Made by a program: the position numbers and the translations under genes
Source: Astropecten irregularis
Lineage: Eukaryota; Echinodermata; Asteroidea; Paxillosida; Astropectinidae
Assembly: GCA_963971285.1 (NCBI GenBank)
Contig: OZ020256.1
Coordinates: 2,606,501-2,670,500, forward strand
Length of the DNA stretch: 64,000 nucleotides
Direction of reading: 5' to 3'
Shown here: positions 1 through 64,000 of the stretch, piece by piece
Numbering within the stretch: the stretch's first letter is position 1
How the letters are laid out: each line of letters begins with the position of its first letter
The notes under the pieces: model-generated
What the model was told of the DNA's origin: nothing
The model's database searches: none
Seen by the model: only the letters and a program-made list of their open reading frames with translations

Positions 1-989
1 TGTAATTGTATACCGTAGGGTTATTATAGACCAATCAACTGAACCTGTCTCATAGTACATACATGTAGGTAGAATTAGGGTAGATTTCAAATTCAGGTCG
101 TATTGGCTCCAACTGATATTAAAAATGCAACTTACACTGGCAATTTAATATCATGCAGCACATTATGTTTGCGTTCTGTAATTGTATACGTCTTTTGAAT
201 CTTGAGGAACCACCGTATGAATGTGCACGAGTTCGCTGTTTAAAGGCTGAATTGGTCGAGCTAAATGTTTCATGTTCTCAACGTGTTATCTTTATGTATG
301 CGTTGGATCATACCTTTAAAAGCACACAGTCGACCGAATAAGCATAAGTGGGTTTTAAAACCTCTTAAAAGACCCTTAAAACCATACACTTCTTAATACA
401 CACACTCGGTGAGCGCAGATCTGCCAATTTGTCTAAGCAAACTTTGATTATCGTTTGTAACTCCTGGCATTTCCCCAAAGGTTACAACGACGAATATATT
501 CTAGAAGAAATCTTGAAACCTAGCTATAAACTGCTCAATGCCTTACTCTTATCTTACTGTTTCAAACCTGTAGACCGTGTAGGGCTATCTGTATTTTATT
601 TTCTAGTCAATGGGTCACGTCAAGATGTCTCAAATTGTGTATTACTCAGCGTTATATTTGTCACAGACTTCATACACCGCGGTCATATTATACTGCTGAG
701 TCCAAGGTGCATGAACCCATAAGACTTGTATCATATTGCTATTCAACCTCTCTTTGATACTGATATGTGATAGTATTTACGTCAGCATCACCACTATGTC
801 ATGTTTTGTGCGTGCCTCTGGTACACACTCTAACTAATGCCGCGTACCTGGTGCTAGTGGCCCGATGTTATAAAGGCCTGTTGGGCGCGTTATGTTGTAT
901 CTATAGCCTATGTATGCTATAGAACACTGCAAACAAATTATGCAGACGTGATTATACTGTTGCAGGCATTTATAGCTAGTGGAGTAGAT
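1..989. other. No recognisable feature
   Basis: A+T-rich sequence with only short chance reading frames. No repeat shared with the rest of the window and no RNA gene was seen. Confidence 0.5.
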
Positions 990-2037
990 CTAAATTGAAG
1001 TGGGCCTCCGAATGAAGAAATGCAAGTCCTCATTATTTAGTTTGGACTTGAAATTGTCGACTGAGATTGAATGACGTATTTCTAGAGACAGTTGGTTCCA
1101 CTCGATCATGGTTCTTGGTAGAAAAATAGTACTTGTAGCAGCCTTTTTACAGTTGGATGGGCAGAGGAGGTATCACATGACCCGGTGAGGATTGTGTACT
1201 AAATTTGGGAATTTTATGAAAATCTGTGTTTATAGCTACCGTGTGGTGTATGGACTTATATAAAATGGAGATTCTGGCTACAGCTCGACGATTTTCAAGA
1301 GGCTTCCAGCCTAAATTTGTTAACATTGTAGAAACACTGCTTGACCTTCTAGCGTCTTTGCGTACGAACTTGGCTGCTGTAAGCTGTACTGCTTCCAACC
1401 TGTTTTTATGGTCTTGTTTGTACCGTCCCACACGGAGGCGCAGTATTCCAATCTAGGTCGTACTAGGGCTTTATTATGTAGCTTCCTTGACCTTTTGGGG
1501 CAGCTGTACAGGTGTCTACATTTAGGAGCCGAAGACCTTGTATGCTTTTTTGGTTTCAGTTTTATTTACATGATCTGCCAAGTTAATTTTATTGTTGAAT
1601 TCGGCGCCAAGGTAGGAGTGGTTTGTAACAGAGTTTAACTTATTCCCATTCATATTGTATTTGGTATGGAGGGGCTTCCGTTTGTGAGTGATTTGCATCA
1701 CTTAGTATTTTGTCGATGTTAAACTTCACCTGCCATTATTTTAGATTACCAGAGTGCATAGTGTATTAATATCATTTTGCAGTGTTGTTCCGTCATCTTG
1801 GTGTTTAATGTCACGGTAGATAATGCAATCGTCTGCGAAAAGACGTATACTAAGGACTTAATTCCCTGAGTGCCCTGTTGGACACCGGATTGTACCTGTA
1901 CTGATGATGAAGAAACTCCTTCCAATACTACAGATTGAGTTCTCATGGTGAGGAAGTTTTTTTAACCAGCTGTGCAGGGTGCCAGTGATGCCGACGATGA
2001 TGATGTCCCGGGCCAGTTCCTTTACAGTTAAGGAATC
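990..2037 (-). pseudogene. Decayed LINE (non-LTR retrotransposon) reverse transcriptase, 5'-truncated
   Basis: Read on the minus strand across several frames, this is the C-terminal half of a non-LTR retrotransposon polymerase. In order it shows a WL-KFLTMRTQSVVLEGVS block near 1960, an SGVQQGTQG block near 1880 (RT motif B region), the catalytic block RLFADDCIIYRDI near 1840 (motif C, FADD), a WQVKFNIDKI block near 1735, YLGAEFNNKINLADHVNK near 1600, ALVRPRLEYCASVWDG near 1450, then NRLEAVQLTAAKFV and a C-terminal SVDNFKSKLNNEDL ending at a stop at 990-992. Blocks sit in different frames and a stop interrupts the region near 1530, so no intact protein remains. Known family: CR1/Rex/Jockey-group LINEs; the clade is my inference. 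The 5' edge abuts a MITE starting at 2039, which may mark truncation or insertion. Confidence 0.85.
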
Positions 2038-2038
2038 T

Positions 2039-2180
2039 GGGATCGATTTCACAAAGCACATCGTAACTTACGATCACTCGCAAGAGTTATAATGTATTGC
2101 AGCATTATACGTTTGATCCGATGGGTTATCCTTCGTATCTCGAGTTACGATCGATCGTAGGGCTTCGTGAAATCGATCTT
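2039..2180. mobile_element. ~140-bp MITE (GGTCGATTTCAC termini), copy 1
   Basis: Begins GGATCGATTTCAC and ends GTGAAATCGATC, an inverted terminal repeat of about 12 bp. The interior carries TACGATCGATCGTAG-like palindromic blocks shared with eight other copies here. It abuts the 5' edge of the LINE remnant. No coding capacity. Confidence 0.8.
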
Positions 2181-3074
2181 TGGACGTTGGACGGGTCATA
2201 CTGGAGCACCACTTAGTTCAGGTCAAAGGTCAAAGAAGTGGCTATACCAAACATGCCTTCTAAATGCTACCTAAGTGTGGCCGAGTTTGTGATTGGTTGA
2301 TGCTGCACGATGGTGCATTTCAGATCACTGTTTGGTGAAAGAATGTTCGATTGGAAGCTGGTATAGTAATGGAATTGTTGATGACATGGAGTTATGTTAT
2401 AACATTGATTTTGGTGTGATGTTCAAGGTGGAAGGTCACACTATTTAATTGCGATGATTCTGTACAGCTTAGCTAATTTGCTGATGCGTCGTCTTTGGTG
2501 AATAGTGGAGCGTTGATAATTCCTTCAGCATATGGTTGTGACTGAACTCTCTCCCAGTTATCACTGGAGATGAACCGAGCTGCTCATCTCTGGATAGCTC
2601 CGACTTTTTGTATCCTCTACTAGTTTGGGGTCATACCGTCGTACATGACTTTTGACTTTACGAGTGGGGGCGTTTCCCAGAAAAAATGAATTCATTTTAT
2701 TGGCCTTGGAGACTACTACTAAATCGATATGAGTATTACATTTCAGTTCAGATGAAAATGTGGCGCCCTAGTACTCATGGTAATTCAGGACCATTAAGGA
2801 GATGGCTAGACCATTTTTTTAAATGAATGTCCGATGTTGATGGATTTCCTCCTCGTGGGAGTGCAGGTCACCACCTGTATTTGTCAGCTTAGAAGTGCAT
2901 CAGGCAGCAGTCCCTGACCTATATCTTAAGTATTCTGTCTGCAAGGCTTTCTGGATAATGGAACAGTCATGTCGTTGATGTCATAGAGACTTAGAAACAG
3001 ACAGACCTGTGAGGTAAGACCAACATGGGGGGTCATTGATATACGATGACCTTTAACCTCTGACCTCTGGGGTA
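2181..3074. other. No recognisable feature
   Basis: No gene, repeat family or RNA signature seen. Confidence 0.45.
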
Positions 3075-3281
3075 TATACACGGGTTTACACTTCGAAAAG
3101 TGCGCATGCGTGATAGTGCCTCGTGTCGAAGTCGCGATCAAAACCGCCCAAGTGTAAACCTGTGTATTGTCTTCGACAATGGACGGGTTTACACTTCGAA
3201 AAGTGCGCATGCGTGGAAGTGCCTCGTTTTGAAGTTGCGATCAAAATCTAAGATGGCCGCCAAGGTGTAAACCCGTGTATT
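3075..3281. mobile_element. Dimeric palindromic element, copy 1
   Basis: Two ~100-bp units in tandem, each opening with ACGGGTTTACACTT and closing with AAGTGTAAAC(C). Both carry AAAAGTGCGCATGCGT followed by a GTGCCTCGT block. The units are joined by a GTCTTCGACAATGGA linker. The second unit, but not the first, holds an AAGATGGCC block. The same dimer with the same linker occurs at 51130-51334. Open frames here are by-products of the repeat. Confidence 0.8.
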
Positions 3282-5423
3282 GTGCTTTGGGGGCTGAATG
3301 TGTTCTCGGTAACTGCTCTTCTCCATATCAAATGTGTATTTATCTGAGTGGTCGGGCATTATGTCTAGTCTTGGAATAGCAGCTGGGTCATTGTCATCAG
3401 GCAGTTATAAAATTGTCTCGGAAAAGATAATATATTGTGTGAATTGCACATTTTGGTCTTAAGGTGCGATAGAAGTCACACTCATACGCCTTGCCCTCCC
3501 TCTATAAGCTTCCATACTTCTCCAGGTTGCTGTCCAAATTTTCTCTCACGATTTAGCTGTGAATTCTGCGTCTTTTATTCTTTGTAAATCATATTTCTAG
3601 ATGCTAAACGATAAGCAAATTTCATTTGTATGAGATAATATTTTTGTGCATTTCTTGGTATTATTAGGAGGAGGTATATGTTATACTCCCTGTGGCGACC
3701 TTACACATAACCCCTGAACATTGTCTTTGTACTTTTTTGGTGGAAAGGTGATGTAGTTGAGAAGACGGCTTAGTAAACATTGTTGGGACAAAAAGGGAAA
3801 GTATAATGGCCGGTGGCGCAGGGGTAAAGCTATGGGGAGGGAGCGCCCTATCTCTCCCGTGGCCCTCTGTACTTGTTTGTTTTCTCTCGCGTCGGGGCGA
3901 GTTGTCGCACCTGCCGTCAGGGCGCTATATTACCAGGGAACATCTGCGGGCTTGATCAAAGCAACCGGAACTCCCAGCGGAGTGGTTCGGCTTGCATCTT
4001 TCATGGTTTTCTTCTTTTCTGCGTGGGCTGCCTCCGGGGTACGGTGCGTGTGCCGAGCAAGTGCATATAAACTCCGTCGGCGGTGTCCGACTTACTTAGT
4101 TAGCCTGTCGTGGTCGGCTAATATGCCGATGCGCAGATGGCCGAGGTGCGAGCGATAAAACTCCTCGCGGGCAAACTGTGAGGCGGTGTCGCTGATTTAT
4201 TCCCCATTTGTTTCAAATCATGGTTAGTTCCACGATCAGAACAGACATTGATTTATGCCATTTCTTTCTGTCCCCCTCAGGCTTTTTTTGCACTTTGTTT
4301 CAGAGAAAAAATATCTCTATGATCACACGCAAGGGAGATCATTTATTAGGAAGCCGAAACTAGACCCGTCGGAGTCGATTTTAAGTTGCTCGGATTGGTA
4401 TAAATTCTACCGGTGTCGACACCTCGGTACCGCGGCCGTTAAGAGGGAGCAATTACCTGATGACTCGGCGAAATGGGACAGGGCAGAGCGGATCATACCA
4501 TGGAGCTATAAACAGATACTCAATAACGGGGAAAGCAGAACAATTGATAGAGATTGGAGAAGAGAGAATATAAATAATTCAAATAGTATAAATCTTAAGT
4601 GGTGTTAGTCGAGAAAAAGAAAGGAAAAGAACGGTTTAATATATCGAGCATGTAGCGATCATGCATACCCATACAGTGGATATACTAATCGGCAATGCAA
4701 TATTCTACTCCGAGCGAGCTCAAATTTCCAAATGGTGTTATTTATTGTATGCCCCGTTGGATCTCGGAATGGAACAGAGTGTAAGATTTGTACTCTGACC
4801 TTTATCGACCATGGGATTCGTAATTGAATAAAAAATTCATGAAAAGAAATATTTTATGCAAATTGTCTAGCTTACAAAATAATGAAGGCAATTCGCTGAA
4901 AACTACGCGATTATGGCGGATGGACATGTATATTTAAAGAAAGGTACCAACAAAAGTAATAAAAACGAAAACCCTCTGGAACCAGACCGCGTGCAAAGTC
5001 TATGAGTAATAAATTTGTCTATTATAATGCCACCACTAGTTCATGTAGGGACATGATTTAGGTATAGTTATGTCGTTGTAGCAGCGAGGGCATAAAACCC
5101 ATTTTGATGACGGATAACCTGACACCATTCAAACAACGCGAGCGTTAAATGCCAATTTGAACATCATATCAAGTTGTTTCATTTCGTGCTCTAAACCAAA
5201 TATTTTCCTTTCAATGACGTCGGTTGCTGTGTCGGCACAGATTCTGTTGTGTGTAACTCCATTGCGGTTCGCCTCTCCGTTGTTTTTTGTTGGTCGTGAG
5301 TTTTATTTCAAGTTCTTATCTACGGAGCTCTGAAAGTGCCATCTGACTTGCATAGATCCGGAGATAATTATCTCCGAATGACGACATTTCTTGATTTTAG
5401 GAAGTCGTCATCTTGTGATGAAT
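3282..5423. other. G+C-rich block and flanks, no recognised gene
   Basis: From about 3800 to 4180 the sequence becomes clearly richer in G+C and CpG than its surroundings. It contains a TATA-like CATATAAACT near 4064 followed by a GCGATAAAACTCC block, features that could fit a solo LTR or a promoter/CpG island. No terminal repeats or target duplications could be defined. Frames of 133 aa (3757-4158) and 117 aa (4255-4608) resemble no protein I know; the first has no convincing ATG start. The rest of the stretch is featureless. Confidence 0.3.
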
Positions 5424-5642
5424 TTTATAGGCCTTTACGAAATGATTTGCTAGAGGCTAGGCTTGGAATTTTTTTTGTTACCGCCATTTTGTGTACAAAA
5501 CGAAAAGAAATTTTGGGCTTTAGATACATGACCAAGCCATTCTTTGGCTTCGTCATGTGGCCCAATCCCTTCATTTCGTTTTTGTTGGCTTCAAAATGGC
5601 GGTATGGCGAAATAAGTCCCAAGCCTATATTGTCTCAAATTT
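5424..5642. repeat. Dispersed repeat with internal inverted symmetry, copy 1
   Basis: Contains ACCGCCATTTTG near 5480, ATTTCGTTTTTG near 5575 and AAAATGGCGGTATGGCGAAA near 5593, giving inverted symmetry round a central CCAAGCCATTC/TTTGGCTTCGTCATGTGG segment. A diverged copy in the opposite orientation lies at 23249-23450. No coding potential is evident. Confidence 0.6.
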
Positions 5643-5643
5643 A

Positions 5644-5772
5644 GGCCGTTTCCCAATTCTCTGGCTGCGACCGTAAATAACACACAAGTGTATGGAAATG
5701 GCTGCAGTCACTAGTGGCTGCCATAGTTACACACGTAATTTGCAGCCGTAGCCAGAACATTGGGACACGGCC
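5644..5772. mobile_element. Short fold-back MITE
   Basis: 129 bp with imperfect terminal inverted repeats of about 28 bp: left GGCCGTTTCCCAATTCTCTG, right CCAGAACATTGGGACACGGCC. The centre is GGCTGCAGTCACTAGTGGCTGC, itself nearly palindromic. Only one copy was seen. Confidence 0.65.
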
Positions 5773-6490
5773 CCAGTTTCGTAAATGTCGTATGCCTGTT
5801 CGTGTTGAACTGCGAACGTGTGGAACTGGGTGTCACTCAGTGCAAATTATTCATTGCCAATGTGAAATCAGGAAGAAAGAAAAATAGTCATATGATGTTC
5901 TTTTCTAATAACGGGGGAACCTCAAACCCCGAAACTGTAGCTTAGTGCCATCAGCTTTCCCTTGCAACGGTAATCAAAGAATGCTTCATTAAGCTGAAAC
6001 AAGGGACGCATTGTATGTACGGGATCAGGACGCCCCCTCATTTTTCACCATTTTGATATGGCCCAGTGACAAGCATAGAATGAGAAAACCTTCAAATTTA
6101 AATTCCTTTTTAGTGACAGCTTTCCACACTCATCTATGTGCACGTTTTGTCAGTATCGTAGGCGTTCATCCAGCACTGAAGTATACAGTATTTCGACTCG
6201 CGCTCTGCAATCTGTGTAATGCATTTTAACAATAAAGATTGCTTCTTCTTCTTCTTCTTTTAGCTTTTCCCATTTTGTGAATCAGTTGAATACACAATCC
6301 TGAGCGAAAGTGATTTGTTTTGCCCCTCAATCAATAGAAAGTACATTTGTTGGCACCTGGTGCTATTTTTGTTCAGCAACGGCAACTATGTTAGATTTTG
6401 ATATGTTGAGGGTCATAGCTATGGTTGTATGCGTATCAAAGTAATTGCGTTTTAAATGTTACGCCAATTTGTTACGCTAAACGGTATACG
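5773..6490. other. No recognisable gene; short CTT microsatellite
   Basis: A short (CTT)n run lies near 6242-6260, just after an AATAAAG at about 6230. Nothing else is recognised. Confidence 0.4.
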
Positions 6491-6716
6491 CTATTAGACT
6501 GATTGCGCGACCAGTGTTTACATGCCATCACGTGACTTATAGTGGGTATTTTGTCATCTCATTTGGCGGTGGAAGCGCGCAAAGAAGAACGTGGATGATA
6601 TAATAGTCTTCCTTGCTCGTTTCAACTGCTGTTTTGCACCAAACGAGGTGACAAAATTATACCCCTGGACGTCACGTGATGGTATGTAAACATTGGTCAC
6701 ACACTCGGTCTATTCC
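6491..6716. mobile_element. Fold-back MITE
   Basis: About 226 bp with arms of roughly 75 bp. The left arm carries CCAGTGTTTACATGCCATCA then CGTGAC; the right carries GTCACGTGATGGTATGTAAA then CATTGGTCA. The pairing continues inwards through a TTTTGTCA/TGACAAAA block. Non-coding. Confidence 0.75.
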
Positions 6717-8403
6717 ATGCATAGTCGATCCAAATGACATCATTACAAGAAGACAGACAAAGAACATACTAAGAAATCGTTTTAGTTTTAAATGATGGCC
6801 GATGAGATCACCCTTACCTTGGTGTGGTTTTTGTCTCTCTTGTTCTTCCATTGTATTATAATAGAGCTACATTAATTTTGTAGCTCTATGGTATTATGTA
6901 CATCAGCTGCCCTCTATGATTATGCTACGCAATGAATGAACCAAAACAAAAAATATAGCGATCTCATGGATGTTGTTATGAACATGACAACTGTGGAAGT
7001 ATTAGATTGAATTTCAATATTAACGCAAGTATACCTGTGTAGGCATTTGTGATCATTGTTTGATCATAGAGTAAGGATCTTCGTTACTCTAAGTCTTTTA
7101 CATCTCCACGCCGTGAATTTGGTATTTTATTTTTCTTTCGCAGTTTTCTCCAAGCCCCTTTCCTTTTCCCTGTCCTAGTCAATTTGCTCCTCAGTAGATT
7201 TAATGAGTGCAGTTGATTGCAGTTACGCAAAGAGCATTTCCTTGCTATCTACACAGCAGCCTCCAAGCAGACAATCTTGTCACCCGTGTAGCTAGTGTCA
7301 GGTTATCCATCGAGACCATAATACTCTGCCAGATGCTCCCTTCGTTTTTGGACGGTATACTCGGGCCGGTATAGTCTCGCCTTGTATTCCGAGCGTATGA
7401 TACAGGTGTTGAACCCGTCACTTTTGCCATTCGGGACAGAACTTCTTTCGTTTGCAGGCTGAAAGGGTTTATACCTGTCAAGAGTTTGACTATGGAAGAC
7501 ATCGTGTGTATTTTTTTTCAGGGCCTTTGCGAGTAGAATCTCGATGTCATATTTGTATTATACGTTCCCATCTGATTTATCGGGAAAGGGGGTGTCAATT
7601 GAACTGTTCAGTTTGGAATTTTTTCACTCTGGTTTTTTGCTTGCCCAATCAAGCAAAGTATTGTTGAAACATGGACACTTTCTGCACTTGGACGACTTGT
7701 GTTATTTCACCCTGATCCGCTGTGAATTTTATTATGACGGAGCGCTGAGGCCAGTGCTGTTGTCCAAGCGGCCGCTGGGGGCGTTGACATCTAATGGGAA
7801 ATCGGAAAGTGTCAAGAACTCCTTTTTATCAACATCCCGTGGATAACGGACCTATAATTCCTTGTTTTGTTAATGAAAAGGCTGATTCATGGGTTGACAG
7901 AATAAAAAGGATGCTATTCACTTGCGCATCAAGCCAAGTTCTTAAATTTGCGAAAGGTAGGGCTTCTTTTGACCTACTCTTACAGTAAGAGACTCTGCTA
8001 GCATTGTGAGCTGGAGTCTTGGCATCGAGTAGCACTACCTGTGAGACTTGTAAGTGAGTGTGAGGAGAATATTATGGTCTCATACGGGTCATGGTTTGAT
8101 GGGCATGGGATACCATGATAGAGATGACAATCACGGTAACCACAAACAAGAACCCATCCCTTTGGGATGGTACACAAAATTATCTGGCTTTATTAAATTC
8201 AAGATGACAGGATTTATGATGATTCATGTTGTTACCCATCGTATTCTTGGTTTTTTTTTTTTAATCACGTCTGATTTCTTCTAGAAAATGCACAGTTGGT
8301 ATGTTGTGAGCATATTGTGCCTGTGAAATAGCCAGGTTTAAGCGAGTTAAAGGGTCCAACATGGGAATAAGAGTCAACATGTGTACAAAACAGAGACTGA
8401 CCA
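6717..8403. other. No recognisable feature
   Basis: Several 60-100 codon frames exist (for example 7245-7502 minus and 7544-7846 plus) but none resembles a known protein and none has splice-site context I could defend. Confidence 0.4.
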
Positions 8404-8544
8404 GGGGTCGATTTCACCAAATTCGTCGTAACTTACTATCAATCGTAGGACTTAAGACGCATTGCAGCCCTACGTAGGATACGGTGGGTTATCCTTCGTA
8501 ACCCGAGTTTACGATCGATCGTAGGGCTTTGTAAAATCGATCCC
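8404..8544. mobile_element. ~140-bp MITE, copy 2
   Basis: Starts AGGGGTCGATTTCACCAAA and ends GTAAAATCGATCCCT. The interior includes ACTATCAATCGTAGGACTT and TTACGATCGATCGTAGGGCT as in the other copies. Confidence 0.85.
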
Positions 8545-9036
8545 TGTTTACACTGTAAGATTGTTTAACTATTATAGGCGTCGACATTTGTCAAGCACTT
8601 GACCCGTGCACCGGTTAATACTAAGCCTGCTCGTGTGGTGGGCTGCGAGCGGCTCTACCAAGTTGAAGATTTGTTGAGTGGTGGTTTGGACGTCTTCAAT
8701 CGCATTTTATGTTCGTGTATTGTACATTGTACAAAATTAGGAAGCGTTGACACAATGGTGAACCTACGTTATATTTCGAGAGGTACGGTTACCAAAGTTT
8801 AGAAATCCCTGGACCTGCGATGGTTTCGGAGATGGAACCCAAATGAAGGCTGATTTAATACGTATCGGAGGACTACATAGTGTTATTGGCCACTTCAAGT
8901 GGACTGAGTCCACGTGCTTAATGATGCATTATGATGAATGTAATTTCTGTCTATAACCAATGGGTCATTTCATCATTGCAAAACTTTGTAAGTTAGGTTT
9001 GCGCTTTTAATTTCAATGTTTTGTAATTGTTGCTTT
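8545..9036. other. No recognisable feature
   Basis: No gene or shared repeat seen. Confidence 0.45.
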
Positions 9037-9165
9037 GGGGGCACCGTATGGGACTGAACATTTCACAAAATGATTGTTAGTGTTACTGTACTGCACCCTT
9101 CGTGATCTTCGTGCCCATGAATCTGCATTTTTTTGACAAAAACCAAAGTGTAATGTTACCTTTAA
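9037..9165 (+). mobile_element. TTAA family II element, 3' fragment
   Basis: Right-hand part only: GGGCACCGTATGGGACTG, then CCCATGAATCTGCATTTTTT, then ACCAAAGTGTAATGTTACCT ending TTTAA. It matches the right end of full copies at 19818, 26975, 30602 and 59405. Confidence 0.75.
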
Positions 9166-9379
9166 TTGTGAGCTGAGAATTGGGGTCAATATTTCACGGG
9201 CTTGCCTCCCTCGCGAAACCCAAGCAGTACGCTTATGAATTAAACAACTGAGTCAGTGAATAGTCATTTCGTTTTGAATGATAAAGATATCGGCTTACAC
9301 TGTATGGCGACTTCATTGATGTATGGTGCTGCGCTTTTCGAGTGCCATTCCACTTATTCAGATAATGACCACATAATTC

Positions 9380-9765
9380 TATCTAGCCAAGTCGACTTGT
9401 TTAATGGTAAAACTCGTCCTGTCTCAATAGATATCTCAACAACATGACTTTCAGCAGTAAAAAACTGAAGTCGACATATCCTGATAATTCATCTGGCCTA
9501 GTCAACGAAGTGAATGTACAAAGTCGCCTTATCCTTATATTTAATCTCAGTTTTTATAAGCCGTCTATGCAAGATGAACTATCAGGACAAGTCGACTTCC
9601 TTCTTTCAGTAAGTCGTCTTGGCGAGATAAATTATTGGGATAATCTCAACTTTTTGTTTTTACTATAAAAGACATCTTATAAGTCGACTTTGGGGGCTTA
9701 ATAAGTCGACTTGGCGAGATACATTATGAGTGTTTATCTGGATTGGTACTATTTATAGTGGAGCG
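9380..9765. repeat. AAGTCGACTT-rich interspersed repeat, copy 1
   Basis: The word AAGTCGACTT or a close variant recurs about every 30-60 bp, interleaved with GGCGAGATAAATTAT-like segments. A distinctive stretch (AGGACAAGTCGACTTCC, AAGTCGTCTTGGCG) recurs in opposite orientation at 45715-46110. A frame at 9444-9668 resembles one at 45799-45984 only because the DNA is repeated. Confidence 0.65.
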
Positions 9766-10390
9766 TCAGTTCTCTATGTTCCGTTTGAAATGAAAAACAT
9801 GTAGTATATATGTAATGTAAATCTTATAACATTCGACAGGGGATGTCTGCTTGGTATGTCTCTTCCCTTGGGAAATGGGTCAGACGACGACAAATGCCTC
9901 ATTATATTTCGGCAGTCTACAACACTCTGCATGTATGTTTTATGTATGAATTGGTTTATGGGATAATCTATATTCTAACTCCTTTCAGAAAATCAGAAAG
10001 ATGATCGATGACCATCAACCTTTTTACACAGATAGTGTTTCAACCGTCTTGGTATTGGTCCCCGAACATAAGTGAAATTGTATATTTTGGACACGATGCA
10101 ATCTGACAAAATAGTTGTCATCTTTATAGACAAAGGTTTAAGACTATGATACGAAGATGAAAAAAGAACCCGACATCAAATTCTGCCTTGTTTTCGAGAA
10201 ACATTTTAGGGTGATATAGAAATGTCTCCCAAATGGTCACTTTCAGGCGCTAACGCTTAGCCTATAGGGTAAAGGTTTTAAGCGTGTGCCGGGCGTTTTT
10301 CCCCGTGGATATTTTCCCCCGATAGGTATCTCCTTTCGAGAACTATTGGACTTTTCCGTTAATTTGGCTTTTTACGTTTTGTAATTACAG
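9766..10390 (+). promoter_or_regulatory. 5' flank of the receptor gene with a possible splice acceptor
   Basis: No coding sequence is recognised. Just upstream of the receptor is a pyrimidine-rich run ending TTTTGTAATTACAG at 10390, a plausible 3' splice site that would place 10391-10423 as the spliced 5' UTR joined to the coding exon. The promoter itself cannot be located. Confidence 0.35.
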
Positions 10391-10423
10391 CGAAGTCTTC
10401 TGTCGGACTCAGACGACACTGCC

Positions 10424-11473
10424 ATGGCGCTGACTTACTTGGCAAATGCGTCCTTGGACGATACCTACGAAGAGACACAGGAAGACTTGAATCAGAACGC
10501 CATCATTGCCATGGGCGTGATCATGATGATCCTGACGGTAATCGGTGTCTTGGGCAACCTGTGTATCATTGCTATCGTTCTGCTGAACCGATCGATGCGC
10601 AACCGACCTAACGCCTTGGTGGCCAGCCTCGCCATTGGTGATCTGTTGCTGTTGCTTCTCTGCACCCCGCTCAGGATGTACCAACTGGTGTACTTCCGAT
10701 GGCCCTTCGGCTGGCTCATGTGTAAACTCTCTCACGGGTCAGTCATCGTGTCGCAGGCCGTGTCCATCTTCTCCATGGTGGCGCTCAGCCACGACCGGTA
10801 CCGTGCTATCGTCACGCCCATGAACTACCCCCGCTCCAGGGGCTCCAGTCACACCTTCATCGTCATCTCCGTCATCTGGTTCTTCGCCATCGTACTCTCC
10901 TTCCCGTCTGTGATATTCTCGCACGTGCGCGGCAACGAGTTGTTCGTTTGGTGCAACTACATCAACCACACCTCGGTAGAAGGCAGAATCCACGCCGTGG
11001 TGAGAGGCATGATCCTCTTCGTCATCCCGCTCCTGATCATCAACTCGTACTACTGCCTGGTCTCCAGGAAGCTCATCTTGAGCACCCGTGCCATGCCCGG
11101 TGAGGTCCATGACAAGAGGTCTCAGATCAGCTCCAGGAAGCGCCTGGCGTACCTGGTTCTTGCCATCGTCATACTCTTCACGATCTGCTGGCTCCCGTTC
11201 TTCGTCTTCGAGCTGTTGTTCCAGATCGACGCCAACATGGTGAATAGTTCCAACCCCCTGACCTACATGAGGTTGATCAGTGAGATCCTGACCTACTGCA
11301 ACTCCTGCATCAATCCGATCCTTATCACCGTCGTCAGCTCCACCTACCGGAATTACTTCAAGGCCTATTTTTTTTGTCGGTGCCGCGGCAAGGTTAGGTT
11401 CGACCGGCCGCGGGCGTCTACCGTATCCTCTAAGGCTTCTTCGGCCCGGACAAGGATGACAGAGTTTGCCTGA
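10424..11473 (+). CDS. Bombesin/GRP-type neuropeptide G-protein-coupled receptor (class A), single exon
   Basis: A 349-aa plasma-membrane receptor expected to bind an extracellular peptide and activate heterotrimeric G proteins. Seen: a 25-residue N-terminus with a sequon (N8-A-S), TM1 ~26-54 with N45, TM2 with LAIGD (D73), C100 before TM3 paired with C177 in loop 2, D124-R125-Y126, TM4 W152, TM5 P202, TM6 C255-W256-L257-P258, TM7 N297-P298. The tail has C318 and C320, likely lipidated, then a Ser/Arg-rich end. NPxxY reads NPILI, lacking the tyrosine at its usual place. The bombesin assignment rests on RPNALVASLAIGDLLLLL, SVIFSHV, and the loop-3 pattern KLILSTRAMPGE...QISSRKRLA before CWLP. 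Start: GCCATGG context and the expected N-terminal length. Codons are much more G+C-rich than the flanks. No intron. Subfamily is inferred; the ligand is unknown. Confidence 0.93.
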   Translation: MALTYLANASLDDTYEETQEDLNQNAIIAMGVIMMILTVIGVLGNLCIIAIVLLNRSMRNRPNALVASLAIGDLLLLLLCTPLRMYQLVYFRWPFGWLMCKLSHGSVIVSQAVSIFSMVALSHDRYRAIVTPMNYPRSRGSSHTFIVISVIWFFAIVLSFPSVIFSHVRGNELFVWCNYINHTSVEGRIHAVVRGMILFVIPLLIINSYYCLVSRKLILSTRAMPGEVHDKRSQISSRKRLAYLVLAIVILFTICWLPFFVFELLFQIDANMVNSSNPLTYMRLISEILTYCNSCINPILITVVSSTYRNYFKAYFFCRCRGKVRFDRPRASTVSSKASSARTRMTEFA

Positions 11474-13165
11474 CTCTTGCTGCAGTCCTTGATCGCAAGA
11501 GTTCGTCTCTCCATCTTACAAACTTTCCGTTTCTGACGCTCTCTTCTTTTTCTCCCAGTACAGAAACAATCCGTTGCTGATCTTAATGAGCTCAAATTCT
11601 ACTCTTTCGCTCACTGATCATTAGCAACTTTGAAAAATACTGATTGAAAATCAGTGTTAGAGTGAACAAAGAAGCACACTCGAATTGGACAAAACTCAAT
11701 CTATGAATCTATGACACACCGATCTGGTTCCGTGCTGTTGACCAGAAGTAATCGTTCCAGCACAATCAAAGACGACGGATATCTCATCTCTCGGTCTAGC
11801 AATCTAAATTTAGGTTGTTGAGAATGAAGACCTCTTCAGTCACTTCAGAGCCGTCAGGCGTCAGAAGAGCGGAGAGACTACCCTGAAGCAAACTATCTAA
11901 TTCTTCACGGCACAAACTCTACGATCGTCAGGGAATGCGAGACATAAAATCCTCGAATTTAAAATGTGAATGGCGTAATAAAAACAACAACAGCGAAATC
12001 AAGGACAAGTGTGGGAGAACGAATACAAGGCAGTTGAAAAAAAAAACAGTTTCTGGAGAATGATGATAATAATTATGTCAGTATCTCTGAGATGTGTATG
12101 TTGGAAATGAGCTCTTAAGCGGGCATGCGGTGCTCTGCCGTCGGCCGTCTTACGTTGCTCATTGGAACCTGAGAGGGAACTGTTGATTTGAACGGGGCAA
12201 AGTAAATGTCAAAGAAGGACGGCCTTTAAAGGCCTTTAACTAACGGCAAAGGTTTTTGACACCTTGTGAGATGGTTTTTGTTTGTTTTTGTTTTGTTCTA
12301 TTTTTTTTTTCATTTTGTGATGTTACTTTTTACAGGTGAACTCGAAACACCTGTCGAAAATATCCTAGGGCTCATTGTGGTTTGTTTTCCCGTTTGCCTT
12401 TAGCGATATTCCAGACTAAATAATATGATATTACAGAGATTTTAACTCTCTTTGAACAAAGTTTATTTTGATTCTGAACTGGCGGTAAAAAATATGACCA
12501 CATGAATCGTTTCTGGTTTAAATATGAAAGAAGAAATGGTGACATAAATTATATGTAATATTTTCTGGGAAATGTAAACATTTGATCAAATCTTATTTTT
12601 TGGACAATTTTGCTACCCTTTTTCCCGCTTCGATCAATATACAATATGTTAATGATATGTTACCTTTATCATGTAAATTAGAATAGCTGGTGCAGCTGCT
12701 GGAGCAATTTCCACGTAATGTGTAAATGGTTTAAGAACGACATTCTACATTTTAATGTAGAAATCTGTCAGTTGTTGGGCTTCATTAATAGCCTAGCATT
12801 TTGTAGACCATTGGTTAGCTTAACGACTTGGGCTGCTTCTTTATGCATGAAGCCATATGGTGCCCATTCATGTTAATAGAGTATGGAAAAAAACTGTCAG
12901 CGTTTGGTTCCAATAAGCCTCACCATCAATACACATTAAAAACCCCGATAACTCGAATCTCAAGGGAATAAATATAACCTTCGAGTTACCCGAACTTGGA
13001 CTCACGCATGGTGTGAATTGTTAAGTCAAATTGTGCACATAGAGTAGGGGGGGGGAATCGATTGGATTTTTGTGGACAAAGCACGAGAAAACAATAACAA
13101 ACAATTAAAAAAAAATGTTTCTAACTGCTCATCAAACAAAACAATTACCTCAATTTTATAAAATG
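11474..13165 (+). other. 3' flank of the receptor gene, probable 3' UTR then featureless sequence
   Basis: The first ~500 bp after the stop is a plausible 3' UTR with a poly(A) signal at 11977. Beyond that is A+T-rich sequence with homopolymer runs (a nine-G run near 13045). No gene seen. Confidence 0.4.
11977..11982 (+). terminator. Candidate polyadenylation signal AATAAA
   Basis: First canonical AATAAA found downstream of the plus-strand receptor stop, about 500 bp away. Position and strand fit its mRNA end; unproven. Confidence 0.4.
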
Positions 13166-13177
13166 CTTGGAATTAGG

Positions 13178-13222
13178 AGGGTCTGACGCAATTCGATCAT
13201 AGCAGGATCTTTATCAAAGGCT
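13178..13222 (-). ncRNA. Decayed hammerhead-ribozyme-like motif A1
   Basis: On the minus strand: GCCT (stem I), TTGATAA in place of CTGATGA, a stem II of GATCC/GATC-type around CTGCT, then GAATTGCGTC in place of GAAAC..GTC. Flanks (AATTCCAAGCATTT) match copies at 42.6 and 55.1 kb. Core changes predict no activity. It lies head-to-head with A2, four bases apart. Confidence 0.5.
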
Positions 13223-13225
13223 TTA

Positions 13226-13266
13226 GCCTTCAATGAAGATCATGCTTGGATCGAAACGCGCCAGGC
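13226..13266 (+). ncRNA. Decayed hammerhead-ribozyme-like motif A2
   Basis: Plus strand: stem I GCCT (13226-13229) pairs with AGGC (13263-13266). Between them are TCAATGA for the CTGATGA core, a stem II of GATC/GATC, GAAA at 13253-13256, and a CGCG short stem III. The cleavage triplet reads GCC instead of NUH. Predicted inactive. Head-to-head partner of A1. Confidence 0.5.
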
Positions 13267-13742
13267 CCTGTTTGGGCAAAGTCAAGTGTTTTTGTTATAT
13301 TGTGTGATGACCGATGTGTGTGGCCTTTGCACCCGTTTTCCCCCCTTTAAACAAAAAATTCATTTCATGTTGGGATTATTTATTCAAAAATTGCTGGTAG
13401 AAGTTGGTAGAATTTAATTTCGTGCATAAAATTGAAATTGCAATAGAAAATTCAATTTTAAAGGTTCAAGTCTAAACCCAGCTATTATGCTGGTATAATT
13501 TCACCCTTTTGACCTTCGACATACTGCAAACGTTCTCTGGCTTGGTTAATTTTTTACCCCGGACCTGTTCTTTGTATAATTTTCGATTGTGTTGATAAAC
13601 GTTAGGGGCAAACAGAGGGCAGTTCATGGTTGTGACACACAATATAGCATTTGAAGGAAGAGTGATAATGCAATAACGAATAATTCAACCATTTCTGCTG
13701 CACTTCGTCGTACAATAAAATCCCTACATCCAAATAATACAC

Positions 13743-14237
13743 CTGGGGTGCGTTCCGCTTGCGCGAACGTTGCCACCGTTTGCCAACGTTTGCAAACAAT
13801 TTCGGGTGGAACGACTTGTGCGCCGCTAACGTTGGCGGGTGTTAGCAACAGTCGGCGAACATATTTCTGAGATGTTCGCGAATGTTCGCGTGTCATTTAA
13901 AAATGGTCGATATTTCCAAGATGGCAGAACGGTAAGCAGACGACGTAATTTTTTTTGTGACGAAAGTAAAAACTGCAGTTTTTAAGATTGAAAATTTATC
14001 AAGTACTTCACAAATTGCACCATAGATAATTGGTACTTAATGATATGCTGCAGTACAAGTACTATCAGAAATGTCATCAATTATTTTGGACGCTGCAGGC
14101 ATTCGACGCCATCTTGGTTACGACTGGACACCGCCATTTTACGGTTGTGTTCCACGCGCGCTCACAATCGGTTCCGGTTGTACGCAAACGTTGCCGCAAA
14201 CGTTGAGACATGTTCGCGCAAGCGGAACGCACCCCAG
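13743..14237. mobile_element. ~495-bp non-autonomous DNA transposon with long TIRs
   Basis: Terminal inverted repeats CTGGGGTGCGTTCCGCTTGC (left, continuing GCGAAC) and GCAAGCGGAACGCACCCCAG (right). Internal sequence next to each end is rich in short AACGTTTGC-type direct repeats. No transposase frame. Target duplication was not resolved. Confidence 0.8.
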
Positions 14238-14435
14238 AACTAAACTTGAAAGCAAAAGTCCAATCAATGTAATCATTGTGTACAGAAAAGTAAAGTAAGG
14301 GCAAAGGGTGACACGTTAGTGCCAGTGTTATGCCTATTAGCCTGCTAATTACAAATGACATGTGTTCTCGGAATGGCACCATGCACAGACGTGAGAACGT
14401 GCTGGTCGTGTGTTATTCAGTGTGAGCGTGGTATG

Positions 14436-14600
14436 GTGTGTCCGAGTGGTCTTGTGAGTCGCTTGACCTCGAGTCGTGGTGCCATCGAGTGCAGCTTGCA
14501 ACCCACACATGCACGTATCAGTGATTGTGTTCTTGGGCAAGACACTTTGCTCTAATTACTTCGCTGCCACATGTGTGAGTGCAGTTATTGAAGGCCGAAT
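14436..14600 (+). repeat. tRNA-derived SINE fragment
   Basis: Contains GTGTCCGAGTGGTC near 14437, like the D-arm/A-box of a tRNA-Leu or tRNA-Ser type head. It is followed about 90 bp later by CTTGGGCAAGACACTTTG (14532-14549), a central block shared with the SINE at 54731. The B box is decayed and the 3' limit uncertain. Confidence 0.55.
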
Positions 14601-14746
14601 GGATTCGTGATTAGCTATGGCGTATAGGTATACAAACAAACTGTGGTTTTGGTATAATGACCTATTAGTTCTCGTGGAGGCATGGGGTGTTTCAATAATG
14701 ATCAATTCAATCCAACGGCCAATGATAAGTCTCTCTCTAGAAACTG

Positions 14747-14880
14747 GTTCCGATTTTACCAAACAGTCATCGTAACTTGCAATCAATCGTAGGACTTGTG
14801 ATGCATTGTAGCCCTACGTAAAATTCTATAGTCGTAAGTCGTAAGTCGAATTACGATCGATCGTAAGGCTTGATATTGGC
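14747..14880. mobile_element. ~140-bp MITE, copy 3 (diverged)
   Basis: Begins TCCGATTTTACCAAAC and holds CAATCAATCGTAGGACTT and TTACGATCGATCGTAAGGCT; the right end is eroded and a GTCGTAA unit is tandemly duplicated internally. Confidence 0.75.
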
Positions 14881-16460
14881 CTATACCCTGTTGCATGGCA
14901 TCTCTGTGTTTGGTTTGGTGTTTTGTTTTGTTTTCGCCGTATTTTGTTTTAAATTTATTCATTTGGGGGAGATGTTATGTTCTCTTTATTTCAGAGAATT
15001 CTGCAAACATAGTGTCAGTTTCAAATTCTCCCTTGTGCTCAGGGCTTAGTAAAGATGTGTGTACATGTGTGTTTGTAAATACCTATTTAAAAAAACAAGA
15101 TTTTTTGCTGGTATGAAGCTGTGCCATCGTGGTGTTTGTAAATGACGCATTTGTACGATGTCCTTGATCAGACAATGACCGGCCTGAATCCAGAAACTAT
15201 CAAACTTTAATTGTAAATAAAAACCTTATACTTTATACTTATATTGCAATGTCGTCGTTTAAATCCCACATTATAGCTTATAATGCACGTGGCTTAATTT
15301 ATGTCTTTATTTTGATCATTTTTTATAAAGTAACCTGTAGGCCTATTATAAAGTATAGAATGTGCGTACTTGCATTATGTGTGATAGGGGATAATAGAGG
15401 AATTCAGAACGCCACACGTAAATAATGAGCTGACACGGTTTTGGTGTGAACATTTCGCAGTATGGCAATTCAGAGAAGGCCGTACCACTCTCTAGCAATG
15501 CTGGGGGAAAAAACACTCCGCGCCAAGTTGGAATACGCTCAAGTGTTTGCGGAAATCCTTTACGAAAAAGTGAAGGGATGACGTCATATTTCGCCTCACG
15601 CGGACTTTCGCAGAAACGTTTCGAGTCGGTTGTAGACGCATGCATATACAGGGGCCAATTTCATAGAGCTGCTTATGCAGCAGAACTTGTTTAAGCCCCC
15701 CAAACCGTGGTAAAAAATAAATGCCAGCCACAACTCCTTGTGGATTTTATGCTCAGTAAACAATAGCCGAACACAAGTCTCTAGCAGTAAACATCACATG
15801 AAAATTTGGTTGGTAATCATGTTTGTTCAAGGAAGACTTTTCATGCTTTAGCAAATTCTGTGCTGAAGCAAGTCAATGAAAATGGTCGTAGGACCGTTGC
15901 GAAATACAACAGCTATCAAAATAGAGGTTTTTGGCTATGGTATTATATGTGGAGACTATGTTTTAAATTGGAAAACACTGTCAATATTTGATCAAACACC
16001 CGCGAGCCGTGTTTCCATCTCTTAGATGACCGAGAGGAATTCTCACCCCAAGCCTTTGCTGAAAGCTCGGGAAAGCCCCTTAAATCTAGCGCCAAGGGCC
16101 GTATTGGACGGGGTTATAGGAAGGGCATCAACAACAGGATTCCCGCTGATTGTGCTTTCACATCATAATTATGTATCTGATCCACATAATATGTCATCAT
16201 AATTACGTTGGTTATATGCGGTGCACGGCCTTAAGCGTGGTCTTGAAACCTGATGATAAGTGCAAGTGCCCCGATTTTACCGGTCATGTTCTCGTACGAA
16301 AGAGTTAAGTCATCGACAGATTGGAACACTTGACGTCTTAACCCCGAGTGAATCTTCCATAGTCCTCTGCCATCTGCCAACTTGATACAAAAAATGCCAT
16401 CTGTTGCATAGAAAATCCTCTCTGCTCTGACTTGCCCCAAAAGGGTCAGTTTGACGGATA
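14881..16460. other. No recognisable feature
   Basis: Only chance frames, such as 15346-15645 minus with no family resemblance. Confidence 0.4.
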
Positions 16461-16897
16461 TACAGGGTGTCCCAGAAAAAACCGCAACACTGTGTCGGGA
16501 CCCATATGATAAAATTAAACTGTTTGTCACTTCAAGATTCAGATATGTGATACAACCATGTCTTGGCTATCACCATGTACAATTTCAGCACAATTGGACT
16601 AACATTGAGTAAAAAAACTAAGACTGAATAACCCAACCTCAAAACCCGATATTCATCTTTCTTTCATACACGTTATGTGTGTATTGACCACTATGCACGT
16701 TATCCTTGCAAATTTGTTTTTAAGGAGTACTCTTTCAATTGGTCATATTTTCAGCTAATTTCAGCCCAAATATGCTTAGATTCTACATGGTTGTAGCCAG
16801 GACATGGTTTTATCACATATTTGAATCTTCAAGTGATAAACAGTTCAATTTTCATATAATAGTTCTCGACACAGTGTTTTTTCTGGGACACCCTGTA
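16461..16897. mobile_element. 437-bp fold-back element with TA target duplication
   Basis: Ends are TA-CAGGGTGTCCCAGAAAAAA and TTTTTTCTGGGACACCCTG-TA, and the arms continue inwards for about 150 bp each with high complementarity (for example AACTGTTTGTCACTTCAAGA left against TCTTGAAGTG..AAACAGTT-type sequence right). TA flanks fit a Tc1/mariner-type insertion. No coding capacity. The transcript would form a very long hairpin. Confidence 0.85.
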
Positions 16898-17018
16898 CAG
16901 AAAATACACAATAGTTGGAAGTCGTTGGGAAGTAATACGCCATACTGTGAAGAGTCAAACATGTACACACGTTGGTTGACATGTCTTGATATTTCTCCCC
17001 TCCCTCTCTCTCTATGGA

Positions 17019-17141
17019 TGCATTCGTTTAGCTCCCCCGGGTCGACACCAGTCAACCTCGTCCCCATTCTCTCGCTTGTTTTGTGCAGTAAAACACGACC
17101 ATTCCCAGTAAGGGTTGACCCGTGTTAGCTAAACGAATGCA
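17019..17141. mobile_element. ~120-bp MITE (GCATTCGTTTAGCT termini), copy 1
   Basis: Begins TGCATTCGTTTAGCTCCCCC and ends GTTAGCTAAACGAATGCA. The interior CAACCTCGTCCCCATTCTCT recurs, reverse-complemented, at 62950-63059. Confidence 0.8.
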
Positions 17142-18592
17142 CCCAATCTTGGTGATGTTGACGAATGCGTGGAAGAGCGAATGAGTGTTGACAAAGGCTA
17201 TGCAATGAAATGGCACGTATATGTGAATGTAAATAGCACAGGTCAAGATTTGGAATAATATTTAAGATACTTCTGTAAATCATAGTTCTGTAAATCGTAT
17301 ATATTTTTAAAAATATAAGTATGGGTAAACGTGTGTATAGACGTGGAGGGTGCAATGTTAAAAAACTAAGAGTATACAATGTACATGTATTTAAATCAGG
17401 AATTGATGAGCACAATAATTAGTGTAATTTAAGATCATAATTACACATCATTGGTTGTGGTCAAAGACAAAACATTTTAAATTTGATTCAAGGAACACGG
17501 CTGTATATTTCTGCTCGCTTAAGTCACGAAAAATTGACGAATATAAAAAATGAAAAATTTTACCATAAAAATGGATAAAACTATTTTGTACACAGTCATT
17601 TTACATTTACATTAAGGGACGTGGGGACGACACTTTGGACCGAAATAATAATTTAGCCTCGATGTTTCTGGCAAAAATATCTAATATTATCTAACCTTAA
17701 TGTTAAGATACGTGTCCTAACCTCCCTTTTCGCTTATCAGTGTTGTATTAAGGAATTAATTGTCCTTTTAAATAAATTAATATCAAGTTGATACTTTAAC
17801 GTGCATTATTACATTATGGGGATTATTACATGGGGGATAATGGTTTATAGTATACCTGTTGTCTACCTAAGTGAATTCTCGAGGCAGAATTTTAATTTGT
17901 TTGGGTTAGAAGTAGTGGACACTACTTCGTATTCTTTGAGCAGGCTTACGTCAAAGTTGGTATCTGGGCGTTCAAATAATAAATCAAGTATTTAATGACA
18001 TCATTGTGCAATGGAGGTATGATCGTATGATGGTGTATAATTGCTTGTTCGCAAATCAATAATGGTTTTGCCTCGAAAGATTGTTTCTTCGTCGTGATTC
18101 TGAATATATCTTGTGCATGACCATACATGTTTGTATAGCTCTGTACATAATTACATTGTAAACACCGAACCTTGCATGCACCTAGTATACATATATGTGT
18201 ACATACGATTTGTAACATTGTAGTTTTTAGCCCGCACATTGAGTGAAAACGTTTCTTAAGCTATCACGGGAATTGTGTTTGTTCGAACGATATAGGTATA
18301 CTGTAATTTTTGGTAATAATTTGAATATATTGTACTTGCCAAGTATTGGTATACCTGCAGAAAGAACAACATAATAAATAACTAATTGAATTTGTTTAGA
18401 TAAATAGGAGAGATAATGACGAAGTTAATGTTTGTTTTTTTTTAAGATTTTGCAATGAGTTAATGATTGCCTCGATTAAAATGACGGCGATAATGAGGTG
18501 ACTTTTCACAGAAATATTGTTTTTTGTTAATATGAACGTCATAAGTAGTGTTTAGCTTTCAAACTGATTCCCTCGCCTGTCACGTATGTCTC
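17142..18592. other. No recognisable feature
   Basis: Very A+T-rich; no gene or shared repeat seen. Confidence 0.45.
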
Positions 18593-18978
18593 TAAAGGTA
18601 TACTGTACAGGATTGATAACATACCCAAACAGAAATGTTCACAGATTTACCTATAATTTTCAGGGTATGAAGACGGTGCTGGTAGAAACATACTGTTACA
18701 ATATTTCCGCCTGTGAAATGGTGTATTTATCCAGAAACTAGTAAATAAAAAATACCGAAAACAGTTTTGATCTCGGGGTAAGATCAAAATCACTCTTGAT
18801 GTTTTATGAGAAAAATTGAGTCGGGTTTTCGCTATTTTCTCGTGACTTAGTGATGTCCGATTGAGCTCAAAATGTCACAGGTTTATTATTTCATGTAGGG
18901 TCCTACATGTTTGATTAGACAAAATAAAACTGTGAGTGCTGTTCCGTGACCTTTACCAATAATGTATTACACCTTAAA
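18593..18978 (+). mobile_element. TTAA family I element, copy 1
   Basis: Starts TAAAGGTATACTGTACAGGA and ends ATGTATTACACCTTAA. Contains the shared middle block (GAAACATACTGTTACAATAT, TTTATCCAGAAACTAGTAAA) and family-specific blocks GATCTCGGGGTAAGATCAAA, AAATTGAGTCGGGTTTTCGC and GATGTCCGATTGAGCTCAAA. Confidence 0.85.
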
Positions 18979-19817
18979 ATCTCTTTCGTATTAAAATAAA
19001 ATAATTAAATAAGCAAAACTTATGAAGCAGAATAGGTGAGATAAATTAATATTTACTTCTAATATACAAATGCCACCCCCATGCGGGCTTGGGCATGTTT
19101 GACAAGTCAATCGGCTGGTACTGTTAAATTGAGTTCAAATACGTCAGAAATAAGAGAACGTTTGGAAATGTTCAAATAATCACCTACATTTTGAAACCGT
19201 TGTGTGTGTTTTTGTTAAGTATCCAATGAATCGTGTGTTAAAAACTAAAATATAGCAATATTTCTTGTATATTTTTATACTGTGACTGAGATAGGTTGGT
19301 TGTGCATAGGTCGAGTGACATGATCGTGATATGCACGTATAGTATTATTGAGATGTGATTGTAACAAGTGTGGTGTCAGTATTACAAAAATCAACTGAAA
19401 CTTTCAATGATACACAACGGATCACAATAACCAAAATGTAGGTGATTATTTAGAAGCAAATGTTCAAACATGTATGATTTATTGATTTTACATCAGCCCC
19501 TATATAGGTCTTTATCTATATCGTGTAACGTCATATGATAATACTGGTTATAGAGAATGGTTAAACATTAATCGTATATACCTGCATGTATGTCATGCGA
19601 TATTTGGATAAGAAAATAAATTCCAATATATGTTTCTATATTCGCTGTACAATTATACTATTGTGATATTAATACCCTTATTTTGCCCAATAAAACAAAA
19701 CATGAAATCAACAAAATATCCGTGTTATTGAATTGGAACCAAACATTCAGATGTATTTATTGGTAGTACAGCATGCACGAAATAACTAGAAGACTGGATG
19801 TTGGTCGCAGTTATAGT

Positions 19818-20133
19818 TTAAAGGTAGTATCATACTTTGGCAGCATACCGAAACAGAAATCGTCACAGATTTACCTTTAACTTACAGGGAATAATGATGG
19901 TGATGGTAGAAACATGCGGTTAACATTGTTCTTCCTGAAATGATGTATTTATCCAGAAATTAGTTAAACAACGACCGAACATCTTTTTGATCGTTTAAAA
20001 GATAAAAAATAAGTGGGCACCGTGTGGTACTGAAATTTTCACAGATGACTGTTACTGTGTCTTACTTGATATTTTTTGCCCATGAATCTGCATTTCTTTG
20101 ACAAAAACCAAAGTATGATATTACCTTTAAGAA
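19818..20133 (+). mobile_element. TTAA family II element, copy 1
   Basis: Starts TTTAAAGGTAGTATCATACT and ends CAAAGTATGATATTACCTTTAA, inverted termini of about 24 bp. It has the same middle block as family I, but the right half is the family II module (GTGGGCACCGTGTGGTACTG, CCCATGAATCTGCATTTCTT). Confidence 0.85.
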
Positions 20134-21312
20134 ATCGTTTAACCCTTTTTGGTATAGTGAATACTATAGGACTCTTTGAAGAATTCGACTTGCCCGTTAT
20201 AGGGGTTGGGGAACCTTCATAATTATGCCCTGGCCTCAAGCTTTTGCAATAACAAAATATGATACACGCGTATAGCTGTTTCAATTAGACGAACCTTTGG
20301 CCAAGGATAATGCTTTATACCAACCCCAGACTTTGCTGAGCAGCCTAGCGAGGTCACTGTATACAGACATGGGTCGCCCGCTGCCGAGTCTCCGTGCTTA
20401 CCGTGATATTGGCTTAGCAATAATTTTTCCGGCGCCGTGTGCATGATTATGGAGCCACAGCGGACCTCGCCAATAATGAAGCCCAATTATATCGGTCGAG
20501 TAGGCCTATATCTGTCAATATAAGGTCCATTATGGAGCTCAATAGACTATGAGATATCCCACGTAATGAACGATGATCTATTTCCAGCGATGAAATATTA
20601 CATAATCTCCCCCACCCCTCCGGCTAGATAAACATTATTGACGGAACTTGGGCAGACGCGAGCGAAGATCGTCCGGATTGATCCGAGTTCATGGATGGCG
20701 CATAATTATTATTAAAATCCTATACCAATTTGGCCAGCTGCTGTCTTTTGCATTGCTCGTGATAAATTCGGTTGAACAAATTACCATACAAAATTCCTGG
20801 AGAATTAAGTCGGTATAAGGGTCATTAGTAATTGAATCTTTAGATACGTGGATGGTAGAATGTGTTGATATAATGCCTAATATTCCAATCGATTGTGTAG
20901 TGAACAAGAACTAATTATTCGTAATATTTCCGAATAATTTTTCAGTTCAGCAACGTCCGCAGTAGCCTACATAATTATCGTTCTCGGTGATATTTTGGTA
21001 TAATATCCAAAGCATCTATAATCTTAGCAATTGTGAAAGTTCATCAAATTTATGGCGGAAAAAAATCTACCCAACAAACAAATTAATCAAAGGTTGATGA
21101 AAATTATAACTTGTGTATATAGAATTAATTTTTGAGAGGACGAACTTTTATCAAGTGAAACGAAATTATTAAATAGTAATAATTAATTCAGTTATGAAGT
21201 TTAAAGTTTGAATCTCATTCTTATTGTCATTCTGATTAAATTCGTGGCCAGGTCATCTGTTTCATTTATTAATCTATTTACTTATCTATTGTCTTATCTA
21301 TTGTCTTATTGT
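20134..21312. other. No recognisable feature
   Basis: No coding or repeat signal beyond short chance frames. Confidence 0.4.
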
Positions 21313-21442
21313 ACACCATTTCAGGCGGAAACATTTTAACCGTATGTTTCTACCACCACCATCTTCATACACTGTAAGTTATACGTAAATCTGTGAACAT
21401 TTCTGTTTTGGTTTCTTATCAAATTATGATACTACCTTTAAT
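21313..21442 (-). mobile_element. TTAA family II element, fragment
   Basis: Only the left half in reverse orientation: CAGGCGGAAACATTTTAACC, TATGTTTCTACCACCACCAT, ending ATTATGATACTACCTTTAA. Confidence 0.75.
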
Positions 21443-21813
21443 GGGTACAACAACATGAGTGCGCCCTGTCCTTGGTGCTATAAGCCGACATACATAAATA
21501 ATAATGTGTGCATTAATGCTACCACTCACTTATAGTACATAGTGCAGAACATGATCCTACTCTATAGTCCACATGGTACAGCTGTCAGACCACATCTGTC
21601 AGCATACCCCCTTAAAATGTATCAAATTTTTTTAAGGATATACATATAGAGAAAAATAAATAAGGTATTCATGTACTTCATTCCATTTTGGTATTACGCT
21701 ACATTATCGCAAGAGGGCGCCCATCCAGAAAAGAATCCTGTTCTTTTTATGGTGCAGACCTGTAAATTATTTCCCATAGGCTCCCGTGCAAAACGGCAAA
21801 AAAAAAGAACATT

Positions 21814-22396
21814 TAATACCCCTTTCACACTACCAAGATTTTCACCGGGTGTACCCGGGTGCACCCGGTGAATCACTCAGTGTGAAAGGGAATTCGGATA
21901 GACCACCGTTGGATCACCGGTAGATTTTTCGGAAAATTTTACCCACCAACCTTCCTATGGGTAAAATTCTGTGGTTCACCGTTGGAAGCGCAGTGTGAAA
22001 GGTCGTCGCGGTGAAACACCCAGTAAAATAGCATTGATACACCGTTGTGTGTAATGGGAAGAGCAAAACCATACATATTGCCGTCGAAAACAAGTAAAGA
22101 GAAATACCCAATAGTAATTATGGAAAGTCATCTTGGTTATACGCGTATTTATTGTTTTACTTGTCTCATCAATGTAAAATGTATGTCTATCCAAACATTT
22201 TTAATGATAGACGATGTACATTATTCTTTAAAGTGGAGGTGTGTGAATTCCCCATGACCCTGATGGCAAAACCCCAAATATTCACCGGGAAACATGCTCG
22301 CTAGTATGAAAGGACGATGTTTGAATCTTCCCCGGTTGGATCCAATGGTGAATCATCCGGTGGTTCACCTTTGGAAGCAGTGTGAAAGGGGTATTA
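21814..22396. mobile_element. ~583-bp TIR element (TAATACCCCTTTCACACT termini)
   Basis: Left end TAATACCCCTTTCACACT, right end AGTGTGAAAGGGGTATTA: an inverted repeat of 18 bp. GTGTGAAAGG-type motifs and (G)GTTCACC/GGTGAAxC motifs recur internally, suggesting a composite or nested fold-back. No transposase. Confidence 0.8.
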
Positions 22397-22483
22397 CAAG
22401 TATTTGAGGCAATAAAGCCATACTCCAAATTTAAGCAAAAATCTTAAGTTTTCATTTTCATTTCAATTTTCTATAGCCTAGGT

Positions 22484-22840
22484 TACAGGTACAGTACATG
22501 ATTAGTAACATAACCAAACAGAGATGTTCATAGATTTGCGTATAATTTTCAGGGTATGAAGATGGTGTTGGTAGAAACATACCGTTAAAATATTTCCGAC
22601 TGAAATTGTGTCTTTGTCCAGAAATTAGTCAAAGAAAGAAGGAAAACAGTTTTGGTCTCGGGGTAAGATCAAAACCATTCTTTATGTTTTAAAAGAAAAA
22701 TTGAGTCGGGCTTTCGTTCTTTTTTATTTTCTTGTGAGCTTAGGTTTTCACAGGCTTTATTATTTCATGTTTATGCTGGATTAGACAAAGTTTGGGTGTT
22801 GTTCTGTGACCTTTATACCAATCATGTCATACCTTTAACC
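22484..22840 (+). mobile_element. TTAA family I element, copy 2
   Basis: Carries AGGTACAGTACATGATTAGT at the left and CCAATCATGTCATACCTTTAA at the right, with the GGTCTCGGGGTAAGATCAAA and AAATTGAGTCGGGCTTTCGT blocks. Confidence 0.8.
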
Positions 22841-23248
22841 GATGACTTTTTGAGAAAAAAAAACCTCTAAAACTTCCTTATTGACTGGTGGTGCCAGACT
22901 CAAAACCCCTCCACTACATGGCAGAAGTAGAACGACTTTTGAGCCTGATTTCATCCAAACAACTCAAAGGTGAAAGTCCAATCTCTGGGGACCTGGTTCC
23001 ATACATTTTCTGCTTTCTGGACTTCACATGTAAGGCCCAGCAAGTGCTCTTGTTAAAAAAAAGAGAAGATCTTTATGGCTTCGCCGACTTAAACAGCGAA
23101 TTGGTCTGGTTTTGTTTTCCGTTTCGGCCACGATAACTGCTTGCCGAGGACTGATCATAACTTTCAAACCTCCCACATAATACTTGTTAGCCAACCACTT
23201 CAACTCCAGTATAGACTTCCTATTGGTCTCAACTTTATTCATTCCAAA

Positions 23249-23450
23249 TAACAGACTACGGGCCTTTAACAAACGAGGCTTGAGGCTAGGATTGGGACTA
23301 ATTTCGGTACCGCCATTTGGACCACAAACGGAATGAAGGAATTTGGCCACATGACGAAGCCGAAGAAAGGCTTCAGCTTCGACGTGTAACCCAGGCCCTA
23401 CGTTTCATTTAGGACACAGAATGGTATTAGCAAAATAAATCCCAAGCTAT
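23249..23450. repeat. Dispersed repeat, copy 2 of the 5424 family
   Basis: Reverse-oriented relative to the first copy: GGATTGGGACTAATTTCGGT, ACCGCCATTTGGACCAC and GGCCACATGACGAAGCC match in order. Diverged. Confidence 0.55.
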
Positions 23451-23516
23451 AGACCTAATCCTTATTTTGTAACGAAATAGTCTTGAGTTCTGGTGGACTA
23501 AGTGATCAAAGGGCCT

Positions 23517-23745
23517 TTTCGAAACTGAGGCTTAGGCTCAGGCTCCAGCTCTGACATCCATACGCTGAAAATATAGGTTGTGGTTTTTAATTGAAGCTGA
23601 AGCTCTGTTTTCCTTTTCAAATCAGAGAATCTACTTCAGAACCGCAGCCAAAAGCCTCTATTTTGATGCCCGTTGTTTTAGAATGGATTCAAGAAATGGA
23701 GCCGGAGCCTGAAACGGAGCCCGAGCCTCCGTTTCGAAAACGCCC
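23517..23745 (+). mobile_element. GAGCC-rich TIR element, copy 1
   Basis: Terminal inverted repeats TTCGAAACTGAGGCT...GGCTCC and GGAGCC...AGCCTCCGTTTCGAA. A frame encodes an acidic EPEPETEPEPPFR peptide that is also open in the opposite-oriented copy at 44388-44606. Differences between the two copies are mostly amino-acid-changing, so this looks like DNA repetition rather than a selected protein. Confidence 0.65.
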
Positions 23746-25493
23746 TATGTCGGTTGATGTTACATCATCTTGGGTGAAAGTATACCCCCTCTATCGACAC
23801 ATGATTGTGCACTTTAAAAGACAGACGGGTCATAATTGGATGCATGGTACCATGTTATGATCATTTTCCAATTGTATATCAGCATCATTACAGGGAAAGT
23901 GCGACAAGTGTTATGTGCTGAAAAGAAACGTCTTGTTTCTAAACTAGTTTGTCAAGGGAACATCTCCCGTTGTACTTTATCGGGTCTAAACTGTGTCTGG
24001 AATTACCCACGAGTTATTAGCATTCCTGTGCCAATTTTACACCAATCAGACACGGACATCTCTTGTTTCAATGTCTTGATGTTTTTCTTCTTTTTCTGAT
24101 TGTAGCCATATACCCCACGTCTTCTTTACCGTCTCCATCTTTTCTTTCTGCACTTTCTCACTTGCCTGAAATCCCATAATCAGCTCAATTACTTGGGAGG
24201 CTACAAGTGGTTGTCAACTTGCCTCGTCGTCATCACACCCACTCTCTGATTACACCGTTTGACTACACGTGCCCTATCTCTCATCAGCCCGCCGCTCACG
24301 GTCCATTTTGTGGATCGTAATCCCCTGTCCGACTCAGTTTCCTCTTTGAATGTGGTTCGGTTACATCCTTGAATGTCCGATGTTGACTTAGTGTAAAGCC
24401 AGACGGCCTACCGCTTTTCACAGAGCAGGAAGTCAGCGGGAATCGCCCGTAGCTCCTTCCCTCCCACTAACTGGTCTCAGGATGATGCATTTCAAGAGAG
24501 GCCTTTGAGTTGTCCAAGTCTGGCCTATTATTCGATACCTCTCTATTTTTTATAGCTCTATTCGGATCGGGGTATCGATTTCCTAATGTGGGGGCATTTC
24601 CCGCGCCGCTATTTGCAGGAAGTTACAGATAGTCCTTGAGAAAAAGAAAAACACAGCATTCATCCCCAGGTTTTTGTTTCCATGGCCAAACTTTCACACG
24701 AAAAAAAAACCCACACAGTTTTAGTTAGTGCGCTATTGGTGATTGAACTATTTGTAGTTGTCTGCCTGCAAATTGCCTTAAATGGGAACTTAAATGAAAT
24801 TAATGTTTTACTCGACTTGTTGTCAGTTTGGTAACGTTTAAAAATGCTTATGAGCCTCCCTTTTCAGACAAAAGGACGACCATACTTAAATCGCGTTATT
24901 CCTACCCTAGTTATGTTATAATGTATATACCCGCAAGCGAGAAACATTCATTATTCATATGAGCTTCGGTAGAATCCACGGCCCACGGGCAGGCGGATTC
25001 TGGACCGAGTCATCCGTGGCGGTTTCGGACCTGCGTTTCTCAGTACGAGCGGCGGTGTCTGGAGGCGGACTAATCCTCGGCCCTTCATCCCTAGCTGAAG
25101 CTCGCTGATAATTACCTAGGCATTTCCGATCCAATTTAGACAGTAATCCCACCCTCCTATTTCGGTCTAAGTAATTTCCTTTCGATGAAGCGCTTGTCGC
25201 TGTGAGCAGTAAGTTGCCTTAACTGACAGTGATTGATAATTCTTAGTTTAGGGTTATTTTCTAGATCTTACCAGCGATGTTTTTTTTTTTCGTGTTGTTT
25301 ACAGAGAAATTTTATTCTGACAATTAACATAGGGTTTTTCTGTTAATATTGACTTTGATAAAAGAGCGAAAGTGTGGTGCTTATCTTTCTCTGTAACTTT
25401 TCTTCCTCAGAGTATACATCAATGATCAACCGTCTAAATTACCATATATCCAAGTTCTTGTGAACTTGTGACTATTCATCATTATTGAGAAAG
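23746..25493. other. No recognisable gene; moderately G+C-rich patch near 24960-25150
   Basis: A 65-codon minus-strand frame in the G+C-rich patch (24955-25152) has no recognised domain. It could be a fragment of an exon or UTR; nothing confirms it. Confidence 0.3.
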
Positions 25494-25556
25494 ATAATGT
25501 AACTTTCATCTGTGAAATTTCCAGTCTCATTCTACGGAACCCAATTTTTGAAATAA
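25494..25556 (-). mobile_element. TTAA family II short fragment
   Basis: GTAACTTTCATCTGTGAAAT followed by TCCAGTCTCATTCTACGG resembles the internal segment of reverse-oriented family II copies. Short, so tentative. Confidence 0.4.
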
Positions 25557-25620
25557 ATTTATTTTCATATCTAATCCCTAACTCTTGTTCATATTATATA
25601 TGTTTTTAACTCTTGTTCAT

Positions 25621-25666
25621 CTTTCGATAAAGATCCTACTAGGATCGAAACGCGTCAGGCCCTCCC
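25621..25666 (+). ncRNA. Decayed hammerhead-ribozyme-like motif B
   Basis: Plus strand: TCGATAA (25624-25630) in the position of CTGATGA, stem II GATCC (25632-25636)/GGATC (25642-25646), GAAA (25647-25650), palindromic stem III ACGCGT, then C17 at 25656 and AGGCCCTCC. The upstream stem I strand is lost (CATCTT), and the G8 position is A. Predicted inactive. A 14-bp direct repeat (TAACTCTTGTTCAT) lies just upstream. Confidence 0.55.
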
Positions 25667-25711
25667 TTTTTCGTATGTGTATGGTTTTTCTCTTTTCTAA
25701 ATATAAATACA

Positions 25712-25848
25712 GCTTTTCAGGCAGAAACATTTTAACGGTATGTTTCTTCTATCACCATCACTTACCCTGTATGTTAGGTAGGTAGGCCTAAATATGTGAA
25801 GATTTCTCTTTTGGAATGCTACCAATGTATGAAGTTTTACTTTTAAAG
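25712..25848 (-). mobile_element. TTAA family II element, fragment
   Basis: CAGGCAGAAACATTTTAACG, TATGTTTCTTCTATCACCAT and TTTTGGAATGCTACCAATGT match the left half in reverse orientation. Confidence 0.65.
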
Positions 25849-26974
25849 ACATTGAACAAACATTGGTACTCTGTTGCATGTTGATACTGTTGAGTGTCGC
25901 GTCTGTAATGGTCACCTTTTATTTTCTCAAAACTCTTTCTCTCAGCCCGGTTGGACACTGACAGCTGTGTGTGTCCGGCCACAATTCCACTTCATCTTTC
26001 CCATCTTGTTGACCAGTCCGAACTTTGCAAAGCTGCCAACCTCGTTCATTACTCCTCTCCATTTAGTACCTGATAGCCCTGTCATTTGTTTGCTCACGAA
26101 CTGCCAAACTGTGATACCAGCACCATGCGATACCGATTGCTATTCAGTCATGTCTAAATATTGTTCCATAAGAGTCTAGGATTGTTTTCTCTTTTTCATG
26201 TAACAGGCAGATAATGCTTGCTGATTCCGTTTTTTCGTTCGTTTGCTGTCTTTGTCCATATCCTGAGATGAATAAATGGAAACCAATTTAGGCTTCGTTA
26301 CATGGATGATTATTATAACCGAAACCCAGCCGTTAAAACTGATGTAAGAAGCTCGTGTAGACCTCTTCAATATAAAGTCTTCACACTGTCAATGGGCTGA
26401 GCGAATTGAATATGTACAAACACGCCCCAATGGACCAGTGTGTGAACAGCGGTTTCTGTGACAAAAAAAAAATCCTGTACCTTCGTGGACTAGGCAGAGT
26501 GTTTGTTGCCGTTGGCATTTTGCCACGTTATTAATTAACCGGGCAATTAAACGTATGCCATCAACCAGTTTTTATAAAAACACTTTGGAGAGTTTACCTC
26601 CCCCACACAATGGAATCACATAAGCTCACTTGCGCCTTGTGACGAAGACATTTTTGGAAACGTCTTGTGAAACCGGCATAGGCCTCAAATTGCCAGACCT
26701 GAGGGCTTGAATCACTGAGGCAGTCGAGAGGCGATTAACCTCCAGGTCAGTTCATCTTCAGTGTTGACACGGCTATACGATGCAGTTTTATAATTGGGGC
26801 AAGTTTTTAAAGGTTGCACCGAGTTCTGTGTGTCCAGAACGCCGACAATTCTTGCTGCCAGGCCCCCGTAAACCGCGAGTGAAGCTTTTAAATTATATCT
26901 CTCTATCGCATCCGATTGATTTACGATGCAGAGCAAGAAATTCTGCCCCAAGTTCACAAAGAGCAAAACCAGGC
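25849..26974. other. No recognisable gene; small imperfect hairpin near 26387-26444
   Basis: TTCACACTGTCAATGGG and CCCAATGGACCAGTGTGTGAA face each other and could form a short hairpin. No miRNA precursor could be asserted. Confidence 0.3.
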
Positions 26975-27332
26975 TTAAAGGTAATATAATACATTGGTGT
27001 TTGTCAAAGAAATGCAGATTCATGGGCAAAAATACCAAGACAGATACAGTAACAGTCATCTGTGAAATTCCCAGTCTCATACGGTGCCAACCTTTTGAGA
27101 AAACTATGAAAAAAGCCCACGGTATTTTAAAAATCTTTGCACAATTATTTTTGATCTTCCAAAAGATCAAAATTGTTTTTGGTTATTGGGTTTTACTCTT
27201 TTCTGGAGAAATACAACAGTTCAGGCAGAAACATTTTAAAGGTATAAACGATGACCATGTAAGTTGTAGGTATACCTGTGAAGATTTCTGTTTCGGTATG
27301 CTACCACAGTATGACATTACCTTTAATCCCAA
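26975..27332 (-). mobile_element. TTAA family II element, copy (full length)
   Basis: Begins CTTAAAGGTAATATAATACA, then AAAGAAATGCAGATTCATGG and GTAACAGTCATCTGTGAAAT, and ends ACAGTATGACATTACCTTTAA. Confidence 0.85.
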
Positions 27333-28215
27333 GTGATAGGGAATCCATATCGATATGCACTTGATAAAATCAAGATGGGATTGTGCTTGTCTCCGTAGGG
27401 TTGGTATTAATTTGCAGACAATTTGTACAGTCCTCCTAATAGGCCTAAAGGTACAGTTGTGAATTCTGTTAAAAAAGAAAGAAATATATCACACCGCATA
27501 TTAAATCAAGATTTATTGCCAACACGGACGGAGCTGCAGTTGGCCCCGTTACCCCTAATGGCTCATTGGATGTTTCAGATAGTAAAAGCAATTGAAAGGT
27601 AAATACTGCTTGCATGAGATTGTGCACGGATTCCTTCGCGTGTCATAAATCAACGGGCCTTGTCGCACGAAGCGATTTCTTTCCCAAAGGCGTCAAACTT
27701 TTAGAGCCAGAATAAATTTTTCTTGGCCTGTCTTAACTATCCCCCAGGCGGGAAGTTTTTCTTCTTGTCGATTTCCTGGAATAGACTACTTGTAAAGTCC
27801 TTGTGTGGCGTGGGCTGCGAACAAGTATATACGGAGTTGAATTGGTGAAGTGAGTTAAACAAACACACACACCCAACACCCTACAAACAAACAACCAATG
27901 ATGTATTTTGGACTGGGGGAAGAAAAAGGTCCGACCTTTTCTTAGTTGGTCCGTCGGCTTTCGCTTAACTCCTGACCGTGCCGCGAAAATATTCGTGTAC
28001 TTGAAGATACATACTCCATTCTACCAACGACTCGTCTCGATACCAGTGAGGCTCTCCTATACATCAATTGGAAGTCATGGTCCTTTACTTCGATGAAGGC
28101 TTTCCATTTTATCTACTTGCATACGGGACATGCGGGTCTGAGTGATGCGGTCACCGACCAGCAAGGCGGTACTCCGTTGTCATGTTTTCAAGTTAGAGTT
28201 TTGACCTTTTCACAC
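27333..28215. other. No recognisable feature
   Basis: No gene or shared repeat; a short CA-rich run lies near 27865. Confidence 0.4.
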
Positions 28216-28418
28216 GACGCCAAAAGAAAATCACCTCTCAACCATTGAGAAATTCTCTCATGGGTCTGGACCTCGGTCAAAATCTCTCAATTAAGGATTC
28301 ACCAGGGGCGTCGGTCGGTCACTCTCAAGCATTGGTGTCCTTTCACACGATGACAATTTTGTAAGACTTCGCAACCGTGTGAGAGAATTTCTCAGTGGTT
28401 GAAAGCTTTTTTGGCGTC
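28216..28418. mobile_element. Fold-back element
   Basis: Left arm GACGCCAAAAGAAAATCACC then CTCAACCATTGAGAAATTCTCTC; right arm GAGAGAATTTCTCAGTGGTTGA then TTTTTTGGCGTC. About 200 bp. A CCTTTTCACACGA block at the left edge is echoed internally near 28340. Confidence 0.7.
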
Positions 28419-28947
28419 ATGTCCAGTTGTCTACCACGCCGTTATGCCGCTCCCTGTTCATCTCTCAAAGGATGTAGATCAGCTGTCTCCTGGCTAGAGT
28501 AGCACCCCGTGTCCGGAGTTCGAGCATGCAAACCACGTCCTATGATGTGTCTCTCTTTTGAAGACGGCGTGTCAAGACCGAGACGCAAGTCTCAAAGGGC
28601 TTAAGATATTAAATTGATCGCTTATTAATAATTAATCAGAGGCATCTGCGCCAATGTGCATAAGTCCATTGCCTTGAATGAATATACTTATATACTACAT
28701 AAATGGACAGCAACATCCAGGATGGAATCACAGCCCGTGCTTCAATGCCCTATAACTTATCAAGGTTCTACACCGCAATCTCAATGAGGTGCGGGTTTTT
28801 CAAAGTATATGAAATGATGCACGTTTCGTTCTTAGTATATAAGGACCATATTGTAGTTCGCAAATTTCCAAGACACTATAGTGAACAGTGCTGAAGTCAA
28901 GTCCTTCATCCCGCCGAGTTCGGGTTCAAGTTCTTACCTCCCGAGTC

Positions 28948-29185
28948 TAAAGCCCACCGCACACTATACGATCCGACTACGACCCGACTGGTTTTTGAAA
29001 GGATCGCAAAGCATTCTGGGAGTCTTAACCGTGATTCGACAGTCGAATCTTGCCGACTGGCCATCAGAGTGGGTCTACTACTGGGAACAATCACGGTTAA
29101 GACTCCCAGAATGCTTTGCGATCCTTCCAAAAACCAGTCGGATCCTAATCGGAATGTCGGATCGTATAGTGTGCGGTGGGCTTAA
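28948..29185. mobile_element. 238-bp fold-back MITE
   Basis: Arms of about 85-100 bp. The left begins TAAAGCCCACCGCACACTAT; the right ends ATAGTGTGCGGTGGGCTTA. Inner parts of the arms also pair (GCAAAGCATTCTGGGAGTCT against AGACTCCCAGAATGCTTTGC). Chance frames on both strands give near-identical peptides, as expected of a hairpin. Confidence 0.85.
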
Positions 29186-30601
29186 GGCTGAGTCCGAACG
29201 CCCAAATCCGAGTGGGAAAGCCTCCGGAGTGCTATAGTTCTTTCAGTCCCGATTTTGAATCCGAGTCTGAGTCCTTCCAACCGGGAATCCGAGTTTGAGC
29301 AAGAGTCCTTGCCATCCGACTCCGAGTCATTTTATGAATTTCAAGCAGTGTTCCTGGTGCATGGCACCAATACAATAATTATCCCATCAGGAATGGCACA
29401 TTAAGTGAAAAGAAGATGTTTTAATGATATTAATTAACAATGGTTTTGATTAGACTTTCATTAACCTTGACTGCTTCTACCCACTTGTTCACTTTAGGGG
29501 ACAGAAGAAAATGCAACTTATTTTTCACATTTGTCGTCCATTTTGTGACATAAGTATTTTATGTCATATAGTTTAATGCAGTTCTTCATTCTGGAGGACA
29601 CCGCCATGCATTGTCATTTGGAATATTCCGCCGTTGCTGAGGTTATATATAAGTAAATAAATGATTACTATAAATAAACTGATAAGAATCATTTTTGGTT
29701 AAGGGATAAACACCTTGCGAATAACTACTATAAATATATCCCTTTCTTATTTTTTTAAAACTAGCTCTAGGAACACCGTGAATTTATCAATACAATTGCC
29801 ATTAAAGACGAGTTCAACCTTCGTTATTTTATTTACGAATTCCTACTTCTCGCCAGTTGTAAAGCAAAATGAAATCCTGACAAGTCCGGTAATCTCACTC
29901 TGACTTGGCCATGCAGTGTCATGCATAAAACATTATAGGCTTTGATTCGCCATTAAGATGATGTAGGCTGCAGGCATTTATGCATGGGTGAGGTCGGAAT
30001 GAATAAATGTGATTTTCAGAGGTAAATAACACGTATCCTGGCGGAGATTTTTGTTGCAAGACTTTGCTGGCATAGTGAGAAAAACAGATCAGGGGTTCTG
30101 ATTCGATGACGCTGCCAAAAGAGAAAGGTATAATGGCGTTTGATCAGAATGCCACCTGCGTATAAAGCAATTCATTAATGCCTGGTTTTCAATAACATTT
30201 CGCGGAATTATTGCATGTTGTGTCGGCGTTATAGGTTGTGAATTTGGTTGGGATTTTTGAAGCCTATAGATCGTAACCATACTTGTTAATGTTGTTATCC
30301 TCAAGGTTTTACCGGTGCTCCTCAAACCAGCCAAGCCACTTGGTCTTGGTCTTGGACTTGGTCCTCATCTAGGTCTTGAATTATGATTTATAAATGCTTT
30401 TCCCTTCATTGGCCTTTTTATAAACCATACACCAAAGGCAATTAAGGCTACATCACCCATATACTGTATGCCAGACTGAAGGCCAGAGAAATAGCCTGTT
30501 AAATAAAGGTTATGAGAATTTGTGTGTGTGTGAAATATGTATCTGTGAAATATTGTAGACATTTGGGATGTAGTGTTCAAAGAGGTATACTGTGATGTAC
30601 A
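29186..30601. other. Degenerate CCGAGTC-rich stretch, then no recognisable feature
   Basis: From 29186 to about 29335 the words CGAGTCTGAGTCC, AATCCGAGT and GACTCCGAGTC recur irregularly, like an eroded short-period repeat; similar words precede the fold-back at 28905-28947. The rest has nothing recognised. Confidence 0.35.
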
Positions 30602-30966
30602 CTTAATGGTAGTATCATACTTTGGTAAGAAACCAAAACAGAAATCTTCACGGATACCTATAACTTACGGGGTATGGAGATGGTGCTGGTAGAAACATAC
30701 CGTTAAATTGTTTCTGCCTGAAATGGTGTATTTATCAAGAAATTATTAAAACAACGACCGGAAAATATGTGTGATCTTTCACAGAGAAAAGAATATCGGT
30801 GAAAAGAACAAATTCTGTGGCCGTTTTTCACTGTTTTCTCAAAATGTTAGCCCCGTATGGGTCTGGGCCGGAAATTCACAGATGACTTTTACTGTATCTT
30901 TCTTGAAATTTTGCCCCATGAATCTGCATTTCTTTGACAAAATTAGAGTATGATGTTACCTTTAAG
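30602..30966 (+). mobile_element. TTAA family II element, copy (full length)
   Basis: Begins TTAATGGTAGTATCATACTT and ends AGAGTATGATGTTACCTTTAA, with GGAGATGGTGCTGGTAGAAA and CCCATGAATCTGCATTTCTT inside. Confidence 0.85.
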
Positions 30967-31749
30967 TATAGCCGGCAATGTTAGAAGGAAGCTCATTGGT
31001 ACATAGCAGGGTGCTGCATGTTGCAGAGAATTTGTTAGTTTGGGGATTTTTCAGCATTTTATTACAAGGGCCGGTCGGGATTTATCCCTGTGGGTGCTTT
31101 GTGTGTGTGTATAAAGTGCATTTGCACGTTAAGTGGAGATGCAGACCTTTTCCTGGGAAATAATTATTTTTTTTTAAAGAAAATTCGCTTAGCGACTCGA
31201 GGCGATACGGCAATTGGGCTTTTATGTCGGTGTTGGAATTATAAAAACATGAATCCTTCAAAACATGACCCCTGACCTCGTCTTGGTTGTAGTCACGTCT
31301 CGCGCTCAGTCGATATGGGAAGAAAAGAAACGGAGTCTTAAGAAATTCTACACTTCGATATTCAGATCAGCACGCTGAAACGAAAATTTTGGATACAATG
31401 CTTTACCTCCAGATGTCAATGAACTAGCCAGTTAGCCATAGCAGATCAATTTAGCCACTGGGAGAACCATACATCGCGTTGTTTTCGTTGTGAGGCAAAA
31501 CTCTTACTCTGAGCCTTAAGCTGTGTCCCAGATTTACTCAAACTAGGACACAAAGATGGCTGCCTTTTGTTGATTATCAACCAAAATAAGACCAACCATC
31601 TGTTTTCTTCTAGATGTACAAAATGGACTTTTAAAAGCACATTATGAGAAAGCCTTCAATTGCGAGGGTGTGTATTTTACACAGAGAGCGTATTATTGCG
31701 CACATGTATATTGATGGGGTAGCTTTAATTGTCCTTTTCTATAATGCAG
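30967..31749. other. No recognisable feature
   Basis: No gene or shared repeat seen. Confidence 0.4.
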
Positions 31750-31827
31750 GATGCTCTTAAAGGAATTTGCGAAGGGGCACCGATCTCCTCTAAGATAAGG
31801 GAACGCCTGGAGGACACCCAGAAAGAA
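31750..31827 (+). CDS. Candidate terminal coding exon (26 codons plus stop)
   Basis: Preceded by a pyrimidine stretch and CAG (TCCTTTTCTATAATGCAG, ending 31749). One frame reads DALKGICEGAPISSKIRERLEDTQKE and then TGA; the other two close quickly. A GTAAGT-like donor lies further on at 31889. If genuine this is a last coding exon of a gene whose other exons were not found. I do not recognise the peptide; chance is quite possible. Confidence 0.2.
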
Positions 31828-32216
31828 TGACCCCGTCAAGTCAGCTTCCAGCCCCCGTCTTTGGCCTCGCTCTCTCTCCTGAAATCAAGTAAGTCCCATC
31901 AATCTGCCAGTTCCTAGGAACGGCTTTGCCAGTGATATTACCCGGCTCAATGCAGCGGGTCTGCGCTAATTTCCCGTGGGCTTTATTGTTCCAGTTTCGC
32001 CATTTTAAATTATGCATTAAATACTGTTAGGTTGCCTTTTGGTTTGATCAACTCATTTAAAGGATTGATGGGGATTGGTAACACAATTTCTTAGCATCGA
32101 TCTGAATGCTGACTTGTATACAGTACTACATGTACATGTACATGTATATGGTGAATGACCGAATTCAAAAACATGTATAGGCCTACATGCATGATAAAAA
32201 CGTGTCCCGCCAGTCC

Positions 32217-32637
32217 ATGTCCATAGTCCAGTTCAATCCAGTCCTGTCCTGTCCAGTCCAGTCCAATCCAGTCCAGTCCAGTCCAGTCCAGTCCAGACCA
32301 GTCCAATCCCGTCCAAACCAGTTCAGTCCAGTCCAGTACAGTCCAGACCAGTCCAGTCCAGTCCAGTCCAGTCCAGACCAGTCCAATCCAATCCAGACCA
32401 GTTCAGTCTAGTCCCGTGCAGTACAGTCCAATCCAGTCCATTCCTGTCCAGTCCAGTCCAGTCCAGTCCAGACCAGTCCAGTCCAGCCCAGTCCAGTCCA
32501 GCCCAGCCCAGCCCAGCCCAGCCCAACCCAGCCCAGCCCAGTCCAGTCCAGTCCAGCCCAGTTCAGTCGAGCCCAGCCAAGCCCAGCCCAGCCCAGTCCA
32601 GTCCAGTCCAGTCCAGTCCAGTCCAGTCCAGACCAGC
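32217..32637. repeat. Pentanucleotide satellite (CCAGT/CCAGC)n
   Basis: About 420 bp built on a 5-bp unit: CCAGT dominates at both sides, with a CCAGC-rich core around 32500-32590, plus CCAAT and CCAGA variants. Because 5 is not a multiple of 3, reading frames stay open on both strands (repeating GLDWT or SSPVQ peptides); these are not genes. Confidence 0.95.
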
Positions 32638-32974
32638 CCACGGCCATAGTCGTAGCTATATACGCGTTCCATCTGCTATACCATTCAAAGATGGGAACCA
32701 TTGCTGCTCAATGGCATAATAGTCACATACAACATAATACAAGAAAGAAGGTGGATCTTTCCTTTACGGGATCTCAGACTAGATATCCTTTTGCCCCAAT
32801 GTCCCTCCGTCAGTCTGAACTGTGATCTATTGCCGTGCTAGGTTCCTCCTGTATTTTTTATTGATAACTACCTGCGCATGTGTAAATAATGGCATATCGC
32901 ATTCTCATTGGATGCAGTGGAATCATGTTTCTGTCGGCAATCTCGCGGAGACGTCGATGGCAGAATGTATCGAA

Positions 32975-33112
32975 ATGATTTCACCAAACTCATCGTAACT
33001 TACTATCCATCTTAAAGGAGTTTGATGTATTGCAGTCCTACAGAGCATACGATGGGTGATCCTTCGTAACTCGAGATACGATCGATTGTGGGGCTTCGTG
33101 AAATCGACCCCT
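32975..33112. mobile_element. ~140-bp MITE, copy 4
   Basis: ATGATTTCACCAAACTCATC at the left, GGGGCTTCGTGAAATCGACC at the right; interior matches the family. Confidence 0.8.
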
Positions 33113-33444
33113 CAGGCTAGTTTTCACAAATGGTGCGGTTACTTTATGGGTTTTTCTCGTCCTGCCAATTAGCTTGGGGAAAAAAATGCTTTCAATTACA
33201 TCCCTCTACAGAGCCCCTCGGCTTATTTTATCGATGTGATATATCATCTCTTGACATCTACAAAATAGGAAATCTGTAATTGAGATTTCTCTTTTACTTG
33301 AAGTGGAAATGGAAAGGGGGAAGTCACAGATAAGTAAATGGATTTGCCAGGTTGCGGCGGAAGGTAGGTCATGGGAAGCCCCTTAGAGATAGCGGCCGAC
33401 TTCGGGGCCAAGGTGAGAGCTATACTGGACGAGTAACTTGACCT

Positions 33445-33594
33445 GGGGACGATTTCACGAAGCCCTGCGACCGATCTTAACTCGATTTACGAGGAAAACC
33501 AATCGTATAGGGGCCCATCCCACGTAGGGCTTCAATGCATCAAAAACCCTACGATTGATAGTAGGTTACGAAGAGTTTGGTGAAATCGACCCCC
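33445..33594. mobile_element. ~140-bp MITE, copy 5 (inverted relative to copies 1-4)
   Basis: GGGGACGATTTCACGAAGCC at the left and TTTGGTGAAATCGACCCCC at the right. It lies 43 bp upstream of the 22-bp minisatellite. Confidence 0.85.
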
Positions 33595-33637
33595 GAGTGG
33601 TTGGGGGACGGTGATGATATACACATTGTACTTGTAC

Positions 33638-34054
33638 TCCCTTTCAGCCTGCGTACGAGTCCCTTTCAGCCTGCGTACGAGTCCCTTTCTGCCTGCGTAC
33701 GAGTCCATTTCAGCCTGCGCACGAGTCCCTTTCTGCCTGCGTACGAGTCCATTTCAGCCTGCGTACGAGTCCATTTCAGCCTGCGTACGAGTCCCTTTCT
33801 GCCTGCGTACGAGTCCATTTCAGCCTGCGTACGAGTCCCTTTCAGCCTGCGTACAAGTCCATTTAACCTGCGTACGAGTCCCTTTCAGCCTGCGTACGAG
33901 TCCATTTCAGCCTGCGTACGAGTCCCTTTCTGCCTGCGTACGAGTCCATTTCAGCCTGCGTACAAGTCCATTTCAGCCTGCGTACGAGTCCATTTCAGCC
34001 TGCGTACGAGTCCCTTTCTGCCTGCGTACGAGTCCCTTTCTGCCTGCGTACGAG
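33638..34054. repeat. 22-bp minisatellite, 19 units
   Basis: Unit TCCCTTTCAGCCTGCGTACG plus AG. Eighteen units are 22 bp and one (the eleventh) is 21 bp, which sums exactly to the 417-bp span. Two positions alternate in linked fashion: units are CCCTTTCAG, CCCTTTCTG or CCATTTCAG types. All three plus frames stay open because 22 is not a multiple of 3, so the 164- and 224-codon frames here are artefacts. CGTACG in each unit is palindromic. Confidence 0.95.
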
Positions 34055-34522
34055 TCTGTTCTTACCCTGCCCCTGGCGCACGAGTCACTTGTGCCGCCAT
34101 TTTGAAGATATTTGGGCCTGGTCTAAGGATCGCTTGGGCTTGTGTGTATTCCGCCTATAGTTTCCCTTTATATGGCCGGCCGCTTTATTACAAGGCCGAT
34201 GTTGGATTTATCTCGTTAAAGTTCCCTGAGTTGTCGTTAGTGCTACGTTAATAGCAAGTAGGCTATAGGAGTTATACTTTTGCTGACGCTCGAGATGCTT
34301 GTGTCCCTTTGCAAGATACTCGACCAGCCCATGAGTTTTCTATACCAATTGCCTAGGAATAGGAAACAACTTAGGCCTATACGTGTTGCTTATACCTACG
34401 AGTTGCTTAGGCTGGCGTTACGTTTGACAACTGTCGAGTTGACCTTACAAAGGAGGCTCAGAATTCAAACCGCCACAATTGCTGGTATCGGAGAATGGGG
34501 TCACAGAAGCAGATGAAATCCT
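34055..34522. other. No recognisable feature
   Basis: Sequence between minisatellite and MITE; no gene supported. Confidence 0.4.
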
Positions 34523-34666
34523 GGGGTCGATTTCACGAAACCCTCCTACGATCGATCTTATAATTAGTTACGAAGGATAACCCATCGTATCCCAAAGGGG
34601 CTGCAAATGCATCATAAGTCATACGATTGATAGTAAGTTACGATGATTTTGGTGAAATCGACCCCT
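34523..34666. mobile_element. ~140-bp MITE, copy 6
   Basis: GGGGTCGATTTCACGAAACC at the left, TTTTGGTGAAATCGACCCC at the right; one of the best-preserved copies. Confidence 0.9.
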
Positions 34667-37600
34667 GGTCGTATTGTGTTCATTGGAAAAAAGGCTGAGT
34701 TCCAAGCAATTTAACCGTATACTTCAACCTGACGATGCATGGTAACATCAGAAATGCAGTTATCGGCCCTTAGTCACGTAGGCCTTTGTAGCATCCAATG
34801 AGATGTCGGTCAACAACCGTTCGTGGCCACTAACACCAGCAAGGCCACAGGTTGTATCCGATACCAGTCTAATACAACTACAAGACTTTGTAATGTAATG
34901 ACCGTATACGTTATCAACACCCCCGAAGATGTACTGACCGGGTGAGATTTTGTTACGGATCGGAGGCGACGAAAGGCGTGTCCGATGGCGAAAGTATACC
35001 TCCGTGGATGGTACCATGCCTTTTTGAACTGGGCAAAGTACAGGTCGAACAAGAATTAAGGACAGAACCAGCACAGAATAATTTAGCTTTTATTCTGATG
35101 ACAATATCTACACATTTCGCTGTAAACATTTTGTGTGATATGAAACGGTTACGGAGGAAAGTCACACTGGAACTAATGCAGGCACTAGGCATTGAGCTGC
35201 TAGTCGTGACTTTGTAAGAAAGAACAGCCTAAAAAACAGTAACAGATGTTTGACCTTTAGGCTAGCTTCATTCATTTCACCCCTCAAACTCAAAAATTGT
35301 TTTTGTTTTCACGACGAGATGAGCATTCTACGAAATTGTGGTGCGTCCATCTGCATCTACATGTACCACGTCTTCGCGATAATTAATCTGGTAGAAAAAT
35401 AAGATGCTGAGATATGATGGACGTCTTTTACAAGATGCAAGGTGGTTAGAGGACGTTCCCTTGAGGAGTTTTATCCCGAAAATACCATTTTTCCTTCGTC
35501 AAACTTCCCGGTGAAATGCGTCAATGTGCCCGTGGTTACACCGTGTGCAGGTCACCGTAACACGCCGTAAATAACCCCATGAAGATATATTCCCACATTT
35601 AGTAAAAGAAATTACATCGCCATCAATTGCCATCACTGACGTAGACTGTCCGCGGTAGCCAGCTCCCACGACCTCCTTAAAACATCCTTGGGAATTATAA
35701 AAACAAGGACAGACCGATATCTCATTCCTATGAAATGTATCATTCGTCAGGCTTCATCGCTCATGAACTGATGCGTTCCCCCCGCTAGGAAATTATACGT
35801 GACGTGTATTGGGACGCAGCACCTTGGAGAGTGATACGCGTGTGCCGTCGCGTCATCCCATGGGAAACATACACTGTAGATAGATAAAATGATACCTGTC
35901 GTTAAGAACTCTGTCAGAATGCTCCATCTGGTCTTAAATGATGCCTGTGCCTCAAATCAGAAAGACGTCTTTTATTTCTACGTATTTCATCCCCAAAAGA
36001 TATGGCCTTTCATTGTATATCGTCGTTTTGTACGATCCAAGATGATCTATACGATTTGACCGTGAACATACAGATAGACAAACACCCCGACAAACAAACA
36101 CTTTTAACTTTTCCAGTTGAGTCGTTAATTCAGGGAACTAAATATATAGAGAATGGTGTGTGAACAACTTCAACTGAAAGAAACTATTAAAAGAAACAGT
36201 TAGCTCGAAAAGAAACGCTTCAACTGATTTTGTATCATAAGGTTAAGTACAAAATTCTGGACAAACACCCCGATAAACAAACGAACAAACAAAACGCGAA
36301 AACAAATAAATATGTAATACATAGAAAACATCAATTGTTGAGTCTTCAGTTAGTTGGTACTGTTTCAAAAGCAATCAGTGAGGATTCATTTTGTCTGTTC
36401 AAAATAAGACTGCCCAAGCAGAAATCGCAGGGATTTTATGAGACATTTTTGTTTTCTTTAACCCATCCTTTGAGCCAAACAGAGTCAATGCTTCTATAAT
36501 ATTGCTTACTTTTGAATAATTCTTCATGTCTAAACCCCATTTTCTAAAATTGTCTTTTATTTTTGACGTGAAATGCTCCAGGATTTTTTAAGATGCAAGG
36601 CCCCGTGTTCCATGAAGCGGGGATTTATTTAAAAGCTCACTTAAAACAAAGACGATTCTGGCAGCTGTCAGCTGAGCAATTAGACTAAAAGGTGTTTTTA
36701 TATGTCATATCTAGTTAATACAATGCGATTACATGTGTCTTTTGGTATAAAACGCCCTCATTACAGTCAACTGTGTTTAATACCACGGACTGGGAAGAGT
36801 CCAAAAGTAATGGCATCTAGAAAGAAACAGTCTGCAAATTATATCAAAACTGATAGATCGCCATTATATGCGGTTGGCATGTTACTTATTCTTTGCCAGG
36901 CACCTTCGTTTCATTGTAAAGAGCGTGAACGCAATATTAAAGTTGGGGTCGTTGAATCACTCAGATGTCAGTAACATCCTTCGTAAACCTGATGCTGGTT
37001 CTTGCCGTGCGAGGGCGCTATTCATGTTAGCTTGAATCCCAGCAATCGAGTATTTTTCCCCCACGCATATCCCGACAAATATAGTCAGTCTCTGCTTCCA
37101 GCAATATTGAATGATTATCTGCTTATTATTAATAAATATATATCAGCGAATTGGTGTTAGGTAAAAACCAATCATGAAAATAATTTCGTTTTTATAGAGC
37201 GTTTTACATTGAAGTCTCTAAGCGCTATACGAATTATAACAATTGATTGCTACAACTACTATGCTATACTACTATTTTTTTAAGGAATCGTTTTCAATCA
37301 TTTTATTGAAAACGAAATCCAAACTGTAGGCCTATGCTTTTCAGAACAGTCTTTCAATGATTCCTACTAAAAATATCTAAATTAAAAAGGTTAATTTGAG
37401 TACAAACACTCTTTTGAGCATCATCATCTCCTTTTTATATCATTAGCAACCCCTTAATGCCTCAATTATGCGCCATATTCTAAAACAATAGTCGTAGCGT
37501 TGATATAAATGTAGCCCTATAATCGGAGGCAACATGTTGAGACCTAGATTCATGTAGAGCGCCCTCCCTCGGATGGTGTTGCAGACGGTAATATTGTACT

Positions 37601-38904
37601 TATTTTCAGGAAAGTGGTGATGGGCCAAACGAAGGCTAGTCTACATTGTACTTTTGATATATTTTTGATCTGTACAATTGCAGTTGCAATCATTAAATCT
37701 TATCTAAAACCATCTTCCTCCGATCAGTCTTCTTCTTCCATATATCCAAAAGCTGGAAATGTCTAGAATTTTGGAAATTAGCTTCATGTTCACCTGAAGT
37801 CAACAGATCAGAGAATCCTTTTTCCACTTTTTCCAGAAGTCTCTATACTCGAAATTGATGCTTAGCACATTGCGCTGGAGTCGATCTCGGTGAGAACGTC
37901 ACAAGAACTATCAGCCGTCTTGTTCTCAATTTAGAGGGCGTTATTTATAAGACCGTAATCTGGCATAACCAAGGCCTAAGAACTATCTCGTATGCTATTG
38001 TGGTGATTTTCGGGACTACATAAATAATTCTCAGCACGAAAGTCAATCCTACATGTTGTTCTGGAAGTAAAGGGGCTGCCCTGTTAGGGAAAAAAATGAG
38101 GCTGGTCCTTGCTCTATGCTTTGGTTTCTAAACCAATATGATGTTGCTAAACACATTTAAATTAAGAAGGAATTTCTTGCTTTTTCACATGGTACCCGGA
38201 CTGTAGTGTCCGGGAATTGGACCTACTCCGCCTTTGGAGTTTGAATTACCTCCCTAGTTTAAATCCAATTATTAAAGTTTTTGCCAAAAGTTGTCTGTTT
38301 TTGAATTTTAGTGAATTGAACATGAAAGTAAGGTGTGGCAATGGCGTATACGGTACGCGTACGTAAGCTTATGCGAACCTATACTGTTATAATAATTCAA
38401 ATGTATTCATTGTGTGCATTATAGTGGCGGGACTTGTAATATAATCACATCAATTTTTTAACAAGGAACCGCGGTGAGAACGTTTCCACGACACAGATTG
38501 TCCATGGAAAGCAATTTGTGCCTTTGATGAAGTAAACCTGCCGACAATTCACATAGTGGTAATATCAGGAAACAGCGTATTGTATACTGTATACTCCAAA
38601 GAAAAGATCACTCATTCATGTAGGCCTATAGATGTTTGTATGTGTATACACGGGAACTGTTAATACAACCAGCATTAATTATTTTTGTATCCGAATCCGT
38701 GAAATTCATCATAATATTCAGGCACGGTCTTTCAAAGACGTCTTGTATATAATAGCCTGCTTCATGCAGTCACAAGCACGAGAACACACTGCATGCACTT
38801 ACGAATTCGTAATTGCATTAGCCGAATGTAAAATACAGACTTTGTGATGTCTGTGTACGCCGAAGCTAAACCCTCAAACAGATGTAGAAAGTACACTCAC
38901 TCTT
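34667..38904. other. 4.2 kb with no recognisable gene
   Basis: Frames up to 104 codons occur but none resembles a known protein. A CAAACACCCCGAYAAACAAAC motif occurs at about 36080 and 36262 (also near 47392). No splice-supported exon was identified. Confidence 0.35.
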
Positions 38905-39252
38905 AAAGGTATAATACATGGTCACAGAACAGCGATCACACTTTGTCTGATCAAACATGTACATTAAATAATAAACCTGTGAAAATTTGAGCTCAATCGG
39001 ACATCCGAGTAACGAGAAAATATAGCGAAAACCTGACTGAAGTTTTCTTATAAAACATAAAGAATCGTTTTGATCTTACCCCGATATTAACGGTCTTTGT
39101 TTGACTAATTTCTGGATAAATACACCATTTCATGTGGAAATAATGTGGCCAGTATGTTTCTACCAGCACCATCTTCATACCTTGAAAGTTATAGGTGAAT
39201 CTGTGAACATTTCTGTTTGGGTATGTTACCAATCATGTACTGTACCTTTAAT
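38905..39252 (-). mobile_element. TTAA family I element, copy 3
   Basis: Begins CTTAAAGGTATAATACATGG and ends ACCAATCATGTACTGTACCT followed by TTAA. Contains TGAGCTCAATCGGACATCCG and GATCTTACCCCGATATTAAC. Confidence 0.85.
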
Positions 39253-39572
39253 TTGATTCAAGAATATGAAACTTCGACCATAGAAGTTGTATATTACATT
39301 CGCTATAAATAGGATTTTTGAATAATAACGAAATTTCCACCTTGAATTTCGAATAATACAACTGACTTAATCTACAACATGTTTGTACAAAGATTCATGA
39401 GTGGAAATTCGATTGAGCGCACCTGTACGCCCTCAACATTGTGTGATGCGGGTTTGCAACGGAGAGGGTCGTGGTACAGGCCTCATTCACGCATCAAGTA
39501 TGATTCATTTTCTCTCGTCTCATACAAACTGTGGTCAATTTCATAGAACTGCGTATAAGCACAAAATTTGCT

Positions 39573-39873
39573 TAAAAGTAATATCATAGTTTTTTATCAA
39601 AGAAATACAGATTCATGGGCAAACATAATCAAGACAGATACAGTAACAGTCATCTGTGAACATTGCAGTCCCTACGGTGCCCACTTTTTGAGAAAACAGT
39701 GAAAAACGGCCACAGTATTTCTGAAGTCTTTTCTCTTTCATTTTTGATCTTTTAAAAGATTCTAACGGGGCCTATGTTTCTACCACCACCATCTTCATAC
39801 CCTGTAACGTATACGTAAATCTGTGAACAATTCTGTTTTGCTTTCTTACCAAATTATGATACTACCTTATAAG
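39573..39873 (-). mobile_element. TTAA family II element, copy with internal deletion
   Basis: AAAGTAATATCATAGTTTTT, AGAAATACAGATTCATGGGC, GTAACAGTCATCTGTGAACA, then a jump to TGTTTCTACCACCACCATCT and an end at TTATGATACTACCTTATAA. The central pairing block is missing. Confidence 0.8.
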
Positions 39874-40586
39874 CATGGAAATTCGTCCTTGATCAAACAG
39901 GATTACCAACCAAAAATTCCATGTTATGTTTACTGCTTTTGACCATTGTTTGCTGACCATAACATTCACAAGGAGTTTTGGCTGGCATACTGATTTTATT
40001 TACCACGATTTTCTATGAATGATTGGCCCCAGGTATCAGTTCAACATCCATCGTCCATCATGTCCCATTTAACAAATCATAACACACTGCCCACGATATA
40101 CCTGAGTTTGGTCTCTGTGTGATCTGTGAGTTTATTTCTTTCCACTGCTCCACATGACTGCCCATATCTGTCTGTACCTCACTCAGTTTTTTTTTTCATA
40201 ATTGGTATGTAATTATGTAAAACCATCTTCAGTACTCCTCCACTAGCTGGGCCAGATGTTTTAACAATAGGCGTTTCGATCAACAATATACCTTGGTTAA
40301 TTATTTACGATCGACAAAACAAAAGAAGCCGGTGACGTCTGCAACAGAAGGTTATGAGATTTATCACATCCTCGCGCTCGCTGAATTTTTAATTGATTGC
40401 TAAGAATTCGGGAAATTATATTTTTTCTTGGAAACGAAAGCATGAATTTTTCAGGATTGACGACATTCGTTTGACTTTGAATTGGAAAGTGATATTTACG
40501 CCATTCAAACTAATTCATTATTATTTGTAGGCATATCAATTATTTATAATTATTTGGAACAAGAACCAAAATAAAACAAGACGGGC
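39874..40586. other. No recognisable feature
   Basis: No gene or repeat seen. Confidence 0.4.
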
Positions 40587-40831
40587 AGCAGCAGCTGAAG
40601 CAAAGCAAAAGTAACAACATGCAGCAACAACTACTGCTGCAAAGAGAGATAGAACAATAGAATATAGTAATTAACAACAGTTAACATTTACAGTAACAGG
40701 AGAAACATAAACATCAGCAACAGCAGGAGCAACAAAATAGAAACATTATAGCAACAAAATAGCAGAGCAGGAGCAGAAGCCACAACAGCAGCAGCAGCAG
40801 CAGCAGAAACAACAACAACAAAAGCAGCATC

Positions 40832-40886
<55 letters not shown>

Positions 40887-40887
40887 C

Positions 40888-40920
<33 letters not shown>
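40587..40920. repeat. CAN trinucleotide-rich tract with pure (CAA)18 and (CAG)10
   Basis: Imperfect CAG/CAA-rich sequence resolves into (CAA)18 at 40831-40884, (CAC)2 at 40885-40890 and (CAG)10 at 40891-40920. The long minus-strand leucine frame is a by-product. No Met-initiated plus-strand polyglutamine frame was found. Confidence 0.95.
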
Positions 40921-40923
<3 letters not shown>

Positions 40924-41731
40924 TTTTGCTTTACTTGCTTTATTGCAGATAGGGCAACGTCATGCATGCAGTTTGCATGCATAACACGAATTACTCCCCT
41001 GGTCCATGCCTGATCATTCTGCCCATGCCATTATACTGTACAAATATAATCACGCTGCACCCAGAAGGCCCTAACACTTGCCCTTTAGAAGTGTAATGCG
41101 AAGTATCTCATTTCTAATCAGAAAGAACTTGTTTCATTGACAATAACTGTGCCTGACATTCAGTGCGTAAACATCACGAGATCAGTTCATTTTCTCGCAA
41201 CATTTTCTGTATGAAGAACTTTAGGAGAAAGGGCGCCGGGGATTCTGAACACATGGACACATGGACACATCAGGCTATACAGCTAATAATTACGCATACA
41301 CATTGGCGTATGGTGTGTATCTTTAAAAGTCTATAAACCTAGACATTGGTGAATGCTGATTGATAAAACCATGCAGACACGCAGACACGCAGTCAGCTTG
41401 TATAGTTCCAAATGATTTAATTTCTTCTTTTTTTAGGCTTAATACATCTATACCAATGTTATTTTGGGCCAATATATTGTGTTTTATATGAAACTTGCGT
41501 CGCTATTCTCTGTCTTTTTGGGTGTATCACTTTGAAACTCGTTTCCCCAAGCAAGTCAAGATTTATTCAAGCCAGCTGATATGTTCTGAGCCAGTGGAAT
41601 TGGCACTGATTGCAGCCATTGCTTAATCATTCATACTGAAACACATAATAATGCAATTGAAGCTGTTAATTTACGTTATATTAAAATTAATGGAATCATC
41701 AATAACTACAATTGAAACTGACTGAATTTAA
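40921..41731. other. No recognisable feature
   Basis: No gene or shared repeat seen. Confidence 0.4.
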
Positions 41732-41916
41732 AGTCATTGAAAAGTGAACAAAGAAAAATTGACTGGAACGGGATTCGAACCGGCACCTCCTGAACAGCAC
41801 ACAGGCGCTCTACCAGGGCTGGATAGCTCAGTTGGTAGACGTACGGTATTCAGGAGGTCGGTCGCCGGTTCGAATCCCGCTCCAGACAATTTTTCTTTGT
41901 TCACGTTTCAATGACT
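41732..41916. repeat. Palindromic pair of tRNA-like sequences (fold-back SINE-like unit)
   Basis: The plus arm (41818-41889) has an A box TAGCTCAGTTGG, a B box GGTTCGAATCC and a CTGGA/TCCAG end pairing, i.e. a 69-nt tRNA-like sequence with degraded anticodon region. The minus arm (about 41754-41816) reads GGTAGAGCGCC...GGTTCGAATCCCGTTCCAGTC. Both arms continue outwards through an AATTTTTCTTTGTTCAC block and CAATGACT, so the whole is an inverted repeat of about 185 bp. It is not a functional tRNA gene by eye; internal Pol III promoter boxes survive in the plus arm. Confidence 0.75.
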
Positions 41917-42107
41917 GTATATTAAATGGGATATGTACGAAATCAACATGGTTGCCCCGGTGTCTTCAAACTCAGACCTTGTCTGATTGTACTGGCTGTC
42001 GGTTGGTGGGGTTGCCTTGGGGTGGGGGAGTTCTCACAGGGTGTGGCCGAGCCACCTTTCCTCTGAATATATCACTCAGTGGGCTCTTGGTTTGTTCTTT
42101 CCCTCAG

Positions 42108-42178
42108 GTTGTTGTTTTTGGTGACCTCTGTCTATCCATTTGGAGGAAGAATTCACCACTGGTGGCCCTTCTGAAAAG
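42108..42178 (+). CDS. Candidate 71-bp internal exon
   Basis: Flanked by a good acceptor (GTTCTTTCCCTCAG ending 42107) and a near-consensus donor (AAAAG|GTAAGC at 42178/42179). One frame reads VVVFGDLCLSIWRKNSPLVALLK without a stop. The peptide resembles no family I can name and no partner exon was found. Confidence 0.25.
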
Positions 42179-42424
42179 GTAAGCAATCCTGTATTTTGTT
42201 GCATTTTATTGAATTTATGTCATTCGCAACATTGTGAATGATCTACTTCTTGCATTTTAGCCTTCTCTTCAGAAATTGCACATACCTCCTGAAATAAAAT
42301 AAAATCATAAACATTATTTGAGTCAGTGGATCGGTTTGCGGAAACACCATGTAAGAATCGTTCGTACTTTCACACTTCTATATCGTGCGCACTTCTATAA
42401 TCGTTCGCACTTCTCACAATTAAG

Positions 42425-42468
42425 GTCTCAACGTTTCGACTAGCCTGCTCTAGTCATCATCAGGAGAC
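42425..42468 (-). ncRNA. Minimal type I hammerhead ribozyme, intact core
   Basis: Minus strand, 5' to 3': stem I GTCTC (42468-42464), CTGATGA (42463-42457), T, stem II GACTAG (42455-42450), loop AGCAGG, CTAGTC (42443-42438), GAAA (42437-42434), CGTT (42433-42430), stem I partner GAGAC (42429-42425). All core positions match the hammerhead consensus (CUGAUGA, GAAA, NUH with GUU). Stem III is only 2 bp without a loop (AC/GU), as in the minimal hammerheads of Penelope-like elements and small animal retrozymes, which are thought to act as dimers. The predicted cut is between 42430 and 42429. Activity and host element are inferred. Confidence 0.75.
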
Positions 42469-42601
42469 GAGTGTTTTAGTCTAACAACATTTAAATACTA
42501 GTTATGTATTTTGAGATGTTAATTAAATTAAGTGCAAGTATAAACTGCTGTAAACTGCTCATCAGCCAAAGAAAGGACCTGAAATGCTTGGAGTCAGGAG
42601 G

Positions 42602-42640
42602 GCCTGACGTTTCGATCCTAGCAGGATCTTTATCGAAGGC
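42602..42640 (-). ncRNA. Decayed hammerhead-ribozyme-like motif D, upstream of the intact one
   Basis: Minus strand: stem I GCCT (42640-42637), TCGATAA (42636-42630) for CTGATGA, stem II GATCC (42628-42624)/GGATC (42618-42614), GAAA (42613-42610), CGTC with C17 at 42606, partner AGGC (42605-42602). Stems are intact and GUC is canonical, but three core positions differ, including A at G8. Flanks match A1 and E. It lies on the same strand as the intact motif; cut sites are 176 nt apart. Confidence 0.6.
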
Positions 42641-42648
42641 TTAAATGC

Positions 42649-43395
42649 AGTCGGGGAATCGGGGCATCGGACATTGGTATAATTTTGGTCATCACGCAGA
42701 ATGATATAGCATTAAGTTGAATGAAAACATGAAATTGGTGTTTCAAGGTTTTATGTCTTGCACGGGGTTTCAATCCAATACAGAGATTGAAGAAGTCCAC
42801 GAAATGAAACGAAAATGTCCTCTCCACACGAGCTATACTTCCGCCAATGCAATCGACGACACTAACTTAATTGTAATAATCCCGCCGTTGCTCTGCCGGG
42901 CACTGTAATCCATGCCGAGAAGACAATTACAGTGAGAATTGGCGATTTCATTCTCTTTCCCAATCATGACGTTGAACAAAAACAACGGAGAATTGGTCGT
43001 CATTTCATCAAATCAGCCTGACCCCGCCGGTCTCACCTCGACCACGTGTTTTGTTATACGTCGTCCCGCGCCTGATGAAAACAAGAAGCTGTAAAAACAA
43101 AAGACGCGGGCCGCGTCTTTCAATCAAGTCTCTGGGACTACCGCGAAGTGCGAAAACATCCAAATCAAAGGAGCGTAATATGCTCTTCTAGGTAACTGAT
43201 TGAAACTCCGGAGCAACGGCCCCTGACCGACGATACTTGATTGAAAAAGTCCCGGAGATGCAAAGTCTAGGATGCAATATTGTACTTCCTTCATGATCAT
43301 TACAATTGGTCGCATCTAAATATGTTTACCGAAACTATAATTGGTCTCACAAAATACGTTCAATGGAGAGGTACGCAGAATAAATACAAAGTTTG
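42649..43395. other. No recognisable feature
   Basis: No gene or shared repeat seen. Confidence 0.4.
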
Positions 43396-43660
43396 GGGCT
43401 GGTGAAGTTATGTTTCAAACCTTCCAAACTTGACATTTTAACTCGTAATTAATTTCCTATGATGCTTGCTGAACTGCTGAAAAATTGGGCTGGTGAAATT
43501 GTGTTTCAGACCAAAATTACTGACCAAACTTGAAATTTTAACTCGTAATTAATCCCTATGATGCTTTGATGCTTGTACTTCCATCTCGATCCTTATAATA
43601 ATGGTTACTTACCAAACTTGAAATTTTAACTCGTAATCAATCCCCTTTGATGCTTGCCGA
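43396..43660. repeat. Three imperfect ~90-100-bp tandem units
   Basis: The core CCAAACTTGAAATTTTAACT then CGTAATTAATCCCTATGATG recurs near 43423, 43525 and 43615. GGGCTGGTGAA..TGTTTCA precedes the first two. Confidence 0.8.
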
Positions 43661-44387
43661 CTGGATATTACAGTGTCCGTGCGCCAGCAATTGGCAGTAA
43701 ATTTAGGATATTATCTAGTACAAAATTGCATACAAAGCTTTCCCTGTTGTGCTAATGAGTTTTACCAATATGCACTGTAATTGTATACCAATATCCGCAG
43801 TAATCAAATGATCGTACTGCTTTGATTTCAAACTTTGATTTCCCTATAGGGAAAAACCTATTGTTACCCAAACCAATCAGTTTGTGCGCGGAAAGTTGTA
43901 ATTGTATTGATAATTTATTCTCACGAGTTTCTTTTATTTTTTTCATGCTAGGTATACTACTTTTAGACAATCTATTGAGTGCTTTGTTCGCAAAACAACC
44001 TTCTTGTATGAAAACTTCACTATTATTGTTTTTTTTTAAAGATATACTCACAGAAAGTTCCTCAGTGTGGATCGAGCGAAAGCACCGTATCTAGATTGTA
44101 AAAAGACTGTGCTAGGATTATGCCTTTATAGGTAGGTCATTCAACTAACATAATGCTCGCCATTTTGTTTTAGACCTTTATAGGAATACAGGGCCGAACA
44201 TTGATTGAAAAAATGATTATGGTACAGGAACCTTTTAAGTACTTCAGACTGCTTCTGCATTGTAACAAGACTGCGTCAACTGTCTAGACAGAGGTAAATA
44301 TTGATGGGTGTCCCGTCTGCTTTACCTGAAGAGGCGAAGTATGACCTGCGACTTACATACATACATCACATCTGTGTCGTTGATATT
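43661..44387. other. No recognisable feature
   Basis: No gene or shared repeat seen. Confidence 0.4.
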
Positions 44388-44606
44388 ACGAAACGGAGGC
44401 TCAGGCTCCGTCTCAGGCTCCAGCTCCATTTCGTGAATCCATTCTAAAATAACTGGTATCAAAAGAGAGGCATTTGGCTGCGGTTCTGAAGTAGATTCTC
44501 TGGTTCGAAAAGGAAAACAGAGTTTCAGCTTCAATGAAAAGCCACAACCTATATTTTCAGCATTATGCATGTCAGAGCTGAAGCCTGAGCCTGAGCCAAT
44601 GAAAGA
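44388..44606 (-). mobile_element. GAGCC-rich TIR element, copy 2
   Basis: Reverse-oriented copy of 23517-23745: GAAACGGAGGCTCAGGCTCC at one end and AGAGCTGAAGCCTGAGCCTG at the other, with GAAGTAGATTCTCTGGTT and AAAGCCACAACCTATATTTT between. Confidence 0.65.
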
Positions 44607-45714
44607 CACACACGAAGCCCATAGCTCCTCCATATTAATACACACTCCGTATCATGACAGGGCAAAATTAACGCATCAATTCCCAAATAACTTCTAATTG
44701 ATAAACGAGCTGCATTAATTTGCCTTACGCACACTTAGCCTCTATACATGTCATAATGCCACCAAACTTCAAAAACAACATGCCGTAAGCAGACGTGTAA
44801 ATCGTGCCCCTGGGATAAACCTAGTAGTAGTACGCGGTGCTGTGTGGAATGATATGGCATACAGGTGTGTGGGTGGACTTTTAATGCGTTCGGTCCAATT
44901 TGTCGGACGTGGCTCATGAAATTGGAACGGAAACACGTCTTTTCCTTTCACCCAGCGGCTATTTCATGTTTTGATCCTTTCACCCTCCGGCCGTTTCATG
45001 TTTTTTGATCTCATATCTAATTAGGTAATGTGCTGGGGGGGGGATGGGGGCGTTTATAGTGCAAACAGAATCTAAGCTCTGATCGTACATAGATACATAT
45101 AACAGTCATGTCATGGTTTAAGACTTGTCTTCAAGTCGACTTCCATCTTAAACTTCGGGGGCACTATTATAAATACGACGTCCTGGGCAGGCCACAGACA
45201 AAATCGATAATATGAATACGGTGGTCGCTCGTATCCCGTCATTTGAGTCTCATGTTTGGCAGGCGGGGCCTGGGGCACAATATGCAATGGGATTTTGAGA
45301 TTTCAAGGGAGTTGATGCCGTGACGAACCTGACAGCAACAATCAATCATGATACACACAATAATGATCGGCGTGCACACTCTGACGATTGGGCAAAGTTA
45401 TATCAATTTCAGACTTTGCCGATCGTCTGCGATCGAGTTGCGATTGTCGGAGTTTGTCTGCGATGAAACTGAGTCCGTTCTACACTTTACTATACTTGAT
45501 CTTGTCCTGGTCTGGTCACACTCACTCTTGCACCTCAGCACCAAACTCCTTACTCCATACACTTACCTGAAGGAATTACTTCGGCCAAATTGTCAAGTTA
45601 TACCAAGTTATACTGAGGAATCTCATTGGTCAAAACCTGATCTGGTGCTGTCGTGTAAAACCTGACGTACAACTAAGTTTCTTTTCTGAAGACATGTGAT
45701 GTGTGGCTTGCTTT
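44607..45714. other. No recognisable feature; short poly-G run near 45034
   Basis: A GGGGGGGGGATGGGGG run is present. The 105-codon frame at 45348-45665 has no recognised domain. Confidence 0.35.
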
Positions 45715-46110
45715 CCCGTGCATAGTACCTAGTATGGCGATAACTTAGTGAAATAGACGGAGTCGACATATTCTGATATAATTTCTCACTAAGAAGACTT
45801 ACTGACACAAAAGATGTCGACATGTTCTGATAATCACGCCAAGACGAGTTAGGGAAAGAGGGAAGTCGACTTGTCCGGATAGTTTATCATGCGAAGACGA
45901 CATAATAAAACTGAGATTAGTTAACAGGATGAGTCGAATCTTTAGATACTCTTCGTTGACCTTGCCAAGATAAATTATCAACATAAGTCTCGATTTTACT
46001 AAGAAGTCTTCCTGGTGAGATAATTATTGAGACAAGACGACTTTAACCAACACTGACGTCGTGAGGAAATTTGTGGTTATCTGGATAAGTGGTCTGGCAC
46101 TCGTGGAGCG
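45715..46110. repeat. AAGTCGACTT-rich interspersed repeat, copy 2
   Basis: Opposite orientation to 9380-9765. Shares CGCCAAGACGAGTTAGGGAA-type and GGAAGTCGACTTGTCCGGAT blocks, and a TTATCTGGATAAGTGGTCTG...GTGGAGCGTC end like that near 9734-9770. Confidence 0.65.
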
Positions 46111-47016
46111 TCGTGTAAACGTGTAGCTACCTCCTATAAAGGGTCTCTGTTTGAGGCGTTACAAGTCACGAAATTGAAAAGCTTCTCGAATAATTATGTC
46201 TCTCGACACTTAAATAAGGTGATATGACTCTTTTACCAATACGTATTATAACAGAACAGTTGTTGGATGGCTTGAAGTAGTGGATTTCCTGTCTAGACTC
46301 CCAGGCCTGTCTACCTGTCGAGTCCCACTGAGCCTAAAACAAACTTGATGCTCTTTCACTAATTTCAGTAGGAATTATCTGCGGGATCGTGCCAATGGTT
46401 GTCGTCTTAACGTTCCCCTGAAGAGACATATGGTCTTGATCAGATTCCGTTTTAAAATCCCCTCTTCTAACCATTTCCTCTCTCCACTTACCAACCATAA
46501 AGTGGTCCTTTCCTTACGGTTCTTATTTCTCGCCCTCGTCAGCCCTCGGTGGAAACCATTTCCCTTGGTTTTATTTTCCGTCGGTGATATCATGACCTGC
46601 GGATTCCGCCTCTCGTCCTCACGACATTTCTCGGCACGGGCAACCGCATGTGATCACCCTTTTCGATCTACACACCCCCTCCCCCGTTTCATTAGAACTT
46701 CAAACACTTCTTCACTCACATTATATAATGCACTCTTTGACTTGACTTCAACTGAACATTTTCCACTCACAACTCGAGGAGCTCAATTTATTGGTAAGCC
46801 AATACCCTCTAAATGTTTACCTGTTTGGGGAGTACATCATTCTTCTCTGAGCAAACTCAGAGGACCCGTGTAGTGTAGGCTGCCGCCTATAACACCGACA
46901 AATCAATCTCAGTCCCCTGCATGGCTTCTCGGGCAATTCCGTGTCTTGCATGAAGCCCGTGTACGCGAACTACTATTTCTGTTCTTGCTATTTTCATTCG
47001 GCCTTTTACAAAATTG
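46111..47016. other. No recognisable gene; 147-codon frame of unknown nature
   Basis: A plus-strand frame at 46430-46873 (147 codons) overlaps a minus-strand frame at 46375-46593. Neither resembles a known family and the plus frame begins at a non-ATG-favoured context. Probably chance. Confidence 0.3.
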
Positions 47017-47060
47017 GTGGCAGCGGTGGGATTCGAACCCAAGCCATCGAAACCACTATT
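47017..47060 (-). repeat. tRNA-like B-box fragment
   Basis: Reverse complement reads GGCTTGGGTTCGAATCCCAC, a good Pol III B box in T-arm context. No full cloverleaf; likely the eroded head of a SINE. Confidence 0.5.
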
Positions 47061-47500
47061 TTCACAGAGGTGTAGTCTGTTCAATCTTTCTGCAGAGTTA
47101 ACATCTTTTCTTTTTAATATTGTAAGTTTTTTCCATACCTCAGCCATGCCATGTCTTTTATGAATAATGATTTGTACTTTATTAAAAACTATAAATTTCA
47201 CTTCTCTGCAGTTTCCAATACACATCATGGAGGAACACACTCGAATTAATGTCCGCTCAGACTCCCTTCCGCGTAATAATTTCTGGTGCTTAAAATGTCC
47301 TGACGTTGACTACAGATCTTGAAATCCCGGTTGAGGCGATATTTGGTTAGAACCAACACTCTCCGAAAAAATAAACTGAACAAACGCCCCCAACACCCCG
47401 ACAAACAAACGGGGCATGTTTATTCACGCGTACTTAAACGGCTGCTTCTCACGAATTTACCGGTAGAGTCCTGGTACAAGGGGAGAATTATAACCCACCC

Positions 47501-47732
47501 TTAAAGGTGTAATACATGATTTATAAAGGTCACAGAACATCACTCACACTTTGTCTGATCCAATATGTAGAATGAAATGATAAATCTTGATTCCCTTGAA
47601 AACCCCAGCATCTGATGAACCAAGATTTCCCATTGTGACTGTTTTCACTGTTTACGAACTGTTGAGTCCATTTTCTGTCTCAAACTCAATATTTTTTGGA
47701 GGCCTTGCAAATCCTGTACGCTGCCTTTAATG
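47501..47732 (-). mobile_element. TTAA family I element, truncated and diverged
   Basis: Begins CCTTAAAGGTGTAATACATG then GGTCACAGAACATCACTCAC, ends GTACGCTGCCTTTAA. The middle block is lost. Confidence 0.65.
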
Positions 47733-47792
47733 GAGCTCTCTCGTTTTGTTTTCTTCCGGCGGCTGCGTATTGCTCTAGGTGCAGGGACGCAA

Positions 47793-47816
47793 CCCCCCCC
47801 CCCCCCCCCCCCCCCC
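47793..47816. repeat. Uninterrupted run of 24 C
   Basis: A pure poly-C tract (poly-G on the minus strand). Similar shorter runs lie near 48366 and 63110. Confidence 0.95.
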
Positions 47817-48737
47817 GGCAAACGCCACCACTGTCTGTGTAAACAAAACAAATCAATAATAATAAGTCCTTAATAGATCTGCGTAAACAAAGCGGTGACG
47901 GCATACAAATAACGCGAACCGTGCCGGTCACGGTGGTCGTGATGATGGATGGTGGCGGGGAAATATTGGCAGTTGGTCCCCGGTACATGGTCTCGCCTTG
48001 CCGGTATGGCCATCCTCGGTGGATCACAGAACATCTTCCTTGCTCTAAGGGTGAGTGAAGTCCCCCGAGACAGTGTTCCACTCTTGCACAGGTTTCATTA
48101 CCTGAGTCTACCATGCACCTGCATAATAGGTGTTCTTTGTCATCAAGGGGGCTTCAAATGACACCATTAACAACCGGTTATAAAAGTACATAATTTTGGT
48201 TTTTTGTTTTTTCCCATGGACTGAGTTGACGAAATTAATGAAACCTAAATTTTAGTTTCAAATTAGCATATAGATTGGCCTTTTGATGAACGTACTATCT
48301 CATCAGTTTATCATTTTCGTGTTGCAAAGCCGGATGTCATGTCAATTATCATTTTGTACCATCCACCCCCCCCCCCCCACCAGCACCGACCAGACTCAAT
48401 TAATTTACGGGAAATCGTTCTGGCAAAATATGTAATAGATAGTACAATGAATTGCTATTGTGTGATTGCACTTTTTAAATGGGAACTCCAAACGCGATTA
48501 TCTTCGTTGGACATGCAACATTGAATGGCGTCTGAGCTACTGCACATTGTCTGATCATATTCGTGAAACCCTATAGCATAATTATTGTACAAGCCTTTTG
48601 ATGTTTCCAATTTATGAATCCCATTTCAATTAACCCATTGCAACTCTCCTATACGAATTTCGTCAATGAATAGACCACATTTTGGCTTATCTTATCTGAT
48701 TTATCACCGCCTTTCACCTATATATCTCTAAATTAAA
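47817..48737. other. No recognisable feature
   Basis: No gene or shared repeat apart from a 13-C run near 48366. Confidence 0.4.
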
Positions 48738-49010
48738 TACGGAAGCTTAAAGTGACCATTCGAGTTATCTAGTTTCTGATATAATTACTGTATCTCAGAA
48801 AGGTGTCACCTTCTCGGAAAGCTAAATGTTTACTCGGAAAGATATCGGGATCCGGAGGCTTCCGTAGTGTACAGCAACGCACGTGTTATATTAAACTGAA
48901 GATGTGATATCACGGAAAGACGTCTATCTGTTACAGGATATCGGCGAAAGACGTCTTTCCGAGACATCACGGCAACTCGGAACCTCGGATGGTCACTTTA
49001 AGCTTCCGTA
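48738..49010. mobile_element. 273-bp TIR/fold-back element
   Basis: TACGGAAGCTTAAAGTGACC at the left and GGTCACTTTAAGCTTCCGTA at the right, a perfect 20-bp inverted repeat. TCGGAAAG and GAAAGACGTCT motifs recur inside. TA at both edges suggests a TA target duplication. Confidence 0.85.
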
Positions 49011-49729
49011 CTTGAGAGAAACCTTTGGGAACCTCAACAACAGTAGGAATGTGGCGAATTGTATACGTTCTGTGAGACAGTGGTATTATGCTCCCTGATT
49101 TGCAAAAAAACTGTTGCCCTAACGTCGAATTTAGCGGGGAAAAACTGGTATACTTAGGCTTATAAAGCGCCTTTAAGAATAAAAACGCTAACAGAAATGT
49201 TAAAACGAGTAAAAAGAGACAAATACAGGGGTTATGCATAAAAACAAAAGATGTTTCCTGAAAATAGTGACACTGAGGAACATTCCTACTGTTGATGGGG
49301 ACAGAGTTCCAAAGTTTGGGGACAACTATAGAGAAAACAATCTATCTCCGAAAGATGTTGACCCAGTAGGAAGAAGTTAATCATCAGAAGATCTAGAGTC
49401 CCACTGTGCCTGATAGTAAATATATAGGAAGTAGAAGTCAGACAAGTAAAGAATGAGAAATACATTGTAAGCACTTGTAAATCACGTGGAGAACGTTTTG
49501 TTTATTTTACACGGTTACTTAATCTTTCTCTAAAGAGATTTTCACCCTTGGCCCTTCCAAAATGACTGGAAATCCCAAATAATTAGGATTTTATCACTGG
49601 TGAGTTTTTTTTTTGGCAGTTTGATACTTGGGGTGGAGATTCCCTCGAAAGCCTGAGGCAATTGTCGAAGTCCAAGCTTGTAAAGTGATTCAGTTATCTT
49701 GAATAGCAGGCAAAATAATTATTAAAGGT
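49011..49729. other. No recognisable feature
   Basis: No gene or shared repeat seen. Confidence 0.4.
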
Positions 49730-50075
49730 AAAATACAACATTGGTAAAGGTCACAGAGCAGCACTCACACATGATCCAACATATGCCTGAAATGATAAAC
49801 CTGTGAACATTTGAGCTCAATCGGACATCTAAGTCACGATGAAATAGCGAAAACCCGACTCAATGTTTCTTATAAAATAAAAATAATGGTTTTGATCTTA
49901 CCCCGAGATCAAAACTGTTTTCGGTCTTCGTTTTACTAATTTCAGTATTTCAGGCGGAAATATTTTAACAGTATGTTACGTTTCTACCAGCACCATCTTC
50001 ATATCCTGAAAGTTACATGTAAATTTGTGAACATTTCTGCTTGGATATGTTACCAATCATGTACTGTACCTTTAA
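49730..50075 (-). mobile_element. TTAA family I element, copy 4
   Basis: Begins ATTAAAGGTAAAATACAACA and ends CAATCATGTACTGTACCTTT then AA. GGTCACAGAGCAGCACTCAC, GAGCTCAATCGGACATCTAA and GATCTTACCCCGAGATCAAA are internal. Confidence 0.85.
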
Positions 50076-51129
50076 TATTAATATCTTACAGTATTACATA
50101 AATATTAATGTACATTTATTTAAGTGCCACACCCCTCGTTCTGAAAAGGAGTGTCTCTTTTTAATATGGAGACGTTCAAATTGATGTCATTTACATATAA
50201 TTCCTTCCCTGATATTTGGGAATCCCTCATTTCCCCCCCAAAGTTCCATGGAATTTTTGGGGGTGCCATCCATGCATAAATTCTATAAAAATATTCCTAT
50301 AGCTTTATGCTTCTAGTTACATGTAGTTCTAATCTACCTTTAATAAAGACAATAGGCGTAGATATATACATGTTCGGCGTTTTCTCATATATATACACGT
50401 GAGCCATGAATGACACAAAACAAACGAAGCACAGCGTGAAGGAATAAGGAAATTAAAATTAAACATGATCAGTCTATTTAAGAGGAAAATCTACGGTGGG
50501 TAAATGATTCCATCGGAGGACGATATTAATTTGCGCGAATTAGAATTTGTGCTATAGTAACATCAACTGTATGGTATACTGGGTAACTATACCTAAACAC
50601 ATTATTACAAACCACTTAATGTTTAAGAAAAATGAAGACTTGTTTTTGAAAAAAATATTTATGCGATAAATAACAAATTATTAAACTACATTTAGATGGC
50701 GCCGCAATTCATATGCGTTTCATATACAGTACATGTATATACAACGTGAAGCGTATTGTACATGTATATAGGCCTATACACACTATAGAAACTACATGTG
50801 GGTATGGCCCAATATGTAACTTTCATAGGCTGCTATGTAAAATAGCAAAAAATAGCCATTTCAAAATTATAATATTAAACAAATACTCAAAAACTCTTCA
50901 AGGCGATCAAGTGATATACAGAAATAATGCTGACATCTTTAAATTTTGATTTTTCTTTTTAAATGTGTCAACTGTTAAGGGTAAGCGATGACTGTGAGTT
51001 GCTGATTCAGTTTAAAATAAAATGACCCCTAAATCTGATAAATGAGCATGGTACCCTTGAATCAATCGGCGATGCACAATAGTGCGCCACCAAGAGTTTA
51101 CAACGCGTTGGCCAATCACACTGCGCGGA
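50076..51129. other. No recognisable feature
   Basis: A+T-rich; no gene seen. This lies 3' of the minus-strand receptor, but no clear poly(A) signal for it could be placed. Confidence 0.4.
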
Positions 51130-51334
51130 ATACACGGGTTTACACTTCCAAAAGTGCGCATGCGTGATAGTGCCTCGTTTCGAAGTCGCGATAAAAACCG
51201 CAGAAGTGTAAACACGTGTATTGTCTTCGACAATGGACGGGCTTACACTTCGAAAAGTGCGCATGCGTAGAAGTGCCTCATTTTGAAGTTGCGATAAAAT
51301 CCAAGATGGCCTCCGAAGTGTAAACCCGTGTATT
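51130..51334. mobile_element. Dimeric palindromic element, copy 2
   Basis: Same order as at 3075-3281: ACGGGTTTACACTTCC, AAGTGCGCATGCGTGATAGT, linker GTCTTCGACAATGGACGGG, second unit with CCAAGATGGCC, closing AGTGTAAACCCGTGTAT. The 142- and 73-codon minus-strand frames here are repeat by-products. Confidence 0.8.
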
Positions 51335-51724
51335 TTGTTGACAAACTGCGCATGTGGAAAGATGCGCAGTTTGTAGACAAAATGGCCATCGTTTTGCAAA
51401 CTCATTGTGGCGCTGTATTTTTTAAAAGACCGCATTGATCAACTAGGGTGATTCTCATCAGGGCGGCTTATATAATTTGATACATTGTATGCCGAAATAT
51501 GTAAATAGATATGTACAAATGACGTCCGAGGACATCTTTGAACACAATAAGTCCGTTCGAGGACACGAATAGTTTCCTTGTGATTCTGTGTTCGCCTGCA
51601 ATCGTGGACCCAATTGGTTCTCTATTGTTTGAACTGAAACGTTTTGGTCGCAGCTCCATTGGTTTTGTACTTTCCAATTGTCGACCTTTTCCTAACCGTG
51701 GACCCTGTTGTTACTTTTGTTATT

Positions 51725-51765
51725 GAGCAAAATTTACTGGAGTGGGATTGGAACCGGCGACCTAT
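51725..51765 (-). repeat. tRNA-like B-box fragment, same family as 41.8 kb
   Basis: Reverse complement reads GTCGCCGGTTCCAATCCCAC then TCCAGTAAATTTTGCTC, matching the arms of the palindrome at 41732-41916 with a changed B-box base. It lies about 125 bp 3' of the receptor stop. Confidence 0.5.
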
Positions 51766-51887
51766 TAATAAACAAGCTGTATTGGTTGGTATGGACAGCC
51801 ATATGTTGCAAAACGTCTATTTTTTCCTGTTCAAAAACTTTACGGAGGTTCACTTTTCAATTTCTAACGGTTGATAATCTTTCTTGT

Positions 51888-52991
51888 TTAAACCTGATGA
51901 TCAGTAATTATCGCCGCGCGAGAGTGATCCATTTGTGACTTGCGAAAGCGAGATTCGTCTGTTACAGTGTGCATGGTTAGGGAAGCGTTCTTGGTGACGC
52001 AACGGCCTGCTATACGATCGTCGTTCGTTTGAACGTTTAGGCAACAGCAACATGCCTTCTTCAAGTACTGCCTGTGAGCGGTGCTTAGAATGAACAGAAT
52101 AACCGGATTAATCGTGGAGTTGATGCGGATCAAGATTCTGCTGACACGCTTTGCATATATCAAGGCGCTGTTAGTGAAAAAAACCAATTCGTAGATACGC
52201 AGGAATTCTAAGCAGTAGTGTGTACACCACGCGATGTTAAACACGACCACTATAATGATAATGGCAACGGCCAGGCGAAGACGTTGGCGGCGCTGTCGCG
52301 GTGACACCGCCGCGTTTTGGCCTTGCAAGACGGCATTGGTGGCAACGAGGTTAGTGGCTGTGGAGCAGTAGCTAAGCGTTATGATGACCGTGGGGATGAT
52401 AAGGAAAAACACGACGTGTATCCAATTCATTAGCTTACTCTGCTCTAATGTAAACACGCATCTTCCGCTGAAGTATAGAGCAGTCGATAGGTACGCGGGA
52501 ATCGCGACGACGAAACTGGACAACCAAATCAAACTTATACCAAACAGGATGGAATGGAGACGCAGTCGCCCGCTCCGAAATCGCCGAAATGCCAGGGGCC
52601 TGGACACGGCCAAATAACGGTCAATACTTAATGCCGTCAGCGTAAATATGGAGGCACCCAATAGAACGATTCTGAAATAAAGAAAAAAGCTGCAGCTTTC
52701 CTCTGTCTTGAAAATGTGATATTTACTAGGTATGTACGCTAGCGTCTCCACCATGCCAATGGGTATGAACATCATAATGAGTCCTAGATCAGCCACAGCT
52801 AGGTTGGTAATGAGATAGTTGGGTACGGTGCGCATACCTTTGTATCTTAGTGAAATATAAATGAGGGAGACATTACCCACCACTCCGATGAGGAGACACA
52901 GGACATCCACGACAACATTAAGATGTGTCCAATTCGGAGGAAATGGAGGATAATCATAGTCATATCCAGTCTCGTTCTCGCTCAAATTCAT
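51888..52991 (-). CDS. Class A G-protein-coupled receptor, peptide-receptor-like orphan, single exon
   Basis: A 367-aa seven-transmembrane receptor. The frame extends 6 codons upstream without an ATG; I take the ATG at 52991 (A at -3). Seen: N-terminal sequons N2, N6 and N20 with a Tyr/Asp-rich segment, TM1 with G39-N40, TM2 LAVAD (D68), C100 paired with loop-2 C178, D124-R125-Y126, TM4 W156, TM5 P200, TM7 N295-P296, and a CCCC cluster at 314-317 likely lipidated. Two departures: TM6 reads A-W-C-T-H (W255), lacking the CWxP cysteine and proline order, and TM7 reads NPVIL instead of NPxxY. IFTLTALSIDRYLAV and VPNYLITNLAVAD recall bombesin/endothelin-type peptide receptors, but this is weaker than for the 10.4-kb gene. 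Ligand and coupling are unknown. No intron; codon use is less G+C-biased than the other receptor. Confidence 0.9.
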   Translation of the reverse strand: MNLSENETGYDYDYPPFPPNWTHLNVVVDVLCLLIGVVGNVSLIYISLRYKGMRTVPNYLITNLAVADLGLIMMFIPIGMVETLAYIPSKYHIFKTEESCSFFLYFRIVLLGASIFTLTALSIDRYLAVSRPLAFRRFRSGRLRLHSILFGISLIWLSSFVVAIPAYLSTALYFSGRCVFTLEQSKLMNWIHVVFFLIIPTVIITLSYCSTATNLVATNAVLQGQNAAVSPRQRRQRLRLAVAIIIIVVVFNIAWCTHYCLEFLRIYELVFFTNSALIYAKRVSRILIRINSTINPVILFILSTAHRQYLKKACCCCLNVQTNDDRIAGRCVTKNASLTMHTVTDESRFRKSQMDHSRAAIITDHQV

Positions 52992-53603
52992 AATGTCAAC
53001 GTTTTGCAATCACCTTCGCGCCGGCGACTTTTAACTTAGAAGGGTTAATTAGTGTCTCAAAGTAAGGGCGTGTCAGGTGGTAAGACCCAAGAGATACTTT
53101 TCAACAGCTACACGCCCCTTTTGTCTCTACTAACTTCAGTCTGTTGAATGGCCGATTCATTGAAAACCTTTACCACACATCATAGATTATGTTCACCTAT
53201 TATTGAGATGCGATGTCTGCACAAGATATAGTCCTAACCGTTTGCATCTATACAGTACAACAGTGCACAATCAACAATTTTAATTGGCCTCCTTTTCGTT
53301 ATAAAAGTTGGCTAAATAGATTTGTCATATAACCCAGGGTTATAGATGAACTAGAATGCCCTCCTGAGAGCTAATTTTGTATAAATCTCGATAGTTATAC
53401 ATCCAGGTATAGTTTACGTGATGTAAATGTAGTCTCGTTTCAAGTTATCAGCATTCGTCATCAGCATTCCAGTTTTCAGCAACGGTAGATCTTGCCATGA
53501 GTTCATGCACAGAGCCACGGGTAATACGCCCACCAAACTGTACAAATTAAAGTGAAAGAGAAGGTTGGTGTCAAAATACAGCATTACATTTTAAAGTGTC
53601 ATT
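52992..53603 (-). promoter_or_regulatory. 5' flank of the minus-strand receptor
   Basis: No promoter element could be placed with confidence. A weak acceptor-like CCCTTCTAAG (minus strand, about 53036-53045) might border the coding exon. Otherwise featureless. Confidence 0.2.
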
Positions 53604-53742
53604 GGGTCGATTTCACGAAGCCCTGCGATCGATCGTAACTCGATTTACGAACGATAACCCACCGTATCCTACGTGGGGCTTCAATGCATCATAGGTCCTA
53701 CGACTGATAGTACGTTACGATGAGTTGGGTGAAATCGACCAC
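53604..53742. mobile_element. ~140-bp MITE, copy 7
   Basis: GGGTCGATTTCACGAAGCCC at the left, GAGTTGGGTGAAATCGACCA at the right, with GATCGATCGTAACTCGATTT inside. Confidence 0.9.
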
Positions 53743-53796
53743 TGAACAGTTTAATTATACGTTGGGGCGTAGCATGATACCAGCTCGCCGTCTTGA

Positions 53797-53862
53797 GGCT
53801 TGTGTACACTGTCATTCTCGGTAACGTACGGTTCTCGGTAACATGTTGACCACGTACCATTT
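53797..53862. mobile_element. Fragment of the 61.5-kb TTAA-ended element
   Basis: TTGTGTACACTGTCATTCTC, GGTAAC and TCGGTAACATGTTGACCACG match one end of the element at 61518-61772. Confidence 0.55.
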
Positions 53863-54033
53863 ATAACACTACGACAGGTGAATTGGTGCACGTTCATGTT
53901 GTGTTTAACTTTGATTGTTGTATTCAAAATTAGACTATGTATTTTTTTATATATATATTCAGATGCAGCATTTGTTTTAACTTCGTGGAAAAGTATTTTA
54001 TTAAAAGGAAGTTTGGTATAAATTTGACCAGCG

Positions 54034-54175
54034 TAGTCGATTTAACCAAACGCATCGTAACTTACTATCAATCGTAGGACTTATTATGCATTGCAGCCCT
54101 ACGTAGGCCTATACGTAGCCCTATCCTTCGTAACTCGAGTTACGATCGATCCTAGGGCTTCGTGAAATCGATCCC
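54034..54175. mobile_element. ~140-bp MITE, copy 8
   Basis: GTCGATTTAACCAAACGCAT at the left, CTTCGTGAAATCGATCCCA at the right. Opposite orientation to copy 7, 290 bp away. Confidence 0.85.
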
Positions 54176-54730
54176 AGTATTTAAATCTTCCACAACACAT
54201 ACTTGACGATTGTCGTCAACTTTAAGTATGTCTCATACATTAATTTTAAGCCTTGGTCGGAAATGTACAAAAGTTACACGATGCTCCGTGTAGCCCACCA
54301 TGGTCTGAAATAATAATCTCCTCATGCATCCCCAAATCTCTCGAGATCTCACACTTTCTCTCATCCATTCGCCTTCAAAATTACCTGCAGGCGTGCAGTA
54401 GTATACCTGGCAGTCTGCCCACGTTGTGATTGGCTAATTCTCCTCGGTGTTTGGATGCCGCTAGTTATTGCCGACTGCCCCGCCACACTTGGATCTGAAT
54501 ACACATGGGAAAGGTGGAAAGAGGTGTCGGTATATAATAATGTGTCTTTATATTCACGCTCTTTCGTGTTCAAATATTTGTTTGGCAATCCTAACTCCTT
54601 AAGTGGAACATTATTGATTAAACTGTAGCTTTTGTTACATTCATGAATAATGATTACGCGCTTTAAAGGTTCCTTAAAGCTCACAGCATAAGGTCACAAG
54701 ATTATAGTCTTCCTTTACATTCAAATGTGG
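54176..54730. other. No recognisable feature
   Basis: No gene or shared repeat; the 107-codon minus frame (54361-54684) resembles nothing known. Confidence 0.4.
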
Positions 54731-55098
54731 GGTGATATGGCCTAGTGGCCCTGCGTGTTGAACTCAAACTCTTGTGGTCAGTCTACGGATTGTGGGTTCG
54801 AATCCAGCCATGGGTTAATGGTGCTTGCGTCCTTAGGCAAGACACTTTGTCACATATTGCTCCTCTTCACCCAGGTGTAAATGGGTACCTGCGAGGGTAG
54901 AGATGGCTTTGTGGTTTGATTAGCCTCTGTGCGCTGAATACGGTAGCCGAGGCTGCATACTCCCAAGGGAGTTGAGATGGTTTCTGGAATGTAAATTATG
55001 GCCCGATGACCAGGGATAATAATTAATATGCACCTTGAGCGCCATGCTCGTCTGTTATACCGCCGCATTATAAGAGTCCATTATTATTATCATTATCG
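54731..55098 (+). mobile_element. Full-length tRNA-derived SINE
   Basis: Head: GATATGGCCTAGTGGCCCTG with an A-box-like segment near 54738 and a B box GGTTCGAATCC at 54795-54805. Middle: CCTTAGGCAAGACACTTTG (54831-54849) and CACCCAGGTGTAAATGGGTA then CCTGCGAGGG. The 3' part ends in CCATTATTATTATCATTATC, a short simple tail. Tripartite structure and internal Pol III boxes fit a tRNA-derived SINE. Conserved central block is shared with 14.5 kb. Confidence 0.85.
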
Positions 55099-55132
55099 AA
55101 TATTCCTGCTGGGATCGGAACGCGTCAGGCCC
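55094..55132 (+). ncRNA. Decayed hammerhead-ribozyme-like motif E, abutting the SINE tail
   Basis: ATCGAATATTCCTGCTGGGA, then TCGGAACGCGTC and AGGCCCTCC with the family flank CTAACTTCAAGCATTTTTAT. GAAA is changed to GGAA and the 5' stem I strand is absent because SINE sequence occupies its place. Predicted inactive. Confidence 0.5.
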
Positions 55133-55150
55133 TCCTAACTTCAAGCATTT

Positions 55151-56041
55151 TTATAAATTTCCGATATTATTATGGCCGATGAGCATGAGTTTTCAGCAGG
55201 TTTTAATTGTTACCTCAAGTAGTTATTTCCTTTTTTTTAATGCGGCTTTCCAAACATTTTCATATGATTCCTCGATGAAAATAATATTCAATTTGTGTCT
55301 TACTTTTTTGTAAACAATTCATCAAAGTTTATATTTAAAATATGTTAATGAAATGCATTTTGACACGTATGAAAAAAAAATCTCGATGGCTTTTTTGTAA
55401 AAACCGTTAGTTTCAAGCGTAACAAAAAAATCAAATTTTTTTCTGTGTTTTTTTTTTCACTCGTACATGGCATATGTGTTTTATTATACACAATTTAAGG
55501 AAAGTGCTCTGAACCGGTCGTACCACGCATTATCGTTCTCGGAATTATCAAGCAGTGGTGACGTTTCCTTTTTATAAACCAGCCATTATATACAAGCACC
55601 ATTAATAGTTAATGGGAGAATTCCACAGAAATAGCAATATGCATAATGGTTGGCCCATTACCCGTACTGGGTTTCTAGTCATTAATATTGCACTACAGGA
55701 AAAGAATAATCTCGGGTTTTGTGCAAATTGTGGATGATCTATAGCCCTGAGAATAATAATTCCCAATCGTTCTCAGAATTATGGATTGTTCGGCCCTGAG
55801 AATAACAATTACTGGTAGCACCATATAAAAAAAATAGATATTTAAAATGCTCAAGTTTTGTACATTGTGCCATACAAACCAAAGAGACTAAGTACACAGA
55901 GATGATGCTGGCATAAACGGTAAAAATGATGGAGGAAGGAAAAGGCCTATAGGTGCAATCCCAAGGATTTCTCGTAAGAGCGTGCAAATCTGTAAAAACA
56001 CCTACATATAGCATGCTCTGGTTCTATGCCCTTAGGGCCCA
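55151..56041. other. No recognisable feature
   Basis: A+T-rich with several homopolymer runs; no gene seen. Confidence 0.45.
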
Positions 56042-56183
56042 GGGGTCGATTTCAGGAAGCCTTACGATCGATCGTAACTCGAGTTACGAAGGATCCCATC
56101 ATGTCTTTACATATGACTGCAATGCATCATTATAGTCTTACGATTGATAGTAAGCCTTACGATGAGTTAAGTGAAATCGACCC
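56042..56183. mobile_element. ~140-bp MITE, copy 9
   Basis: GGGGTCGATTTCAGGAAGCC at the left, GTTAAGTGAAATCGACCC at the right. Confidence 0.9.
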
Positions 56184-56338
56184 AGAACCGAGTTGGTGAA
56201 CGAGCTATCATTCCTGAAGTTGTTCTTTTATTAAGAGCATATACCATCACGTCAGTAACTTTTTTAGTTATTTCAATCTGACCAATAAGACTTGAAGATA
56301 TCATTATGCATGGTGGAAGTACTGAAAAAAGGTAGGTA

Positions 56339-56611
56339 TGCGGTGACACCATGTAATCTCTTCTGTGAGAGTGTGTGGTTCTGAGAAGAACCGTTGGTAT
56401 TATCTCGACGTTCCGAACAGTGTGCTCTGTTCGTCCTCAGGAAAGTGACTGGTTGCCTGACTTCGATGATGCTGAATATAAGTTCCAAGTCAGGCAACCA
56501 GTCACTATCATGAGGACAAACAGAGCACACTGTTCGGAACGTCGAGCTAATACCAACGGTTCTTCTCAGAACCACACACTCTCACGGAAGAGATTACATG
56601 GTGTCAACGCA
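56339..56611. mobile_element. 273-bp near-perfect hairpin element
   Basis: Two ~120-bp arms (about 56344-56463 and 56488-56605) are almost exact reverse complements around a 24-bp loop; only a handful of mismatches were seen. Ends are TGACACCATGTAATCTCTTC and GAAGAGATTACATGGTGTCA. Near-identical peptides on the two strands are a by-product. A transcript would make a long double-stranded RNA. Confidence 0.9.
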
Positions 56612-59404
56612 AACCAACTTTCTTTTAATCAGACCAGTTGATTGAAAGATGAGTCAGTCATTTTATTAACTTTTGTTCGGGGGGGGGGGAGGGTCAAATC
56701 AACACCGATTAACCTTGTAGATATAATTAGAGAGTTTTGATAATGATAGCTAATAAATATTCCAGAGAGATTGTAATACTCGTTCATCACCATAAATTGG
56801 TCGTTTATAGAGTCTTATACGGCGGGAAATTGCACTGGGAATTATCTTTTCGTTTTGATAGGCATGCCGTTGAAGACGTTGATGTGCCGCCGGGAATGTA
56901 AATGAAGGTCTCAATGGGTCTCCCTTTGATTTACGCTTTACCATCAGAACTTAAAAGCATTCCACAGACAATATTCCCACAAGTACCATGATTGCTCTCA
57001 CTTTTATTATTTCTTGTACCATAAGCTCTTGCATTTTTTTGGTGTCAGAACCAACGACTGTTGCCTTAAAAACAAGCGTTTCGGTATTAGACGCTGTTTA
57101 TAGTTTTGGTTTGAGAGATTAAATTGTTTCCCATACTGATCTCGTGAAAATGGGGAAAATGAAATTCCAGAACCATTTCATTATCACCATCAGCTAAAGA
57201 CTTCAAATCTCGAGCAAATAAATCAGTCAAAGGGTAATTTTGTTTACCAAGAAAAGAACATATCAGTATAAGACTTTACCGAGGTTCGTAGCGTATTTTA
57301 GTGAATTGTTCCAAAGACCATGGGCATTTCCACGATTTGGGGACATTTTGTAACGTAAGTTACCTCTTTTTCTGCATATTTGCATGCATTTCAAGGAACC
57401 ATATGTCTAAGTGGTATACTATAGCTGATTCCAATAAGACATTTTTATATTGGAGTCTTTCAAGAATGATTGATCAAGGAATAGGTCAAAGACACTTAAC
57501 AGGTATACTTATACGTTACTTTGGAATTGCCCATGAAATACATCAAAAAGAAACGTTCGTCTTGTACCGAGTCCACGGTCGGCAAGGTGTAAAGACAGAG
57601 AGGGCGGTTTGAGGCCGTGCCTTGCAGGGCGTTAATGTCACGAATAGCACGGGCTGGCGGGCCTGCACTGTTCCCCAGATACCTAAGCCCATGCCGTGAG
57701 TGAAATACATGTATACACGGCACCATGAACACGTATACACCGATGCAGCTCTGCAATATCTCTCACTTTGAGAATAATTTTTTAACATAAAAAAAATTCT
57801 GAATTTTTTTTCTTACCAGTATAGCAGCGTAACTAAAGCCCCGCCGGCCATTTTAATTAAAACAGGAATTTCCGTTCAAGTGTATGACGATTGTAGCTGC
57901 TTGTGTAATGCCGTTATAGAAATTCCGTTTCGGGTAATTGATGAAAAGCGTTCGTTTTCCATTCAATAATTCCGAACTGTTGCTGCTTTGTTCGATAACA
58001 GAGATCCCGTGCTCTCTAGACAACGCTACGTGCTTGAGAGCAGATCGCCCGAACTCACTTGAAATTAATTGAACTCCCCTTTCTAACACACCTGACCGTA
58101 AGTTTGTTGTCTTGCTAACTCGATCCATTATTATTGCTCAGGTGCGATATTGGCTATGATGATGTCCGTATGCACGCACATTTCACACAGCAAATTAATT
58201 AATTACAGTATCCTTCTGCAAGGGTGCACTGTGCGAGGCCGCTCCAAACGAACCGTTTTATACACCCATTACAACGTGTTTCACTTCAAAGGAAATCATA
58301 CAGTGTATAGGAGTGTTAGGTGATTTCGTATTGCCATTCAAACCGTGGACTAATAACGAAAGGAACAATAGGGTCCACAATTGGAAAGAAAAGGTTTACA
58401 ATTGGAAAACATGTACAAAACCACAATGGAGCTGCTGCCTAACAAATTAAAGAGGAACAATAGGGGGTCCACGATTGATGGTGATTACATTGCTGTACGT
58501 CAGGATGGGATGGGGTGGTTATAGTCTGGTTTGGTGAATTGCCAGTTTTCCAGTTTTGTTTGTCGGTTAGTTTGTCCAATTTTGCTCTTTATTATCATCT
58601 TAGCATGCATCCAAAGCACTTTTATACATTTTTCTTCTTAAAAATTCCAACTCAAAGCTTGTTGAAAACTGATGTCAAAGAATAATAGTCTTTATCGTCC
58701 CGTTTCCTCATAGCACTCCAAGGTTGACACAAATAGGCCTAATACTTATTTTAACTGAGATTTGTGACCTTAAATTGGGTGAAATAGTCTGCATTCTTCA
58801 AGGGACTTTAAGTTGAATGTGAACTTGACACAATGGTGTAAATAGAGTTAGGACCTAGCGTCTTGGTGCTTTCAGCTGGTTGTTTCATGCCCGTTTCCTC
58901 TTGTCCCAGCCTCGGATCGAAGTCTACCTCTCCGTGTCCACCTGCGTCGGGTTTTATCGATTATTACATAATATACCTCCTTTCCTAAACACAAACGGCC
59001 GTTTTTTTAATATTGCATGACTTGCTCTGGACGAGAGAAGGTGCATAATCACTATACCATTGCAAATCCTATGCAGCAAATCGTCCGATAGACTTTTCAG
59101 AATAATTCATGTGAATTGAAATTACCAGGAGAATTCCTTTGTAAGATACTAATAATAGATTTTGATCATCCTGCATACAAAGTCGGCCAACAAAATGGAA
59201 ACCCAAAAATCCAGAGGGCTAATAAATTGAATGGAGTCATAATTAACGGTAATGTATAACTACATTCCCTGGGGAAATTAGTGTAACGTGAAGAAGCGAA
59301 ATGGATTGCTTTATAGTCATGATGGAGTGCGGTATGTGCAGGAAGAATACATGGGCCAATGTGTACATAACTAAAGGTATAGGCCTATATTCATAATTTT
59401 ATTT
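56612..59404. other. 2.8 kb with no recognisable gene
   Basis: Contains a poly-G run near 56680 and an imperfect duplication of GGAACAATAGGG-GTCCAC near 58364 and 58453. No coding signal recognised. Confidence 0.4.
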
Positions 59405-59750
59405 TACTTATCATACTTTGGTTTTTGTCAAAGAAGTGCAGATTCATGGGCAAAACTATCAAGGAAGAGGCAGTAACAGTCATCTGTGAAACTCCCAGTC
59501 CCATACGTACGGTGCCCACTTTTTGAGCAAATAGTGAAAAACGCCCACGGTATTTAAAATCTTTTTACAGGAGTTCGGATTTCTCTGAGATCAAAACTGT
59601 TTTGGTCATTGATTTTACTCTTTTCTGGATAAATCAATCGTTTCAGGCCTACAAATGTTAACGGTATGTTTCTACCATCACCATCTTCATACCCTGTAAG
59701 TCATATGTGAATGTGAAGATTTATGTTTTTGTAATACTACCAAAGCATAG
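59405..59750 (-). mobile_element. TTAA family II element, copy (termini eroded)
   Basis: ATCATACTTTGGTTTTTGTC, AGAAGTGCAGATTCATGGGC, GTAACAGTCATCTGTGAAAC, then ATGTTTCTACCATCACCATC and TACTACCAAAGCATAGG. The outermost TTAAAGGT bases are lost. Confidence 0.8.
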
Positions 59751-61517
59751 GCTAAATGTCAAATCGCACTGTACTCTTCTTGGAAAATAAGTTGCAAGTA
59801 AATATTGGTATGTGTGCTCGAAGGAATGGTAATTAAATTTGGAGAAAGGGCAGACTGTGTCAATGCATTGAAAGGATGCCAATTCCGTTTTCTGAAGTGT
59901 AAACGCTGGGCAATGTACGTTATAGGCGACGGGTGATAGTATTTGTTAAATAGCGAATTGATATTTGAACGTGGATTCCCTACAAAGATGGCCTATACAA
60001 CATAGTGGCATTAACAGGCACAGTTTGGGTTGTCAAATTACATGTGTCCTAAGCCTTTTTTTAACTCAGAGCGTGCTTGCCGAAACTTGGATCCAATAAG
60101 CGATGTTGGGCCTATAGGTGCACGTCTTGGTGACACCACACTAACTTAATTATACCATAATAGGTAAAGTGCACTAAGGAATGCCTCGGTTACCTTTGTG
60201 GACATTTATACCCATTGCCCCTTTGTCGTCAAATTTAAAACGGTGTACACAACCAAACATGTATTCTGTGTGTAAGATGATCTTATACGACGTGTATATT
60301 TAATGATATAGTAGTAATCTGAACACTTTTAATGGAGACAACGTTTTGAGGTGATATGCCCTATCGGTGCTGGTTCTAGGTGCGAGGGTCTAGCGGTAGG
60401 CCGCCAAGCCTATAAAGTGATATTCGGTTGTGACACCACGTTTGACTTCGCTACAAAAGGCGGTAAATCCCGCGGGGCAAATCTCTGTTTCATATCCCAG
60501 TTCTCTATCATTCTGAACGGTTACTTCACTCAAAGTACCCGAGAGCAAAAAAGCAATCCTTCGTTATTTATCTGCGAGTGTGTGTGTGTGTGTGTGTTTT
60601 CCTCTTAAAACTGAATTGGGGCTGAACCCCCAAACCATTCCTGCCAATTTTGGCAACGAGGCTTGCAGAGCACGTAGAGTATCGCATGTATATACACAGT
60701 TTCAGTGGATACTCGATACGATTACCAATTTTGCAGACACTTCTAAAGTTTCAATCAAAACAACTGAAATGAGCGCGTGCCGGGTTGTCGCTACGGAAGC
60801 TACGAGAGACCATGCACAATTATGCATCATCTAGGAGATAAGGGACTATATGGATACGCGTGTGTGTCTCATACCACATTTCCAAGAGTGCACTGTATTT
60901 GTAGGAGCTCCCGTCTGAGTTTAAAATATCATTAACTTCTAGGAAAGGCGTCAAGAATATTCCAGCGCCTCTTGGGACTAGTCTGGCCTGGTAACTTGAG
61001 CTGTCATTTCAAGCGTGAGGTTTAGATAATGATGTCATTTGTTTCAGATTGTAGTTGTTTTTTCACAACTTCAAAATGAACGTGGGCCGAATTAGTATGC
61101 AGATTTTTTGGTAATGTTTTCAGGTCTATCGATCGACTGTGAAGTCAATTTACCATTGAGGGTTCGTGAATTATTGAGTCTCTTGGTGTATTCTTACACA
61201 GAAAGACGATTAACAAACTTTAATCATCACCTATACAGCACACTAGTATAGTCAAGCAAGACTGTTAGTCGTTGTATTTATGTATTTTCATGATGACAAA
61301 GACCTGTATAAGCCTATTGAGAATTGTATAGTATGCCAACATGTAGTATAGGCTAATAATACACAGTCCACCATCTTCGATCAACCGATCATATACCCGT
61401 CTGGTATAGCGCTAAAACCACAGTCTATAAAATAATGGTGAACTTTCCAAACTTTCTGTTTCACATTACACCATTTCTACTAATCCACGACTAATTTAAA
61501 ATCTGCCCCAAGATCTC
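59751..61517. other. No recognisable gene; (TG)10 at about 60578-60597
   Basis: A dinucleotide microsatellite is the only clear feature. Frames at 60351-60608 and 60580-60834 resemble no known protein. Confidence 0.4.
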
Positions 61518-61772
61518 TTAAGCCGAGTGTGCACTGTCGACAATTTCGGAAACGTTTTCAGTAACATGTTGCCCAGTTAGGCCAACACACCTGGGCAACA
61601 CGACTTTGGGCCCTGTGTACATGGCAACTTTTGACCAACATGTTACCGAGATGTTGCTGCGACAACTCGTTTTGCTCTGTGTACACTGACAACATTTTCA
61701 GCAACAAGGAAACCTAGGCAACATGTTACCGAGACTGTTACCGAAAATTTTGACAGTGAACACGCTGCTTTA
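61518..61772. mobile_element. ~255-bp TIR element, TTAA-ended
   Basis: Left TTAAGCCGAGTGTGCACTGT then CGACAATTTCGG, right CCGAAAATTTTGACAGTGAA then CACGCTGCTTTA. Inverted similarity extends about 55 bp into each side (GTAACATGTTGCC / GGCAACATGTTAC). GGCAACA motifs recur inside. Confidence 0.85.
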
Positions 61773-62949
61773 GCCTTCATGGTCGTCGAATATATTCAAA
61801 GAAACAGACTGCAGTGTGTGTACAATGTAAACATGCAGGATAATCCCGAGCTGGGCGTGGCCGTTCGTAATGACTCCCAAATAGGAACATTTCACGCGCC
61901 AATTAAATGTCATCCAGACTTAAATAGGTCTTGAAAAAAAATATCCTCAAGTTAGCAGATTTCATTCATGAAGCAACCGATATAGCAAGTTCTGGTTGCA
62001 CCGGGTGATCTTAATTTCCCCTGGGTGCGAGCCAAACGCCGTTGGCGGCGCCTTAATTGAAGAGCAGACGATTTAGTAAGGTTAATATGAAAGCCAGTGA
62101 TCCAGCAATGATTGTTGCAGCATCATTTGAGCAAGAATGACAAATGAGTGTTGAAGTTAATGTATCTAGGCCTATGCCAAGGTTTTGCCTATATTGTGTT
62201 CGTCGCATAATTACAGCTCTTCCATGTCCTCATAATGAACGCATTGAACTGCACACGGACGGTACACGGGTCTCTGATATCCTCCCATCAAACTATCGTG
62301 AAGCTCTGTGAAAGGCGTGATGGCTATGATCAATCTTTCCTCTCCAGAAAACCAGAATTGAACTTGTCACCCTTTTTTCAGACTAGTGGATCATGGGACT
62401 TGCCAGTCACGATGTAACCTATTATGTCATTGACAGCCAAAAGTTTATGAATAGGCCTAGTATCCCCTATGTGTGTCATGTGCTTTGTGATCCGCGCTTT
62501 TAAGAACACGATACACTATTGGTAATTTCCCCTGGAAGTACTTTATATAAAACATTACTGGAAAAAAGGAAAGACGATATTTAAAGTTACCACTTAATTT
62601 TGTGATATTGTGTTGCGTTACTTCTCTGTAACTGTATAGTATTTTGTTCTAATCTTCAAGTAACTTTGTTGACAATGGTCACAAAATGAACCTTATCGAA
62701 GAGAGCCCAAAACGAGGTATGCGCAATGCACTCTGGGAAAAATGTTGCTAGGGCTCACTCTGAATAAGTACTCAACTTCACAAGTGACTCGACAGTGACA
62801 TGGGCCATTGTGCAGCAAAGTCATGTAAAAGTAAGGATTTCTTCTAGCCTGAAGCCTCGTTTCCAAAAGGCCCATAATAGTTGTAGACTGGTTCCCATAA
62901 CCCACCGTAACGGTTGTCTCCTGACGTCTACGTCATTCGAATTGTACAT
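61773..62949. other. No recognisable feature
   Basis: No gene or shared repeat seen. Confidence 0.4.
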
Positions 62950-63059
62950 TTAGTTTAGCTCCCCCGGGTCAGCCCTTACTGGGAATGGTCGCGTTATACT
63001 GCACAAGAGAATGGGGACGAGGTTGACTGGTGTCGACCCGGGGGAGCTAAACGAATGCA
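62950..63059. mobile_element. ~120-bp MITE (GCATTCGTTTAGCT termini), copy 2
   Basis: Reverse orientation relative to 17019-17141: TTTAGCTCCCCCGGGTCAGC at the left, GAGAATGGGGACGAGGTTGA inside, GGGAGCTAAACGAATGCA at the right. The outer left end is eroded. Confidence 0.8.
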
Positions 63060-64000
63060 ACCAATGTGGTGTTGCTGATGAGTGGTTGCAGAAAAGAGAG
63101 GGCGTTTTACCCCCCCCCCCCCCCCTCCCCCGAGCTACGAGCCTGATTGGACGATAGTGTTTTGTAAGGTGGGATAAACGTGCCATATACATGGCGGCTG
63201 GCTGGAGTGCAAATTGAATGACATGGTACGTCCCACTTGAACGCTGGAGAGGCGGTTTGGTCAGCCATGTGTGAAAGCGAGTAAACCGAAGCGGTGTTAC
63301 ATTACGCTCCATCCTCTCGTCTTCACATGAATAATATAATTAATTTCTTGCAACTTAACATCACATCAATTTCGATTGGAAACTTGTTTTTTAACATTCT
63401 AATTTGATTGTTGGTTAATTGGGAATAAAAACAATTCAAGCTTTCAAAACGAATCATATAAACTGAATATGCATAATGATATTCTATAGTCACCATACAT
63501 CATATAGGGATGTTATGTTATATTGCAGACATCTATATTCACCCTTTATTCATATTTCTGCCTGCGAGATTTTTTCCGTTTTCTTATCCGTATGCGATCA
63601 AAAATGATCCCCATTCGTGTCAGGTTTCGATAGACCAAAGTAAGATCGCCATCTGGTGCATATGCCACTGGCCACCTCTCCAATGTTCCCAGCTTATTGT
63701 CATGGTAATGCCATATGTTTCAATAGTGCTAGATCTCCCCATCAAAATAAAAGGCCTTATGAACTGGGTCCATTATTATTATTTTTATTAACATCATTAT
63801 GTTTTATAATACCGAGTACATTTTTTGTGCCGGTATGTGAGATTGGAACAGTATAAGCCAAAAAAATGACATCCTTAATTCCATTTTGGTTTTGTTTTGG
63901 CGTTTTTAAATTAAAAAAATAGAAAGCAATTATTGCAGGCTGGGTTTGACAAGAAATTCACCGACGAAAAATATTCTACTTGTTGCGTGCGAGGCACATT
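63060..64000. other. No recognisable gene; poly-C run near 63110
   Basis: Sixteen C residues (63110-63125) followed by TCCCCC. The remainder is A+T-rich without recognised features. Confidence 0.45.

Follow-up and report, generated by a model that had tools for sequence, protein, structure and literature searches.

The window analyzed here, a 64,000-nucleotide stretch of contig OZ020256.1 from the sea star Astropecten irregularis, carries two hammerhead-shaped units on its minus strand, which we call units A and B. Each of them lies at the 5' edge of a repeat, and an A+T-rich stretch separates the two repeats. The features of the locus, in window coordinates, are the following.

42317..42324, minus strand: candidate target-site duplication on the 3' side of the B copy, GACTCAAA (by eye, suggestive only)
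42326..42473, minus strand: copy of the family-B repeat, read as a solo Penelope-like pseudo-LTR (match boundaries; RT and GIY-YIG-like frames in locus L039)
42425..42468, minus strand: unit B, a small type I hammerhead motif (sequence, fold, pattern counts)
42474..42481, minus strand: candidate target-site duplication on the 5' side of the B copy, GACTAAAA (by eye, suggestive only)
42482..42527, no strand: A+T-rich stretch between repeats A and B (hardly any repeat matches)
42528..42536, minus strand: candidate target-site duplication on the 3' side of the A copy, TGCACTTAA (by eye, suggestive only)
42537..42647, minus strand: copy of the family-A repeat, pseudo-LTR-like, with unit A at its 5' edge (match boundaries)
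42602..42640, minus strand: unit A, a hammerhead-shaped motif (sequence, fold, chance scan, 901 genome matches with the same core)
42641..42649, minus strand: candidate target-site duplication on the 5' side of the A copy, TGCATTTAA (by eye, suggestive only)

Elsewhere in the window, long frames matching rhodopsin-family GPCRs (PF00001) are found at 10385-11470 on the plus strand (E 2.8e-54) and at 51891-53009 on the minus strand (E 5.5e-36). Stem-loops of the histone 3' UTR type (Rfam RF00032), both scoring above the gathering threshold, lie in divergent orientation at 56353-56397 (minus strand) and 56553-56597 (plus strand). There are also two tandem arrays, one with about 86 copies of the 5-bp unit CCAGT at 32210-32640 and one with about 19 copies of a 22-bp unit at 33638-34056, and an inverted repeat at 41725-41923 with 60-nt arms that are 92% complementary. 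The GGTTCGAATCC of this inverted repeat resembles a tRNA box by eye; ARAGORN found no tRNA within the window.

Sequence and fold of the two units

Read on the minus strand, unit B has a stem I of 5 bp (GUCUC/GAGAC), the canonical core CUGAUGA (42463-42457) followed by a 6-bp stem II (GACUAG/CUAGUC), then GAAA and a GUU cleavage triplet with a predicted cut at 42430/42429. All of these elements had been named in the preliminary description and were confirmed in the sequence. The unit therefore combines the CUGANGA and GAAA core of a hammerhead with stems I and II, and has one additional base after A9. Unit A consists of a 4-bp stem I (GCCU/AGGC), a stem II (GAUCC/GGAUC), GAAA and a GUC triplet, with a predicted cut at 42606/42605. 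Its core, UCGAUAA (42636-42630), differs from CUGAUGA by the changes C3U, U4C and G8A; it is not a CUGANGA core, and this holds across its family. Both units have this additional base directly before stem II, following A9: it is U42456 in unit B and A42629 in unit A. In both, the place of stem III is taken by a loopless ACGU, which makes closure within a single unit impossible. The lowest-energy fold of each unit taken singly kept stems I and II and paired some of the core bases together. As described before, 176 nt separate the two predicted cuts.

The window was scanned with a pattern consisting of the core, 0 or 1 extra base, stems II and I with minimum lengths of 5 and 4 bp, and GAAACGUH. 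There was one hit with the exact core and there were two when up to 3 core mismatches were allowed, while 150 dinucleotide shuffles gave no hit under either condition. The two hammerhead-shaped units, both reported in the preliminary description, are thus present and are not the product of chance. The Rfam hammerhead models, on which that description had staked its reading of 42425-42468, gave no match there at E <= 10, an outcome it had named as a refutation, although these models expect a closed stem III. Five Rfam matches at E <= 10 were found in 42200-42900, with no hammerhead model among them. Units A and B share the order of core elements with Hammerhead_1 (RF00163), but neither matches it at that threshold in this interval. 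A search of the genome (475.7 Mb, 168 contigs) with RF00163 also produced no match among the 73 scored of 56,583 candidates.

Two repeat families and the probable pseudo-LTR anatomy of family B

Units A and B belong to two repeat families whose matches have separate boundaries. After removal of the window's own loci (L001, L031 and L092), 70 unit-A matches and 89 unit-B matches were found in the retrieved loci, and none spanned both units. The family-A matches start at 42647 in 34 of 70 cases and end at 42582 in 21 and at 42535 in 12; across full-length alignments the 3' end of this copy is approximate, falling at 42523-42540. The family-B matches end at 42326 in 49 of 89, and this copy opens with the hammerhead on its 5' edge and continues as a tail of about 100 nt. 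A few family-A matches extend into the A+T-rich stretch as far as 42523.

Queries against the genome gave the same picture, with copy numbers that are lower bounds. When a query covering both units (42660-42400) was used, only the window itself matched across both among the 40 scored of 2,573 candidates, and the other places matched the unit-A half only, from about 42647 to 42540-42523. A second A-B block was not found among these scored places. A query of 42525-42300 matched the unit-B half, mostly from 42473 to 42326 (40 scored of 1,597). The B family was represented by 39 scored places besides the window, at 83-95% identity, most of which cover the query from position 53-73 to about 200, equivalent to 42473 to 42326 in the window.

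The flanks of both copies contain candidate target-site duplications with one mismatch each. TGCATTTAA is identical at 8 of 9 positions to 42528-42536 and overlaps family A's own CATTT; GACTAAAA and GACTCAAA, around the unit-B copy, were picked by eye and agree at 7 of 8. Several repeat copies in both families have a head-to-head inverted neighbor. Units A and B are very probably two independent insertions of different families, about 50-65 bp apart, B being Penelope-like and A of the same kind. On this reading, two distinct and abundant repeats happened to insert as neighbors, and the 176-nt RNA that they enclose is therefore most likely coincidental. The preliminary description was right that the outer sequences of the units differ, and two unrelated insertions account for this.

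The head of family B had 1,341 matches in the genome, with units of tandem arrays counted singly, versus 0 for the reversed control. The looser pattern CTGATGA...GAAACGTY had 2,890 matches versus 30 for its reversed form, and this is not a count of hammerheads since the pattern includes stretches of coding frames without stem I (L061, L062, L063, L065 and L066). At L061, L063 and L066, and on the other strand at L062 and L065, another Penelope-type family is found in which CTGATGA...GAAACGTC overlaps the end of the endonuclease-like frame, without stem I.

In locus L039, an RVT_1 frame (E 3.5e-10) and a GIY-YIG-like frame (E 0.0025; 18.5 bits, below the curated Pfam cut-off of 22.6) were found 5' of the hammerhead, both on the same strand as it. 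The endonuclease-like frame of L039 also matches L041, L043, L049 and L060. The sequence of unit B downstream of these frames corresponds to the layout of a Penelope-like element. Unit B has adjoining RT and GIY-YIG-like frames in longer copies and a small hammerhead in the repeat, two features of Penelope-like pseudo-LTRs. The sequence TTTCAATC stands just upstream of 104 of the 1,341 B heads, as it does in the long copies. Among 31 B heads selected with a strict pattern in the retrieved loci, 22 lose the upstream element sequence no more than 12 nt from the core and one loses it at 17 nt, while it is kept over all 30 nt compared in eight, some of these full-length ones being source copies of the yardstick. 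The 5' ends of the B copies thus cluster at the outer edge of the hammerhead. Judged from these sequence comparisons, the best reading of unit B is that of a solo pseudo-LTR from a Penelope-like element.

A G directly precedes GTCTC in 655 of the 1,341 B heads, array units included, at a position where the long copies have C. It could be a cap-derived G, the result of cDNA folding back on stem I, or the mark of a subfamily. B-type tandem arrays with one motif per approximately 54 bp were found in L091 (C1:3250879-3252003), C19:4734175-4735995 and C22:10121910-10122218. The C1 array has 20 strict pattern matches and one more with G8A, and strict unit-to-unit junctions number 16 on C19 and 3 on C22. 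Neighboring units of such 54-bp arrays, if carried on one transcript, could pair as dimers and give RNAs of about 54 nt.

The altered core of family A

The pattern TCGATAA...GAAACGYRTC had 901 matches in the genome versus 4 in the control. A core-free pattern applied to the retrieved loci identified 44 A-type heads, with the cores TTGAGAA in 22 (mostly array units), TCGATAA in 17 (the window's own copy included) and five others once each; CTGATGA did not occur among them. The preliminary description had correctly recognized the stems, the GUC triplet and the three core changes of unit A, but the changes are what is usual in the family rather than damage to the copy in the window. With TCGATAA common to 901 matches, the change must predate the spread of the family. 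Two further A-type heads are present within the window (plus strand, 25626; minus strand, 13215).

Upstream sequence is shared over at least 28 nt in 7 of 57 A heads, one of which is the reference itself. Exact end repeats of at least 7 nt were present in 8 of 20 short A copies versus 7.9% of 380 mismatched pairings, and absent from the other 12; this test left out the 37 of 57 A heads with more than 12 nt of upstream extension or an unrecognized tail, including array units. Short target-site duplications and head-to-head inverted copies, both features of pseudo-LTRs, are thus found in the unit-A family. A tblastn search of 29 loci of about 3 kb, which covered about 1.5 kb on either flank and used three query frames taken from other families, detected no Penelope coding frames near family A at E <= 1e-3. 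Since a coding frame was not found in these 29 loci, the Penelope origin of family A is argued from anatomy, from which we infer that unit A may be Penelope-derived.

Related heads show further variation at core positions 3 and 8. Tandem arrays of 60 bp with an A-like unit and the head UUGAGAA (U3, U4, A8) were found in L074, L075, L076 (1870-2460) and L088. At least 17 of the TTGATAA places listed run on, by eye, into A(A)GGC and an arm rich in AGC, resembling the CTGATGAAGGCT...AGCC type. They could represent a further case of the U3-A8 double change, in a second stem-II type (TTGATAAAGGCT...AGCC next to CTGATGAAGGCT...AGCC); stem I of the CTGATGAAGGCT...AGCC-like type is weak wherever it is readable. 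Counts for the four 3-8 combinations, with the reversed-pattern control in parentheses, were 2,890 (30) for C3/G8, 286 (92) for U3/A8, 129 (66) for C3/A8 and 277 (58) for U3/G8. Although these counts suggest a strong linkage of positions 3 and 8, the matches come from copies of few families rather than from independent events, and the controls make up a large part of three of the counts.

Among the type III hammerhead mutants reported in PMC9901934, only a G:C swap of the C3-G8 pair rescues activity in this region. On that basis, unit A, with U3-A8 and C4, is probably not an ordinary self-cleaving hammerhead.

Relation to known elements and alternative readings

Hammerheads in Penelope pseudo-LTRs are known from Cervera and De la Pena 2014 and Lunse, Weinberg and Breaker 2017, as cited in PMC7761336 and PMC11167929. 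Minimal type I hammerheads that lack helix III are reported to number in the thousands in many animal genomes; most are dispersed, and some lie in Penelope pseudo-LTRs (PMC7761336). The repeats studied here have in common with such pseudo-LTRs a short repeat with a hammerhead on its 5' edge, the lack of a helix III loop, RT and GIY-YIG-like frames in longer copies, inverted neighbors and dispersed short copies. They differ from them in the non-canonical core of family A and possibly in the extra base between A9 and stem II that families A and B both carry. The Penelope pseudo-LTRs of a rotifer are reported to have a 5'-end palindrome and in some cases a 31-bp tail, to occur next to inverted pseudo-LTRs, and to come with duplications of 8-10 bp; solo copies without target-site duplications are reported there as well, and the same source already considers 5'-palindrome pseudo-LTRs and the origin of inverted copies by self-priming (PMC3846280). 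Unit B belongs to this already known kind of hammerhead-bearing Penelope pseudo-LTR.

The two units had been proposed to be a tandem pair that delimits a functional 176-nt RNA, a retrozyme-like monomer that would be excised and circularized. The canonical core of unit B agrees with this proposal, and the spacing was rightly placed in the retrozyme size range, the circles reported from invertebrate tissues measuring about 170-400 nt (PMC7229834). The metazoan non-LTR retrozymes of that report are type I hammerhead elements too. However, they consist of a single monomer repeated in tandem, each copy with the same hammerhead, whereas units A and B come from two families, share no block and have no closed helix III, no match in the retrieved loci spans them, and a second copy of the A-B block is absent among the scored and retrieved places. 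The core of unit A is also non-canonical. Across the units, the stem I strands pair at only 2 of 4 positions (5' strand of A with 3' strand of B) and 3 of 5 positions (5' strand of B with 3' strand of A), and these are scattered. A 176-nt circle, made of the 5' half of B and the 3' half of A, could not reform a hammerhead from such strands and would therefore not be a retrozyme monomer. We consider the retrozyme reading extremely unlikely. Units A and B might instead fold through ACGU into an intramolecular double hammerhead, giving unit B a cleavage partner on the same transcript. A double hammerhead shares stem I between its two units, and the A and B strands fail to pair, so that they could not act jointly. 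This arrangement is very unlikely as well, even though both units contain the self-complementary ACGU and dimer cleavage of minimal hammerheads has been proposed (PMC7761336). Both possibilities were rejected for the lack of a shared block among the places compared and the unpaired stem I strands.

The changes at three conserved core positions could also mean that unit A is merely a decayed hammerhead. Against this stand the core shared by 901 matches and the 44 A-type heads, dominated by TTGAGAA and TCGATAA, in none of which CTGATGA remains. Decay of a single copy was rejected as the cause of a family-wide core, and we regard it as highly improbable. Not quite so improbable, though still unlikely, is that family A constitutes a natural hammerhead-shaped lineage in which C3-G8 has become U3-A8, accompanied by U4 or C4, and which would cleave, perhaps with an element protein, or whose fold would serve something else.

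Under the preferred reading, two independent insertions, unit B would be a pseudo-LTR with a small type I hammerhead on its 5' edge and a tail of about 100 nt, and reverse transcription would start near the tail. A start of reverse transcription inside the RNA has been published for an anole Penelope-like element. Since ACGU is self-complementary, a stem III could be made jointly by a pair of B units; in a transcript, unit B would probably cleave only as a dimer of B-type units through ACGU or with an element protein. Dimer cleavage may also apply to minimal hammerheads without helix III in general (PMC7761336). In the absence of protein the anole Penelope hammerhead did not cleave, and mutants of it still inserted in vitro; earlier protein-free self-cleavage of a Penelope hammerhead in magnesium is mentioned in the same article (PMC11167929). 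Unit A would be the head, hammerhead-shaped and with a non-canonical core, of a pseudo-LTR-like piece from a second family, and would most likely not cleave in the usual way. No function of its own is expected of the 176-nt interval.

The analysis removes the 176-nt "retrozyme" as a false lead and puts in its place a clear anatomy of two repeats. In one genome, hammerhead-headed repeats have spread widely with both canonical (1,341 matches) and altered cores (901 matches), and this spread of both fits the anole element whose hammerhead mutants keep inserting in vitro (PMC11167929). As a variant, family A merits testing at the bench. The canonical and altered cores amount to a natural experiment that can be counted, through which the role of the hammerhead for these elements becomes testable.
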